64,000 bases of DNA from Arthrobacter citreus (lineage in GTDB: Bacteria > Actinomycetota > Actinomycetes > Actinomycetales > Micrococcaceae): positions 248,001 to 312,000 of the forward strand of contig NZ_CP151657.1 in assembly GCF_038405225.1 (NCBI RefSeq), in the 5' to 3' direction. Shown in pieces: positions 1 through 64,000 of this stretch (within the stretch, counting starts at the first letter, position 1; every line of letters starts with the position of its first letter). The position numbers and the translations under genes are program-made. The notes below the pieces were generated by a model that was not told the DNA's origin, did not search any database, and saw nothing but the letters and a program-made list of their open reading frames with translations.

Positions 1-278
1 CGCAGCTTGGGGTATACCTCGGAGGTGTAGCCGCCGCCCTGGGCGGTGACGATGATCGGCAGTCTGGCCAGCGTCTCGACGTCGTACGCGTTCTGGAGTT
101 CCCCGGCGCCTTCGGCGAAGGACGGCGCGGCGCCTCCGGCGTTGGACGTGGAGAAGAACACGGGGTTGATCAGGCCAAAGTCGCCTTCATCCTGCATGCG
201 CTGCATCAGGACGGAGCCGACCATGCCCCGCCAGCCGACGAAACCAACGGTGGGGACGGAGGTAGCTGCGAAAGTCAT
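1..278 (-). CDS. asd: Aspartate-semialdehyde dehydrogenase, N-terminal part (cut by window edge)
   Basis: Reduces aspartyl phosphate to aspartate semialdehyde, the branch point to lysine/diaminopimelate, threonine and methionine. Only about 92 N-terminal codons lie in the window; the rest is to the left. The N-terminus has a dinucleotide-binding glycine motif followed by the stretch VGFVGWRGMVGSVLMQRM and then PVFFSTS, which matches the E. coli-type Asd family closely. The ATG at 278 is the only sensible start. The next gene, folA, ends 9 bp upstream of this start on the same strand, so the two may be cotranscribed. Confidence 0.93.
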   Translation of the reverse strand, partial: MTFAATSVPTVGFVGWRGMVGSVLMQRMQDEGDFGLINPVFFSTSNAGGAAPSFAEGAGELQNAYDVETLARLPIIVTAQGGGYTSEVYPKL

Positions 279-287
279 GGTCCCAGT

Positions 288-971
288 TTAGGGCAGGACT
301 GCTTGGCCGTCCCGATCGGTGACGCCACCCGACGGCTTCTGTGTGCGGACCCACACGGCAATCCGGTAGGAGGTGCCGTTGGCGGCGCTGTGCCAGTTCT
401 CAGCGGGGCTGACGGCGGTGAACGTCCAGTCCGGACCAAGCCGGGGTGCGTAGGTGTCACCCTCGACGCTTGTCTCGATCACGGTCACCACAGCGGCGTC
501 GGCAAACGGCACGGCCGCCTCATACAGCTGCGCCCCGCCGATGATCCAGATCTGGTCCCCGCCGGGGCTGCGGCGGGCTGTATCCAGCGCATGCTCCAGG
601 GAAGGGACGACGACGGCGCCGGAGGGCGAAATCTCGTCCGCCAGCGTTTCGCTTGAACTCACCACGATGTTGGTGCGGCCCGGCAGCGGACGGTAGGCGG
701 GCGGGAAGGATTCCCAGGTGCGCCGGCCCATGATGACCGGATGCCCCGCGGTGGTGGCCTTGAAATGCGCCAGGTCCTCGGGCAGGTGCCAGGGCATGCC
801 GCCGTCGCGTCCGATCACGCCGTCGAGGGTTTGGGCCCAAATCAGCCCAATCATCGGGTCCGCCGCCCCGGTCGTGCCGGCGGAAGCCAATGCCGATGCC
901 AGATCCTGGCCCTCCGGGGAGCCTTTCCCGGCGGCGGGGAAATAGCGGTAACGCTCAGTGGATGAACTCAA
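288..971 (-). CDS. folA: Dihydrofolate reductase
   Basis: NADPH-dependent reduction of dihydrofolate, which regenerates the cofactor consumed by ThyA encoded just upstream. The DHFR fold is marked by GLIWAQTLDGVIG, GMPWHLPEDL, VIMGRRTWES and the IWIIGGAQLY strand. About 40 residues precede the core, an extension I recall in other Arthrobacter DHFRs. The chosen start is a TTG at 971 with GAGAGG about 10 bases upstream. A TTG at 995 (overlapping thyA) and an ATG at 854 right at the core are alternatives. thyA ends 13 bp upstream, giving the common thyA-folA operon. Confidence 0.93.
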   Translation of the reverse strand: MSSSTERYRYFPAAGKGSPEGQDLASALASAGTTGAADPMIGLIWAQTLDGVIGRDGGMPWHLPEDLAHFKATTAGHPVIMGRRTWESFPPAYRPLPGRTNIVVSSSETLADEISPSGAVVVPSLEHALDTARRSPGGDQIWIIGGAQLYEAAVPFADAAVVTVIETSVEGDTYAPRLGPDWTFTAVSPAENWHSAANGTSYRIAVWVRTQKPSGGVTDRDGQAVLP

Positions 972-984
972 GGGGTTGTGCCTC

Positions 985-1788
985 TCACACTGCAATCGGA
1001 GCTTTGATGCCGGGGTGGTGGCGGTAGTCCAGGACCTCGAAGTCCTCCAGGACGTAGTCGAAAATCGACTCCGGCTTCCGGGCCAGACGCAACTGTGGGT
1101 AGGGGTAGGGTTCGCGGCTCAGCTGCTCGCGGACCTGGTCCACATGGTTGTCATATATATGGACGTCTCCGCCGGTCCAGACAAACTCGCCCGGTTCCAG
1201 GCCGGTCTGCTGCGCCACCATCAGGGTCAGCAGCGCGTAGGAGGCGATGTTGAACGGAACTCCCAGGAACAGGTCCGCCGAGCGCTGGTACAGCTGGCAG
1301 GACAGCTTGCCGTCGGCCACATAGAACTGGAACATGGCGTGGCACGGCGGCAGGGCCATGTTATCCACCTCGGCGGGGTTCCAGGCCGTGACAATGTGGC
1401 GGCGGGAATCCGGATTTGTCCGGATGCTCTCGATCACCTTGGCAATCTGGTCAATGGAACCGCCGTCAGGCGTCGGCCACGACCGCCACTGGACACCGTA
1501 GACCGGGCCCAGCTCGCCGTCGTCGTCAGCCCATTCGTTCCAAATACTCACGCCGCGCTCCTGCAGCCAGCGAACATTGGAATCGCCGCGCAGGAACCAC
1601 AGCAGTTCCAGGGCCACCGATTTGAAGTGCACCCGCTTGGTGGTGATCAGCGGAAAGGAATCCCGCAGGTCAAAGCGCATTTGGCGGCCGAACACGCTGC
1701 GCGTCCCGGTGCCGGTGCGGTCGGATTTTTGCGTCCCGTGCGCCATGACGTCGTGGAGCAGGTCTTCGTACGGGGTAGGAATAGTCAC
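985..1788 (-). CDS. thyA: Thymidylate synthase
   Basis: Methylates dUMP to dTMP using methylene-tetrahydrofolate, which becomes dihydrofolate. The 267 residues are a normal length for the short bacterial ThyA. The catalytic cysteine is about residue 149 in [13 protein letters not shown]; the phosphate-binding arginine pair SRRH and the folate-site C-terminus IKAPIAV are present. It is the promoter-proximal gene of thyA-folA-(asd). The region upstream is filled by the 21-bp repeat array, which must therefore contain or abut its promoter. Confidence 0.96.
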
Positions 1789-1806
1789 GGCACCCAGTCT
1801 AGTTGC

Positions 1807-2146
1807 ATCCCGTCCCGCACGAAGGATTGGTCTTGACAGCGTGAATATCCCCTCATCAGTACGACGGATCGGTCCGGCTGAGTTGTTGGCCCGTTATCCG
1901 CACGAAGGATGGTCCGCTTGAGGGGAAATGGATCCATCGTGCAGATCAGGGGCTATCCGGTAATCCTTCGTGCAGATCAGGGGCTCAAAAGGACGTTTTT
2001 GGCGCTCTTGGTCCCGTTATCTGCGCGATAGAAGTTTTGATGGCCCGTTATCTGCACGAAGGATCGGTCCGGCGGGGTTGATGCCCCGTTATCTGCGCGA
2101 AGGATTGGTCGGGCGGCGTTGATGCCCCGTGATCTGCACGAAAGAT
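1807..2146. repeat. Array A of a 21-bp repeat family in both orientations
   Basis: This array fills the gap between thyA and the DUF1648 gene. The unit is about 21 bp, ending CCGTTATCTGCGCGAAGGAT in the forward sense. Forward units, some degenerate, end at 1827, 1869, 1910, 2033, 2064, 2105 and 2146, mostly 41 bp apart. Two reverse units lie at 1932-1952 and 1963-1983, 31 bp apart. The 20-bp spacers between forward units are themselves similar (GGTCCGGCGGGGTTGATGC type), so a 41-bp composite unit was amplified. A second array at 24416-24869 has the same layout. No open frame or transposase is associated. Function unknown. Confidence 0.85.
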
Positions 2147-2150
2147 GTGG

Positions 2151-2672
2151 CTACGCGGAGAGCTGCGCCACCGTCCGGCGGTAGCGGCTTCGGGCCAGCA
2201 GTCCGGCCCCGCCCATCGCGGCCAGGAACCCCAGAATGGGCAGGACAAACAGCAGGACCGAGCCGTCGGGCGGCAGGAACCAGCCGCGCATACTGATCCA
2301 GCCCACCAGCAGGGACAAGTCCACAGCTGTCAGGGCCAGGAAATACAACGTTGCATCCATGCCGGCCTGTTGGTGCACCTGCTCGTCAACGCCGGCCGGA
2401 GCGGCGTTGTTGAGCGGAAAAGGCCGGATAATCAGTGCTGTTACGTACAGGAACACGAGCAAACCGGCAGACAGCAGCGGGCCGAAGAACACCGTCCCGA
2501 AGGACTTCTCCTCATAGCGGTCCGCGGTGCCGGAGCCATCCCAGTGCACCGGCAGGCGTTCCGGCAGCGAGGGCCAGGCCGCAGCTCCGACCGCGGCCAC
2601 CACCACCACGACGAGCCCGGCGGCCAGGTACCATCCGGGGTGGACGCCCGGAACGGCGGTGTCCCGGCTCAC
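2151..2672 (-). CDS. DUF1648 domain membrane protein
   Basis: A 173-residue integral membrane protein with about four hydrophobic segments: residues roughly 14-33, 60-82, 108-125 and 140-158. Between the first two is the DUF1648 signature LPERLPVHWDGSGTADRY. The domain's role is not established; some DUF1648 proteins are linked to immunity or cell-envelope functions. The gene starts 5 bp after the ferritin stop codon, so it is probably translated from the same transcript. Its stop lies 4 bp from the last unit of repeat array A. Confidence 0.8.
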   Translation of the reverse strand: MSRDTAVPGVHPGWYLAAGLVVVVVAAVGAAAWPSLPERLPVHWDGSGTADRYEEKSFGTVFFGPLLSAGLLVFLYVTALIIRPFPLNNAAPAGVDEQVHQQAGMDATLYFLALTAVDLSLLVGWISMRGWFLPPDGSVLLFVLPILGFLAAMGGAGLLARSRYRRTVAQLSA

Positions 2673-2677
2673 CGATC

Positions 2678-3205
2678 TCAGAGGGCTCCGCCGGCAGCTT
2701 CGGGAGCGCCGGCGTCGTGCTCGCCACCGTCGCCAATGCGTTCACGCGCCATGAAGTTCTCCAAATCAAAGAGGTTGTCCGCCCGCTTGGCCACGGTGAG
2801 GAGCGTGGACATGGACGCCACTTCCTCAACCTGCTCCTTCAGGAACCACAGCATGAACTGCTCACCCAGCGCATCTCCCTCTGCCCGGGCCGCCGCGAAG
2901 AGGGCTTCGATCTGGCGGGTGACCTGCTGCTCCTGCTCCAGGGCCAGGGCGATCGGTTCCACCACGGAGCTGAAGCCGTTGCGCACCGCGGCCACGCCGG
3001 GAATGCTCACGGGAAGATCGCGGTCCAGCATGTACTGCACCAGCATCATCGCGTGGTTGCGTTCCTCAACCGACTGCGCGTAGAAGTGCCGGGCCAGCTG
3101 CGGAAGGTCTTCGCCGTCAAAGAACACCGCCATCGCCACATACTGCTGCGATGCGTTGAATTCGTGGCCGATCTGGGCTTCAAGGAGCTCTGTGAAAGTG
3201 GTCAT
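2678..3205 (-). CDS. Ferritin
   Basis: Iron-storage four-helix-bundle protein of 175 residues, likely forming a 24-subunit shell. The ferroxidase-type ligands are visible: an early Glu in IGHEFNASQQYVAMA and the helix B motif EERNHAMMLVQYMLDR with its ExxH, followed by the conserved LEQEQQVTRQI helix. The last 20 residues (GDGGEHDAGAPEAAGG region) form a low-complexity tail. A sequence resembling a DtxR/IdeR iron box lies 37 bp upstream of the start, which suggests iron-dependent control as known for mycobacterial bfrB. The DUF1648 gene follows by 5 bp. Confidence 0.93.
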   Translation of the reverse strand: MTTFTELLEAQIGHEFNASQQYVAMAVFFDGEDLPQLARHFYAQSVEERNHAMMLVQYMLDRDLPVSIPGVAAVRNGFSSVVEPIALALEQEQQVTRQIEALFAAARAEGDALGEQFMLWFLKEQVEEVASMSTLLTVAKRADNLFDLENFMARERIGDGGEHDAGAPEAAGGAL

Positions 3206-3241
3206 GCGCCTACCCTAGGCCCCCGTCCGTGCTGGAAAAAG

Positions 3242-3260
3242 CACGGTTAGGCTTAGCTTT
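3242..3260 (-). promoter_or_regulatory. Probable DtxR/IdeR iron box upstream of ferritin
   Basis: Read on the minus strand this is AAAGCTAAGCCTAACCGTG. Compared with the DtxR/IdeR consensus TTAGGTTAGCCTAACCTAA it has 12 of 19 strict matches and an unbroken match over GCCTAACC. It sits 37-55 bp upstream of the ferritin ATG. Family knowledge supports IdeR activating ferritin when iron is plentiful; that it acts here is inference. Confidence 0.6.
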
Positions 3261-3290
3261 GCACGGCGGGGCACGGGCAAAGCTGCCGCA

Positions 3291-4349
3291 TTAGTCGTCG
3301 AAGGCCCGGAACCGCTCCAGCGAAACGATTCGGCCCTCGTCCGCGGCACTGACCTGGCAGATGATGGCCTCACCCGGAGCCAAATAGGGATCCTTGGACG
3401 GCAGGCCAATGGACAGGCCCGCCGGCATGTGTCGGGCCAGGACCTCAAAGACCACGGGGAGCACCGGCCGGTGGGTGCACAGCACCACGGGTTTGCCTTT
3501 GTCGAACTGCGCCTCCACGGCATTGCGCGCCTTGCCCGGCTTGCGCTTGGCGCTGCGTTCGGTGATGGCATCAACCGTCTTGAACTTCACGGACCGCGTC
3601 TTCACATACGGGCGGACCGTCTGCACGCACCGGACCCAGGGGCTGGAGACCACTCGGTCCGGGAGCCAGGCAGTCAGCAGCCGGGACACGGCCTGTGCCT
3701 GCCGCAGACCGGTGGCAGCCAGTGGCCGGTCACCCTCCGCCCGCGTCCAGGAAGAGCGGGGCTTGGCCTTGGCGTGGCGGACAATAATCAGCGGCCAGGT
3801 CCGGAGCCTGCCCTCGGCATGCGCCTCTTCGAGGGCATGCAGGGGCAACCGGTCGGAGGGATTGGTCAGCTCGGCGTGGGCCTCCTCCGGAGAACACCAG
3901 CGGACCCCGTCCACTTCCTTGCCGTCCGGCTCGGGCTTGCCGTCCTGGATCCGGGCGGCCCAGTAATGCACAATCTTCATGCCCGATGCCACGGGGTAGA
4001 CGGGGGCAGGCAGCGGAATGCCCAGGCGGATGCCCACGCCGGCTTCCTCCCGCACCTCGCGCACGGCACACTCCGGGGTTGTTTCGCCCTCGTCCAGCTT
4101 GCCCTTGGGCCAGGACCAGTCCTTGTAGCGCGGACGGTGGATCATGAGCACCTCAAGCTGGCCGTTCCGCGTGCGCCAGCACAGGGCGCCGGCGGCAACC
4201 ACCTTGATGTCCCCGGGCTCGCCGGCCCCGGCCTCGGTGGCTTCCCCGCCGTCGGCCCAGCCACGCCCACTCCTGGGCTTTGCGCGTTCATCCGGCAGGA
4301 GCGGCCGTCCGGCCGTTGATGTGTCAGGTTCAGAGGACATGGGAATCAA
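3291..4349 (-). CDS. mutT1: Nudix hydrolase fused to SixA-type histidine phosphatase (MutT1-like)
   Basis: Two domains in 352 residues. The Nudix domain has a full box at about residues 83-105 ([20 protein letters not shown]). The second half is a phosphoglycerate-mutase-like phosphatase starting LIIVRHAKA near residue 188, with the catalytic RH pair. This is the arrangement of mycobacterial MutT1, which acts on 8-oxo-dGTP and on diadenosine polyphosphates. About 45 polar N-terminal residues look disordered. The ATG at 4349 overlaps the ppk stop as ATGA, indicating translational coupling; an ATG nine bases further in is possible. Confidence 0.9.
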
Positions 4350-6571
4350 CGGCGGACGAGTGCACGCTGGCGGGACCGGGACGCGAGCAGCCAGGACTGC
4401 ACATCCTGAAGCGGTTCCCCCTCTTCATTCTTGTGGTGCCGGGTCCAGATGCCGTCCTTTTCCAGGTGCCAGCTGGCCGTCCCGGGGTCCATGTACCGGT
4501 CCATGAGGGAGATGAGGTCCGCAACGTCCTCGCGCGAGGCCAGCTGGACCAGGGCTTCCACCCGGCGGTCCAGGTTACGGTGCATCATGTCGGCCGAACC
4601 GATGAACACCACCGGGTCCCCGGCGTTGGCAAAGGCGAACACCCGGGAGTGTTCCAGGAAGCGGCCCAGCACGGAGCGGACCGTGATGTTCTCGCTGAGG
4701 CCTGGGACCCCCGGCCGCACGGAGCAGATGCCGCGCACAATGACATCCACCCGGACACCGGCCTGTGACGCGCGGTACAGCGAATCAATGATCGCCTCGT
4801 CCACCATGGAGTTCACCTTGATGATGACGCGCGCGTTCAATCCGGCCTTTTTGTTGGCGATTTCCCGCTCGATGCGGTCGATCAGGCCGGACCGCACGGA
4901 GCGCGGCGCCACGAGCAGACGCTTGAAGGTGGACTTCGGCGCGTAGCCGGACAGCTGGTTGAACAGCTTCGTCAGGTCTTCGCCCACCTGTTCGTTGGAG
5001 GTGAGCAGCCCGAGGTCCTCGTAGTACCGGGCGGTGCGCGGATGGTAGTTGCCGGTGCCGATATGGCAGTAGCGGCGCAGCCCGTCCACTTCCTGGCGGA
5101 CCACCAGGGACAGCTTGCAGTGGGTTTTCAGGCCCACGATGCCGTACACCACGTGCACACCGGCCTGCTCCAGTTTGCGGGCCCAGGAAATGTTGGCCTG
5201 CTCATCGAACCGTGCCTTGATTTCCACCAGTGCCAGCACCTGCTTGCCGGACTCGGCGGCGTCGATCAGCGCATCCACGATGGGGGAGTCCCCGGAGGTG
5301 CGGTACAGGGTCTGCTTGATGGCCTGGACCCGAGGGTCCGCGGCGGCCTGTTCCAGGAAGGCCTGGACCGACGTGGAGAAGGAGTCGTAGGGGTGGTGCA
5401 GCAGGATGTCCCGGCGGCGCATGGCCGCAAAAACGTCAGCCGGCTTTGAGGTCTCCGATTCCTTCAGGTGCAGGCTGGTGTGCGGCACCTGCTTGGGATA
5501 GTGCAGATCGGCGCGGTCGATCCGGCTGATCGGGGCCAGGCCGCGCAGGTCCAGCGGTGCCGGCAGCGCGTAGACCTCGTCCTCCTCCACACCCAGCTCG
5601 CGCACCAGCAGCTCGCGGATGCTGGGGTTGATGTCGGTGGTGACCTCGAGCCGGACGGGCGGGCCGAACCGGCGGCGCAGCAGTTCCTTCTCCAGCGCCT
5701 GCAGGAGGTTCTCGGCGTCGTCCTCCTCCACCTCCAGGTCCTCGTTGCGGGTGACGCGGAAGGTGTGGTGCTCCATGACGTCCATGCCCGGGAACAGCTG
5801 GTCCAGGTGTTCGGCAATGACGTCTTCCAGCGGAATGAAGCGAGCCACCCGGCCGGCGACGTTTCCGGCGCGGGGGCCGTCCACGGAGATCAGGCGGGGC
5901 AGCTGGTCCGGGACCTTGACGCGGGCGAAGAACTCCTTGCCGCTGACGGGGTTGCGCACCACCACGGCCAGATTCAGCGAGAGACCGGAAATGTAGGGGA
6001 ACGGGTGCGCCGGGTCCACGGCCAGCGGAGTGAGGATCGGAAAGACCTTGGACGCGAACTGGCGGTGCAGGTAGGCCTTGGCGGCGTCGTCGAGCTCGTT
6101 CCAGCTCACGAGGTGGATCTGTTCCTCGGCCAGGGCGGGCCGGATCTGCCGTGCGAAGACCTCGGCGTGGCGCTGCTGCAGCCGGTAGCCGGCCTCAACA
6201 ATGTGCTCAAGCTGCTCGATCGGGCTCAGCCCGGCAGCGGAGGGCACTGCCAGCCCGGTGGCGATCCGGCGTTTGAGGCCGGCCACCCGGACCATGAAGA
6301 ACTCATCGAGGTTGGACGCGAAAATCGACAGGAAGCTGACCCGCTCCAGCAGATACAGGTCAGGATCCTCGGCAAGCTCCAGCACGCGGGCGTTGAAGTG
6401 CAGCCAGCTGATTTCGCGGTCCAGGAACCGTTCCGGGCTGATGTCCCCCTCGGGCACGAGCGCGGGACCGAAGTCGGGTATATCGATCCGGTCCTCGGTG
6501 GCCCGCGGCGCCGACATGGACTCTGCCGACCCGAAAGTGTAATGCGGTTCGGCGGCGGTATCGGATCCCAT
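4346..6571 (-). CDS. ppk: Polyphosphate kinase 1
   Basis: Reversibly transfers the gamma-phosphate of ATP onto polyphosphate chains. At 741 residues it is slightly longer than E. coli Ppk (688) because of an N-terminal extension of about 45 residues. PPK1 landmarks are [39 protein letters not shown], the histidine motif [10 protein letters not shown] and the phosphorylatable-His motif [27 protein letters not shown] precedes the ATG at 6571. It forms a two-gene operon with the downstream mutT1-like gene, sharing the 4-bp ATGA overlap. Confidence 0.97.
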
Positions 6572-6666
6572 GGTCTCTCCCTGCAGTACTGGCGGCGGTT
6601 CGGACTGCGCCCCGGGAAAGCCCCGGCGGACGCGCCCGTCAAATCAACATTACAAGCTGTTCAGCC

Positions 6667-7641
6667 TCAGCCGGCCGCGTACATCACATCCGCGTCCCAG
6701 CGGACAAAACCCAGCCGCTTGTAAAGCGCCATGGCCGGTTCATTGTCGGCGTCCACGTAAAGCATGATGGCCTGCAGGCCGGCATCCTGCAGGTGGCGGA
6801 TTCCGGCGACCGTGAGCGTCTTCCCCAATCCCAGGCCCTGGGCCCCGGGAATGACGCCCACCACGTACACCTCGCCGATCGGCGGATGGCCGCCGGCCCC
6901 GGGATGGACCTTGGTCCAGTGGAAGCCGAGGATCGCGTCGTCGTCATCGCGGACGGCCAGGAGGAAACCCGCCGGGTCAAACCAGTCCTCGGCCATGCGC
7001 GCGTCCAGGTCGGCGCGGGTCATGCCGCCCTGCTCCGGGTGATGGGCAAACGCGGCGGCGTTTGCGGCAAGCCAGGCTTCCTCGTCCTGCCCGGGCCGGA
7101 AGGCTCTGATCGAGACGCCGTCGGGCAGCTCCGCAGCCGGCAGGCCCGAATCCTCGCTGCCGCGGGTCAGGCGAAGGCGCAGGAGCTCGCGCACCGGGCG
7201 GTAGCCAAACCGCTGCGCCAGCTCGACCGCGGCCTCATGGTTGCCGTGCGACCACCCCTGGGGCGGGGCCGCCGGGCCGCCGCTAACCTGTTCCTGCACC
7301 GAGGTGGCCAGGGCAGTGCCCACGCCCTTGCCCCGGTACGCCGGATGGACCACCAGCTCCAGGACTCCGGGCTCACCGTCCCGGCTGCCGGTCAGCACGG
7401 CAACGCCGGCCAGGTCTTCCTCCTCCGGGGACTGCCCGGCGGCGCAGGTGGAGAACACCATCAGGGAATCCGCGTCAGCTTCGGCGGACCGCAGGTCAAC
7501 GAGCGTCTGCTCCGACAGCGGCGGGTTGCCGTCAGCTTCTTCGGCCGCCGCTGCCAGCTGGCGGATCCGGGCCAGCAGCTCCGGTTCGGGGGTCCCTTTG
7601 GTGAGCGTTACGGACCAGGGGGTTACGCGTTCGTCTCTCAT
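6667..7641 (-). CDS. mshD: Mycothiol synthase
   Basis: Acetylates Cys-GlcN-Ins with acetyl-CoA in the last step of mycothiol synthesis, the actinobacterial substitute for glutathione. The protein has tandem GNAT domains in 324 residues: the N-terminal one with LVVHPAYRGKGVGTALA near residues 97-113 and the catalytic C-terminal one with GVIPGAQGLGLGKTLTVAG near 265-283, then LYKRLGFVRWDADVMYA. glnR lies 41 bp upstream on the same strand, the gene order also known in mycobacteria (Rv0818-Rv0819). Confidence 0.93.
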   Translation of the reverse strand: MRDERVTPWSVTLTKGTPEPELLARIRQLAAAAEEADGNPPLSEQTLVDLRSAEADADSLMVFSTCAAGQSPEEEDLAGVAVLTGSRDGEPGVLELVVHPAYRGKGVGTALATSVQEQVSGGPAAPPQGWSHGNHEAAVELAQRFGYRPVRELLRLRLTRGSEDSGLPAAELPDGVSIRAFRPGQDEEAWLAANAAAFAHHPEQGGMTRADLDARMAEDWFDPAGFLLAVRDDDDAILGFHWTKVHPGAGGHPPIGEVYVVGVIPGAQGLGLGKTLTVAGIRHLQDAGLQAIMLYVDADNEPAMALYKRLGFVRWDADVMYAAG

Positions 7642-7682
7642 TGAAGAAGCCTAACGCCACGCTGAACGGGAGTAACCCCGCC

Positions 7683-8393
7683 TCATGCCTCCTGGTTCGC
7701 AGCAGCCGCCTGATCTTCGGCCAGCCGCGACCGGGTGAAGCGGTATCCGACGTTGCGGACCGTGCCGATGAGGTTCTCATGGTCCGGACCCAGCTTTGCC
7801 CGCAGCCGGCGAACGTGGACGTCCACCGTGCGGGTGCCGCCGTAATAGTCATAGCCCCAGACTTCGTGCAGGAGCTGGTCGCGGGTGAACACGCGGCCCG
7901 GATGCTGGGCGAGGTATTTCAGGAGTTCAAATTCCTTGTAGGTCAGGTTCAGTGCCGTGCCGTTGACGCGCGCCGTGTAGCTGGCCTCATCGATGACGAC
8001 GCCGGACGCCCGGATTTCCGTGCTGGCGGTTTCGGCGGCGGCACTGGTGCGTGCGGCCATGAGCCGCAGCCTGGCCTCGAGCTCGGCCGGTCCCGCGGAG
8101 TCGAGGATGACGTCGTCTGCCAGCCAGTTGGCTGCCACCGCGGCCATCCCGCCCTCGGTGAGAATCAGGATCAGGGGTGTGTCCAGGCCGGTGGCCTTGA
8201 GCAGCTGGGTCAGCGAGCGGGCTCCCACCAGGTCCTTGCGGGCATCAACAAGGACCACGTCGCTGGGATCGGTGTCAAGCAGGGCCGTGGGCTCGGCGGG
8301 CACAACCTGGACCTTATGGTTCAACAGTCCGAGGGCAGGCAGAACGTCCACAGAGAGGCCCTGGCTGTTGGTCAGGAGCAGAATGTGCGACAT
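7683..8393 (-). CDS. glnR: OmpR-family nitrogen regulator GlnR
   Basis: An orphan response regulator of 236 residues. The N-terminal receiver-like domain starts [22 protein letters not shown] and carries [11 protein letters not shown]. The C-terminal winged helix (from about residue 135) contains [20 protein letters not shown] and [16 protein letters not shown], nearly the wording of Streptomyces GlnR. GlnR controls ammonium assimilation (glnA, amtB and others) without a cognate kinase. The start at 8393 is set by GGAGGAAACC directly upstream; the same frame stays open further upstream, but that part reads against the divergent gene and is not convincing. Confidence 0.93.
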
Positions 8394-8528
8394 GGTTTCC
8401 TCCGAAAGTTGGGCGCACATCGTTGGGCACAAGCTTGACCGCGTTCGCAGGAGGCGAAGGTGTTGAAAGTATAACCATCGCGCTTCGCCCGGCCTGTAGC
8501 TTTCATCTGCACCGCGTAATAAGGCAGG

Positions 8529-9284
8529 ATGGACCGAGTGAAACTTTGGAGCGTACCGGTGCTTGCGGCAGCAGCCCTCATAGGCATCGTAGGTGCTTCG
8601 TATTGGTCCGTGGCGGCAGTTGCCGTCATTTCCGGACTTCTGGCCGTGGCGGTGGGTATCGGCTGGCCGCATTTGCTTGATGTTCCCGCCAAGAAGACGC
8701 AGGGTGCCGTCCTGGCCCTTGCCGGGGCCGGAGCATGCGCCGCGGCGTATTTCGCCCCGGCCGCCGCGCTGTTGACCTGGCTGCCCGGCATCGCGGCGGC
8801 GGGTGTTGGCGCCATCTTCCTGATTCAGCTGCTGCGCGGCACCGGACAGGCGCACCGGCTCGAATCCACCATTGGCAACATAGCCGGCGTGCTGCTTGCC
8901 GTGATGAGCTCGGGTTGGGTGGCTGCTGACCGGCTGGCCAACGCCGACGGCAGCCCGGCCGGAGTGACCATCGGCGGGGCCGGCATATTCGCAGCCCTCG
9001 CCGTGACGCTGATTCCCCTGCCGGACCGCATCGCCGCGCCCCTGGGAGTTGCCGCCGGAGCACTGGCCGGGGCCCTGGCCGGAGTCCTGCAGCCCGAAGC
9101 GGGCGTTCCGGCAGTTGCGGCTGCCGCCATGGGGGCCGTGGGAGCGGCAGTGGTCATGGCGGTGCGCCGGCTGGTCCTGTCCCGTGACATCACCACCCGC
9201 CGCGGCCGGCTCGCGCTTTCACTGGCACCCGTCGGGGCGCTGGGCTCGGTTGTCTACTTCATGGCCAGGTTGCTCGTTCCCTGA
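8529..9284 (+). CDS. Alanine-rich multi-pass membrane protein
   Basis: A hydrophobic protein of 251 residues with seven or eight predicted membrane segments and no soluble domain. I recall similar proteins annotated only as permease in Arthrobacter genomes next to glnR; no transport motif is visible. It is divergent from glnR, with a 135-bp shared promoter region. ATG at 8529 is used here. A GTG at 8538 has better Shine-Dalgarno spacing (AGGA eight bases upstream) and would give [10 protein letters not shown] as the N-terminus. Confidence 0.75.
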
Positions 9285-9341
9285 CCGTTCCGCCGGATGT
9301 CATGGAAGCAAACGCGTCCGGGTGCGGGTTAGGATGTAGCT

Positions 9342-9458
9342 ATGGATTCGCTCTTAGCCCTTGAAATCTTCTTCATCGTTCTGCTCGGCATCACCGGCGT
9401 CGGCATGGCCGCTTTCGCCGGCCTGGTCATCAGCCGCCTGTATAAAGGGCAGAAGTAA
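9342..9458 (+). CDS. Short single-span membrane peptide (38 aa)
   Basis: A 38-codon frame beginning MDSLLALEIFFIVLLG with one hydrophobic helix (about residues 4-30) ending in the positively charged tail SRLYKGQK, which suggests N-out, C-in insertion. The ATG has AGGATGTAGC upstream. It lies between the membrane-protein gene and the nitrobindin-like gene, all on the same strand with short gaps. The clean charge pattern argues for a real gene; function unknown. Confidence 0.6.
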   Translation: MDSLLALEIFFIVLLGITGVGMAAFAGLVISRLYKGQK

Positions 9459-9493
9459 CCCACCCGCAGCAACCGAAGGAACAGGTCAGCGCC

Positions 9494-10093
9494 ATGCCCA
9501 TGGAGATCCCCACCGATCTGACCCCCGAACTCGTGCCGCTGTCCTGGCTGCTTGGCACCTGGGAAGGTTCCGGCCGTCTCGGGGAGGGTGAAGCCGACTC
9601 CGAGCACTTCTTGCAGCGCGTGACCTTCAGCCAAAACGGCCTGCCGTATCTGAAGTACGAGGCTGAAAGCTGGCTCACGGACGAGGAAGGCACCGTCCTG
9701 CGCCCCCTCGCGGTTGAAACCGGGTTCTGGGCACTCGACCGTCCCTTGAACGACGCCGACGGCGGCCCTGGCCTGACACCCGCGGACATCGTCCCGGCCA
9801 TGCGCAGCGCCGACGAGGTGGAAAAGCTCCGCAACGACAACGGCGGCTTTGACATTACGGCCACGATTGTCCATCCCGGCGGCATCGCGGAACTGTACTA
9901 CGGCCAGATCAAGGGCCCGCAGATCTCGCTGACCACGGACCTGGTCATGCGGGGCGTCAACTCCAAGGAATACACCGCCGCCACCCGTATCTTCGGTCTG
10001 GTCAACGGCGACCTGTACTGGCGCTGGGATGTGGCCGAGGGCGGCAACTCCCTGACGGCCCACGCTTCAGCCATCCTCAAAAAGAACGCCTGA
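9494..10093 (+). CDS. Nitrobindin-like heme-binding beta-barrel protein (FABP family)
   Basis: 199 residues with the family motif GTWEGSG near residue 21-27 and a C-terminal conserved histidine in LTAHASAIL, the proximal heme ligand position of nitrobindins. The family (formerly DUF1794) forms a ten-stranded barrel; mycobacterial and human members bind ferric heme and scavenge peroxynitrite or NO. The insertion DRPLNDADGGPGLTPAD in the middle is typical for actinobacterial versions. It precedes ygfZ by 59 bp on the same strand, a pairing I recall in other actinobacteria. Confidence 0.85.
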   Translation: MPMEIPTDLTPELVPLSWLLGTWEGSGRLGEGEADSEHFLQRVTFSQNGLPYLKYEAESWLTDEEGTVLRPLAVETGFWALDRPLNDADGGPGLTPADIVPAMRSADEVEKLRNDNGGFDITATIVHPGGIAELYYGQIKGPQISLTTDLVMRGVNSKEYTAATRIFGLVNGDLYWRWDVAEGGNSLTAHASAILKKNA

Positions 10094-10152
10094 CCTGCTT
10101 CCCCCGGGAAAGCCGGAGGAATAGCGGCCCCCGCAAGGACGTTGCACTCCAT

Positions 10153-11244
10153 ATGACTTACCTGAGCCCCCTCTTGTCCCGTCACGGCGCGGTGGAAGCC
10201 GGCGGCCTTGATGCCGGCGTCGCCGCCCACTACGGCGATCCGCTGCGCGAACAGCGTGAATTGGCCCGCGGAAACGCCGTTGTGGACCTCTCGCACCGAG
10301 GCGTTGTCACCGTCAGCGGCCCCGACCGGCTGAGCTGGCTGAATACCCTTTCCTCGCAGGGCGTTCTCGACCTGAAACCCGGGATGAGTTCGGAACTGCT
10401 GCTGCTCAGCGTGCAGGGGCGGATTGAGCACGACGCCCGGATCCTCGACGACGGCAACACCGCGTGGCTGACCGTGGAGGCAGCCGAAGCCGAGCCCCTG
10501 GCCCAGTGGCTCGACCGGATGAAATTCATGCTCCGGGTGGAGGTGGCGGACGTCAGCGAAGAGTGGGCCGTCGTAGCATCCATGACCCCCGTGCCGGCGT
10601 GGGAGCAGTACCAGTCATGGACAGACCCCTGGCCGAACATCGGCCCGGGCGGCTACGCGTACACCGGTGTTCCCGAAGATTCCCACCCCGGCCGCGACCG
10701 GCCGTGGCACGAGTACCTCATCCCGGCACAGGAGCTGGAGGCGGCCATTGAAGCCTCCGGACGCACCCTGGCCGGCACCATGGCCTCCGAAGCGCTGCGC
10801 ATTGCCGCCTGGCGCCCCCGGATGGGCGCGGAGACTGACGACAAGACCATTCCCCACGAGCTGGACCTGATCCGCACCGCCGTTCACCTGGCCAAGGGTT
10901 GCTACAAGGGCCAGGAAACGGTGGCACGGGTGCACAACCTCGGGCATCCGCCCCGCCGGCTGGTGTTCCTGCAGCTGGACGGCTCGCAGCACACCCTTCC
11001 CGCGCCCGGCAGCGCCGTGCTGCTGGGGGAGCGGAAAGTGGGCACCGTGACCTCCGTGGCCCAGCACTACGAGATGGGCGCAGTGGCCCTGGCGGTGGTG
11101 AAGCGCTCCGCGGACCCGGCCGCAGAACTTGTGGTGGACGACGACGGCGAGCCCTACGCCGCCGCGCAGGAAATCATTGTTGCGCCCGACGCCGGGCAGG
11201 TTGTCGGGCGTGCCGGTGGTTTCCTCCGCCCGCCCCGGCCATAG
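10153..11244 (+). CDS. ygfZ: Folate-binding Fe-S cluster protein YgfZ (GcvT-like)
   Basis: A 363-residue GcvT-fold protein. The diagnostic YgfZ motif is KGCYKGQETVARVHNLG at about residues 250-266, including the conserved cysteine of the K-G-C-Y-x-G-Q-E signature. YgfZ uses tetrahydrofolate in the repair or assembly of certain Fe-S enzymes. ATG at 10153 opens MTYLSPLLSRHGAVE. The last base of its TAG stop is the first base of a 16-bp tandem repeat. Confidence 0.88.
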   Translation: MTYLSPLLSRHGAVEAGGLDAGVAAHYGDPLREQRELARGNAVVDLSHRGVVTVSGPDRLSWLNTLSSQGVLDLKPGMSSELLLLSVQGRIEHDARILDDGNTAWLTVEAAEAEPLAQWLDRMKFMLRVEVADVSEEWAVVASMTPVPAWEQYQSWTDPWPNIGPGGYAYTGVPEDSHPGRDRPWHEYLIPAQELEAAIEASGRTLAGTMASEALRIAAWRPRMGAETDDKTIPHELDLIRTAVHLAKGCYKGQETVARVHNLGHPPRRLVFLQLDGSQHTLPAPGSAVLLGERKVGTVTSVAQHYEMGAVALAVVKRSADPAAELVVDDDGEPYAAAQEIIVAPDAGQVVGRAGGFLRPPRP

Positions 11245-11327
11245 CCGGAATCAGATACAGCCGGATTCAGACACAGCCGGAATCAGATACAGCCGGATTC
11301 AGACACAGCCGGATTCAGATACAGCCG
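11244..11327 (+). repeat. Tandem repeat of a 16-bp unit, about 5.25 copies
   Basis: Five consecutive 16-bp units starting at 11244, 11260, 11276, 11292 and 11308, alternating between GCCGGAATCAGATACA and GCCGGATTCAGACACA variants, followed by the partial unit GCCG. The array begins on the last base of the ygfZ stop codon and ends 52 bp before the ankyrin gene. The alternation of variants indicates duplication of a 32-bp dimer. Confidence 0.92.
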
Positions 11328-11378
11328 CGCTTAGTGGCAAGACGCTAGACCGACAGATCGCTTCAGAGGAGATCCAAG

Positions 11379-11777
11379 ATGACCCCGGAACCCCGCCCAG
11401 AGATTGACGACGACATCATTGAGCTTGCGGGTTTGGTGTTCGACGCGGCGCGGGCCGGCGATACGGACGGGATCCGGGGCTATTTGGACGCCGGCGTGCC
11501 GGTGAATCTCACCAACGGTTCCGGCGACACGCTGGTGATGCTGGCGTCCTATCACGGCCATGAAGAGCTGACCGCCCTGCTGGTGGAGCGGGGCGCGGAT
11601 GTGAACACGCAGAATGACCGGGGCCAGACCCCGCTCGCGGGTGCCGTGTTCAAGGGCTACACCGGTATCTTCTGCATCCTGTTGGAAGGGGGAGCGGACC
11701 CGGACTCCGGCTCGCCCAGTGCACGGGAAACGGCGGGGTTCTTTAAGCGGCAGGAAATGCTGGACCTGCTGCCCTAA
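11379..11777 (+). CDS. Small ankyrin-repeat protein
   Basis: 132 residues containing three ankyrin-like repeats: around residues 20-45 (AARAGDTDGIRGYLDAGVPVN), 49-78 (GDTLVMLASYHGHEELTALLVERGADVN) and 82-110 (GQTPLAGAVFKGYTGIFCILLEGGADPD). Such solitary short ankyrin proteins serve as protein-interaction modules; in some bacteria they accompany catalases, but no catalase gene is near. AGAGGAGATCC precedes the ATG. The gene converges on a GNAT gene, leaving 17 bp between stops. Confidence 0.88.
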   Translation: MTPEPRPEIDDDIIELAGLVFDAARAGDTDGIRGYLDAGVPVNLTNGSGDTLVMLASYHGHEELTALLVERGADVNTQNDRGQTPLAGAVFKGYTGIFCILLEGGADPDSGSPSARETAGFFKRQEMLDLLP

Positions 11778-11794
11778 CTCCGGCCGGGCGGCGG

Positions 11795-12523
11795 CTAAGC
11801 CGAAAGCTGGACTTCGGAACAGACACCGACGGCCACAAATCCGGCACCGGCCGCGGTGCGGGCGGCTCCGAGATTATCCACCGGCGCACGGTACTGCGGG
11901 ATCAGCCCCGCTGCCATGGCCTCTTCCACCGCCACTGAGGTGATGTAGCGTCCCAAGCCGCGGCGCCTGGCGTCCGGCATGGTGAGCGTGCTGATGTCCG
12001 CCAGGATGCCGTTCCGGATGGTGTACCCGGCTCCGGCCAGGGGGGCCGGTTCCTCGGCGCTGTCATCAACCAGGATGAACAGCTGCTCCTTCTCCGCCAA
12101 CCCGGCCTCCGCGACGTCGTCGGGCGGGCAGCGGCGCTCGAGCTGAACCGCAAACTCCTGGTCCTCGGCAACCGCCATGTCGTCGGCGGGCTCCACCGGT
12201 CCGGGGAAGGAATCAGCGAAGCACAGCCGGTCGGATCCGACCGTCCGCCCGCCGTACTCCACTGAAAGACTGGCAAGGGCAGTCTGCCGGCTCAGCTCAT
12301 CGGCGCTTTTGCCGCGCGCACGGTCTGCGGCCCAGCCCGGGCCGCAGAACACCTCGCGTCCGAACAGGCGCACAAATTTCACCTGCCGTGACTGTTCCTG
12401 GACGCTGTAGATGCGGCTGCCGTCCCCGGCTCCGGCCAGGGCATCGTCGGCCAGCCCCAGCCCGCGGGACCAGGCGAGCTGGATGATCGCAATTGTTCCC
12501 GGATCCAAATTCATACGTTTCAA
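11795..12523 (-). CDS. GNAT-family N-acetyltransferase
   Basis: 242 residues. The C-terminal half has the GNAT acetyl-CoA site (ISTLTMPDARRRGLGRYITSVAVEEAMAAGL, around residues 177-207) followed by the strand and helix typical of the fold (PQYRAPVDNLGAARTAAGAGFVAVG). The first 110 residues have no motif I recognise. Substrate unknown. Start ATG 12523 (MKRMNLDP) or ATG 12514 (MNLDP). Confidence 0.75.
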   Translation of the reverse strand: MKRMNLDPGTIAIIQLAWSRGLGLADDALAGAGDGSRIYSVQEQSRQVKFVRLFGREVFCGPGWAADRARGKSADELSRQTALASLSVEYGGRTVGSDRLCFADSFPGPVEPADDMAVAEDQEFAVQLERRCPPDDVAEAGLAEKEQLFILVDDSAEEPAPLAGAGYTIRNGILADISTLTMPDARRRGLGRYITSVAVEEAMAAGLIPQYRAPVDNLGAARTAAGAGFVAVGVCSEVQLSA

Positions 12524-12567
12524 ACTACACCGCGCCCCTCGCCCGCCGACGAATCCAGCCGCCGAAT

Positions 12568-13596
12568 TTAGCCGAAGAGGATGGACGCCTCGTCGTAGCG
12601 GCGCTGCGGCACGGTCTTGAGGTTATCCAGCGCCTTTTCGAAGCCCACGTGCACAATGTCGGTGCCGTGCAGGGAGACCATGGTGCCCCAGAGCCCGTCG
12701 ATCACGGAGTCGATGGCCGCCATGCCCAGCCGGGTTGCGAGCACGCGGTCGTAGGCCGTGGGGACTCCGCCGCGCTGGATGTGGCCCAGCACGGTGGCGC
12801 GGGTTTCGATTCCGGTCCGGGCTTCGATTTCCGGTGCCAGCAGCTCTCCGATGCCGCCCAGCCGCGGCCGGCCGAAAGCATCCAGTCCTCGTTCGGAATG
12901 CGGGGACTCCATATCGGTGGTGACAAACCCCTCAGCCACGACCACCAGCGGTGCACGGCCGCGGTCGCGGGCCTGGGTCACCCATTCGGCGATCTGGTCC
13001 AGGCTCTGCGGGTTTTCCGGAATCAGGATGGCATGTGCTCCGGCGGCCATCCCGGAATGCAGCGCGATCCAACCGACGTGGCGGCCCATAACCTCTGCCA
13101 CCATGCAGCGGTGGTGGGATTCGCCGGTGGTCCGCAGCCGGTCGATCGCTTCGGTGGCGATCTGGACGGCGGTGTCGAAGCCGAAGGTGTAGTCGGTGGC
13201 ATCCAGATCGTTGTCCACAGTCTTGGGCACACCAACAATGTTCAATCCCGCGTCGGTAAGCCGCTGTGCGGCAGCGAGGGTGCCTTCACCCCCGATGGCG
13301 ATGATCGCATCGACACCCAGCCGGTCCATCGTGGCCTTGATTTTCTCCGGGCCTCCATTGGGGCCGTCGAAGGGGTTGGTGCGGGACGTGCCCAGAATGG
13401 TTCCACCCTGTTTGGAAATGCCGCGGACGCTGGTCCGGGGAAGGTCGATGATGTCGCCGTCCACGACTCCGCGCCAGCCGTCCAGGAATCCCACGAACTC
13501 CTGGTCATGAACCTTGATCCCCTTCAGGACAGCACCGCGGATCACTGCGTTGAGTCCGGGGCAGTCGCCCCCGCTGGTTAGGATACCGATCTTCAT
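12568..13596 (-). CDS. pfkA: 6-phosphofructokinase
   Basis: Phosphorylates fructose 6-phosphate to the 1,6-bisphosphate. 342 residues start with MKIGILTSGGDCPGLNAVIRG. The phosphate-donor site reads GGEGT (about 103-106), with Gly where PPi-dependent enzymes have Asp, whereas VPKTVDND (about 123-130) has the Lys usual in PPi enzymes. From memory, this Gly/Lys mix marks the actinobacterial group of mainly ATP-dependent PFKs; donor use here is inferred. AGAGG precedes the ATG at 13596. The frame stays open upstream to 13674, without support. Confidence 0.93.
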   Translation of the reverse strand: MKIGILTSGGDCPGLNAVIRGAVLKGIKVHDQEFVGFLDGWRGVVDGDIIDLPRTSVRGISKQGGTILGTSRTNPFDGPNGGPEKIKATMDRLGVDAIIAIGGEGTLAAAQRLTDAGLNIVGVPKTVDNDLDATDYTFGFDTAVQIATEAIDRLRTTGESHHRCMVAEVMGRHVGWIALHSGMAAGAHAILIPENPQSLDQIAEWVTQARDRGRAPLVVVAEGFVTTDMESPHSERGLDAFGRPRLGGIGELLAPEIEARTGIETRATVLGHIQRGGVPTAYDRVLATRLGMAAIDSVIDGLWGTMVSLHGTDIVHVGFEKALDNLKTVPQRRYDEASILFG

Positions 13597-13752
13597 GAGT
13601 GAAACCTCTGGTTCGTTTGGCGGGGCTGCTGGATCTTCAGCCTCGATTCTAGCCATCGCCGGTGCCCGGGCCACTGCCGGGGGCGCGCATTAAGGCTGCG
13701 GGACCGTGATTGGCTGCGGAACTCCGCCCTGAAAGGCTCGTGTTATGAAGCG

Positions 13753-13992
13753 TTAACGGTTGCCGATCCAGCGTTCCAGGACGATGCTTCCGTCCGATTT
13801 GGGCAGCAGCAGCCATGCCGCGAGGTAGGTCCAGACGCCCACAAAGGGCAGGAGGAAACTGATCAGGACCACTATCCGGACCACTGAGACGTCCCAGCCG
13901 AAGTGCTGTGCGATGCCGGCGCAAACACCTCCCGCCCACCCCTTGGTCCGGTGAATGGGCGAGGAACGCAGAATGCTGAAAAATCGGTTCAT
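13753..13992 (-). CDS. PspC-domain small membrane protein
   Basis: 79 residues, almost entirely one PspC domain: the entry TKGWAGGVCAGIAQHFGWDVSVVRIVVLISFLL, then a second hydrophobic stretch (VGVWTYLAAWLLLPKSD). PspC domains sense or transmit envelope stress. Here it is the downstream member of a minus-strand set of PspC or small membrane genes that diverges from a PspC-domain histidine kinase. In Corynebacterium EsrISR a PspC membrane protein, EsrI, damps the kinase, so a similar role is possible. ATG at 13992 chosen; an in-frame extension to 14055 is weaker. Confidence 0.85.
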   Translation of the reverse strand: MNRFFSILRSSPIHRTKGWAGGVCAGIAQHFGWDVSVVRIVVLISFLLPFVGVWTYLAAWLLLPKSDGSIVLERWIGNR

Positions 13993-14108
13993 GGTTTTAG
14001 CCTGCCTGTTCGGTGCATGGTTTAGGAGCGGTTCCGCCCCGGGTGAAATGAGCACTGCGTTTGGTGCCCTCGAAGTTGGTACTGGGGTTGCATGGCTCGG
14101 GAAGCTGG

Positions 14109-14360
14109 TCAGCTGTTTTTGCGGTTCCGCTTGCCCAGGGCGGAAATCGCGCCGCCGACGAGCAGGGCGGTGCCGGTGCCCAGCGTTAATCCGAGCAGGA
14201 CCACCAGCGGGTCAAACGCGATGTCCGTCAGCAGCCATGCCAGCAGCAGGATGCCGGCGGCGGTGAGGAGCAGGCCCCACACAATGGTGCTGGTCCGTGC
14301 CGGCCTGCGGCCTTCATCGGCGGCGGGGAAGCGGGCATCGGAAGTGGGCGAAGTGTTCAT
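14109..14360 (-). CDS. Small two-span membrane protein in the PspC locus
   Basis: 83 residues: a polar N-terminus of about 22 residues, two membrane helices (TIVWGLLLTAAGILLLAWLL and VVLLGLTLGTGTALLVGGAI) and a basic tail KRNRKNS. Its ATG overlaps the stop of the upstream PspC gene as ATGA, so the two are translationally coupled. No named domain recognised, although the layout resembles the membrane part of LiaF/LiaI-type stress proteins. Confidence 0.75.
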   Translation of the reverse strand: MNTSPTSDARFPAADEGRRPARTSTIVWGLLLTAAGILLLAWLLTDIAFDPLVVLLGLTLGTGTALLVGGAISALGKRNRKNS

Positions 14361-15883
14361 CGTTCGAGGTCGCTTTCATTCACGGTCACCAGCACGTTGC
14401 TGGCGAATCCCTTCACATGCACCACAAGCGGGTCTGTGCCTGTTCCATTGAGTTTCCGCTCCGAACTGCGCCATATGCTTCCGGACTCGGTGACAGAATC
14501 GCCGTCGTTGATCGCCACATTGCCGGCCAGCATGTCGGTGCGGACCAGGACGGGAATGTCATTGGGCACCAGGATGGTCATATCACTTGCAGCGACGGTC
14601 ACCGGTACTTCCACGGAGGACCGGCCTGCGTCGGACAGATACCGCAGGTCAAGCTCTCCATCGCCGGCGGCGAGCGCATAACCGCCGGTGGCCGGCTGGG
14701 TGCTGTCCGGTGCCCAGTCCGCCTGATTGGCGACGACGACGTTGGCATAGCTTCCAATGCCGCTTCCGGTGGCGGCGGCAGACACCACGACGACGACGGC
14801 GGTCAGGCCCAGAACTCCCGAGGAACGGCCCATGGCGCCGAGCACCACAATGGCCAGTCCGTTGACCACTGCTGCGCCGGCCAGCGCCACGCCAACGGGT
14901 GAGCCCACATTCATCACGCCGGTGTAGTCCAAGGTCAGGATGATCCCCGCGGTGAGCAGGACCGCACCAAGAACGAGGGCCACCTCGGCGCCCCCGGGGC
15001 TGGTCCGCCGGTGCATGGTGCCGGGCCGTGCGTCGCGGTCCGGCGCACCCCCGTACCCGCCGGAGCCGGGTTGGGCTGGATACGAAGGACGCGCAGGATA
15101 CGCCGGCGTCGGATAAGCCGGCCCGGGGCCCGCCGGAGCGGATCCTGTCGAACCGGGACCTGTCGAACCGGATCCGGTCGAACCGGGACCTGTCGAACCG
15201 AAGCCCGACGGCGCCGGATAAGTGCCCGCAGGATATACGGTTCCGGCGGATTTGCCCCCGGTCGACCCGGCGCTGACGCCGTTGCGGGAACGGGTCGACA
15301 GCCAATAGATCAGGAAGCCAACGCCAGCCACCCAGAAGAGGGGCCAGAAGAAGAAGCCGCCGAACCATCCGTCGTCGGCCCACCACAGGCTTGGTCCGGC
15401 CCCCAGGATGATGGCCGTTAGTGCGCCGGTGGTGCCCGTTGTCCAGGTTCCGCGCAGGGCTTCCTCAGCGTGGATGCGTCCGTCCGGTTCGGGGAGGAAA
15501 GCCCAGGCCAGCCCGTAGAGCAGCAGGCCGACTCCGAACAGGGCCAGGACCACAAACAGTCCGCGGACCAGTATGGGATCCAGGCCAATGCGGGAGGCCG
15601 TGCCGGAGGCTACTCCGCCGATCCAGCGGTCACCGCCGCGCACGACGCCCAGGGAGCGGACCCAGGTGAAAAACCCGCCCGGCCGTTGCTCCGTTCCGGT
15701 GCCGGGAGTTGGTTCGCTCTCCGGCCCCGGTATCCGGTGGGATCCGGCGGCGGTGGCATGCGGGGGCAGGGGCTGGGTGGGAGCACCGTGGGACGGCAAT
15801 GGTTCGGTGGGTGCGCCGGAGGTTTCGGCGGCGGGCAGCCGGTCGTTTCCGGCCGGATCGGGTTCTGAGGGGAGCGGGGTCAT
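14357..15883 (-). CDS. PspC-domain membrane protein with LiaF-like C-terminal domain
   Basis: 508 residues. A Pro/Thr-rich cytoplasmic N-terminus (about 1-75) leads to a PspC domain (about 80-150, with RWIGGVASGTASRIGLDPILVRGLFVVL), another membrane helix near 165-195, a Gly-Ser-Thr-Pro repeat linker (about 210-290), three more hydrophobic helices (about 295-380), and a C-terminal beta-rich part (ELDLRYLSDAGRSSVEVPVTVAASDMTILVP) resembling LiaF/DUF4097 repeats. It is divergent from the PspC kinase by 133 bp, as expected for a stress sensor and its two-component partner. Confidence 0.85.
   Translation of the reverse strand: MTPLPSEPDPAGNDRLPAAETSGAPTEPLPSHGAPTQPLPPHATAAGSHRIPGPESEPTPGTGTEQRPGGFFTWVRSLGVVRGGDRWIGGVASGTASRIGLDPILVRGLFVVLALFGVGLLLYGLAWAFLPEPDGRIHAEEALRGTWTTGTTGALTAIILGAGPSLWWADDGWFGGFFFWPLFWVAGVGFLIYWLSTRSRNGVSAGSTGGKSAGTVYPAGTYPAPSGFGSTGPGSTGSGSTGPGSTGSAPAGPGPAYPTPAYPARPSYPAQPGSGGYGGAPDRDARPGTMHRRTSPGGAEVALVLGAVLLTAGIILTLDYTGVMNVGSPVGVALAGAAVVNGLAIVVLGAMGRSSGVLGLTAVVVVVSAAATGSGIGSYANVVVANQADWAPDSTQPATGGYALAAGDGELDLRYLSDAGRSSVEVPVTVAASDMTILVPNDIPVLVRTDMLAGNVAINDGDSVTESGSIWRSSERKLNGTGTDPLVVHVKGFASNVLVTVNESDLER
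15146..15205 (-). repeat. In-frame 15-bp tandem repeat in the PspC protein linker
   Basis: Four 15-bp units start at 15146, 15161, 15176 and 15191, of the form TGTCGAACCGGGACC. On the coding strand they give the pentapeptide Gly-Ser-Thr-Gly-Pro/Ser repeated in tandem. Unit number can change by slippage without shifting the frame, altering linker length between the sensor part and the C-terminal membrane part. Confidence 0.85.
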
Positions 15884-16016
15884 GATTCAATTCTGTCGGC
15901 GAACCGGCGGGAAAGAATCGGGAACTCCCCTGAGGCAACCCTGAGTCAGCCCTGAAAAGGGGCCGGGACGTCCGTTACGGCCGTCGGGACGCGCCGGAAC
16001 GTGCTTGGATAAAGGC

Positions 16017-17318
16017 ATGAAGGCACCACTGATCCGCCCCGAGGACCGCCTGGTTGCCGGCGTCTGTTCCGGGCTCGCCGGACACCTGGGCTGGTCCGTT
16101 AATCTGGTCCGCGCGCTGATGGTGCTGCTGGCAGTGTCCGGCGGCGCGGGACTGGTCCTCTACGCCTGGCTGTGGATCCTGGTCCCGACGGCGGGGGAGG
16201 CGGCGGAGAACGCCGACGCGGGGCGCAATCCCCGGAGCGTGGCGCAAAACTTCACCGGCCACCTTTCCGGAAACCCCGTCCCCGGGCGCCCCTCCACCAA
16301 GCGGGGCTGGATTGAAGCCGCAGCCGGCAGGGACGTCCTGGCAGGGCTGGCCCTGCTGGCCGTTGCCGCGGTTTTCATCGCCCAGCGGTTCGGGGCCGAC
16401 ATCAACTGGCGGGTCATCTTCCCCCTCGGCGCCATTGTGGCCGGCGCCGTTTTGGCCTGGTCCCAGCTTGATGAGGCCCGCCGGGCAGGACTGCTCAGCC
16501 GTGCCGGCGCCGACCGGCGGTCCGGCCTCCTGCGCCTGGCGGCGGGATTGCTGCTGGTTGTTGTAGGCGTGCTCCTGATGGTCTCCGGAGCACTGGCCTG
16601 GGATGTGCTGTTTGCGGGACTGCTCGCCGCGGGTGCTGTCCTGGCCGGGGTCGCTCTTGTTTTCGCCCCCTGGGCGGTCAAATACTGGCGTGAGCTGGAG
16701 ACGGAACGGGCTGGCCGGATCCGCGAACGCGAGCGCGCCGAGATCGCCGCCCACCTGCACGATTCCGTCCTGCAGACCCTGGCACTGATCCAAAACCGTG
16801 CCGGTTCCGAGCAGGACGTGGTGCGCCTGGCCCGTGCGCAGGAACGGGAGCTGCGGCGCTGGCTTTACGCCGACGACCCACGCGCCCCCGGGCAGCTGTC
16901 GGATTCCATCGCAGCTGTTGCAGCTGCGGTCGAGGATGAATACGGGTATCCGGTGGAAGTGGTGACGGTGGGGGATGCTCCGCTGGACGCTGCCACCGAA
17001 GCCCTGACCCAGGCCTCGCGGGCCGCACTCATTAACGCAGCCCAGCATGCCGGCGGTCCGGTCTCCGTCTATGTGGAGTGCACGGCGGACCGCGCCGAGA
17101 TTTTCATCCGCGACCGCGGAAGCGGTTTTAACCCGGAGGCAGTACCCCCGGACCGGCTCGGCGTCCGCGAGTCCATTGTGGGACGCATGAGGCGCAACGG
17201 GGGCACCGCCGTCATCCGCAGCGGGCCGGAAGGGACTGAAGTGCGGCTGGCGCTGCCGCTGTCCCGGTCCGCGCCGGAAGCGGGCACCAACACCAATCAG
17301 ACATCGGAGCACCAATGA
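16017..17318 (+). CDS. PspC-domain sensor histidine kinase (EsrS-like)
   Basis: 433 residues. An N-terminal PspC domain (about 1-65: PEDRLVAGVCSGLAGHLGW) leads into several membrane helices (to about residue 225). A HisKA_3 dimerisation domain follows with the phospho-accepting His about residue 248 in AAHLHDSVLQTL. The HATPase_c domain has ALINAAQHAGG (N box) and IRDRGSGFNPEAVPPDRLGV (G box). This matches the PspC-type envelope-stress kinases such as C. glutamicum EsrS. ATG at 16017 is preferred over a TTG at 16005. Its TGA overlaps the regulator ATG as ATGA. Confidence 0.88.
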   Translation: MKAPLIRPEDRLVAGVCSGLAGHLGWSVNLVRALMVLLAVSGGAGLVLYAWLWILVPTAGEAAENADAGRNPRSVAQNFTGHLSGNPVPGRPSTKRGWIEAAAGRDVLAGLALLAVAAVFIAQRFGADINWRVIFPLGAIVAGAVLAWSQLDEARRAGLLSRAGADRRSGLLRLAAGLLLVVVGVLLMVSGALAWDVLFAGLLAAGAVLAGVALVFAPWAVKYWRELETERAGRIRERERAEIAAHLHDSVLQTLALIQNRAGSEQDVVRLARAQERELRRWLYADDPRAPGQLSDSIAAVAAAVEDEYGYPVEVVTVGDAPLDAATEALTQASRAALINAAQHAGGPVSVYVECTADRAEIFIRDRGSGFNPEAVPPDRLGVRESIVGRMRRNGGTAVIRSGPEGTEVRLALPLSRSAPEAGTNTNQTSEHQ

Positions 17319-18004
17319 CAAGCGGCACCACCACCAACAGCGACGGCATCACTGTTAGCGACGGCATCAACGTTGTGGTCGTTGACGACCACGCCATCTT
17401 CCGGTCCGGACTCAAAGCAGACCTGGACGGCAGGCTGCGCGTGGTCGCCGAGGCGGACACTGTGGAATCTGCCGTTGCCGTTATCCGCGCCCACCGCCCC
17501 GCCGTCGTCCTCCTGGACGTGCACCTGCCCGGCGGTATTGGCGGAGGCGGCGCTGAAGTGATTGCCGGCTGCCGGGACATGCTGGGCAGCACCCGGTTCC
17601 TTGCGCTCAGTGTTTCGGACTCGGCCGAAGATGTGGTGACCGTTATCCGTGCCGGTGCCCGCGGCTACGTCACCAAAACCATTTCGGGAGCGGAGATTTC
17701 CGACGCCGTGGTGCGGGTGGCTGGCGGAGACGCCGTGTTTTCACCGCGGCTTGCGGGATTTGTCCTGGATGCTTTCGGCACCGGGGCCGTGGCGGCGGTG
17801 GACGACGAGCTGGACCGGCTATCGGCCCGTGAACTGGAAGTGATGCGGCTGATCGCCCGCGGGTACAGCTACAAGGAAGTGGCCCGGGAACTCTTCATCT
17901 CCGTGAAGACGGTCGAAACCCATGTCTCGGCCGTGCTGCGCAAGCTCCAGCTGTCCAGCCGGCATGAAATCAGCCGGTGGGCCGCCGACCGCAGGCTGCT
18001 CTAG
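17315..18004 (+). CDS. LuxR/NarL-family response regulator (EsrR-like)
   Basis: 229 residues. The receiver domain has the acidic pair DD at 24-25, the phospho-accepting Asp at about 68 in VVLLDVHLPG, and Lys in GYVTKTISGAE. The C-terminal LuxR helix-turn-helix is LSARELEVMRLIARGYSYKEVARELFISVKTVETHV. Translationally coupled to the kinase by ATGA. The likely targets are the divergent PspC genes at 13753-15883, by analogy to EsrISR. The 3' end of the gene forms one arm of a long inverted repeat. Confidence 0.9.
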   Translation: MTSGTTTNSDGITVSDGINVVVVDDHAIFRSGLKADLDGRLRVVAEADTVESAVAVIRAHRPAVVLLDVHLPGGIGGGGAEVIAGCRDMLGSTRFLALSVSDSAEDVVTVIRAGARGYVTKTISGAEISDAVVRVAGGDAVFSPRLAGFVLDAFGTGAVAAVDDELDRLSARELEVMRLIARGYSYKEVARELFISVKTVETHVSAVLRKLQLSSRHEISRWAADRRLL

Positions 18005-18025
18005 GGAGCGGCCTGCGGTCGGCGG
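17982..18025. terminator. 20-bp inverted repeat with the stop codon in its loop
   Basis: The left arm is 17982-18001 and the right arm 18006-18025; they pair at 19 of 20 positions (one G-T). The loop is 4 nt, TAGG, which contains the TAG stop of the response regulator. It lies between convergent genes (regulator and aminotransferase, stop at 18038), so it could end transcription from both sides. There is no U-tract on either strand, so it may act as an mRNA end-stabiliser or transcription block rather than a classic terminator. Confidence 0.7.
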
Positions 18026-18037
18026 AAGGATCAACAG

Positions 18038-19258
18038 CTACTGAGCGCGGCCCAGGAATTCCTGCAGCCGGGCCATTCCGGTCGCTAGGTCCTCGTCGCC
18101 CAGGGCATAGGACAGGCGCAGGTAGCCTGAGGGACCGAACGCCTCACCGGGCACCACTGCCACTTCAACCGTTTCCAGGATCAAGGCAGCCAGTTCCGCC
18201 GAGGTCTGCGGCCGGACCGGCCCCTCCGCGCCCGGGAATTCCTTACCCAGCAGGGCCCGCACGTCCGCATAGGCGTAGAAGGCACCTTCGGGCATGGGGC
18301 AATCGACGCCGTCGATCGAGTTCAGCGCTGACACCATGGCGCGGCGGCGGCGGTCGAACGCCGTCTTCATTTCGTCCACGGCGGTCAACGGGCCGGACAC
18401 GGCGGCCAGGGCAGCCATCTGGGACACGTTGGCGACGTTGGAGGACAGGTGCGACTGCAGGTTGGTGGCAGCCTTGATGACGTCAGGGGCGGCGATCATC
18501 CAGCCCACCCGCCAGCCGGTCATGGCGTAGGTCTTGGCCACGCCGTTGAGCACCACAACCTTGTCGCCCAGCTCAGGAGCCGCGGTGGCGATCGAGGTGA
18601 ACTGAACGCCGTCGTACGTCAGGTGCTCGTAGATCTCATCCGTGACCACCCAAAGTCCCCGGGCCGCGGCCCAGCGGCCAATCGCGGCAACCTGCTCGGC
18701 GGGGTAAACGGCGCCCGTGGGGTTGGACGGCGAGCAGAACAGGAGCAGCTTGGTTTTGTCGGTGCAGGCAGCTTCGAGCTGCTCCACGGTCACCATGTAG
18801 CCCTGCTCCGGTCCGGCGAAGACCTCAACCGGGATGCCGCCGGCCAACCGGATGGCTTCGGGGTACGTGGTCCAGTACGGCGCCGGCAGCAGAACCTCGT
18901 CGCCGGGGTTCAGCAGCGTGGCAAAGGCTTCGTAAACGGCCTGCTTGCCGCCGTTGGTGACCAGGACCTGCGCCGGTTCCACCGCGTACCCCGAGTCCCG
19001 CAGGGTCTTCTCCGCGATGGCCTTTTTCAGCTCGGGCAGACCGCCGGCGGGGGAGTAGCGGTGAAAACGGGGATTCCGGGCGGCTTCGACCGCGGCGTCG
19101 ACAATGTAGTCAGGGGTCGGGAAGTCCGGCTCGCCGGCGCCGAAGCCAATCACGGGCCGGCCGGCGGCCTTCAGCGCCTTCGCCTTGGCGTCTACGGCAA
19201 GAGTGGCGGATTCTGCGATGGAGGCGATGCGCTCTGAGATTCGGCCGGTTGAAGGCAT
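18038..19258 (-). CDS. aspC: Aspartate aminotransferase (class I/II, PLP-dependent)
   Basis: Exchanges amino groups between aspartate and 2-oxoglutarate. 406 residues with fold-type I landmarks: [15 protein letters not shown], the PLP-phosphate region [22 protein letters not shown], the Schiff-base lysine at about 242 in [17 protein letters not shown], and the C-terminal substrate arginine in GYLRLSYAL. The sequence type is the Ib aspartate/prephenate transaminase group, so some activity on aromatic precursors is possible. It reads away from the tRNA-Trp/secE region. Confidence 0.92.
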
Positions 19259-19428
19259 GGCGTTCCCGTCTATGGTTGCGGTGCGGTGGTCAACCCCAGT
19301 TTAGGTGCAGGTCCCCGTGTGCACCGTTTCTTACGGCGGCAGCGGCCCCGCGCACTTGGGCGGAATCGGACCGGCACCGCGGGAAACAGCGCTCAAAATC
19401 ACGTTGCCGCAGGCCCGGGACGGCCCGG

Positions 19429-19458
19429 TTCGACGGAACCGCAAACTTTGAGTAGACT
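19429..19458 (+). promoter_or_regulatory. Putative promoter for tRNA-Trp/secE
   Basis: TTCGAC, 18 bp, then TAGACT (19453-19458). The same TAGACT hexamer appears upstream of rpoB, rpsL, tuf, rpsJ and secY in this window. A second candidate, TTCGCT-N18-TAGAGT, ends at 19535, 12 bp before the tRNA. Neither -35 is strong, so the call is tentative. Confidence 0.4.
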
Positions 19459-19547
19459 AGACCTTCGGTGTTGAAGTCCTGACACTGGTCTGTGCCTGTC
19501 GCCGGTTCGCTGACGAGGGGCATTACCGGTAGAGTGGTTTCCTCCAT

Positions 19548-19620
19548 AGGGTAGTGGCGCAATTGGTAGCGCAGCGGTCTCCAAAACCGCAGGTTGCAGG
19601 TTCGAGTCCTGTCTGCCCTG
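19548..19620 (+). tRNA. trnW: tRNA-Trp (CCA anticodon)
   Basis: A full 73-nt cloverleaf: acceptor AGGGTAG pairs with CTGCCCT (one G-U), the D arm contains GCGCAATTGGTAGCGC, the anticodon loop is CTCCAAA with CCA, and the T arm has GGTTCGAGTCC. The discriminator is G, as in bacterial tRNA-Trp. The 3' CCA is not encoded. Its position just upstream of secE-nusG is the usual actinobacterial arrangement. Confidence 0.97.
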
Positions 19621-19717
19621 CGCACGGCTGTCATCACGACAGCTCAGCAGTCCTTCATGAAGCAGCAGTCCCAGCACGCGCTGCGGCTGTGAACCTAACA
19701 GATGAGTGAGGCGAAAG

Positions 19718-19984
19718 GTGACCGAGACAGCTGCCAGCAGCTCCAAGGGACACCCCTCCAGCGGGCCCAAGAAGCGCGGCTTCTTCGCGGCCATTGCGCT
19801 CTTCCTTCGTCAGGTTATTGCTGAACTGAAGAAGGTGGTCACACCCACCCGCAAGGAACTGCTGAGATACACCATCGTGGTTCTGGCCTTTGTGGTCGTG
19901 ATGATCGTTATCGTGACAGTTCTGGATTTTGTCTTTGGTGCGGGAGCACTGTGGATCTTCGGTGAAGGCAGCGGCGAGAGCTAG
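19718..19984 (+). CDS. secE: Preprotein translocase subunit SecE
   Basis: 88 residues, one C-terminal membrane helix (about 53-75) preceded by the conserved amphipathic segment FLRQVIAELKKVVTPTRKELLRYT that clamps SecY. The GTG at 19718 with GAGGCGAAAG upstream is the best start; a GTG at 19706 adds four residues. It lies 97 bp after the tRNA and 95 bp before nusG. Confidence 0.95.
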   Translation: MTETAASSSKGHPSSGPKKRGFFAAIALFLRQVIAELKKVVTPTRKELLRYTIVVLAFVVVMIVIVTVLDFVFGAGALWIFGEGSGES

Positions 19985-20079
19985 CGCCCTGCCTGTGTTC
20001 CGCCCCGAGGGCAGGAACCGCAGGCCTTTGAGCTAGTGACAAACCCCATAGAGCTCTGAAGAAGAAAGCAGGAATCTAC

Positions 20080-20889
20080 GTGTCCGAGCAAGAACTCGAA
20101 TCACAGATCAATGACGAAACCGCTGATCTGGATGCCGAGGATGAAACGACCGCAGCAGACGCCGCCGAGGTGCCTGCTGAAGGCGACGCGCCGGCAGATG
20201 CCGACGAGGCCGTGAACTCTGATTCCGCAGACTCCGACGACGATTCCGAAGATTCAGCTGTGTCGGAAGACTCCGCAGAAGAGCCCGAGGAAGACCCGGC
20301 AGAAGCCTTCAAGGCCAAACTGCGCCGCCAGGAGGGTGACTGGTACGTCATCCACTCCTACGCCGGTTACGAAAACCGCGTCAAGGCAAACCTCGAGACC
20401 CGCATCCAGACCCTGGACATGGAAGATAATATCTTCGAAATCCAGGTCCCGATGGAGGAAGTCGTCGAGATCAAGAACACCACCCGCAAGATCGTCAACC
20501 GGGTTCGCATCCCCGGTTACGTGCTGGTGCGCATGGAACTTACCGACGCCTCCTGGGGCGTTGTGCGCCACACTCCCGGTGTCACGGGCTTCGTGGGCAA
20601 CGCCCACAACCCGGTGCCGCTGAGCCTCAAAGAGGTTTACTCCATGCTGGAGCACACCGTGGTTTCCCCGAAGACCGAAGCCGGCAAGCCCGCGCAGGAG
20701 TCTTCGAACTACGCAGTGGACTTCGAGGTTGGCGAGCCCGTAACGGTCAACGAAGGACCGTTCGAGACGCTCCAGGCCACGATCTCCGAGATCAAGCCCG
20801 AATCCCAACAGCTGGTGGTCCTCGTGACCATCTTCGAGCGCGAGACTCCGGTGACTCTTGGCTTCGGCCAGGTCACCAAGCTGGCGTAG
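20080..20889 (+). CDS. nusG: Transcription termination/antitermination factor NusG
   Basis: 269 residues, GTG start. The NGN domain (about 87-195) begins [20 protein letters not shown] and the KOW domain (about 215-269) has [19 protein letters not shown]. The first 75 residues are an acidic Ala/Asp/Glu/Ser extension absent from E. coli NusG but common in actinobacteria. NusG binds the RNA polymerase clamp and links it to Rho or the ribosome. Confidence 0.97.
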
Positions 20890-21019
20890 CACTAAAGACT
20901 TCGTTGTCTGCAGGTCCGCTTTACCCTGCCGGCAGCGTCCGGCCGCCACGCCATGGCGGCCACCAACCCGGACGGACGCTCCTGTTCCCCGGGAACATAA
21001 TTTAGAGAAGGACCCTTTC

Positions 21020-21451
21020 ATGGCCCCCAAGAAAAAGGTCACCGGCCTCATCAAGCTGCAGATCAACGCAGGTGCCGCTAACCCGGCTCCTCCGATTGGT
21101 CCGGCACTTGGCCAGCACGGTGTCAACATCATGGAATTCTGCAAGGCGTACAACGCTGCAACGGAATCCCAGCGCGGCAACGTCATCCCCGTGGAGATCA
21201 CGGTCTACGAAGACCGTTCCTTCACCTTCATCACCAAGACCCCTCCGGCTGCACAGCTGATCAAGAAGGCTGCCGGCGTCGCCAAGGGTTCCGCAACCCC
21301 GCACACCGCCAAGGTTGCCAACCTGACGCAGGCCCAGGTCGAAGAGATCGCCACCATGAAGATGGAAGACCTCAACGCCAACGACGTGAAGGCTGCCGCC
21401 AAGATCATCGCCGGCACCGCCCGCTCCATGGGTATCACCGTAGAAGGCTAA
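21020..21451 (+). CDS. rplK: 50S ribosomal protein L11
   Basis: 143 residues, the usual L11 length, starting [15 protein letters not shown]. The N-terminal thiostrepton/micrococcin region [23 protein letters not shown] and the rRNA-binding C-terminal domain ([21 protein letters not shown]) are intact. GAGAAGGACCC precedes the ATG. The 130-bp gap after nusG contains the perfect 8-bp hairpin GGCCGCCA/TGGCGGCC. Confidence 0.98.
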
Positions 21452-21594
21452 TTAGCCTTCACCCCGTGACGCGGGTCAGCCTGCGGAACAAACATTTACA
21501 CTCATAAAAAGCCGGTCGCGCCAGCAGGCGCGACGGCGCGTGGCAGGGCCGAGCGCGGTCCGACAGACCACAACTGCACAAGGAGAAAAAGCAG

Positions 21595-22302
21595 ATGGCA
21601 AAGCGCAGCAAAGCATATGAAGCAGCTGTAGCCAAGATCGATGCGGACAAGCTGTACGCACCGGTTGAGGCTGTAGAGCTGGCGAAGGAAACCAACCCGT
21701 CCAAGTTTGATGCCACCGTTGAGGTCGCATTCCGCCTGGGCGTCGATCCCCGTAAGGCTGACCAGATGGTCCGCGGCACGGTCAACCTGCCCCACGGTAC
21801 GGGTAAGACCGCCCGCGTCCTGGTTTTCGCAACGGGCGAGAAGGCAGAGCAGGCTATTGCAGCCGGCGCTGACTTCGTTGGTTCCGACGACATGATCGAA
21901 AAGGTTGCAGCAGGCTGGGTCGACTTCGACGCCGCCGTTGCCACCCCCGACATGATGGGCAAGGTCGGCCGCCTGGGCCGTGTCCTCGGCCCGCGTAACC
22001 TCATGCCGAACCCGAAGACCGGTACGGTTACCCCGAACGTCGCCAAGGCTGTCACCGACATCAAGGGCGGAAAGATCGACTTCCGTGTCGACAAGCACTC
22101 CAACCTTCACTTCATCATCGGCAAGGTGTCCTTCGATCAGCAGAAGCTGGCCGAGAACTACGCTGCAGCCCTCGAAGAAGTTCTGCGCCTGAAGCCGTCC
22201 GCTTCCAAGGGCCGCTACATCCAGAAGGCAACCGTCTCCACCACGTTCGGCCCGGGCATCTCCGTGGACCCGGCCGTGACCAAGGTTCTTGCCGACGCGT
22301 AA
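21595..22302 (+). CDS. rplA: 50S ribosomal protein L1
   Basis: 235 residues. L1 signatures are [36 protein letters not shown] and the conserved [15 protein letters not shown] loop. L1 is usually also a translational repressor of the rplK-rplA mRNA. It is separated from rplK by 143 bp, and transcription stops at the strong hairpin starting 53 bp downstream. Confidence 0.98.
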
Positions 22303-22354
22303 TTGGATTTAGGGCCTTACCGCCCGCAGGGACGCCAGCCGTCCCCTGATCCGC

Positions 22355-22392
22355 CAAAAGGCGGCCGCAGCTTTTGCTGCGGCCGCCTTTTG
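22355..22392 (+). terminator. Strong intrinsic terminator after rplA
   Basis: A perfect 17-bp stem (CAAAAGGCGGCCGCAGC against GCTGCGGCCGCCTTTTG) with a TTTT loop. The outer A/T pairs place TTTT at the 3' side, functioning as the U-run. It ends the secE-nusG-rplK-rplA region. Confidence 0.92.
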
Positions 22393-22426
22393 CGTATCCG
22401 CGCTCCGTTCCGGCAGGATGTGAGCC

Positions 22427-23524
22427 ATGACTCAAACATCCGCCCTGATCGCTCCGCTGGCCATCCCCGAGACCCTGGACGCCTCGGATCCCGCCGCGGC
22501 GGACTTTATTGCGGCTGGCCGGCTGCTCAACGATCACATGCTTGAGCTGTGGGGAAACACCGATTTCCATGACACTCCGGAGACGCAGCTGGCCGGTTGC
22601 CGCACGACCCCCGTCCGGCGTCGGGTTCTCCTGGCTGCCCGCTCCGGTGAGGAAATCGTGGGGCTGGCCACTGTGGGCCTGCCGCTGGCGGACAACACGC
22701 ATTCCGCGTTAATCAACGTGGTCGTCGCGCCGCACGCGCGGCGGACGGGCCTGGGATTACGGCTGCAGGCGGCGGCGGAGCAGGCCGCGGCCGCCAGCGG
22801 CAGGACAACACTCCTGGGGGAGACGGACCATCCCGCGCGGCCTGGTGGCAACGTCGGTACACTCGCACCGCAAAGCGGCACGGGCTCCATCCCGGCCGAC
22901 GCCGCCGCGGCCTTTGCGCAAAAGGCCGGTTTCACGCTTGAGCAGGTGGAGCGGATCAGTGTCCTCAACGTGGCGGACGCCGCTCCCGGACAGGATGCCC
23001 TCGAAACCGCCGGCGCCGCTGCGGGCGCGGACTACGAGCTCGAGTTTTGGCGCGGATCCTGCCCGGAACACCTCGTGGATGCCTACGCCCGGCTCCGGCA
23101 AAAGATGAGCACCGACGCTCCCATGGCCGGACTAAACCTCGAAGAGGAGCACTGGGACGCGGCGCGGGTCCGGGAAACCGAGCGGAAGGCGCAGGACATG
23201 GATGCCGAGGTCCTGGTCAGCGCGGTGCGGCATGTACCCAGCGGCCAGCTCGCGGGCCACTCGATGCTCATGGTGTTCAACAGCAACCCCCTGGTCGCTT
23301 TCCAAGATGACACGCTCGTGCTCCGGGACCACCGCGGACACCGGCTTGGGCTGCTGCTCAAGACGGCCAACCTGGTGCGGCTCCGTGGAGAACTCCCTGA
23401 AGCAGTGCGCATCTGGACCTGGAATGCCGCCGAGAACAAGCACATGCTGGACATCAACGACCAGCTGGGTTTCAAGCCCGCCGGGTATTCGGGGGAATGG
23501 CAAAAGCTGCGGCCATCCCGGTAG
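22427..23524 (+). CDS. Tandem GNAT-domain acetyltransferase
   Basis: 365 residues with two GNAT halves. The first (about 25-180) has the acetyl-CoA motif INVVVAPHARRTGLGLRLQ. The second (about 205-365) has VLRDHRGHRLGLLLKTANL and ends with the strand-helix IWTWNAAENKHMLDINDQLGFKPAGY. This double layout resembles mycothiol synthase and several aminoglycoside or peptide acetyltransferases; the substrate is not predictable. It is a stand-alone gene between the rplA terminator and the GntR regulator. Confidence 0.8.
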   Translation: MTQTSALIAPLAIPETLDASDPAAADFIAAGRLLNDHMLELWGNTDFHDTPETQLAGCRTTPVRRRVLLAARSGEEIVGLATVGLPLADNTHSALINVVVAPHARRTGLGLRLQAAAEQAAAASGRTTLLGETDHPARPGGNVGTLAPQSGTGSIPADAAAAFAQKAGFTLEQVERISVLNVADAAPGQDALETAGAAAGADYELEFWRGSCPEHLVDAYARLRQKMSTDAPMAGLNLEEEHWDAARVRETERKAQDMDAEVLVSAVRHVPSGQLAGHSMLMVFNSNPLVAFQDDTLVLRDHRGHRLGLLLKTANLVRLRGELPEAVRIWTWNAAENKHMLDINDQLGFKPAGYSGEWQKLRPSR

Positions 23525-23546
23525 CGCCCGCCTTGGTAAGCTCATC

Positions 23547-23560
23547 GTCTGACATCAGAC
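23547..23560. promoter_or_regulatory. Probable GntR operator, site 1 (autoregulatory)
   Basis: GTCTGACATCAGAC: six-base arms GTCTGA/TCAGAC around CA, containing the FadR-type core GTC-N-GAC. It ends 18 bp before the regulator ATG, where bound repressor would block its own expression. A copy differing at one of 14 bases (24989-25002) precedes the kinase gene. Confidence 0.7.
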
Positions 23561-23578
23561 TGTTTACCGAGAGGCATC

Positions 23579-24304
23579 ATGATGCGAAAGACCTTGGTGG
23601 ACACAGTCGCCGATCTGCTGCTGGACCGGATCATTGCGGGGGAGATCCGGCCGGGTTCGGCCCTGCCCTCGGAAGCTGACATTGCAGCTGAATCCAGCGT
23701 CAGCCGCCTGACGGTTCGGGAGGCGTTGAAGGCACTCCGGGCGCAGAACGTGGTCAGCGTCCAGCGCGGCCGCGGCACATACGTCAACGCGCCCGAAGAA
23801 TGGACTTCCCTGGATGCCATGATCCGCGCGGCAGCCTTCGGCAAGGGCCGGAACAATACTTCGGTCCAGCTCCTGGAAGTGCGGCGGATGATCGAAACAG
23901 GTGCGGCTGCCCTCGCCGCGGTGCGGCACACCGAGGATGACCTCAAGCTGCTGCGGGGCCACCTTCAACGGATGGTGGAGGCATCGGACGCGCGCGATGT
24001 GGACCGGTTTGTGGCCGCTGATATTGCCTTCCATGACGTAATCCTCAGGGCGTCGGGAAATATGCTGGTTCCGGCCATGTACCTGCCCTTGGGCCGCCTG
24101 CTCAGCGCCGGCCGCAGGGAGACCTCCGCCGTGCCCGAAATCCAGGAACACGCGATCCTGATGCACCGCGCCATCTACGACGCTTTGGCCTCCGGCAACG
24201 CCGAAGACGCACGGGTTGCGATGGATAACCACATGAACCAGACACATGAGGACCTGGTGCATTACGTGATCGGTGACGACGCCGTGGCCACGGCCGGTTC
24301 CTAG
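23579..24304 (+). CDS. FadR-subfamily GntR transcriptional regulator
   Basis: 241 residues. The N-terminal winged helix (about 1-72) includes LLDRIIAGEIRPGSALPSEADIAAE, SVSRLTVREALKALRAQ and the wing GRGTYVN. The C-terminal all-helical FCD ligand domain (about 95-230) has EVRRMIETGAAALAA and metal/ligand histidines in DIAFHDVILRASGN and EIQEHAILMHRAIYDAL. It most likely represses itself and the acid sugar genes at 25018-29778 through the paired operators, released by a sugar acid intermediate. Start ATG 23579 or the adjacent ATG 23582. Confidence 0.92.
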   Translation: MMRKTLVDTVADLLLDRIIAGEIRPGSALPSEADIAAESSVSRLTVREALKALRAQNVVSVQRGRGTYVNAPEEWTSLDAMIRAAAFGKGRNNTSVQLLEVRRMIETGAAALAAVRHTEDDLKLLRGHLQRMVEASDARDVDRFVAADIAFHDVILRASGNMLVPAMYLPLGRLLSAGRRETSAVPEIQEHAILMHRAIYDALASGNAEDARVAMDNHMNQTHEDLVHYVIGDDAVATAGS

Positions 24305-24415
24305 CGGTCACGCCCCGGCCCCTGGCAGGCCGGCCCGTGTGTCTGGCCCCCGGTGTCTGGTCTCGGGTGACTGGCTCCGAAAACTCCACGCCGGATCATC
24401 CAACGGTGTTGATGT
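24305..24415. other. Gap between regulator gene and repeat array B
   Basis: No gene seen. The segment has three short GTGTCTGG-like stretches (CCGTGTGTCTGGCCCCCGG type) just after the regulator stop. The bases from about 24395 (AACGGTGTTGATGTCC) resemble the spacer of the repeat arrays, so the array may begin slightly before its first full unit. Confidence 0.5.
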
Positions 24416-24869
24416 CCTGTTCTCTGCGCGAAGGATGCGGCTGAGGGACCCCGCGGGTTTCTGCGCGCATCTATTGTGCAGATCAGGGGCTTTCCGGAAA
24501 TCCTTCGTGCAGATCAGGGGCGCTAGAGGGCCAATTTGGTGCTTTTGGTGCCATTATCTGCGCGAAGGATCGCGGGGACGGAGCGGATCGCCCTTTATCT
24601 GCGCGAAGGATCGCGGGGCCGGAGCGGATCGCCCGTTATCTGCGCGATGGATGCGGCTGAGGGACCCCGCGGGTTTCTGCGCGTATCTATTGTGCAGATC
24701 AGGGGCTTTCCGGAAATCCTTCGTGCAGATCAGGGGGCACAAGAGGGCCAATTTGGTGCTTTTGGTGCCATTATCTGCGCGAAGGATCGCGGGGACGGAG
24801 CGGATCGCCCTTTATCTGCGCGAAGGATCGCGGGGCCGGAGCGGATCGCCCGTTATCTGCGCGATAGAT
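24416..24869. repeat. Array B of the 21-bp repeat family, with a 216/217-bp tandem duplication
   Basis: Eleven 21-bp units. Forward copies end at 24436, 24570, 24611, 24652, 24787, 24828 and 24869; reverse copies lie at 24469, 24500, 24685 and 24716. Spacers are 20 bp between forward units, 10 bp between reverse pairs and 29-30 bp from the reverse to the forward group, as in array A. Segment 24437-24652 is repeated as 24653-24869 with only a handful of differences by eye. Continuous open frames through this DNA are a by-product of the repeats; the peptides are repetitive and unlike any family. Confidence 0.92.
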
Positions 24870-24985
24870 GCGGCTGAGGGGCCCCGCCCTGATGTGACCG
24901 TGCCCCGATTTCAGTTCCTTGCCCAACGCGCCACGAGCTGCCCGCGCATCCCGCTGCTTGTATCTTTGGACACACTTATGAGTAA

Positions 24986-25002
24986 GATGTCTGACATCTG
25001 AC
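24986..25002. promoter_or_regulatory. Probable GntR operator, site 2 (acid sugar operon)
   Basis: AGATGTCTGACATCT (24986-25000) is a 15-base palindrome around a single central base, and GTCTGACATCTGAC (24989-25002) matches site 1 at 13 of 14 positions. It overlaps a possible -10 (TAAGAT, 24983-24988) and ends 15 bp before the kinase ATG, the same relative place as site 1 before the regulator. Confidence 0.75.
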
Positions 25003-25017
25003 TACATAGGAGTTTTC

Positions 25018-26460
25018 ATGGAAGATCTGGACATGCTGCTTGCGGAGTATCCCGCCGCAGTGCAGGTGCCGGCAGCTGCCGTAGCGGCCGGAACAGCGGG
25101 CAGCGTTTTTGTTGTTCTGGACGATGATCCCACCGGCACCCAGTCCGTAGCAGGGCTGCCCGTCCTCACCTCGTGGGAAAAATCCGACTTTGAGTGGGCC
25201 TTCAACACCGGCACCCCCGCCCTCTATGTGCTGACGAATTCCCGCAGCCTTTCAACGCAGGATGCGGCCCGGATCAACCGTGAAATTGTCGCCGGCGCCC
25301 TGGCCGCAGCCGCGGACCGCGACATCCGCCTGTCCTTTGTCTCCCGCAGCGACTCCACTCTCCGGGGCCACTTCCCGCTGGAAACAGATGTCCTGGGCGA
25401 AGCGCTCGTCGCCGCCGGATTCCCGGCACCGGATGCCGTGATCATGGTTCCGGCTTTTCCGGAAGCCAACCGGATCACCATTGGATCGGTGCACTACATG
25501 CGCAGCGCGGGGGAGCTCCAGCCGATCGCCGAAACGGAGTTCGCCCGTGACGCAACGTTTGGCTATGCCAACTCCAACCTCAGGAACTATGTCGAGGAGA
25601 AGACCCGGGGGCGGGTGGCCGCCGGCGACGTCGTGCCCCTTACCCTTGACGTCATCCGCAGTGGCCCGGAAGCCGTCGCGGCGGTCCTCGCCTCGGTCAC
25701 CGGCGGCAATCCGGTGGTGGCGGACGCCGTGACGGAAGATGATCTGCGCCTGTTGGCACTGGGCCTGCAGCAGGCAGAAGCCGCCGGCCGGCGCTTCGTG
25801 TACCGGGTGGGTCCACCGTTTGTCCGGGCCGCCATCGGTCAGGAACAGCATGCCCCGCTGACCGCAGACGACGTTTATGGGCCGAGGAGCACCACCGGGC
25901 AGAACGCCCAAGCCGGCTCGCGCGAGGGCGGGCTGATTGTCGTCGGCTCGCACGTGGGCCTGACCACCCGCCAGCTGAACCACCTGCAGAGCACCCGCCC
26001 GCCGGCGTTTACCGCCGAAATCACTGTCGAACTCATCCTCGATGACGCGGCGCGTGAGGCGCACCTGGCCACGGTGGCAGACGCGGTGGCCTCGGCGCTG
26101 AAGAAAGGCGACGTCGTCCTGCACACCAGCCGGCTGCTGATCACGGCCGCGACGGGCGATGAGTCGCTGAATATTTCCCGCCGTGTTTCGGCCGCCGTCG
26201 TGGACGTTGTCCGCCGTGTCCTGGCCGCCAACCCGCCCCGGTTCGTCATCGCCAAGGGTGGCATCACATCATCCGACGTCGCGGCCAAGGGCCTGCAGAT
26301 CCGCCGCGCCATTGTCCGCGGGCCCATGCTCCCGGGCATCGTCTCGCTGTGGGAACCCGTGGACGGCCCGGCACAGGGCATCCCATACGTGGTCTTCGCG
26401 GGCAACGTCGGAGACGACTCCTCACTAACCGCCGTCGTTGCCACCCTGTCCAAGCCCTGA
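25018..26460 (+). CDS. Four-carbon acid sugar kinase family protein (DUF1537)
   Basis: 480 residues, the length of OtnK/DtnK/LtnK-type kinases. The N-terminal substrate domain opens VFVVLDDDPTGTQSVAG and has SRSDSTLRGHFPLE; the C-terminal ATP domain has GGLIVVGSHVGLTTRQ, FVIAKGGITSSDVAAKGL and YVVFAGNVGDD. These kinases phosphorylate 3-oxo-tetronates or tetronates at C4. GGAG lies eight bases before the ATG at 25018. First gene of a four-gene cluster behind operator site 2; the precise substrate is not readable from sequence. Confidence 0.9.
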   Translation: MEDLDMLLAEYPAAVQVPAAAVAAGTAGSVFVVLDDDPTGTQSVAGLPVLTSWEKSDFEWAFNTGTPALYVLTNSRSLSTQDAARINREIVAGALAAAADRDIRLSFVSRSDSTLRGHFPLETDVLGEALVAAGFPAPDAVIMVPAFPEANRITIGSVHYMRSAGELQPIAETEFARDATFGYANSNLRNYVEEKTRGRVAAGDVVPLTLDVIRSGPEAVAAVLASVTGGNPVVADAVTEDDLRLLALGLQQAEAAGRRFVYRVGPPFVRAAIGQEQHAPLTADDVYGPRSTTGQNAQAGSREGGLIVVGSHVGLTTRQLNHLQSTRPPAFTAEITVELILDDAAREAHLATVADAVASALKKGDVVLHTSRLLITAATGDESLNISRRVSAAVVDVVRRVLAANPPRFVIAKGGITSSDVAAKGLQIRRAIVRGPMLPGIVSLWEPVDGPAQGIPYVVFAGNVGDDSSLTAVVATLSKP

Positions 26461-26512
26461 CACACACACCCGCTCCACACCCCGCTTCCAGCACACACAA
26501 AGGATCCAACCG

Positions 26513-27409
26513 ATGAACACATCATCCGAATACACCGTCGCCGTCCTGGGCCTGGGCGCCATGGGCCTGCCCATGGCAACCCGCCTGGCCACGAGCCTGC
26601 AGGTGAACGGTTTCGACATCGCCCCTGCCCGCCTCGAGCTGGCCGGCGCCGCCGGCATCCGCACCTTCACCTCCGGGGCTGAGGCGGCAGCCGGAGCTGA
26701 CGCCGTGCTGCTGGCCGTCCGCAACGGCGCCCAGCTCAACGATGTCCTGTTCGGCGACACCGGGATCGCCGACGCCCTGAAGCCGGGCGCCGTCGTCATC
26801 ATGACATCCACCGTGGGCGTGGCCGCCGTTACTGAAGTGGCGGAGAAGCTGGCGGAGCTCAGCGTCGAGCTCGTTGACGCACCGCTGTCCGGCGGCCCGG
26901 TCCGCGCGGGCACGGGCGATCTGCTGATTGTGGTCGGAGCATCCGACGCCGCGCGGGACCGCGCCCAGCCCGTCTTGGACCTGCTGGCATCCACGCTGAG
27001 CATTGTCGGCAACAAGGCCGGCGACGGCCAGGCGCTGAAGACCGTGAACCAGCTGCTTTGCGGAGTGCACATCGCGGCAGCTGCCGAGGCGCTGGCACTG
27101 GCCAAGTCGCTGGGACTGGACGAGGGCAAAACGCTCGATGCCCTCCAAGCCGGCGCAGCCGCGTCCTTCATGCTCGGCAACCGCGGGCCGCGCATGCTCG
27201 AGGCCTATGAGGAAGGCGGGGCCGAAGTCCTTAGCCGCCTGGACATCTTCGTCAAGGACATGGGAATCGTCACCAAGGCGGCCCGCGAGGTGGCGCTGCC
27301 GACGCCGGTGGCAGCCGCCGCGGAACAGCTGTACCTGCTGGGCCAGGCTGCCGGACTTGGTGCCGCGGATGATTCCGCGGTCATCAAGGTGCTGGCTCCC
27401 GAAGGCTAG
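26513..27409 (+). CDS. NAD-dependent beta-hydroxyacid dehydrogenase (LtnD-like)
   Basis: 298 residues. The Rossmann motif is VAVLGLGAMGLPMATRLA (about 8-25); the substrate motif DAPLSGGPVRAGTGDLLIVVG and the catalytic lysine region LKTVNQLLCGVHIAAAAEALALAKSLG follow. It belongs to the 3-hydroxyisobutyrate dehydrogenase superfamily, whose LtnD/DenD members oxidise C2 or C3 of tetronates before the kinase acts. AAAGGATCC precedes the ATG at 26513. It lies 52 bp after the kinase, the usual partner of DUF1537 kinases. Confidence 0.88.
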   Translation: MNTSSEYTVAVLGLGAMGLPMATRLATSLQVNGFDIAPARLELAGAAGIRTFTSGAEAAAGADAVLLAVRNGAQLNDVLFGDTGIADALKPGAVVIMTSTVGVAAVTEVAEKLAELSVELVDAPLSGGPVRAGTGDLLIVVGASDAARDRAQPVLDLLASTLSIVGNKAGDGQALKTVNQLLCGVHIAAAAEALALAKSLGLDEGKTLDALQAGAAASFMLGNRGPRMLEAYEEGGAEVLSRLDIFVKDMGIVTKAAREVALPTPVAAAAEQLYLLGQAAGLGAADDSAVIKVLAPEG

Positions 27410-27417
27410 TCACTCCC

Positions 27418-27478
27418 CATCCTGCCGTACCTCCACCTGCACTACCCCCCACCTGCACTACCCCTCACCCGCATTACC
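27418..27478 (+). repeat. C-rich degenerate 16-bp repeats before the permease gene
   Basis: Copies of a CACCTGCACTACCCCC-like unit begin at 27434, 27450 and 27466, exactly 16 bp apart, with a weaker copy at 27418. The strand is extremely C-rich and G-poor, so the transcript would be unstructured here. Confidence 0.7.
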
Positions 27479-27503
27479 TTCACCCTGTCAAAGGAGACAC
27501 ACC

Positions 27504-28916
27504 ATGAGCGCACTGACGCTCCTGATCATCGCTGTGGCCGGCGTCGCCGTGCTGCTGCTGGCCGTGATCAAGTTCAAGATTCCGGCCTTCCTGGCACTGC
27601 TGACCGTCAGTGTGCTGGTGGCCGTTGCCGCCGGGATACCGCTGGACGAAGTAATCGCAGCCGTCCAGGCGGGTATGGGCGGCACCCTGGGTTCCGTGGC
27701 GATCCTGGTGGGCCTGGGCGCGATGCTCGGGAAAATGATCGAACTCTCCGGCGGCGCCGAGGCGCTGGCCGGCAAGTTTACGAAGATTCTCGGCTCCAAG
27801 CGGGTCACTGCGGCCCTGACCGGCGCGGCCTTCCTGCTGGCCATTCCCGTCTTCTTTGACGTCGGATTCATCATCCTGGTTCCGATCATTTACGGTTTCG
27901 CCAAGGCCGCCGGCGTCAACCCGCTCAAGGTCGGCCTGCCCGTGGCAGCCATTATGCTCGCCATCCACGTGGTGGTTCCGCCGCACCCCGGCATTGTGGG
28001 CGGCGCCGGGGTCATCGGCGCCGATATCGGCTGGATCACCATCCTGGCCCTTTCGGTGTGCGCCGTGCTCGCTTTCCCGGCGTACTTTGTGGCCCAGTGG
28101 ATGAACCGCCGGGACTACCCGATGGTGGCCGCCACCGCTGAACAGTTCCGGCTCTTCGGCAGCGGGAAGTCCGATGTGGAGGTTGAATCCGGCGCCGGCA
28201 ACACCGCCGTCAAAACATCAGTGCAGGCACCGCCATCCCCGGCGATGATCATCACCCTCATCGTCCTGCCCATCCTCATGATCATGGCCGGCACCGTCAG
28301 CGCCGTCGTCCTTCCCGATGACGCCGCCGCGCTGCCGGTCCTGAGCCTCATCGGTTCACCCGTGATCGCCCTGCTGGTGACCGTCTTCCTGGCGTTCTTC
28401 TTCCTGGGCATCCGCCGGGGCTGGAGCTCGGCGACCACCGGCGAAGTGATGGATGCCGCCCTGGCCCCCACCGCCATCGTCATTCTCGTGACGGGTGCCG
28501 GAGGCGCCTTCGGCAAGGTGCTGACCGAATCCGGCATCGGCACCGCACTGGCTGACACGCTGTCGTCGGCCGGCCTGCCCATCCTGCTGATGGCCTATGT
28601 GCTGGCCGCAGTGCTGCGGGCGGCGCAGGGTTCCGCGACCGTTGCCATCGTGACCACTGCCGGCCTGCTGGCGGCATCGGTCTCCGGCGGAGACTTCTCC
28701 GCCCTGCAGATGGCACTGATCACCATGGCTGTCGGATTCGGTGCGTTTGGCTTCTCGCACGTGAATGACTCCGGGTTCTGGATCGTGACGCGCTACCTTG
28801 GCCTGTCGGTGGCGGACGGACTGAAAACCTGGACTGTCCTGACCACCCTCCTGGGTATCTGCGGCTTCCTCCTGACCTGCGGCCTGTGGCTCGTCCTCAG
28901 TCCGCTGGCGGGCTGA
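27504..28916 (+). CDS. GntP-family gluconate/acid sugar permease
   Basis: 470 residues with about 12-14 membrane helices. Family motifs are FLALLTVSVLVAVAAGIPLDE, GLGAMLGKMIELSGGAEALA, FFDVGFIILVPIIYGFAK, VVPPHPGIVGGAG and GFSHVNDSGFWIV. AAGGAG lies before the ATG at 27504; an upstream in-frame opening only reads through the dehydrogenase gene out of frame. It presumably imports the acid sugar degraded by the neighbouring enzymes. It ends 1 bp before the aldolase gene. Confidence 0.93.
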   Translation: MSALTLLIIAVAGVAVLLLAVIKFKIPAFLALLTVSVLVAVAAGIPLDEVIAAVQAGMGGTLGSVAILVGLGAMLGKMIELSGGAEALAGKFTKILGSKRVTAALTGAAFLLAIPVFFDVGFIILVPIIYGFAKAAGVNPLKVGLPVAAIMLAIHVVVPPHPGIVGGAGVIGADIGWITILALSVCAVLAFPAYFVAQWMNRRDYPMVAATAEQFRLFGSGKSDVEVESGAGNTAVKTSVQAPPSPAMIITLIVLPILMIMAGTVSAVVLPDDAAALPVLSLIGSPVIALLVTVFLAFFFLGIRRGWSSATTGEVMDAALAPTAIVILVTGAGGAFGKVLTESGIGTALADTLSSAGLPILLMAYVLAAVLRAAQGSATVAIVTTAGLLAASVSGGDFSALQMALITMAVGFGAFGFSHVNDSGFWIVTRYLGLSVADGLKTWTVLTTLLGICGFLLTCGLWLVLSPLAG

Positions 28917-28917
28917 C

Positions 28918-29778
28918 ATGAGAGCACGCCTGAACGATCTCGTCCTGGAGCGGCTGGCGGCAGGCTCGGCCGTCCCCGCATTCACCTGCTACGACTTCAC
29001 CACCGCGCTGGCAGTGGTATCCGCCGCAGAAGACGCCCGGCTTCCTGTCATCCTGCTGGTGGCGCCGAAGACCGCCGCCGGACCCGGAGGGCTGCGGTTC
29101 ATTCGGGCACTGAGGGGGCTGGCGGACGACGCCGGGGTGCCGGTGGTGGTCCAGCTGGACCATGCCACCGACGCCGGGCTCATCCAGGCTGCCGTGACAG
29201 CGGGAGCCGATGCCGTGCTCGCTGACGGGTCCCGGATGCCTCCCGTGCGCAACGCCGAGTTCGTGGCGTCGATTGCCTCCCTGACCTCCGGGTCCGGAGT
29301 CGTTATCGAAGCGGAACTGGGCGCGCTTGGGGGAGACGAAGACGATTCCCGGGGCGCCGCGAAGCACGATCCGGCGGCGGGGATGACGGACCCGGCAGCG
29401 GTTGCCGCTTTCCTGGACGCCTCCGCGGCGGACCTGCTGGCCGTGGCGGTGGGCAATGTCCACGGCAACTACTCGGGGGAACCGAGACTCGACTGGGAAC
29501 GCATCTCCCGGATCCGGACAGCGGCCGGGACTGTGCCGCTGGTCCTGCACGGCGCCTCGGGCCTGTCTTCGGCGGACCTGGAACGGGCGGCATCCGCGGG
29601 GATCGGCAAGGTGAACGTCAACACCGAGCTGCGCACTGCAACCCTGGAAGCAGTGGCCGCCGCGTTGCCGGAAGCGATGTCCTCCGGGGCCAACATGCTG
29701 TCCCTGATGCAGGCGTGGTCACGTGCGGCCGGCAGCACTGCGGGACAAACCCTGAAACTGCTCAACGCGGCAGGATGA
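28918..29778 (+). CDS. Class II (GatY/KbaY/FbaA-type) ketose-phosphate aldolase
   Basis: 286 residues of the zinc-dependent aldolase family: VPAFTCYDFTTALAV, the catalytic Asp/zinc His in VVVQLDHATDAG, VIEAELGALGGDEDD, a zinc His in AVGNVHGNYSGEP, another in VPLVLHGASGL, and KVNVNTELR for phosphate binding. In other DUF1537 clusters the last step is the decarboxylase OtnC with isomerase OtnI; neither is here, so this enzyme probably cleaves the phosphorylated intermediate by retro-aldol. It starts 1 bp after the permease stop. Confidence 0.9.
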   Translation: MRARLNDLVLERLAAGSAVPAFTCYDFTTALAVVSAAEDARLPVILLVAPKTAAGPGGLRFIRALRGLADDAGVPVVVQLDHATDAGLIQAAVTAGADAVLADGSRMPPVRNAEFVASIASLTSGSGVVIEAELGALGGDEDDSRGAAKHDPAAGMTDPAAVAAFLDASAADLLAVAVGNVHGNYSGEPRLDWERISRIRTAAGTVPLVLHGASGLSSADLERAASAGIGKVNVNTELRTATLEAVAAALPEAMSSGANMLSLMQAWSRAAGSTAGQTLKLLNAAG

Positions 29779-29783
29779 CCCTG

Positions 29784-29824
29784 GCCGGGCCAAATCCAGC
29801 AAGGGATGCGGGATTTGGCCCGGC
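29784..29824 (+). terminator. Terminator-like hairpin after the acid sugar operon
   Basis: A perfect 14-bp stem, GCCGGGCCAAATCC against GGATTTGGCCCGGC, with a 13-nt loop, starting 5 bp after the aldolase stop. There is no clear U-tract. The right arm overlaps the -35 element proposed for the rplJ transcript. Confidence 0.7.
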
Positions 29825-29843
29825 GGTGATTCTCCCGTACTCT
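29815..29843 (+). promoter_or_regulatory. Putative rplJ-rplL promoter
   Basis: TTGGCC, 17 bp, TACTCT. Transcription would begin about 29850, at the start of the L10 leader RNA. It has a good spacer and a moderate match to the vegetative consensus. Confidence 0.45.
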
Positions 29844-29845
29844 TG

Positions 29846-30050
29846 AACTACCAAAGACCGTCGGTCGATGTGCTTTCAATCCCACCCTCGCCCTGGATCT
29901 CCAGGATCATGGGTGGAATCCGGTTGATCGGACATCCGAAAGTCCCGAGCATGGGGCGGCCTGCGCAGGTGAACGAACTCAGCTATTGGAACACATCTGT
30001 GTGTTCCGCTGCTCAGCCCCGTGCATCTGCCCGGGGCGTTTTTTATGTTC
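29846..30050 (+). promoter_or_regulatory. L10 leader RNA with attenuator hairpin
   Basis: The 5' leader of rplJ has the features of the L10 leader family: ACCAAAGACCGTCGGTC early, paired internal segments, and the L10/L12-binding kink-turn-like AGGTGAACGAACTC near 29968. It ends in an intrinsic-terminator-like hairpin: GCCCCG (30016-30021) pairs with CGGGGC (30032-30037), followed by GTTTTTTA. The terminator lies 50 bp upstream of the rplJ start, so excess L10-(L12) could favour premature termination. Family is established; attenuation here is inferred. Confidence 0.75.
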
Positions 30051-30093
30051 GGGACCCGATCCACCGGCACTATTTCCCCGGAAGGAGGGTTAG

Positions 30094-30654
30094 ATGGCAA
30101 CGCCAACAAAGGTATCGGCTGTTGAGGAAATCGTCACCGATTTCAAGGATTCAACTGCTGCCGTACTAACCGAATACCGCGGGCTCACCGTTGCACAGCT
30201 CAAGGAGCTGCGTCGTTCGCTCGGCCAGGACACCAAGTACTCGGTCGTCAAGAACACCCTGACTGGCATTGCAGCCAAGGAAGCCGGCATCGACGCGTTC
30301 GACGGCCAGCTCTCCGGTCCCACTGCAATCGCCTTCATCAAGGGTGACGCAGTTGCAGCTGCAAAGAGCCTGACGGATTTTGCCAAGACCAACCCGCAGC
30401 TGATCATCAAGACCGGTGTATTCGAGGGCAATGCCCTTGACGCTTCCGGTGTTGTTGCCCTGGCTGCCCTTGAATCACGTGAGCTCCAGCTTGCACGCGT
30501 CGCCGGTGTCCTCAAGGCACCGATGTCCATGCTGGCACGCTCGGTCGATGCACTGCGCCTGAAGCTCGACGAGGGAAGCGACTCTGCTCCCGCCGCCGAA
30601 GAGGCTCCGGCCGCTGAAGAAGCTCCGGCCGCAGAAGCAGCCACCGAAGAGTAA
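30094..30654 (+). CDS. rplJ: 50S ribosomal protein L10
   Basis: 186 residues, base of the L12 stalk and autoregulator of its own operon. The rRNA-binding N-terminal domain has AVLTEYRGLTVAQLKELRRSL and YSVVKNTLTGIAAKEAG; the L12-binding helix is in the last third (LARSVDALRLKLDEG). The final 22 residues are a low-complexity Ala-Pro-Glu tail (SAPAAEEAPAAEEAPA). GGAAGGAGG precedes the ATG. Confidence 0.97.
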   Translation: MATPTKVSAVEEIVTDFKDSTAAVLTEYRGLTVAQLKELRRSLGQDTKYSVVKNTLTGIAAKEAGIDAFDGQLSGPTAIAFIKGDAVAAAKSLTDFAKTNPQLIIKTGVFEGNALDASGVVALAALESRELQLARVAGVLKAPMSMLARSVDALRLKLDEGSDSAPAAEEAPAAEEAPAAEAATEE

Positions 30655-30731
30655 TCGCTCTTCCAATCCACACTCCGGTGCCGAGCACCATATGGTGCCC
30701 CGAGCACCACTTATAGGAAGGACGCCACATC

Positions 30732-31106
30732 ATGGCGAAGCTGACCAACGAAGAGCTCATTGCAGCCTTCAAGGAACTGTCCATCATTGAGCTTTCTGAT
30801 TTCGTGAAGCTCTTCGAAGAGACCTTCGACGTTACCGCTGCTGCTGTTGCAGTTGCCGGTCCCGCCGCCGGTGCTGCCGAGGCCGAGGAAGAGAAGACGG
30901 AATTCGACGTCATCCTCGAAGCCGCCGGCGACAAGAAGATCGCAGTCATCAAGGAAGTTCGTGCCCTGACTTCCTTGGGCCTGAAGGAAGCCAAGGACGT
31001 TGTCGACAGCGCCCCGAAGGCTGTCCTGGAAGGCGCTACGAAGGAAGCCGCAGAGAAGGCAAAGGAAGCCCTCGAGGCTGCCGGCGCCACGGTTACCGTC
31101 AAGTAG
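30732..31106 (+). CDS. rplL: 50S ribosomal protein L7/L12
   Basis: 124 residues. N-terminal dimerisation/L10-binding helices ([27 protein letters not shown]), an Ala-rich hinge (about 36-52), and the globular factor-binding domain [24 protein letters not shown] with [15 protein letters not shown]. Multicopy stalk protein that recruits EF-Tu and EF-G. It is 77 bp after rplJ and ends before a bidirectional terminator. Confidence 0.98.
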
Positions 31107-31143
31107 TAGTTTTTCCCTTCGCGGTTCCGGCCGCGGAAACGGC

Positions 31144-31174
31144 AAAGACCCCGTCCCTTTGGGACGGGGTCTTT
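31144..31174. terminator. Bidirectional intrinsic terminator between rplL and the thiolase gene
   Basis: A perfect 14-bp stem, AAAGACCCCGTCCC against GGGACGGGGTCTTT, with a TTT loop. It has a T-run at the 3' side on each strand, so it can stop both rplL transcription and the convergent thiolase transcription. Confidence 0.92.
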
Positions 31175-31206
31175 CTGTGTCCGGGCCGGGTTCCGGCCGG
31201 ACGCCG

Positions 31207-32439
31207 CTAGTTCTGTTCGCGCCAGAGAAGCAGTGCTTCGCCCTGGCCGCCGCCGCCGCACAGGGCAACGGCGGCCCGGCCGGAGCCGCGCCTCATGAGT
31301 TCATGGGCAGCCGTCAGGGCAAGCCGGGCACCCGATGCGCCAATCGGATGGCCGAGCGCGATGGCGCCGCCGTTGAGGTTGCACTGGTCCAGGTCCATTC
31401 CCAGTTCGTTCAGCGACTGGACGGCAACGGCGCCAAAGGCCTCATTGATCTCGATGAAGTCCAGATCCGAGGCGCTCCAGCCGGCGCGGTCAAGGGCGGC
31501 GAAGACGGCGTTCGACGGCTGGGAATGCAGGGTGTTGTCAGGGCCCGCCACCTGGCCCGGAACGCCGACGACGGCGAGGACGTCGAGTCCGTTGTCCTCC
31601 GCGTAGGCGCGGGTCGTGAGAATCAGTGCAGCGGCGCCGTCGGACAGCGGGGACGAGTTCCCCGCCGTGATGGTGCCTTCAGGGTCAAAGGCCGGACGCA
31701 GGCCGGCAAGAGTTTCGGGAGTGGTGTTGGGCCTGACGCCCTCGTCGGCGGTGAGAACGAGAGGCTCGCCCCGGCGCTGGGGAACGGTGACGGGAACAAT
31801 CTCCGCGTCGAAGACACCGGAGGCCATGGCTGAGGCTGCCCGGCGGTGCGAAGCGGCAGCAACTTCGTCCTGCTCCAGGCGCTTGATCGCCAGCTTCGTG
31901 TTGCCGCGCTCCGTGGAGATGCCCATGGAATCGTTGTCGAAGGCATCGGTGAGGCCGTCGTGGGCCACCGCATCCAGCGCTGAGATGTTGCCGTAGTTCC
32001 ATCCCTGACGTGAACCGGGCAGCAGATGCGGGCCGCGCGACATGGACTCCTGGCCGCCGGCAACCACCACCGTGGCTTCTCCGCCCCGGATGAGCCGGGC
32101 TGCGTCAATGACGGCGGCAAGGCCCGAAAGGCACACCTTGTTGATGGTGACCGTGGGAACGTTCCATCCGATCCCGGCCTTGATGGAGGCCTGCCGTGCC
32201 GGGTTCTGCCCGCAGCCGGCCTGGACAACATGTCCCATGATGACGGCGTGGACGTCGGCAGCCGGAACGCGGGACTTTTCGAGGGCGCCGGCGATGGCAA
32301 AAGCACCAAGTTCAACCGCGCTGAAGGAGGCAAGCTGGCCGTTGAGCCGGCCCTGCGGAGTGCGGGCTCCGCCAACAATTACCACGTCGGTCATGGCTGC
32401 TTCTTGGCCTGCTGCGGCCTGGGCTGGGCGGTTGCTCAT
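31207..32439 (-). CDS. Acetyl-CoA C-acetyltransferase (thiolase)
   Basis: Condenses or cleaves acyl-CoA (acetoacetyl-CoA formation or beta-oxidation). 410 residues from ATG 32439. The acyl-enzyme cysteine is about residue 103 in NKVCLSGLAAVIDAARL, followed by GGQESMS; the NEAFGAVAVQSL and GGAIALGHPIGASGAR histidine motifs and the C-terminal CGGGGQGEAL cysteine complete the active site. Alternative starts are 32487 and 32394 (MTDVVIVGGARTP, where family homology begins). A single gene converging on rplL. Confidence 0.93.
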   Translation of the reverse strand: MSNRPAQAAAGQEAAMTDVVIVGGARTPQGRLNGQLASFSAVELGAFAIAGALEKSRVPAADVHAVIMGHVVQAGCGQNPARQASIKAGIGWNVPTVTINKVCLSGLAAVIDAARLIRGGEATVVVAGGQESMSRGPHLLPGSRQGWNYGNISALDAVAHDGLTDAFDNDSMGISTERGNTKLAIKRLEQDEVAAASHRRAASAMASGVFDAEIVPVTVPQRRGEPLVLTADEGVRPNTTPETLAGLRPAFDPEGTITAGNSSPLSDGAAALILTTRAYAEDNGLDVLAVVGVPGQVAGPDNTLHSQPSNAVFAALDRAGWSASDLDFIEINEAFGAVAVQSLNELGMDLDQCNLNGGAIALGHPIGASGARLALTAAHELMRRGSGRAAVALCGGGGQGEALLLWREQN

Positions 32440-32966
32440 GGCGGGAAATCCACTTTCGTCGTTGAAATTGTCAGGGCCGGCGTGCATCTCAGCGGATTAC
32501 AATGTGCCCGGATGCAGCGGCGCTGGAATAAGGGTACGCCAACGGCCGGGGGCGGGGGAGAGCCGCGTCACGCCGGAATGAGGCCCTGCACACCGCTGGC
32601 ACGCACAATCCGGACATCGTGCGCTAAGATATTGGTATCCGATGCGTCAGCGGTGCGCCGGTGTTGCCTGTAGCTCCCCGTTCCACGGATCCGGTGGTCG
32701 AATGAAATCGACAATCACATCAACCGGACCGGCGGGTCGAGCCAAGCAGGGTTGCGGCGCCGGGTAGACTTGTCTGCCCATAATGCCCTATAGTTAATAT
32801 TTGCTTCCCTCTCTTAACCTTCAGCCTTCATATAGCGGTGGGCTTTGTCCTGTGCCTGGCAGCGTTTCGCGCGCCCGGCGGGATGCAAGGACGCACGCGG
32901 ACCAGGTCCGTTCTGTGCAGAGAAGGAGGCGCGAAACACGCCTGAAGGTCTGTGGAAGGATCCCTC
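32440..32966 (+). other. Long upstream region of rpoB
   Basis: About 530 bp without a gene. It holds a TAGACT hexamer at 32765-32770 like the -10 candidates of other translation genes here, followed by an A/T-rich patch (CATAATGCCCTATAGTTAAT) at 32779-32798, the most AT-rich spot in the gap and the likely promoter. The remaining 170 bp would be an untranslated rpoB leader with no clear terminator. The left part would carry the thiolase promoter on the other strand. Confidence 0.5.
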
Positions 32967-35900
32967 TTGGTCGCCTCGAGCACCTCTAATAATGCAACCG
33001 CTAACATCCCGGAGAACATCGCTCCCCGGATTTCATTCGCAAAGATTCACGAACCTCTTGACGTTCCCAATCTTCTTGCCCTGCAGACCGACAGCTTTGA
33101 CTGGCTCGTCGGCAACGAACGCTGGAAAGCGCGCGTCGAAAAGGCCAAGCAGACCGGGGAACAGGGCATTGCCACCACCTCCGGCTTGGCCGACATCTTC
33201 GAGGAAATCTCCCCGATCGAGGACTTCCAGGGCACCATGTCCCTGAGTTTCACCGAGCCGGAATTTGCCGACCCGAAGTACACCATGGCTGAGTGCAAGG
33301 ACCGGGACGCCACGTACTCGGCCCCGTTGTACGTTAAAGCCGAATTCATGAACAACAACACGGGCGAAATTAAGCAGCAGACCGTGTTCATGGGCGACTT
33401 CCCGCTGATGACCGACAAGGGAACGTTCGTCATCAACGGCACCGAGCGTGTTGTTGTTTCCCAGCTGGTCCGTTCGCCGGGTGCCTACTTCGAGCGCACC
33501 GCGGACAAGACCAGTGACAAGGACATCTACACCGCGAAGATCATTCCTTCCCGCGGTGCATGGTTCGAACTGGAAATCGACAAGCGCGACCAGGTTGGCG
33601 TCCGCCTTGACCGCAAGCGCAAGCAGTCCGTCACCGTTCTGCTCAAGGCCCTGGGCTGGACCGAAGGCCAGATCCTCGAGACCTTCGGCGAGTACGATTC
33701 CATCCGCGCCACCCTCGAGAAGGACCCGACGGAAACCCGCGAGGATGCCCTGCTGGACATCTACCGCAAGCTCCGTCCGGGCGAGCCGCCCACGGTCGAG
33801 GCTGCCCAGACCCTGCTGGACAACCTGTACTTCAACCCGAAGCGCTACGACCTGGCCAAGGTTGGCCGTTACAAGATCAACCGCAAGCTGGGCATCGACA
33901 AGCCGCTGACGGACTCCGACGCATCGGTCCTGAACAACGATGACATCGTTGCCATGATCAAGTTCCTGGTGGCCCTGCACGCCGGCGAGAAGACCGTTCC
34001 GGGCAAGCGCAACGGCGAAGACGTCGACATCCGCGTCGAGGTTGACGACATCGACCACTTCGGCAACCGCCGCATCCGCGCCGTCGGTGAGCTCATCGAG
34101 AACCAGATCCGCACGGGTCTGTCCCGCATGGAGCGCGTTGTGCGTGAGCGCATGACCACCCAGGACGTCGAGGCCATCACGCCGCAGACGCTGATCAACA
34201 TCCGCCCCGTCGTGGCAGCGATCAAGGAGTTCTTCGGAACCTCCCAGCTTTCGCAGTTCATGGACCAGAACAACCCGCTCGCCGGACTGACGCACAAGCG
34301 CCGCCTGTCCGCGCTGGGCCCGGGTGGTCTGTCCCGTGACCGCGCAGGCATGGAAGTCCGAGACGTCCACCCCTCGCACTACGGCCGCATGTGCCCCATC
34401 GAAACACCTGAAGGCCCGAACATTGGCCTCATCGGTTCGCTGGCGTCCTACGCCCGGATCAACGCCTTCGGTTTCATCGAAACCCCGTACCGCAAGGTCA
34501 TCGACGGCGTCGTCACCGACCAGGTTGATTACCTGACCGCCGACGACGAGGTGGAGCGCACCATTGCCCAGGCAAACGCTCCGCTGCGCGAAGACCAGCA
34601 CTTCGCCGAGGACCTCGTCCTCGTCCGTGCCCGCGGCGGTTCCGGCGAGCCCGTGCTCGTTGAGCCCAACGGCGTGGAGTACATGGACGTCTCCCCGCGC
34701 CAGATGGTTTCGGTGGCCACCGCCCTGATCCCGTTCCTGGAACACGATGACGCCAACCGCGCCCTCATGGGTGCGAACATGCAGCGCCAGGCCGTGCCGC
34801 TGCTCCGTTCCGAGCGCCCCGTCGTGGGTACCGGCATGGAGAAGTATGCAGCCGTTGACGCCGGCGACTCCGTCACCGCCGCCAAGCCCGGCGTCGTCAC
34901 CGAGGTCTCCGCTGAGCTCGTCACCGTCATGAACGACGACGGCACCGAGTCCAACTACCCGATCATGAAGTTCGCGCGCTCCAACCAGGGCAACGCGTAC
35001 AACCAGCGGGTCCTGGTGTCCGAAGGCGCACGCGTCGAGGTCAACAGCATCATCGCCGACGGTCCCTCCACGGACCAGGGCGAGCTGGCACTGGGTAAGA
35101 ACCTGCTCGTGGCATTCATGTCATGGGAAGGCCACAACTACGAGGATGCGATCATCCTCTCCCAGCGCATGGTCTCGGACGACGTCCTGACCTCCATCCA
35201 CATCGAGGAGCACGAAGTTGATGCCCGCGACACCAAGCTCGGTGCCGAGGAAATCACCCGTGACATCCCCAACGTGTCGGAGGAAGTGCTCTCCCAGCTG
35301 GACGAGCGCGGCATCATCCACATCGGTGCCGAGGTTGAAGCCGGCGACATCCTGGTAGGCCGCGTCACCCCCAAGGGTGAAACGGAACTGACCCCGGAAG
35401 AGCGCCTGCTGCGCGCCATCTTCGGCGAGAAGAGCCGCGAAGTCCGCGACACCTCCCTGAAGGTTCCCCACGGCGAGTCCGGCACGGTCATCGGTGTCCG
35501 CATCTTCGACCGCGACAACGACGACGAGCTGCCCCCGGGCGTAAACCAGCTGGTGCGCGTCTACGTGGCACACAAGCGCAAGATCACGGACGGCGACAAG
35601 CTGGCCGGCCGCCACGGTAACAAGGGCGTCATCTCCAAGATCCTCCCGATCGAAGACATGCCGTTCATGGAAGACGGAACCCCCGTTGACATCGTCCTGA
35701 ACCCGCTGGGTGTTCCGGGTCGAATGAACGTCGGCCAGGTCCTGGAAATCCACCTTGGCTGGGCTGCCAAGCAGGGCTGGAAGATCGACGGCAACCCCGA
35801 CTGGGTCAAGAACCTGCCGGAACTGCCGCGTGAATCCGGTCCCACCACGGTTGCCACCCCGGTGTTCGACGGTGCCAGTGAAGATGAAATCACCGGACTG

Positions 35901-36467
35901 CTCGACTCCACCAACGTGACCCGTGACGGCAACCGCCTGATCGGCGCCTCGGGTAAGGCCCGGATGTACGACGGCCGCTCCGGCCAGCCGTTCCCGGAGC
36001 CCATCTCCGTGGGTTACATGTACATCCTCAAGCTGCACCACCTTGTTGATGACAAGATCCACGCACGCTCCACCGGACCGTACTCCATGATCACGCAGCA
36101 GCCGCTGGGTGGTAAGGCACAGTTCGGCGGCCAGCGCTTCGGCGAAATGGAAGTCTGGGCCCTGGAAGCGTACGGCGCCGCCTACACGCTGCAGGAACTG
36201 CTGACGATCAAGTCGGATGACATCCACGGCCGCGTGAAGGTCTACGAGGCCATCGTCAAGGGCGAGAACATCCCGGAGCCCGGCGTTCCGGAGTCCTTCA
36301 AGGTGCTCATCAAGGAAATGCAGTCGCTCTGCCTGAATGTGGAAGTACTCTCCACCGAGGGCAACACGATTGAAATGCGTGACTCGGATGAAGAAGTCTT
36401 CCGGGCCGCGGAAGAACTGGGTATCGATCTGTCCCGCGCAGAGCCCAGCTCCGTAGAAGAGGTTTAG
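32967..36467 (+). CDS. rpoB: DNA-directed RNA polymerase subunit beta
   Basis: 1166 residues from TTG 32967, which has GGAAGG seven bases upstream; a GTG at 32952 would add five residues. The rifampicin region reads [19 protein letters not shown] then [20 protein letters not shown], with wild-type residues at the usual resistance positions. Downstream are the conserved [20 protein letters not shown], the [10 protein letters not shown] catalytic-side motif and the C-terminal [18 protein letters not shown]. Length and order are typical for actinobacteria. rpoC follows after 97 bp. Confidence 0.98.
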
Positions 36468-36474
36468 CAGCGCC

Positions 36475-36501
36475 GGCCGGTCCGCTTTACGCGGGCCGGC
36501 C
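36475..36501 (+). other. Hairpin between rpoB and rpoC
   Basis: GGCCGGTCCGC (36475-36485) pairs with GCGGGCCGGCC (36491-36501) at 10 of 11 positions as Watson-Crick plus one G-U, loop TTTAC. There is no U-tract, so it is more likely a processing or stabilising structure than a terminator, since rpoC must be read through. Confidence 0.55.
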
Positions 36502-36564
36502 TCCGCCAGCCCCTTCCCGTACCCGAGACATTCAGATTTAGAGAACAAGAGAGAACAGGGACCC

Positions 36565-40455
<3,891 letters not shown>

Positions 40456-40981
40456 CCTGCAACGCTGATGCCGGACATGTCCCGGCGGCAGTAGGGGAAG
40501 GTCCCGCACCGTTTGGTGCGGGACCTTCCGCGTTAACCCCCGACCATGCCGGGCTGGGCCCGCAGGCCACGCCGAAAGGAGTAGGCTTGAAGGAGGCGGT
40601 GCAGGAACGCCCGCAGCAGCAGCCGCACAGCAGATGCCTTCACAGCCGGCAGTCCGAAGTGTGATCTCGGGCGCATCGGCGGTAGGCGGGGATTAAGTCT
40701 GATAGACTGAATATCAATTGTTTGTGTGGCAGTGGATGAAGGACGGTCACGAAATCCCTCGGGAGCTTCGTGGAGCGGGCCTGTTTCCGGGTTGCAGGGT
40801 TCCTGTGCAACGAATGCCACACTTTTGCACGCCTACGGTCGCTTTCGGCGAGAGTATCGGAACTTATCGAGGCATTGCGGCAACGACGACTTAAAGCGCG
40901 TCGCCTCGGCTGTTCCGACAGCTGACAGCGGGGCGGTGCAACCAAGAGAACTTATCTCGAGAAAAAACGGAGAACACGAAA
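40456..40981 (+). other. rpoC-rpsL intergenic region
   Basis: 526 bp without a gene. It holds the rpoC terminator (40496-40529), a TAGACT candidate -10 at 40703-40708 within GATAGACTGAATATCAATTG, and then about 270 bp that would be a long str-operon leader. The leader contains small hairpins such as GCTGT-TCCG-ACAGC near 40915. No open frame with a ribosome-binding site was seen. Confidence 0.5.
40496..40529 (+). terminator. Terminator after rpoC
   Basis: A perfect 15-bp stem, GGAAGGTCCCGCACC against GGTGCGGGACCTTCC, loop GTTT. The tail is GCGTTAACC, without a long U-run. It separates rpoBC from the str operon. Confidence 0.85.
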
Positions 40982-41356
40982 GTGCCTACGATTCAGCAGC
41001 TGGTCCGCAAGGGCCGGTCACCCAAGGTCTCCAAGACCAAGGCTCCCGCCCTTCAGGGAAGCCCCATGCGCCGTGGTGTTTGCACCCGCGTGTACACCAC
41101 CACCCCGAAGAAGCCGAACTCTGCGCTCCGTAAGGTTGCCCGCGTGCGCCTCAACGGCGGCATCGAAGTAACCGCCTACATCCCCGGTGTTGGCCACAAC
41201 CTGCAGGAACACTCCATCGTCCTCGTTCGCGGCGGTCGAGTGAAGGACCTGCCCGGTGTTCGTTACAAGATCGTTCGCGGCGCACTGGACACCCAGGGTG
41301 TCAAGAACCGCAAGCAGGCTCGCAGCCGTTACGGCGCGAAGATGGAGAAGAAGTAA
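40982..41356 (+). CDS. rpsL: 30S ribosomal protein S12
   Basis: 124 residues, GTG start. Contains [29 protein letters not shown] with the streptomycin-relevant lysine in PKKPNS and the second in [14 protein letters not shown], both wild type, so no resistance allele is apparent. S12 sits in the decoding centre. First gene of the str operon; rpsG starts after a 1-bp gap. Confidence 0.98.
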
Positions 41357-41357
41357 T

Positions 41358-41828
41358 ATGCCCCGCAAGGGTCCGGCCCCCAAGCGGCCGCTAGTTCTGG
41401 ATCCCGTTTACGGTTCCCCTCTGGTCACTCAGCTGATCAACAAGGTTCTCGTTGACGGTAAGAAGTCCACCGCAGAGCGCATCGTTTACGGTGCACTCGC
41501 CGGCGCTCAGGAAAAGACCGGGGGAGACCCCGTTGCAGCCCTGAAGAAGGCCATGGACAACATCAAGCCGAGCCTTGAGGTTAAGTCCCGCCGCGTTGGC
41601 GGCGCCACCTACCAGGTTCCCGTCGAGGTCAAGCCGGGCCGTGCAACTGCACTGGCTCTGCGCTGGCTGGTTGGCTACTCCAAGGCCCGCCGCGAGAAGA
41701 CCATGACCGAGCGTCTGCGCAACGAGATCCTGGATGCTTCCAACGGTCTCGGTGCTGCAGTGAAGCGCCGCGAAGACACCCACAAGATGGCCGAATCCAA
41801 CAAGGCCTTCGCCCACTACCGCTGGTAA
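41358..41828 (+). CDS. rpsG: 30S ribosomal protein S7
   Basis: 156 residues, the standard length. Starts [23 protein letters not shown] and carries [18 protein letters not shown] and the LALRWLV motif of the 16S 3' domain assembly protein. The TAA of rpsL is separated from this ATG by one base, so translation is probably coupled. Confidence 0.98.
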
Positions 41829-41858
41829 TAAGCCTGGCCGACGGCGGCCGCTACTGAA

Positions 41859-41892
41859 GGCCCTGTATCCCGCTGAGGCGGGGTGCGGGGCC
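41859..41892 (+). other. Stable hairpin between rpsG and fusA
   Basis: A 15-bp stem, GGCCCTGTATCCCGC with GCGGGGTGCGGGGCC, all positions pairing if three G-U pairs are allowed, loop TGAG. No U-run follows. It lies 52 bp before the fusA start and could be an attenuating, processing or protein-binding structure. Confidence 0.6.
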
Positions 41893-41943
41893 CGAAGCAG
41901 ATAAACGCAGTCGAACCGGCAAACACCAAATAAGGGAGAAACC

Positions 41944-44058
<2,115 letters not shown>

Positions 44059-44067
44059 AACCCTGGT

Positions 44068-44140
44068 CGGTGTTCCGGGGGAACTTCGGAACACCGCACC
44101 GTGTGCAGCGGGCCATGGCTTCGGCCGGAAGCCCGCTGCA
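44068..44140 (+). other. Two consecutive hairpins between fusA and tuf
   Basis: Hairpin 1 is a perfect 10-bp stem, CGGTGTTCCG (44068-44077) with CGGAACACCG (44087-44096). Hairpin 2 is TGCAGCGGGC (44104-44113) with GCCCGCTGCA (44131-44140), also perfect. Neither has a strong U-tract. Together with the separate tuf promoter they could partly isolate tuf from fusA transcription. Confidence 0.6.
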
Positions 44141-44187
44141 TAGCCAAACTGAGCGGCCTCGCCAGGCTGCTGCGGAAAAACGGCAAT

Positions 44188-44216
44188 TTCATCAAATAAA
44201 CAGCCCCCAGTAGACT
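44188..44216 (+). promoter_or_regulatory. Putative tuf promoter
   Basis: TTCATC, 17 bp, TAGACT (44211-44216), in an A-rich stretch (CATCAAATAAACAG). It would give tuf a 60-nt leader and higher expression than fusA, consistent with the cell's need for excess EF-Tu. Confidence 0.5.
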
Positions 44217-44282
44217 TACATCAGTTTCAGCAGCGAGAAGCGCTGTTGAAGATTGAGTCTTCAACCTTTCTAGGAGGAACCC

Positions 44283-45473
44283 GTGGCGAAGGCAAAGTTC
44301 GAGCGGACTAAGCCGCACGTCAACATCGGCACCATTGGTCACGTTGACCATGGAAAGACGACGTTGACCGCTGCCATTTCGAAGGTACTTGCTGACAAGT
44401 ACCCTGATCTGAATGAAAAGCGCGATTTCGCTGCTATCGACTCTGCACCTGAAGAGCGCCAGCGCGGTATCACCATCAACATCTCGCACATCGAGTACCA
44501 GACCGAGAAGCGCCACTACGCACACGTAGACGCCCCCGGTCACGCTGACTACATCAAGAACATGATCACTGGTGCAGCTCAGATGGACGGCGCAATCCTC
44601 GTGGTTGCCGCTACCGACGGTCCGATGGCACAGACCCGTGAGCACGTTCTGCTCGCCCGCCAGGTTGGCGTTCCCTACCTGCTGGTCGCACTGAACAAGT
44701 CCGACATGGTCGATGACGAGGAACTTCTGGACCTCGTTGAAATGGAAGTTCGCGAACTGCTGAGCTCCCAGGAATTCGACGGCGACAACGCTCCCGTCGT
44801 GCGCGTCTCCGGCCTCAAGGCTCTGGAAGGCGACCCGAAGTGGGTTGCTTCCGTCGAAGAGCTCATGGACGCCGTTGACAACAACGTGCCGGACCCGATC
44901 CGCGACAAGGACAAGCCGTTCCTGATGCCGATCGAGGACGTCTTCACGATCACCGGTCGTGGAACCGTTGTCACGGGCCGCGCCGAGCGCGGTACCCTCG
45001 CCATCAACTCCGAGGTCGAGATCGTCGGCATCCGTCCGGTCCAGAAGACCACGGTTACCGGTATCGAGATGTTCCACAAGCAGCTTGACGAAGCTTGGGC
45101 AGGCGAGAACTGTGGTCTCCTGCTCCGCGGCATCAAGCGCGAAGACGTAGAGCGCGGCCAGGTTATCGTGAAGCCGGGTTCCATTACCCCGCACACCGAT
45201 TTCGAAGCCAACGTCTACATCCTGTCCAAGGATGAAGGCGGACGCCACAACCCGTTCTACTCGAACTACCGCCCGCAGTTCTACTTCCGTACCACGGACG
45301 TAACCGGCGTTATCACCCTGCCCGAGGGCACGGAAATGGTTATGCCCGGCGACAACACTGAGATGACCGTTGAGCTCATCCAGCCCATCGCCATGGAAGA
45401 AGGCCTCGGCTTCGCTATCCGCGAAGGCGGCCGCACCGTTGGTTCAGGCCGTGTCACCAAGATCATCAAGTAA
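44283..45473 (+). CDS. tuf: Elongation factor Tu
   Basis: 396 residues, GTG start with AGGAGGAACCC upstream. GTPase motifs [35 protein letters not shown] and [12 protein letters not shown]; domain II begins near [21 protein letters not shown]-terminal domain ends [14 protein letters not shown]. Codon use and the strong ribosome-binding site fit very high expression. Confidence 0.99.
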
Positions 45474-45533
45474 TTTCCTTACTTGCTGAATCTTTAGTGA
45501 GTTGCCGGCCCCAGCGGCCGGTCACGAACTGAA

Positions 45534-45570
45534 AAGAAGTCCCCGCTGCCACAGGCAGCGGGGACTTCTT
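45534..45570 (+). terminator. Terminator after tuf
   Basis: A perfect 17-bp stem, AAGAAGTCCCCGCTGCC against GGCAGCGGGGACTTCTT, loop ACA, followed by GCTATAA. It closes the str operon. Confidence 0.93.
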
Positions 45571-45744
45571 GCTATAACGGCCGCTTCCCCGCGGGATGGC
45601 TTTCCCGGCGGTTCCACTGCTTCCTCCACAGGGGCTGTCTCCGGATGGTGTTGTCCACAATGCGCGCCGGTGACCAGTCAAGACCCCCGCCACGCCTAGG
45701 ATGTGGACCAGGCTGCATTCTTTTACCGGGGGGTTACTGAAGAC

Positions 45745-48700
45745 ATGGGCGCGTTGATAACGGTGGTGGTGCTCGTCTTTGCGGGTATCGGATTTGCCAT
45801 CGGGTGGTTCTGCCGGAGCGGTATTTCGTCCCGACGGTCCGCAGCTGCCGACGGCGCCCTTACCGCGGCCGCCGCCGATGCCCTCTCCCGGGCCTATGAT
45901 GACGGGTTTCGGGCCGGTTACGGCAGCGCCGCTGCAGCTGCTGCGGGTTCGGGGGAGCGGATGGAGACGCCGGCCCGGGTGGCTGGCCCCACAGCAGGGG
46001 GTGCCCCCGCACCGACAGGTGCCCCAACTTCCTTTAGCAGCCCGCCACCGATCAGCACACAGGCCAGCGCACCGCCCAGCGTCCCGGCCAGCGCACCGCC
46101 CAGCGTCCCGCCGGCGCCCAACGCCGGGACACGGCTTGGTCCACCGGCCCCGTTCAGCCCTCCGGCTCCACCTCGCCCCTCGGCATCCTTCGGTCCTCCA
46201 ACATCCTTTAGCCCTCCGGCCCCTTTCGGCTCTTCGGCACCGTTTGCCCCCTCCGCTGCCTTTAGCCCGCCGCAGCTTCAGGCTCCGTCCCTTCCACCGG
46301 CCCCGGCTCCGCCGATGCCGGGACCCGCATCCGGCCTGAACTTCCAGCCCGCCGTCCCAGGCCCGCCCCGGCCGCCGTCCGCTGAGGAACTAGCCAGGCG
46401 GGCCGCTGAAGAAGAGGCCCGCAAACGGCGCCGCGACCTGCGGAACATCAACATCACCCTGTACGCCGCATGCCTGCTGCTCGTTGCCGCGGCATCACTG
46501 TTTATTGGGCTGGCCATACCCGAAGGCGCCAGGTTCGCGGGCGTTTCCCTGGTAACCGGGCTGTTTTATGCCGGCGGACTGGTGGTCCACGCGCGGAGCC
46601 GTCGGCTGCGTCCTGCCGGGGTTGCCTTTACCGGCACCGGGCTTGCCCTCATTCCGGTGGTGGGGCTCGCCCTGCATAACCTCGCGCTGCGGGATGCACC
46701 GCTGTCCTGGCTGGTGACCTCGGTAGTCGGCACTGCGGCCTTTGGCTACGCTGCGGCCCGGCTGGAGAGCCGGGTGGTGGCTTACCTGTCCATGACGTTC
46801 CTGCTCTCCACGGCGCTTGCATCAGGTGCCTCGATGCGCTCCGGGATCATGTGGTATTTCCTGTTTACCGTGCTCCTGGCGATCGCTGTGTCGCTGGTGG
46901 CCATGCGCCGTCCTGCGTGGCTCGGGAACATCTATATGGCGGCCTTCATACAGTCCCACCGCTTTCTGGTCCCGGCGACGGCTGTGGTTGCCCTTCTGAC
47001 CGCTGTGGAACTGGGCGGCTGGCAGTTCTCCCTTCTGTTCCTCGCCTTCTCCTGCTACTACGCAGTGATCTCGCTGCAGGCCGGGCGCCGGGAAAGGCTG
47101 TTCAACAGCTACGGGTTTCGGGTGACGGCAACAGCCGGTTTGGCCGTCCTGGCCTACAAGGTGACGGGTGATACAGCGGCTGCCCTCCTGGCAGCTTCCC
47201 TGCTGCTGTTGGTGCAGGCAGCCGGTCTGCTGGCCTTGCGCCGCCGCTATTCAGCCCTGGGCGGCAAACCGTTTTTTGTCGCTGATTACGTGCTCGTGAT
47301 CGTGCTTCAGATACTGGCCGGACTGACCGCGGGCCAGTCAGCAGCCGGCATCCTGCCGGAAGGCAGCACCAGCCAGATACTGTTCACCGCAACAGCCGTG
47401 GCGGTCCTGCTGACGTGCATGGGCGGGGCATGGAGAATCAAGACAATCCCCGATGCCGTTCCGGCCGGCGCAGTCCTGCTCGGATTTCCTGCCTGGTTCA
47501 ACGGTTCGTCGGGCACGTTGTGGCCGGCCGTTATCCTGCTGGTGCTGCTGGCCGGATACTTCGCCCTTCGCACAGCGGGCAGCAGGGGGGCGGCGAAGGA
47601 AGACTACCGGCTGTGGGTCAGGGCAACGGCCGTCATGCTGGTTGCCGTGGCGTCGATGGCTGTCCTGGAAGCCACAGGAGCGGGCGTGCGGGAAGCCTTG
47701 ATCTGGTCCCTGTTCGCGACAGCCGCCGTCATACTGCTGAACCAGCTCGTTTCCGTGTACCTGCTGACCCTACGGGCCGGAAACGCTGTGCCACGCACCC
47801 GCGGCGAATCGACCCGCCGGGAAGTTCCAGTGGTTGCCGTTACCGCCGGGTTGGCGGTAATGCTGACCATGGCGCTGCGGCTGGCGGAGGATCCGGAGAT
47901 CACAGTGCCACTGTGGATTTTGTTCTCCGCGCTGTCGGTGAATGTGCTGACGTCCCTGGTGCTGCGCCGGTTCTTCGAAGAACGCCCGTGGCTGGAATGG
48001 GTGGGTGCGGGCGGTTTTGCCGTGGCTGCCGCGGTGGGCGCCGGCTTATTGGGAGTGCGGGGATACGAGGTGCTCACGGGTGCCGCGCTGGTTTACAGCG
48101 GATTCATGGCGGTGCGCGGTGCCCGGTCCGGCCGACGGGGCGGCTACCTGCTGGCGGGGCAGATTCTGCTTACCGTCCTGGTGGCGCTGGTGGCAGCCGA
48201 CCTGGATCTTTCCGTGCATGGACTATTCACAACCACGGCACTCTCGGTGATGCTGCAGCTGGTCCTGCGGACAGCCTTGCAGGACCGTTTGGCCGCGGCC
48301 GGCATGGGTGGACTGGTGGCCGCCGCGCAGTGGGGGAGTGCCGGGGTGCTGGTGTTCCTTCCCCTGGCATACGAGGGCGTTGCTGCCCGCCCACTGGCGG
48401 GGACGGTGTCAGTGCTGCTGGTGACAGCTGCAGCCGGCGCACTGTTCCTCCAGCTGTCTGTGGTTGCTCGGCGCGCAGCGGGCAAAGCCGTGCCTTTCAC
48501 CGGCGGTTCACTGGCCGGGGCTGCAGCATTGGTGGCTGCGCTGACGGTTTGGCTGCGGCTGGCGGTTGCCCCGGAGACCGGGCCGACCGTATGGGTGCTG
48601 TCCTCGGCGCTGGCAGCCAATGTACTGACATCGGTGACGCAGCGCCGGCTGTTTCCGGAGAAGCCCTGGCTTCAGTGGGCTGGACCGGCGGGGTTTGCAG

Positions 48701-50325
48701 CGGCTGCCGCCATCGGTGCCGGTCTGCTGGGCATCCGGGGATATGAGGTGCTGACAGCGGCGGCACTCGGATACTGCGTGTTCATGGTTCTCCGCGGCGC
48801 CAGGGCCAACCACCGCGGCGGATATCTGCTGGCCGGACAGGTCCTCCTGACTGTGCTGGTAGCCCTGGCGGCGGCGGACCTGGACCTTTCAGTCCACGGA
48901 ACCTTTGTTGCAGTGGCGGTCTCCGTGGCCGTGCAGCAGGTGCTGCGGACACTGGTGCACGGCAAGTACGACGGCGCAGGGCTGGGACAGTGGGGCAAAG
49001 CGGCGCTCTGGGGGAGTGTGGCGGCGCTGACCCTGCTGCCCCTGGTCTATGCCGCTGTCACCGAGGACTATGCCCGGCGCCAGGTGGTCGTGATTTCCCT
49101 GTCCCTGCTTCTGGGCATGGCAGTGATGGTCAGCGCGGCGGTTCGTGACGCCAGGATCCTGTATCCCGCGGTGTATGCGTTGGGCATGCTGCCTCTGGTC
49201 CTGACGCCCGTGTTGGGCTTTGGCGCCTCCGGGACTTTCAGCGGCGGGACAGCCGAGGTGTCGGCGCCGGTGAGCCTTGCCGCCGGCAGCGCTGTATACC
49301 TGCTTCTTTCAGCGGGTGCCCTGGCTGTGGAAACCCGGAGCGCGATTGGCACCGCAGTGCGCAACCCCCTGCTCACCGGCGGGGCGCTGTACTGTATTCC
49401 AGCCCTGGCTCTGGCCGGGATGGACGGCAACACGCTGCTGACAGGATTAGGCATCCTGCTGCCGGCGGCAGGCTTCCTGGTGGTTTCCTTCACACGGCGG
49501 GTTCCGTGGCTGGCCACCGTCACGGTGGTCCTGGTCCCGGGAGCCTTCTTCAGTATTCAGTCCTGGCTCGTCACGGATGTGCTGGAGACTTCCCTGAACG
49601 GCGCAGCCGCCCTGCTGTGGTCCGGCTTCGCAGCTGCGCTGCTGCTCTACGCGGCGGGCTATGTTCTTTCGGTCCTGCCGCAGGGTGCGGCCATGGAGCT
49701 GCGGCGCCGGATCCTCAGTTCCGGAGCCGCCGTCATTGCCGCCGGCGCCGGTGTCTGTGCCATGCCGTATGACCACATCTCCTCCGTGTATGGTTCCGTG
49801 CTCCTCGTCGCCGCCCTGGCAGCTGCAGTGCGGGAGTTCCCGCCGGCCTGGCGGGAAACTGCGGGAGAAACCGCAGCACTCGTGGCCGCGCTGTCCGTCC
49901 AGCGGATCACCTGGTACGCCATTGATGGAGCCGGCTGGTTCTGGCTGCTGCAGTACTGGGTAGTGGTCCTGGCCGCACTTGCCGCCTACGAGTACCGGCG
50001 TGGACGCGCGCAGCGGGGCACTGCTGTCCTGTCCTTTGCGGCGGGGCTGCTTTCCCTAACGGGACTCAGCAGCATCATCAGCGCTGACACCTCCGAGCAG
50101 GTGTGGGCGCTGCTGGCCCATTCCGGGCTGCTGGCCTTTGGCGTCGTGACCAACCGGCGGCTGTTCACCTTCTGGGGCGCAGCCGGCGTCGCGCTGGCGG
50201 TGCTCTGGTACCTGCGCGGCTACACCTTCCTGCTCCTGGCCCTTCTAGCTGCGGCGCTGATAGCGCTGGCGGTCTGGCGCCTGACCCGTGTGCGGTCGGA
50301 CCCCGTGACGGAAGCTGACGGCTAG
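45745..50325 (+). CDS. Giant multi-pass membrane protein with internal duplication (SCO7613-like)
   Basis: 1526 residues. One N-terminal helix (MGALITVVVLVFAGIGFAIG) is followed by a long Pro/Ala/Ser-rich segment (about 65-215) containing a 24-bp direct repeat at 46066-46113, a basic helix (EELARRAAEEEARKRRRDLR), then some 40 hydrophobic helices to the end. The layout recalls actinobacterial proteins annotated with the SCO7613 C-terminal membrane domain; function unknown. A 226-residue block is duplicated in tandem (see findings). Start ATG 45745 has GGGGGG about ten bases upstream; the frame is open to 45703. Confidence 0.8.
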   Translation: MGALITVVVLVFAGIGFAIGWFCRSGISSRRSAAADGALTAAAADALSRAYDDGFRAGYGSAAAAAAGSGERMETPARVAGPTAGGAPAPTGAPTSFSSPPPISTQASAPPSVPASAPPSVPPAPNAGTRLGPPAPFSPPAPPRPSASFGPPTSFSPPAPFGSSAPFAPSAAFSPPQLQAPSLPPAPAPPMPGPASGLNFQPAVPGPPRPPSAEELARRAAEEEARKRRRDLRNINITLYAACLLLVAAASLFIGLAIPEGARFAGVSLVTGLFYAGGLVVHARSRRLRPAGVAFTGTGLALIPVVGLALHNLALRDAPLSWLVTSVVGTAAFGYAAARLESRVVAYLSMTFLLSTALASGASMRSGIMWYFLFTVLLAIAVSLVAMRRPAWLGNIYMAAFIQSHRFLVPATAVVALLTAVELGGWQFSLLFLAFSCYYAVISLQAGRRERLFNSYGFRVTATAGLAVLAYKVTGDTAAALLAASLLLLVQAAGLLALRRRYSALGGKPFFVADYVLVIVLQILAGLTAGQSAAGILPEGSTSQILFTATAVAVLLTCMGGAWRIKTIPDAVPAGAVLLGFPAWFNGSSGTLWPAVILLVLLAGYFALRTAGSRGAAKEDYRLWVRATAVMLVAVASMAVLEATGAGVREALIWSLFATAAVILLNQLVSVYLLTLRAGNAVPRTRGESTRREVPVVAVTAGLAVMLTMALRLAEDPEITVPLWILFSALSVNVLTSLVLRRFFEERPWLEWVGAGGFAVAAAVGAGLLGVRGYEVLTGAALVYSGFMAVRGARSGRRGGYLLAGQILLTVLVALVAADLDLSVHGLFTTTALSVMLQLVLRTALQDRLAAAGMGGLVAAAQWGSAGVLVFLPLAYEGVAARPLAGTVSVLLVTAAAGALFLQLSVVARRAAGKAVPFTGGSLAGAAALVAALTVWLRLAVAPETGPTVWVLSSALAANVLTSVTQRRLFPEKPWLQWAGPAGFAAAAAIGAGLLGIRGYEVLTAAALGYCVFMVLRGARANHRGGYLLAGQVLLTVLVALAAADLDLSVHGTFVAVAVSVAVQQVLRTLVHGKYDGAGLGQWGKAALWGSVAALTLLPLVYAAVTEDYARRQVVVISLSLLLGMAVMVSAAVRDARILYPAVYALGMLPLVLTPVLGFGASGTFSGGTAEVSAPVSLAAGSAVYLLLSAGALAVETRSAIGTAVRNPLLTGGALYCIPALALAGMDGNTLLTGLGILLPAAGFLVVSFTRRVPWLATVTVVLVPGAFFSIQSWLVTDVLETSLNGAAALLWSGFAAALLLYAAGYVLSVLPQGAAMELRRRILSSGAAVIAAGAGVCAMPYDHISSVYGSVLLVAALAAAVREFPPAWRETAGETAALVAALSVQRITWYAIDGAGWFWLLQYWVVVLAALAAYEYRRGRAQRGTAVLSFAAGLLSLTGLSSIISADTSEQVWALLAHSGLLAFGVVTNRRLFTFWGAAGVALAVLWYLRGYTFLLLALLAAALIALAVWRLTRVRSDPVTEADG

Positions 50326-50357
50326 GGCCGGGCGCCGGGCTGGTTTAGGATCGGTGA

Positions 50358-50489
50358 ATGGAATTACTGATTATTCTCGCCGTGGTTGTCGCCGTTGTGG
50401 GTGGAGTGGCCTGGGGCCGGAGAAGTTTCCGCCGTGAAATCGACCGGGCCAAGCGCATCCGCCGGGCGAACCGCGACGGCCGGTCCTAA
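50358..50489 (+). CDS. Short single-span membrane protein (43 aa)
   Basis: 43 codons: MELLIILAVVVAVVGGVAWG forms one membrane helix, followed by a strongly basic tail (RRSFRREIDRAKRIRRANRDGRS). The preceding bases are TTAGGATCGGTGA, with AGGA nine bases before the ATG. It lies 32 bp after the giant membrane protein gene, so it may be cotranscribed. Function unknown; the charge pattern indicates a real C-in membrane peptide. Confidence 0.6.
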   Translation: MELLIILAVVVAVVGGVAWGRRSFRREIDRAKRIRRANRDGRS

Positions 50490-50978
50490 AAGCGGAGCGT
50501 CACGCTCCCTCGGCCTGGTTTTCCCGCGCTGTCGGGCTGCGGTAGACTGGGAAACGTTGACTTGCCGGTGATCGCAGCATCACCGCCGTAGTCTGCCGGA
50601 GGCCGCCGGATTGGCGGATTCACCGCAATTCTGGCAGACTAGAGAAGTTGTTCAAGCGCTTAGGTGCCCGCATGTGCTCGTTTGGCCGGTTTCGGCCGGC
50701 ATGGCAGTGCATGATGAGATGTCGTCCCGGTCAGGATAATGCCTGACGCAGGGTCGGATCCTTCAGGGTAAAAGCCCATATATAACCCGCCCCCAATCTT
50801 GCCCGGGTATCGCAGATCAAGAATCCGCGACACGCCCGAGCGCGGGGGTCGGAGCCTCGGCAGGGTGAGGAACCCGGATTTATCCGGATTCAGTCTGTTG
50901 GAGGAGTGCCAGGCCGTAAAGGCAGCTAGGTACAAAAACTGTACAGAGAGCAATACTCGAAGAAAGAGGCACGACGCC
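50490..50978 (+). other. Upstream region of the S10 operon
   Basis: 489 bp without a gene. Candidate promoters are a TAGACT at 50543-50548 and TTGGCG-N18-CAGACT ending at 50640. The remaining roughly 330 bp would be a long leader that includes the GGCCGG-TTT-CGGCC hairpin near 50684. In E. coli L4 controls this leader; no such element can be recognised by eye here. Confidence 0.5.
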
Positions 50979-51287
50979 ATGGCGGGACAAAAAATCCGCA
51001 TCCGGCTGAAGTCGTATGACCACGAGGTCATCGACGTATCAGCACGGAAGATCGTTGAGACGGTCACGCGTGCAGGCGCAACGGTAGTAGGCCCCGTGCC
51101 GCTGCCCACGGAAAAGAACGTGTACTGCGTTATCCGTTCGCCGCACAAGTACAAGGACAGCCGCGAGCACTTTGAAATGCGCACGCACAAGCGTCTGATC
51201 GACATCATTGACCCCACGCCCAAGGCCGTTGACTCGCTGATGCGTCTCGACCTGCCTGCCGACGTGAACATCGAAATCAAGCTGTAG
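50979..51287 (+). CDS. rpsJ: 30S ribosomal protein S10
   Basis: 102 residues, standard length, starting [24 protein letters not shown], with [33 protein letters not shown]. Also the NusE antitermination partner of NusB. The GTP-rich leader ends with AAAGAGGCACGACGCC before the ATG. First gene of the S10 operon. Confidence 0.98.
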
Positions 51288-51305
51288 GGGGGGGAGCGGA
51301 TACTT

Positions 51306-51962
51306 ATGTCTACTTCACTTACACGCCAGGTCAAGGGCCTTCTGGGCACCAAGCTGGGCATGACCCAGGTCTGGGACGAGAACAACAAGCTCATCCCCGT
51401 CACCGTCGTTCAGGCTGACTCGAACGTCGTTACACAGCTGCGCAACGCGGAAAAGGACGGCTACACCGCCGTTCAGATCGGCTACGGCCAGATCGACCCG
51501 CGCAAGGTGACCAAGCCGCTGGCCGGCCACTTTGAAAAGGCAGGCGTCACGCCTCGCCGCCACGTTGTTGAACTGCGCACCGCTGATGCAGACACCTATG
51601 AGCTGGGCCAGGAACTCTCCGTTGAGATTTTCGAAGCCGGCCAGAAGGTCGACATCACCGGAACCTCCAAGGGCAAGGGCTTTGCCGGTGTCATGAAGCG
51701 TCACGGCTTCCACGGCGTCGGTGCCTCCCACGGTGCACACAAGAACCACCGTAAGCCCGGTTCCATCGGTGGCGCATCCACCCCGGGCCGCGTCTTCAAG
51801 GGCGTTCGGATGGCTGGCCGCATGGGCGCCGTCCGCCACACCACGATGAACCTCACGGTTCACGGTGTGGACGCCGAGAAGTCGCTGCTGCTGATCAAGG
51901 GTGCCGTTCCCGGCGCCCGCGGCCAGGTCGTCCTCGTACGCACCGCCGTGAAGGGAGCTTAG
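51306..51962 (+). CDS. rplC: 50S ribosomal protein L3
   Basis: 218 residues. Early 23S-binding assembly protein. Contains [24 protein letters not shown] and the peptidyl-transferase-proximal loop [39 protein letters not shown] precedes the ATG; 18 bp after rpsJ. Confidence 0.98.
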
Positions 51963-51966
51963 TCTC

Positions 51967-52581
51967 ATGGCTAACGAAACCACTGTTGAATTCCCCGCAG
52001 CGCTCTTCGACGTTCAGGCGAACGTTCCGCTTCTGCACCAGGTAGTAGTTGCTCAGCTTGCAGCTGCCCGCCAGGGTACGCACAAGACGAAGACCCGCGC
52101 AGAGGTCTCCGGTGCAGGCCGCAAGCCGTTCAAGCAGAAGGGTACCGGCCGCGCCCGTCAGGGTTCCATCCGTGCTCCTCACATGACCGGTGGTGGCGTT
52201 GTCCACGGACCGACGCCCCGCGACTACAGCCAGCGCACCCCCAAGAAGATGATTGCCGCCGCACTTCGCGGAGCACTCTCCGACCGGGCACGCAACGGCC
52301 GCATCCACGTCCTTGAAACCCTGGTAGCCGGCGAAACGCCGTCCACCAAGGCTGCACGCGACGCCCTGCGTTCACTTTCCGACCGCAAGAACATGCTCGT
52401 TGTCATCGAGCGCGCCAACGATGTTGCTGCACTTTCCGTGCGCAACCTCCCGGCTGTTCACGTGATCTATGTAGATCAGCTGAACACCTACGACGTGCTT
52501 GTTGCTGATGACGTGGTCTTCACCAAGGCTGCCTACGACGAGTTCGTCGGCAAGAACACTGTCAAGGAGGACGCCAAGTGA
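51967..52581 (+). CDS. rplD: 50S ribosomal protein L4
   Basis: 204 residues. The exit-tunnel loop is [20 protein letters not shown] followed by [23 protein letters not shown], the region where macrolide-resistance changes arise; it looks wild type. It starts 4 bp after rplC, and its TGA overlaps the rplW GTG. Confidence 0.98.
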
Positions 52582-52883
52582 GCGCGACCACCGCAAAGGA
52601 CCCTCGCGACGTGGTGCTGGCACCCGTCGTTTCGGAAAAGAGCTACGGCCTGATCGACGAAGGTAAGTACACCTTCCTGGTCGACCCCCGCTCCAACAAG
52701 ACCGAGATCAAGCTGGCCGTGGAGAAAATCTTCTCCGTCAAGGTCGACTCGATCAACACCATCAACCGTGCCGGTAAGCGTAAGCGGACCAAGTTCGGAT
52801 GGGGACAGCGCAAGAACACCAAGCGCGCCATTGTCACCCTGAAGGACGGCACAATCGACATCTTCGGCGGTCCGCTCAGCTAG
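52578..52883 (+). CDS. rplW: 50S ribosomal protein L23
   Basis: 101 residues. SRP and trigger-factor docking protein at the tunnel exit. Motifs [24 protein letters not shown] and [24 protein letters not shown] start overlaps the rplD stop (GTGA), giving coupled translation; CAAGGAGGACG supplies the ribosome-binding site. Confidence 0.97.
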
Positions 52884-52914
52884 GGCGGAGACCACTTTAA
52901 CGAGGAAATAAATA

Positions 52915-53754
52915 ATGGGAATCCGTAAATACAAGCCGACTACACCGGGCCGTCGCGGCTCGAGTGTCGCCGACTTCACCGAAATCACGCGGTCGACGCC
53001 GGAAAAGTCGTTGGTACGCCCGCTGCCCAAAAAGGGTGGACGTAACAACACCGGTAAGATCACCACCAGGCACAAGGGTGGTGGGCACAAGCGTCAGTAC
53101 CGTCTGATCGACTTCCGCCGCCACGACAAGGACGGCGTCGACGCTCGCGTTGCCGAGATCGAATACGATCCGAACCGTACCGCCCGCATTGCGCTGCTGC
53201 ACTACGTTGATGGCACCAAGCGTTACATCATTGCCCCGAACAAGCTCAAGCAGGGCGACCACGTAGAGGCCGGAGCCGGCGCTGACATCAAGCCCGGCAA
53301 CAACCTGCCCCTGCGCAACATCCCCGTGGGTACCACCATCCACGCAGTTGAGCTGCGTCCGGGCGGTGGCGCCAAGATGGCCCGCTCCGCCGGTGCATCG
53401 GTTCAGCTTGTTGCCAAGGAAGGCCGCTTCGCCCAGCTGCGTCTGCCTTCCGGCGAAATCCGCAACGTCGATGCGCGCTGCCGCGCCACCATCGGCGAGG
53501 TCGGCAACGCCGAGCAGTCCAACATCAACTGGGGTAAGGCCGGCCGTATGCGCTGGAAGGGCGTACGCCCGACCGTCCGCGGTGTCGCCATGAACCCGGT
53601 CGACCACCCGCACGGTGGTGGTGAAGGTAAGACCTCCGGTGGACGCCACCCGGTCAACCCGAACGGTAAGCGCGAAGGCCGCACACGCCGCCCCAATAAA
53701 GAGAGCGACAACCTCATTGTGCGTCGCCGTCGTTCCGGCAAGAACAAGCGATAG
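52915..53754 (+). CDS. rplB: 50S ribosomal protein L2
   Basis: 279 residues, peptidyl-transferase centre protein. Contains [40 protein letters not shown], the conserved [10 protein letters not shown]-type stretch and [22 protein letters not shown] with its essential histidine. It lies 31 bp after rplW with GAGGAAATAA before the ATG. Confidence 0.98.
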
Positions 53755-53766
53755 GAGCCTGGAAAC

Positions 53767-54048
53767 ATGCCACGCAGCCTGAAGAAAGGCCCCTTCGTCG
53801 ACCAGCACCTGTTCCTTAAGGTAGCGGCCGAAAACGAAAAGGGCACCAAGAACGTCATCAAGACGTGGTCCCGTCGTTCGATGATCATCCCCGACATGCT
53901 CGGGCACACGATCGCCGTACACGATGGACGTAAGCACATTCCGGTGTTTGTCACGGAGTCGATGGTCGGGCACAAGCTCGGCGAATTCGCCCTGACGCGT
54001 ACATTCCGCGGCCATGTGAAGGACGACCGCAAGGGCAAGCGCCGCTAG
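53767..54048 (+). CDS. rpsS: 30S ribosomal protein S19
   Basis: 93 residues, standard length: [43 protein letters not shown] and the C-terminal [23 protein letters not shown]. It complexes with S13 in the 30S head. 12 bp after rplB. Confidence 0.98.
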
Positions 54049-54086
54049 GCGCTGCTCTTTCGGCAGAAGACGAGAGAAGGAAAGCA

Positions 54087-54452
54087 ATGGAAGCCAAGGC
54101 AATTGCGCGTCATATCCGCGTAACGCCTATGAAGGCCCGGCGCGTCGTCAACCTTGTTCGTGGCAAGCAAGCGAATGAGGCAATGGCAATTCTGAAGTTT
54201 GCCCCCCAGGCAGCATCGGAGCCGGTACTTAAGGTAGTTCAGTCGGCCATGGCCAACGCACGTGTCCTCGCGGACCGTGACGGCGTGGCCTTCGACGAGG
54301 GTGACCTCTTCATCAGCGACGCATTCGTTGACGAAGGGCCCACCATGAAGCGGTTCCAGCCCCGTGCACAGGGCCGCGCGTACCGCATCAACAAGCGGAC
54401 CAGCCACGTCACTGTGGTTGTCGCAACCCCCAAAATCGAGGAGGAACGCTAA
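54087..54452 (+). CDS. rplV: 50S ribosomal protein L22
   Basis: 121 residues. Contains [20 protein letters not shown] and the tunnel hairpin with [33 protein letters not shown] precedes the ATG. Its TAA directly abuts the rpsC GTG. Confidence 0.98.
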
Positions 54453-55295
54453 GTGGGACAGAAAGTTAACCCGCACGGGTTCCGACTCGGCATCACCACT
54501 GACCATGTGTCGCACTGGTTTGCTGACAGCAACAAGCCGGGCCAGCGCTACAAGGACTTCGTCCGCGAGGACATCAAGATCCGTCAGCTCATGTCCACGG
54601 GCATGGACCGCGCCGGCATCGCCAAGGTAGAGATCGAGCGCACCCGCGACCGTGTCCGCGTGGATATCCACACGGCACGTCCGGGCATCGTTATCGGCCG
54701 CCGCGGCGCCGAAGCGGACCGCATCCGCGGCGAGCTGGAAAAGCTCACGGGCAAGCAGGTTCAGCTGAACATCCTCGAGGTCAAGAACCCCGAGATGGAA
54801 GCACAGCTTGTTGCCCAGGGCGTTGCTGAGCAGCTCTCTTCCCGCGTGGCTTTCCGCCGTGCCATGAAGAAGGCCATCCAGTCCGCACAGCGTGCCGGCG
54901 CCAAGGGTATCCGTATCCAGTGCTCCGGCCGTCTGGGCGGCGCTGAAATGAGCCGTTCGGAGTTCTACCGCGAAGGCCGTGTGCCCCTGCACACCCTCCG
55001 CGCGCAGATCGACTACGGCTTCTTCGAAGCCAAGACCACCTTCGGCCGCATCGGCGTGAAGGTCTGGATCTACAAGGGCGACGTCACCGCTAAGGAACTG
55101 GCTGCACAGCAGGCTGCCGCACCGTCCCGCGGACGCTCCAGCGACCGTCCGGGCCGCGGCCCGGCCGACCGTGGAGACCGTGGCGGAGAGCGCCGTCGTC
55201 GTCCCGAGCGTAGCGACAAAGCCGCCGCGCCTGCTGCTGCAGAGGCCCCGGCCGCTGAGGCAGCTGCCCCCGCAGCAGAAGGAGGACAGGCTTAA
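54453..55295 (+). CDS. rpsC: 30S ribosomal protein S3
   Basis: 280 residues, about 45-50 longer than E. coli S3. The KH domain includes [21 protein letters not shown], and the C-terminal S3 domain has [20 protein letters not shown] and [21 protein letters not shown]. The extra C-terminus is Arg/Gly-rich ([20 protein letters not shown]) and then an Ala-Pro-Glu tail. GTG start immediately after the rplV stop. Confidence 0.98.
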
Positions 55296-55712
55296 ATGCT
55301 TATCCCACGTCGAGTCAAGTTCCGTAAGCAGCACCACCCGGGTCGTTCCGGCGCTGCAACCGGCGGCACTGCAGTCAGCTTCGGCGAGTGGGGCATCCAG
55401 GCTTTGACGCCTGCGTATGTCACCAACCGTCAGATTGAAGCTGCACGTATTGCCATGACGCGCCACATCAAGCGCGGCGGAAAGGTCTGGATCAACATTT
55501 ACCCGGACCGTCCGCTGACGAAGAAGCCGGCCGAAACCCGCATGGGTTCCGGTAAGGGTTCTCCGGAGTGGTGGGTTGCAAACGTCAAGCCGGGTCGGGT
55601 TCTCTTTGAGATCTCCGGTGTCAATGAAGAGGTAGCTCGTGAGGCCCTGCGCCTGGCGATCCATAAGCTGCCGTTGAAGGCACGCATTGTGCGTCGCGAG
55701 GGTGGTGAATAG
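55296..55712 (+). CDS. rplP: 50S ribosomal protein L16
   Basis: 138 residues, standard: [42 protein letters not shown] and [20 protein letters not shown] near the A site. The ATG follows the rpsC TAA without a gap; AAGGAGGACAGG inside the rpsC end is the ribosome-binding site. Confidence 0.98.
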
Positions 55713-55714
55713 AA

Positions 55715-56047
55715 ATGGCAATTGGTTCAAAGGAACTGGCACCGAAGCAGCTGGACGGCTTCGATAAGGACCGTCTCGTCGAGGAACTTCGCAAGGCCAA
55801 GGAAGAGCTGTTCAACCTCCGCTTCCAGTCCGCAACCGGTCAGCTGGAAAGCCACGGCCGTCTGCGCGTAGTGAAGCGCGACATCGCACGCATCTACACC
55901 GTGCTGCGTGAGCGCGAGCTGGGGATTCGTCCCGAGGTCGTTGCTCCCGTCGAGGAAGCAGCTCCCGAAAAGGCAGCAAAGAAGTCCAAGAAGAAGGCTA
56001 CCGAGTCTGAAGCTCCGGCCGAGGTCGCTGAGGATGATGCCAAATGA
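55715..56047 (+). CDS. rpmC: 50S ribosomal protein L29 with long C-terminal tail
   Basis: 110 residues, against about 65 in most bacteria. The L29 core is residues 1-70 ([42 protein letters not shown]). The remaining 40 are a Lys/Ala/Glu low-complexity tail ([20 protein letters not shown]). Its last codons overlap the rpsQ ATG (ATGA). Confidence 0.96.
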
Positions 56048-56349
56048 GTGAAAACAAGAATGAGGCAGCAGTGACAACTGACGCAAACGGAGCCGATGCC
56101 CGCGGGTACCGGAAGACCGCACGCGGCTACGTGGTCTCTGACAAGATGGATAAGACCGTCGTTGTTCAGGTTGAAGACCGCGTCAAGCACGCCCTGTACG
56201 GAAAGGTGCTTCGCCGCACCTCGAAGCTCAAGGCCCACGACGAGCAGAATGCTGCCGGCGTTGGAGACCTCGTGCTGATCGCCGAAACCCGGCCGCTCTC
56301 CGCTACGAAGCGGTGGCGCCTGGTCGAGATCCTCGAGAAGGCTAAGTAA
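56044..56349 (+). CDS. rpsQ: 30S ribosomal protein S17
   Basis: 101 residues with about 15-20 extra N-terminal residues. Core: [43 protein letters not shown] and [24 protein letters not shown]. Coupled to rpmC through ATGA. Last gene of the S10 operon here. Confidence 0.97.
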
Positions 56350-56706
56350 CACCAGCAGTACATCCGGCCGGCCCGCCGGCGAGCTGATCCCCGCAAGGGG
56401 AAAAGCCCGCCGGTAACCGCCCACCGGCGACAGGGCCCCGGCCGCGTTATCATCCGATTTCGCATCCGGGGCCCTTTCGCGATAAACTTGAAATCTTGTC
56501 TGTGCGGTGCGGAAGTGTGTCCAGTTTTGGACACCGCATCCTCACCGCCGTATGAGACAAAAGCCCGATAATCTTGTTCGGCACTGAGCCGCGGCCCGCC
56601 GCGGTCAGCCCCTGAGGGGGAGTGCTGAGTACCAGTATTACGGGGTCCACCCATATCCGTTCCGCAAGGCTCAATTTGAGAACCGGCGCGACGACAGGAG
56701 TTATAA
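56350..56706 (+). other. S10-spc operon boundary
   Basis: 357 bp without a gene, unusual because rpsQ and rplN are often close together. It contains nested CCGCCGG inverted repeats just after rpsQ, a terminator-like hairpin (56432-56475) and an A/T-richer stretch (GCGATAAACTTGAAATC and CCCGATAATCTTG) where a new promoter for the spc operon is likely. No confident -35/-10 pair was identified. Confidence 0.5.
56432..56475 (+). terminator. Terminator-like hairpin after rpsQ
   Basis: AGGGCCCCGG (56432-56441) and CCGGGGCCCT (56466-56475) form a perfect 10-bp stem with a 24-nt loop, followed by TTCGCG. It probably ends or thins S10-operon transcription before the spc operon. Confidence 0.55.
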
Positions 56707-57075
56707 GTGATTCAGCAGGAGTCGCGGCTTAAGGTCGCCGACAACACTGGTGCCAAGGAAATCTTGACCATCCGTGTTCTCGGTGGATCCGGACGTCGCT
56801 ACGCAGGCATTGGCGACACCATCGTTGCCACCGTCAAGGATGCAATTCCCGGCGGCAACGTCAAGAAGGGCGATGTGGTCAAGGCCGTCATCGTTCGTAC
56901 CAAGAAGGAACGCCGTCGCCAGGACGGTTCCTACATCAAGTTCGATGAGAACGCTGCAGTGATCTTGAAGAATGACGGAGACCCCCGCGGTACCCGCATC
57001 TTCGGCCCGGTCGGCCGCGAGCTTCGCGACAAGAAGTTCATGAAGATCATTTCGCTGGCTCCGGAGGTGCTGTAG
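56707..57075 (+). CDS. rplN: 50S ribosomal protein L14
   Basis: 122 residues, standard: [27 protein letters not shown] and [31 protein letters not shown] start with GACAGGAG upstream. First gene of the spc operon. Confidence 0.98.
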
Positions 57076-57078
57076 TCC

Positions 57079-57438
57079 ATGGCAAAAATCAAAAAGGGTG
57101 ACCTCGTGCAGGTCATCAGCGGCGCAACTGCTGCCCGCGGCGGAGACCGCGGCAAGCAGGGCAAGGTTCTGAAGGTCTACACCGACACGAACCGCGTTTT
57201 GGTTGAAGGCGTCAACACGGTCAAGAAGCACACCAAGGTCGGCCAGTCCTCCAAGGGCTCCAAGACCGGTGGCATCGAGATTGTCGAAGCTCCCCTCCAC
57301 GTTTCCAACGTCGCGATCGTTGACCCGGAAACGAAGAAGCCGACCCGTGTTGGCTACCGTCAGGAAATCGTCGAAAAAGACGGCCGTGAGCGCACTGTGC
57401 GTATCCGCGTCGCCAAGGGCTCTGGGAAGGACCTCTAA
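57079..57438 (+). CDS. rplX: 50S ribosomal protein L24
   Basis: 119 residues. KOW-type start [21 protein letters not shown] then [22 protein letters not shown]. Assembly initiator protein. Starts 3 bp after rplN and overlaps rplE by one base (TAATG). Confidence 0.98.
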
Positions 57439-58007
57439 TGACTGAGACCGTCACCAAGATCGTTCCCCGTCTGAAGACCCGCTACGCAGCGGAGATCAAG
57501 AAGACCCTGCAGGACGAATTCAGCTACGCAAACGTCAACCAGGTTCCCCGCCTTGTCAAGGTTGTTGTGAATATGGGTGTTGGAGATGCCGCCAAGGACT
57601 CCAAGCTCATTGACGGTGCAGTCAAGGACCTGACCCAGATCACGGGTCAGAAGCCGCAGGTCACGAAGGCCCGCAAGTCGATCGCACAGTTCAAGCTGCG
57701 CGAAGGCATGCCCATCGGCTGCCACGCAACTCTGCGTGGAGACCGCATGTGGGAATTCGTCGACCGCCTGGTTACCCTGGCGCTGCCGCGTATCCGCGAC
57801 TTCCGCGGCCTCAACGGCAAGCAGTTCGACGGCAACGGCAACTACACGTTCGGTCTGACCGAGCAGTCGATGTTCCACGAAATCGATCAGGATAAGATCG
57901 ATCGCGTTCGCGGCATGGACATCACCGTAGTGACCACCGCAAAGACCGATGACGAGGGACGCGCGCTGCTCAAGGCGCTCGGCTTCCCGTTTACATCCGA
58001 AGATTAA
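57438..58007 (+). CDS. rplE: 50S ribosomal protein L5
   Basis: 189 residues. Binds 5S rRNA; contains [49 protein letters not shown] and [21 protein letters not shown]. In many actinobacteria a small zinc-type S14 gene follows; here the next 90 bp are empty and rpsH follows. Confidence 0.98.
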
Positions 58008-58097
58008 TTACTACGTAACAGGTCCGACGGACCTCCGCTCGGGTGCGCCTGAGCGCGAACTCCGCAGGAAACCGTTACGAGGGAGGGCAAGAGCCCA

Positions 58098-58496
58098 ATG
58101 ACAATGACAGATCCTGTCGCAGACATGCTTACGCGTCTGCGCAATGCAAACTCGGCATATCACGATACCGTGTCCATGCCTTACAGCAAGCTCAAGGCGC
58201 GCGTCGCTGACATCCTGAAGGCCGAGGGCTACATCGCCGGCTGGAAGGAAGAAGAGGCCGTCGTCGGCAAGAAGCTGACCCTTGATCTCAAATTCGGTCC
58301 GAACCGCGAGCGTTCCATCGCCGGCGTGCGTCGTATCTCCAAGCCCGGTCTGCGCGTTTACGCAAAGTCCACCAACCTGCCGCGTGTTCTCGGTGGTCTG
58401 GGTATCGCAATCCTGTCGACGTCGTCAGGTCTCCTGACCGACCGCCAGGCCGCTAAGAAGGGTGTAGGTGGGGAAGTCCTCGCCTACGTCTGGTAG
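58098..58496 (+). CDS. rpsH: 30S ribosomal protein S8
   Basis: 132 residues, standard: [48 protein letters not shown] and [32 protein letters not shown] lies about ten bases before the ATG at 58098; an ATG at 58104 is the alternative. Confidence 0.98.
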
Positions 58497-58514
58497 CAGG
58501 GAAGGGAAAGAAAA

Positions 58515-59051
58515 ATGTCACGTATTGGACGTCTGCCCATCCCGGTTCCTGCCGGAGTAGAAATCGCCGTTGACGGCGATCTCGTATCGGTCAAGGGTGC
58601 CAAGGGCGAGCTGAAGCACACTGTGCCCAGCCCGATCACTGTCACTCTCGACGACAGCACCATCACCGTTGCCCGCCCGAACGACGAGCGCGAATCCCGT
58701 GCCCTTCACGGCCTGACCCGCACCCTGATCGCCAACATGATCACCGGTGTGACCGAAGGCTACAAGAAGGACCTGGAAATTGTCGGCACCGGTTACCGCG
58801 TGCAGGCCAAGGGAGCGGACCTCGAGTTCGCCCTGGGCTACAGCCACCCGGTTCCGGTCACGGCACCCGAGGGCATCACGCTTACCGTCGTGGGTCCCAC
58901 GAAGGTCACAGTGTCCGGCATCGACAAGCAGCAGGTGGGCGAGGTTTCGGCCAACATCCGCAAGCTGCGCAAGCCCGATCCCTACAAGGGCAAGGGTATT
59001 CGTTATGCCGGCGAGATTGTCCGCCGCAAGGTCGGAAAGGCTGGTAAGTAA
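58515..59051 (+). CDS. rplF: 50S ribosomal protein L6
   Basis: 178 residues. Duplicated L6 fold: [16 protein letters not shown] in the first half, and [20 protein letters not shown] with the conserved C-terminal [26 protein letters not shown] precedes the ATG. 3 bp before rplR. Confidence 0.98.
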
Positions 59052-59053
59052 CC

Positions 59054-59437
59054 ATGGCCATCAGCATTAATAAGAAGCGTAATTCGAAGAGCAAGTCGGC
59101 TGCCCGCAGCCGCCGCCAGCTTCGCATCCGCAAGCGGATCTCCGGTACCGCGGCTCGTCCGCGCCTGGTGGTCAACCGCTCGGCCCGCCACGTATTCGTT
59201 CAGGTTGTCGATGACACCCGCGGCGTAACCGTAGCTTCGGCTTCCACCATGGAAGCAGACCTGCGCGCACTGGAAGGCGACAAGACCGCCAAGTCCAAGC
59301 GCGTTGGCGAGCTCGTTGCAGAACGTGCCAAGGCTGCCGGCGTGGAAGCCGTTGTCTTCGACCGCGGTGGCAACCGCTACCACGGCCGCATCGCGGCCGT
59401 TGCCGACGGCGCACGTGAAGGTGGGCTGTCACTGTGA
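59054..59437 (+). CDS. rplR: 50S ribosomal protein L18
   Basis: 127 residues. 5S rRNA-binding protein with [31 protein letters not shown] and [22 protein letters not shown]. Its stop overlaps the rpsE GTG (GTGA). Confidence 0.98.
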
Positions 59438-60144
59438 CCGAGGTTAACAAGGAAAAGGAAAACCAGGTGACTGAAGCTACAGCTGCGCAGGCAACTGAAA
59501 CCAAGGACGCCGCAGCTCCCGCCACTGACGACCGCCGCGGCGGCCGTAAGGGCGAGCAGCGCTCCGACCGTGGAGGCCGCGGCGAACGCGGTGGCCGCGG
59601 TGGCCGCGACGGCGGACGCAACGATGAGAAGGACAAGTTCATTGAACGCGTCGTGACCATCAACCGCGTTGCCAAGGTGGTCAAGGGTGGTCGTCGCTTC
59701 AGCTTCACCGCTCTGGTGGTTGTCGGCGACGGCAACGGCATGGTTGGTGTCGGCTACGGCAAGGCCAAGGAAGTTCCCTCCGCTATCGCGAAGGCCGTCG
59801 AAGAAGCCAAGAAGACTTTCTTCCGCGTCCCGCGTATCGGTGGAACCATTCCCCACCTTGTCCAGGGTGAAGCTGCCGCAGGCGTCGTCCTGCTGCGTCC
59901 GGCTTCCCCGGGTACCGGTGTTATCGCCGGTGGTCCGGTCCGCGCCATTCTCGAATGCGCCGGAATCCACGACGTTCTGTCCAAGTCGCTCGGGTCCTCC
60001 AACGCCATCAACATCGTGCACGCCACGGTTGATGCGCTGAAGCGCCTCGAAGAGCCTCAGGCAGTGGCTGCCCGCCGCGGCCTGCCGCTGGACGAGGTTG
60101 TGCCTGCTGCGATGCTCCGCAACATGCAGAAGGCAGGTGCCTGA
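59434..60144 (+). CDS. rpsE: 30S ribosomal protein S5 with Arg/Gly-rich N-terminus
   Basis: 236 residues, about 70 longer than E. coli S5. After the N-terminal extension (acidic/Ala, then [20 protein letters not shown]) the core begins [25 protein letters not shown] and includes [16 protein letters not shown] and the spectinomycin-region residues near VVKGGRRF, wild type by eye. GTG at 59434 gives coupling to rplR; an internal GTG at 59467 is possible. Confidence 0.97.
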
Positions 60145-60356
60145 TGACTACTCCGAAGAACGTTGCCGTCAGCACGGCAAAGCTCAAGATCACCCAGATT
60201 AAGTCCACCATCGGTGGTAAGCAGAATCAGAAGGACACGCTGCGCTCATTGGGCCTGCGACGCATCGGTGCAACCACCGTTCGCACCGCAGACGCCGTGA
60301 CCGTTGGCATGATCAACACGGTTCCGCACCTCGTGAAGGTTGAGGAGGCGAATTAA
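60144..60356 (+). CDS. rpmD: 50S ribosomal protein L30
   Basis: 70 residues, short bacterial type: [20 protein letters not shown] and [28 protein letters not shown] overlaps the rpsE stop (TGATG). Confidence 0.97.
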
Positions 60357-60357
60357 C

Positions 60358-60822
60358 ATGGCCGAAGATAACAACAACGAACACGCGCTGAAGGTTCACC
60401 ACCTGCGTCCGGCACCCGGTGCCAAGACGGCCAAGACCCGTGTTGGCCGCGGTGAAGGTTCCAAGGGTAAGACTGCAGGCCGCGGTATGAAGGGCACCAA
60501 GGCCCGTTACCAGGTCAAGGCCGGTTTCGCAGGCGGGCAGCTGCCGCTGCACATGCGTCTGCCGAAGCTCCGCGGCTTCAAGAACCCGTTCCGGGTCGAG
60601 TTCCAGGTTGTTAACCTGGACAAGATCTCGGAGCTGTTCCCGGAAGGCGGCGACATCACTGTTGCCGACCTGGTTGCCAAGGGCGCCGTTCGCAAGAACC
60701 AGCCCGTCAAGGTCCTGGGCACCGGCGACATCACCGTCAAGGTGAACGTCACCGCTGATGCATTCTCCGCCAGTGCGGCAGAGAAGATTGCCGCAGCAGG
60801 CGGAACGACCTCGGCGCTCTAA
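60358..60822 (+). CDS. rplO: 50S ribosomal protein L15
   Basis: 154 residues from ATG 60358 (GAGGAGGCG upstream). Contains [53 protein letters not shown] and the C-terminal [20 protein letters not shown]. Last gene before the terminator that separates the spc ribosomal genes from secY. Confidence 0.98.
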
Positions 60823-60908
60823 GCACCGTGTACGTTCCGTGCAGCGACTTCCGGCGGTCGGGAAACCGGCTGCCGGATAACCGCTGCGCGGTTTGCAGGA
60901 CCAGCACT

Positions 60909-60947
60909 AAACTCTTGGCGGGCCGCACTGCGGCCCGCCTGGAGTTT
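60909..60947 (+). terminator. Terminator after rplO
   Basis: GGCGGGCCGC (60917-60926) pairs perfectly with GCGGCCCGCC (60930-60939) around loop ACT. The stem is extended by AAACTC (60909-60914) with GAGTTT (60942-60947), followed by AGTTTTGTTT. It ends the spc ribosomal genes; secY then needs its own promoter. Confidence 0.88.
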
Positions 60948-61000
60948 AGTTTTGTTTAAGGCACTACCACGCCGCGGGCTTCGTTAACGTTCTACGGGGC

Positions 61001-61015
61001 TTGAGCGGATAGACT
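61001..61015 (+). promoter_or_regulatory. Putative secY promoter (-10 region)
   Basis: TAGACT at 61010-61015 in GAGCGGATAGACTCTG, 60 bp before the secY start and after the rplO terminator. No good -35 was found (TTAACG lies 20 bp upstream). Confidence 0.35.
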
Positions 61016-61074
61016 CTGTTTTTGTTACCAGTCCAATCGGACTCACCTACTTCAGATCTCATTCAGGAGGACGC

Positions 61075-62385
61075 TTGCTTAGCGCTATTGGCCGGGCTTT
61101 CCGGACGCCAGACCTGCGACGCAAGCTGTTGTTTACGCTGGGAATCATCACTATCTTCCGCATGGGTGCTTTTATCCCGGCCCCGGGTGTTGACTACGGC
61201 AATGTGCAGCAGTGCTTGGCTCTGGGTGCCACTTCGGGTGGCCTCTACGAATTCGTTAACCTTTTTAGCGGCGGCGCCCTGCTGCAGGTCTCCATCTTTG
61301 CCCTGGGCATCATGCCGTACATCACCGCCAGCATCATTGTTCAGCTGCTGCGCGTCGTGATTCCCCACTTCCAGGCGCTCTACGAGGAAGGCGCACAGGG
61401 CCAGTCCAAGCTGACGCAGTACACGCGTTACCTGACCATCGCCCTGGGCCTGCTCAACGCCACCACTGTCGTATCGCTGGCCCGCACCGGAGCGCTGTTC
61501 AACAACATGTGCTCCGTGCCGATCATCCCGGACGACAACATCATCACCATCCTGCTGCTGATCATCACCCTGACAGCCGGCACAGGCCTCATCATGTGGA
61601 TGGGCGAGCTGGTCACCGAAAAGGGTGTCGGCAACGGCATGTCCCTGCTGATCTTCACCTCCATTGCCGCCGGTTTCCCCAGCTCGCTTGGCGCCATCCT
61701 CAGCGCCCAGGGCTGGACGGTATTCCTCGGCGTCATCGGCATCGGCGTCCTCGTGGTTGCCCTGGTGATCTTCGTGGAGCAGTCCCAGCGCCGCATCCCG
61801 GTGCAGTACGCCAAACGCATGGTGGGACGGCGGACCGTCGGCGGCACCAACACCTACATCCCGATCAAGGTGAACATGGCCGGGGTTATCCCCGTCATCT
61901 TCGCCTCGTCGATGCTGTACCTGCCGTCGCTGATCGCCCAGTTCAACACCCCCGCCACCGGGAATCCCCCGGAGTGGGTCGTCTGGATCAACAACTACCT
62001 CACCAGCGGAGACCACCCGTTCTACATGGCGGTCTACTTCCTGCTGATCGTGTTCTTCACGTACTTCTATGTGTCGATCACGTTCAACCCTGAGGAGGTC
62101 TCCGAGAACATGAAGAAGTACGGCGGTTTCATTCCCGGCATCCGTGCCGGCCGCCCCACCGCCGAATACCTGCAGTACGTGCTGTCCCGCATCACCCTGC
62201 CCGGCGCCCTCTACTTGGGGTTTGTAGCCCTGATTCCGTTGATCGCTCTGGTGCTGGTCGGAGCGAACGCGAACTTCCCGTTCGGCGGAACCTCGATCCT
62301 CATCATGGTTGGTGTGGGACTCGAAACAGTCAAACAGATTGATGCACAACTGCAGCAACGTCACTATGAAGGGTTATTGCGATGA
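61075..62385 (+). CDS. secY: Preprotein translocase subunit SecY
   Basis: 436 residues, ten membrane helices forming the protein-conducting channel with SecE. Starts with TTG behind AGGAGG: LSAIGRAFRTPDLRRKLLFTLGIITIFRMGAFIPAPGV. Plug and gate regions NLFSGGALLQVSIFALGIMPYITASIIVQLL and the C-terminal TFVAL-type helix 10 (GGTSILIMVGVGLETVKQID) are intact. Overlaps adk by ATGA. Confidence 0.97.
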   Translation: MLSAIGRAFRTPDLRRKLLFTLGIITIFRMGAFIPAPGVDYGNVQQCLALGATSGGLYEFVNLFSGGALLQVSIFALGIMPYITASIIVQLLRVVIPHFQALYEEGAQGQSKLTQYTRYLTIALGLLNATTVVSLARTGALFNNMCSVPIIPDDNIITILLLIITLTAGTGLIMWMGELVTEKGVGNGMSLLIFTSIAAGFPSSLGAILSAQGWTVFLGVIGIGVLVVALVIFVEQSQRRIPVQYAKRMVGRRTVGGTNTYIPIKVNMAGVIPVIFASSMLYLPSLIAQFNTPATGNPPEWVVWINNYLTSGDHPFYMAVYFLLIVFFTYFYVSITFNPEEVSENMKKYGGFIPGIRAGRPTAEYLQYVLSRITLPGALYLGFVALIPLIALVLVGANANFPFGGTSILIMVGVGLETVKQIDAQLQQRHYEGLLR

Positions 62386-62954
62386 CAAGAATGCTCATTA
62401 TCGGGCCTCCCGGCGCCGGTAAAGGTACACAGGCCGCCCGAATCTCGGACCGGCTTGGCGTCACGGCAATATCCACCGGCGATATCTTCCGCGCGAACGT
62501 CAAGAACCAGACGCCGCTCGGCCTGGAAGCCAAGAAGTACATCGATGCCGGGAACTTCGTGCCGGACAGCGTCACCAATGACATGGTCCGCGCCCGTCTG
62601 CTCGAAGACGACGTCGCTGACGGCTTCCTCCTGGACGGCTACCCGCGCACCGCAGCGCAGGTTCAGGAACTGGACGAGATCCTGGCCAGCAAAGGCCAGA
62701 AGCTCGACGTCGTGCTGCAGCTGACCGCCGACGACGAAGAGCTCGTCGAGCGCCTGCTGAAGCGTGCCCAGATCGAAGGCCGCGCCGACGACAACGAGGA
62801 CGTCATCCGGCACCGTCTGGACCTTTACAAGGCCCAGACGGCCGACGTCGTCGCCAGTTATGACAACCGCGGCATCGTGGCGCGGGTGGACGGGCTGGGC
62901 GGCATCGACGATGTCACCGAGCGGGTCATGGAAGTTCTCAAGGATATTAGCTAA
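62382..62954 (+). CDS. adk: Adenylate kinase (short-LID type)
   Basis: 190 residues. P-loop GPPGAGKGTQAARI, AMP site FRANVKNQTPLG and GFLLDGYPRT. The LID is the short form (KRAQIEGRADDNEDVIRHRL) with no Cys4 zinc site, as in other actinobacteria. It converts AMP and ATP to two ADP. The ATG overlaps the secY stop. Confidence 0.97.
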   Translation: MTRMLIIGPPGAGKGTQAARISDRLGVTAISTGDIFRANVKNQTPLGLEAKKYIDAGNFVPDSVTNDMVRARLLEDDVADGFLLDGYPRTAAQVQELDEILASKGQKLDVVLQLTADDEELVERLLKRAQIEGRADDNEDVIRHRLDLYKAQTADVVASYDNRGIVARVDGLGGIDDVTERVMEVLKDIS

Positions 62955-62969
62955 AGAGTTAGAAGAGAT

Positions 62970-63800
62970 ATGTTCGGCCAGCCCAGGATTGAATACAAGA
63001 CCAATGCGCAGATGCGCACCATGCGCGAGGCCGGCCTCGTGCTGATCCGGGCACTGGACGCGGCAGTGGAGTCCGCGGTGGAGGGGGCAACCACCGCGGA
63101 CGTCGACGCAGTTTTCGCCGCGGTGCTCAAGGAGGCGGGGGCAACCTCGAACTTCCTCGGTTACCACGGATACCCTGCAACGGTCTGCGTTTCCGTGAAT
63201 GAAGAAGTGGTCCACGGCATCCCGGGGGAGAGGATCCTCAAGGACGGGGACATCCTCTCCATCGACGGCGGTGCCGTGGTCAACGGCTGGCACTCCGACT
63301 CCGCGCGCACCGTGATTGTCGGCACGGCGGACCCCGAGGATCAGCGCCTCTCCGACGTCACCGAACAGGCCATGTGGCACGGAATAGCCGCCGCTGCCAA
63401 GGGCCGGTTCGTCGGAGACATCGGCGCAGCCATCGATGACTACGTCTCCGGCGTTCCGGGCAAGCCGCTCGGCATCCTGGAAGACTACGTCGGCCACGGC
63501 ATCGGAACCCAGATGCACCAGGCACCGGACGTGCTCAATTACCGGACATCGCACAACGGTCCCAAGCTTCGGCCGGGACTGTGCCTGGCCATTGAGCCGA
63601 TGCTGGTGCGGGGCAAGATCGAAACGCTCACACTGGATGATGACTGGACAGTTATCACCACCGACGGCTCCCGGGCCTCGCAGTGGGAACATTCGGTCGC
63701 GATTCACGACAAAGGTATCTGGGTCCTCACATCGCCCGACGGCGGAGCCTCGCGGCTTGCGCCCCTGGGCGTAACCCCGGTGCCCATTCCCGAAGACTGA
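62970..63800 (+). CDS. map: Methionine aminopeptidase, type I
   Basis: 276 residues. Removes initiator methionine. Metal ligands are visible in order: ILSIDGGAVVNGWHSDSART (two Asp), GHGIGTQMHQAPDV (His), LAIEPMLVRG (Glu) and SQWEHSVAIHD (Glu). Substrate-site His in NFLGYHGYPATVCVSVNEEVVHGIP. AGAAGAG precedes the ATG, 15 bp after adk. There is no SH3-type N-terminal extension. Confidence 0.97.
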   Translation: MFGQPRIEYKTNAQMRTMREAGLVLIRALDAAVESAVEGATTADVDAVFAAVLKEAGATSNFLGYHGYPATVCVSVNEEVVHGIPGERILKDGDILSIDGGAVVNGWHSDSARTVIVGTADPEDQRLSDVTEQAMWHGIAAAAKGRFVGDIGAAIDDYVSGVPGKPLGILEDYVGHGIGTQMHQAPDVLNYRTSHNGPKLRPGLCLAIEPMLVRGKIETLTLDDDWTVITTDGSRASQWEHSVAIHDKGIWVLTSPDGGASRLAPLGVTPVPIPED

Positions 63801-63847
63801 CCCGACGGGCCCGGTGGCCCGCAACCCCGGCCGGGGCGCGGGACGAT

Positions 63848-63876
63848 TTAACTTATCCGGGCCTGTCGAGTAGAGT
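63848..63876 (+). promoter_or_regulatory. Putative promoter for the next gene (infA expected)
   Basis: TTAACT, 17 bp, TAGAGT (63871-63876): good spacing and four of six matches in each box. It reads out of the window; in this gene order infA normally follows map. Confidence 0.5.
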
Positions 63877-64000
63877 TATCTGTTGGTTGTCTCTACATTC
63901 GTGCCCTTTTCCAAGCATGTGCGCCGTGTCAAAACGGCCCCTGCGCGGTAGATGCGCAGGAAGCACCGGAGAGAACCAAAGACATAAACCGTCCTTCGTG

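Follow-up and report, generated by a model that had tools for sequence, protein, structure and literature searches.

Between the gene of a GntR/FCD regulator and an acid-sugar operon in Arthrobacter citreus stands a row of short repeats, here called array B. What is this row, and does it serve the genes beside it? We analysed a window of 64,000 nucleotides (the whole stretch of DNA under study; contig NZ_CP151657.1, positions 248,001 to 312,000) together with the rest of the genome and its relatives. The earlier note on this DNA had counted eleven units in the array, and a 15-bp core, ATCTGCRCGANRGAT, allowed up to three mismatches, recovered all eleven at 24422–24869; a decayed twelfth unit lies at 24382. 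Pfam searches agreed with the neighbours that had been named: the GntR/FCD regulator precedes the array, and the operon follows it, with genes for an acid-sugar kinase type (SBD_N/NBD_C), an NAD-dependent dehydrogenase, a GntP permease and a class II aldolase. Over the whole window a 16-bp unit, ATCTGCGCGAAGGATC, with up to three mismatches, matched 15 times against 0.75 expected from shuffled sequence, nine times in array B and six in a second array of the same family, array A. The features are listed here in window coordinates; units were placed by core match, centres by core spacing, copies by copy alignment and genes by Pfam.

1813–2146: array A, same family, nine units, between thyA and a DUF1648 gene (core match and Pfam)
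23579–24304, plus strand: GntR/FCD regulator gene
24320–24956: stretch absent from the G010 site, comprising array B with about 100 bp to its left and 87 bp to its right (637-bp alignment gap)
24382–24396, plus strand: decayed unit, three mismatches (array start, 272382 in genome coordinates)
24422–24436, plus strand: core unit
24437–24652: tandem copy 1, 216 bp
24469–24483, minus strand: core unit
24500–24514, minus strand: core unit, innermost left of centre 1
24515–24555: centre 1, 41 bp; core-to-core distance 56
24556–24570, plus strand: core unit, innermost right of centre 1
24597–24611, plus strand: core unit
24638–24652, plus strand: core unit
24653–24869: tandem copy 2, 217 bp
24685–24699, minus strand: core unit
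24716–24730, minus strand: core unit, innermost left of centre 2
24731–24772: centre 2, 42 bp; core-to-core distance 57, one extra G (core spacing and copy alignment)
24773–24787, plus strand: core unit, innermost right of centre 2
24814–24828, plus strand: core unit
24855–24869, plus strand: core unit
24985–24999: palindrome AGATGTCTGACATCT, putative GntR operator just upstream of the operon
25018–26460, plus strand: acid-sugar kinase-type gene (SBD_N/NBD_C), first gene of the operon

The two adjacent blocks that the note had described are indeed near copies of one another: they differ in 5 of 217 alignment columns (four substitutions and one 1-bp indel; 97.7% identity), and TRF reported a 217-bp period with 2.2 copies. 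The extra G in copy 2 lengthens the inner core distance from 56 to 57; two of the 30 A. citreus pairs depart from 56, this being one. Other arrays of the genome carry tandem duplications as well, with blocks delimited by eye: L050 has one of 206 bp (89% identity) and L031 one of 113 bp (96.5%), while the blocks compared in L034, L038 and L046 are 72–78% alike. Judged by these identities, the duplication in array B is the freshest among those compared; it may have arisen by slippage or unequal exchange. The window holds further tandem repeats, at 11243–11327 (16/32 bp), 15123–15200 (15/30 bp) and 46046–46117 (12/24 bp), whose consensus falls outside this family. A 16-bp repeat, CCACCTGCACTACCCC, occupies 27415–27478, just before the GntP permease domain; the ORF at 27138–28916 may start later, so this repeat is perhaps intergenic.

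The arrays follow one plan, in which two sets of cores point outward from a centre. A distance of 56 bp separates the innermost minus- and plus-strand cores in 28 of 30 A. citreus pairs and in 40 of 42 pairs from five other species (68 of 72). Over A. citreus and 38 foreign loci, 187 of 209 same-strand steps measure 31 bp (121) or 41 bp (66); the remaining steps include 11 that are off by one, two of 51 and two of 82. The unit profile, built from 164 A. citreus and 171 other units, reads CCC-N-TK-ATCTGCACGANRGAT. The centre is polar, with AACGGG on one side and CCCCTG on the other; among 68 centres, 39 run one way and 26 the opposite way, with three undecided, and by eye this orientation showed no clear bias with respect to replication or gene direction. 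With the last 7 nt set aside, identity is 37% among 59 distinct spacers of the 41 type, against 29% for random sequence of the same composition, and 45% among 107 distinct spacers of the 31 type, against 26%. Since identity among the 41-bp spacers is close to random, their length is preserved although their sequence hardly is. A coding array was rejected, since neither 31 nor 41 is divisible by three. A complete element has a polar 41-bp centre between two outward cores, with extra cores outside at 31 or 41 bp; array B consists of two of these in head-to-tail order, each made up of two minus cores, a centre and three plus cores.

Throughout the A. citreus genome (3.88 Mb) we found 23 multi-unit arrays and one lone unit (L041). 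Cores with at most one mismatch number 78 genome-wide, against none for a reversed control pattern. Overlap between an array and a called gene never exceeds 25 bp, the limit allowed with our home-made gene caller. The gaps that hold arrays are convergent in 8 of 23 cases, tandem in 13 and divergent in two (the lone unit being excluded, and one of the two divergent cases depending on a 31-codon ORF), compared with 22, 71 and 53 of 146 background gaps of at least 100 bp in a 400-kb sample; by Fisher's test, convergent gaps are in excess (p = 0.028) and divergent ones in deficit (p = 0.005). The 38 loci of the five other species comprise 12 convergent, 22 tandem and four divergent gaps. One sampled stretch, L126 (776000–795999), has a GC content of 58% against 64–68% in the other 19 samples, and is perhaps acquired DNA.

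If array B were a cis-regulatory array for the acid-sugar operon or gntR, its position between regulator and operon would be accounted for, and the earlier note had hinted at such a bond. The 22 other arrays, however, adjoin other genes, by eye unrelated, including proC, thyA, galK, dusB and maf (named by eye from their first residues; Pfam assignment covers the window genes and one DUF559 gene). The relatives speak against it too. In A. gandavensis JCM 13316 (G010), the closest relative sampled, 75 bp separate gntR from the operon, against 713 bp here, and no core was found in the corresponding stretches of G006, G017 and G013, except for one three-mismatch match elsewhere in the G013 stretch. 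Only these four relatives yielded both flanks of site B, so that an operon-conservation test on the array gave absence in four of four. All four keep both flanking genes and the operator-like palindrome AGATGTCTGACATCT, which is unaltered in G010, G006 and G017 and changed once in G013; because it is present where the array is absent, the gntR/operon pair keeps its parts without the array. Our results do not support the hinted bond, and we consider a cis-regulatory role very unlikely.

Array B was either gained in the A. citreus lineage or lost from its relatives. Had it inserted there in the manner of a MITE, with inverted ends and a resident transposase, a target-site duplication would be the proof; the filled site, compared with the one close empty site, that of G010, shows no clear duplicated letters. 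Together with the 97.7% identity of the two copies, absence from the four relatives supports the note's further claim of a recent expansion. Array A, of which only two outer units 41 bp apart remain in G010, is older than array B by the same comparison.

Another reading is that the element works as a single strand, in the manner of a REP/BIME-type hairpin, which the inverted centre would form in RNA or lagging-strand DNA and which would serve as a terminator, a stabiliser of mRNA 3' ends or a substrate of transposition. The centres fold very stably as single strands or RNA (z −7.7 and −7.8), but any inverted core pair folds, which makes this capacity a trivial consequence of the inverted cores. 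The avoidance of divergent and preference for convergent gaps (8 of 23 against 22 of 146) also speaks for a hairpin. Strand-selective hairpins show consistently unpaired positions, and two mirror pairs in 67 distinct centres were in fact paired in 24% and 12% of cases, against 43% and 34% expected. Four inner mirror pairs (19/51, 20/50, 25/45 and 26/44) lay somewhat above expectation (permutation p 0.0015–0.034); once the centres had been oriented, the largest excesses were at 21/32 and 19/50, with nominal z 3.4–3.5 among about 2,000 pairs tested. Neither this centre class nor a shorter one (described below), however, showed an overall compensatory pattern. All 33 shorter-class centres together had 139 mirror pairs against 158.0 in re-paired halves, the 29 distinct ones 122 against 138.0, and a subset (26 of the 33 listed 41-bp centres and one other) 116 against 129.9. 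Most of the centres read in species G004, moreover, change GGG to a GCA-like triplet on one side without the complement opposite. In the same species, many units of L165–L170, L174 and L176 carry GCATT or similar before ATCTG rather than CCCGTT, a species-specific subfamily.

Two further observations tell against the hairpin. Terminator-like sites in 24200–25100 number one, against 0.8 expected, and the transposase domain PF01797 (Y1, RAYT-type) was found neither in the A. citreus genome nor in any of 29 genomes of the genus, while 5 of 14 control genomes were positive; its absence from all 29 makes the RAYT route unlikely, and we rejected a REP/RAYT assignment on this ground.

The cores, for their part, are steadier than what surrounds them. 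Orthologous arrays have cores 91.3% and spacers 84.1% identical over 18 locus pairs taken in both directions, and over 31 pairs cores 90.7%, spacers 80.5% and flanks 80.0% identical; both sets were hand-picked from 38 locus pairs that are not independent, and the apparent conservation of cores is biased upward because they were found by similarity. Spacers were conserved at least as well as cores in 9 of 36 directional comparisons. The centres show little sign of compensatory pairing, and this, with cores steadier than spacers, favours helically phased protein-binding sites; a single hairpin is disfavoured on covariation despite its high fold energy. We read this as selection acting on double-stranded sites, not on a hairpin, and regard the hairpin as possible but doubtful.

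Rows of protein-binding sites might organise the chromosome, as sites of a nucleoid or segregation protein. Consistent with this, 13 of the 24 A. citreus loci (L037–L048 and L143) fall inside 550 kb, at 1.78–2.33 Mb, a degree of clustering reached in none of 10,000 random placements for any such window, although the window size was picked post hoc. Five of 12 loci fetched from G004 match loci of this dense region on at least one flank. Many sites are also orthologous between species: 38 locus pairs share at least 150 flanking bases, placing many arrays at the same intergenic site in at least two species. The dense region, on the other hand, lies 0.4–1.0 Mb from a site at 1,361,565 (1.36 Mb) that we take to be dif-like, with three mismatches to the consensus, and far from the origin, whose position was guessed from noisy GC skew. 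Terminus sites were rejected because the region lies away from the dif-like site. Two members of the clade described next, G013 and G019, have few arrays, so that a chromosome-organising function cannot be essential. We hold this reading to be quite improbable.

How widely is the family distributed? The exact core-pair pattern matches records of A. gandavensis JCM 13316 and Arthrobacter sp. APC 3897. It occurs in 7 of 29 genomes of the genus, in G019 by one weak pair only, and in 4 of 245 family genomes drawn, all of the genus. In a tree that rests on one gene, thyA, the array-bearing species fall in one clade of eight (support 100/99) together with G013 and G019. In G039 one core pair, 2.4 kb apart, encloses genes that look ordinary by eye. 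No DNA similar to the array was found in the plasmids, phages and E. coli genomes searched, and viral contigs held no exact core pair. One viral contig matched the generic centre described below at 46 bp, a length absent among the 50 centres listed; in the 481 bases read we noticed no other unit next to it, and we took it as chance, though unproven. Rfam gave no match in the array at the gathering score (its one miRNA match, E 0.98, is at chance level), and a literature search turned up nothing evidently about these repeats. The recurrence of a DUF559 gene beside the maf-site arrays is explained by the orthologous site; the Pfam match is barely over the cut-off at L046 in A. citreus, and the gene at L219 in G008 has none.

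Beyond this clade the same layout recurs with other cores. A sister clade has elements whose centre is shorter by 10 bp, and part of these occupy the same intergenic sites. At the L145 site the CACGANRGAT array was not seen in G013, G021, G001, G019, G008 or G017, nor at the L147 site in G003, G001, G008 or G017; at these sites the elements of G013 and G008 have a different core, and that of G019 has the variant core CACTATGGAT. A generic centre pattern, allowing 30–58 bp, matched 14 of 295 family genomes, namely 13 of 24 from the genus and 1 of 271 others. Among the 50 matches listed, the CAGAT-to-ATCTG centre measures 41 bp in 33, 51 bp in 16 and 43 bp in one. The loci read from the 41-bp class have tails such as ATCTGTACNAC or ATCTGCTCAGTAGAT, and their same-strand steps are mostly 31, 41 or 42. 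Near generic elements, L210, L212, L213 and L215 (in G011, G020, G007 and G041) show a palindromic element, TTCATAGTGCAGT...ACTGCACTATGAAC, in which CTGCACTATG resembles the G019 core ATCTGCACTATGGAT.

Eight of 20 fetched loci of the 41-bp class, at four sites, lie in gaps that hold an array of the 56 class in another species. Sharing across clades concerns the maf–DUF559 gap and the L036 gap, and sharing within the A. citreus clade concerns L242 in G003 and L243 in G004. By chance, well under one shared site would be expected, given about 1,400 gaps of at least 100 bp per genome (146 in 400 kb). The shared gaps are either preferred landing places or places where the core motif was exchanged; simple random spreading does not explain such sharing between array classes. 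Where A. citreus, G010, G003 and G004 have an array, L183 of G013 has a second intergenic tandem repeat, about CCGAGTGTCGGGATGATGCCCTTCCGC, with similar motifs in L184, L185 and L186.

The shared sites invite a more speculative reading, that of a genus-wide lattice. At the same intergenic places, rows with steps of 31 or 41 bp would surround a centre of 46 or 56 bp, and from clade to clade one core would have replaced another (CACGANRGAT, TACNAC or CTCAGTAGAT, each following a shared GTTATCTG), as though tracking a shift in what a single binding protein recognises; this protein would organise the chromosome, silence it, or drive its own sites. We think this unlikely.

On balance we lean towards reading array B as one copy of a lineage-specific, dispersed intergenic repeat of putative helically phased protein-binding sites that rarely moves and has no dedicated role in regulating the operon. 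Each core would be a candidate site for a sequence-specific DNA-binding protein. Distances of 31, 41 and rarely 51 bp, with centres of 46 or 56 bp, would set these sites on one face of the helix, so that the array would carry proteins in a row and not act as a folded RNA; the constancy of 31 and 41 might also stem from the copying of whole units already formed. The element would be a non-autonomous passenger that spreads rarely, selfish or neutral. Its retention in the gaps between genes, mainly close to 3' ends, may reflect that it is least harmful at such places. Arrays would grow by slippage or unequal exchange, the doubling of array B being one such event.

Array B thus offers a defined DNA bait for finding the protein that binds or mobilises it. 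The same spacing rule with different motifs in related species amounts to a natural experiment on how a family of sites and its protein change together. For the acid-sugar operon the lesson is one of caution, as the array beside it looks like a passenger and not a switch.

Hairpins and RAYT transposases are a common explanation for the dispersed repeats of bacteria. The present family lacks a hairpin or RAYT signature and has instead strict spacing in steps of about a helical turn. The protein-bound iterons of plasmids are likewise direct repeats spaced by whole helical turns; by eye, no plasmid-type initiator gene was noticed among 46 flanking proteins, judged from the first 70 residues of each. 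The mycobacterial MIRU resemble the Arthrobacter arrays as actinobacterial intergenic tandem repeats of changing copy number, but have longer units and are not known to have an inverted centre. REP/BIME elements, in the parts of the account consulted, are short intergenic repeats in many copies, with composite arrays of inverted units and lineage-specific variants (PMC2817692). The Arthrobacter arrays are also many-copy, intergenic and composite with inverted units, and likewise vary in sequence from lineage to lineage. The GT(A/G)G head and GC-rich palindrome, however, are absent from the unit profile, the palindrome is not preserved overall by compensatory change, and the units, instead of alternating as that account has it, follow one another head to tail away from a single centre. 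The BOX element of Streptococcus pneumoniae, as portrayed in the sections consulted, is an intergenic repeat built of modules, the tandem ones varying in number, whose copies cluster with other repeat families at the same places and have related variants in other species (PMC3049150). To that extent the Arthrobacter repeat is alike, being modular, intergenic, variable in unit number, clustered at places shared with other repeat families and represented by variants in related species. BOX has fixed ends and a variable inside, its modules lying, by the same sections, between boxA and boxC, whereas in Arthrobacter the centre is fixed and the variable units stand outside it, at distances that differ by 10 bp.
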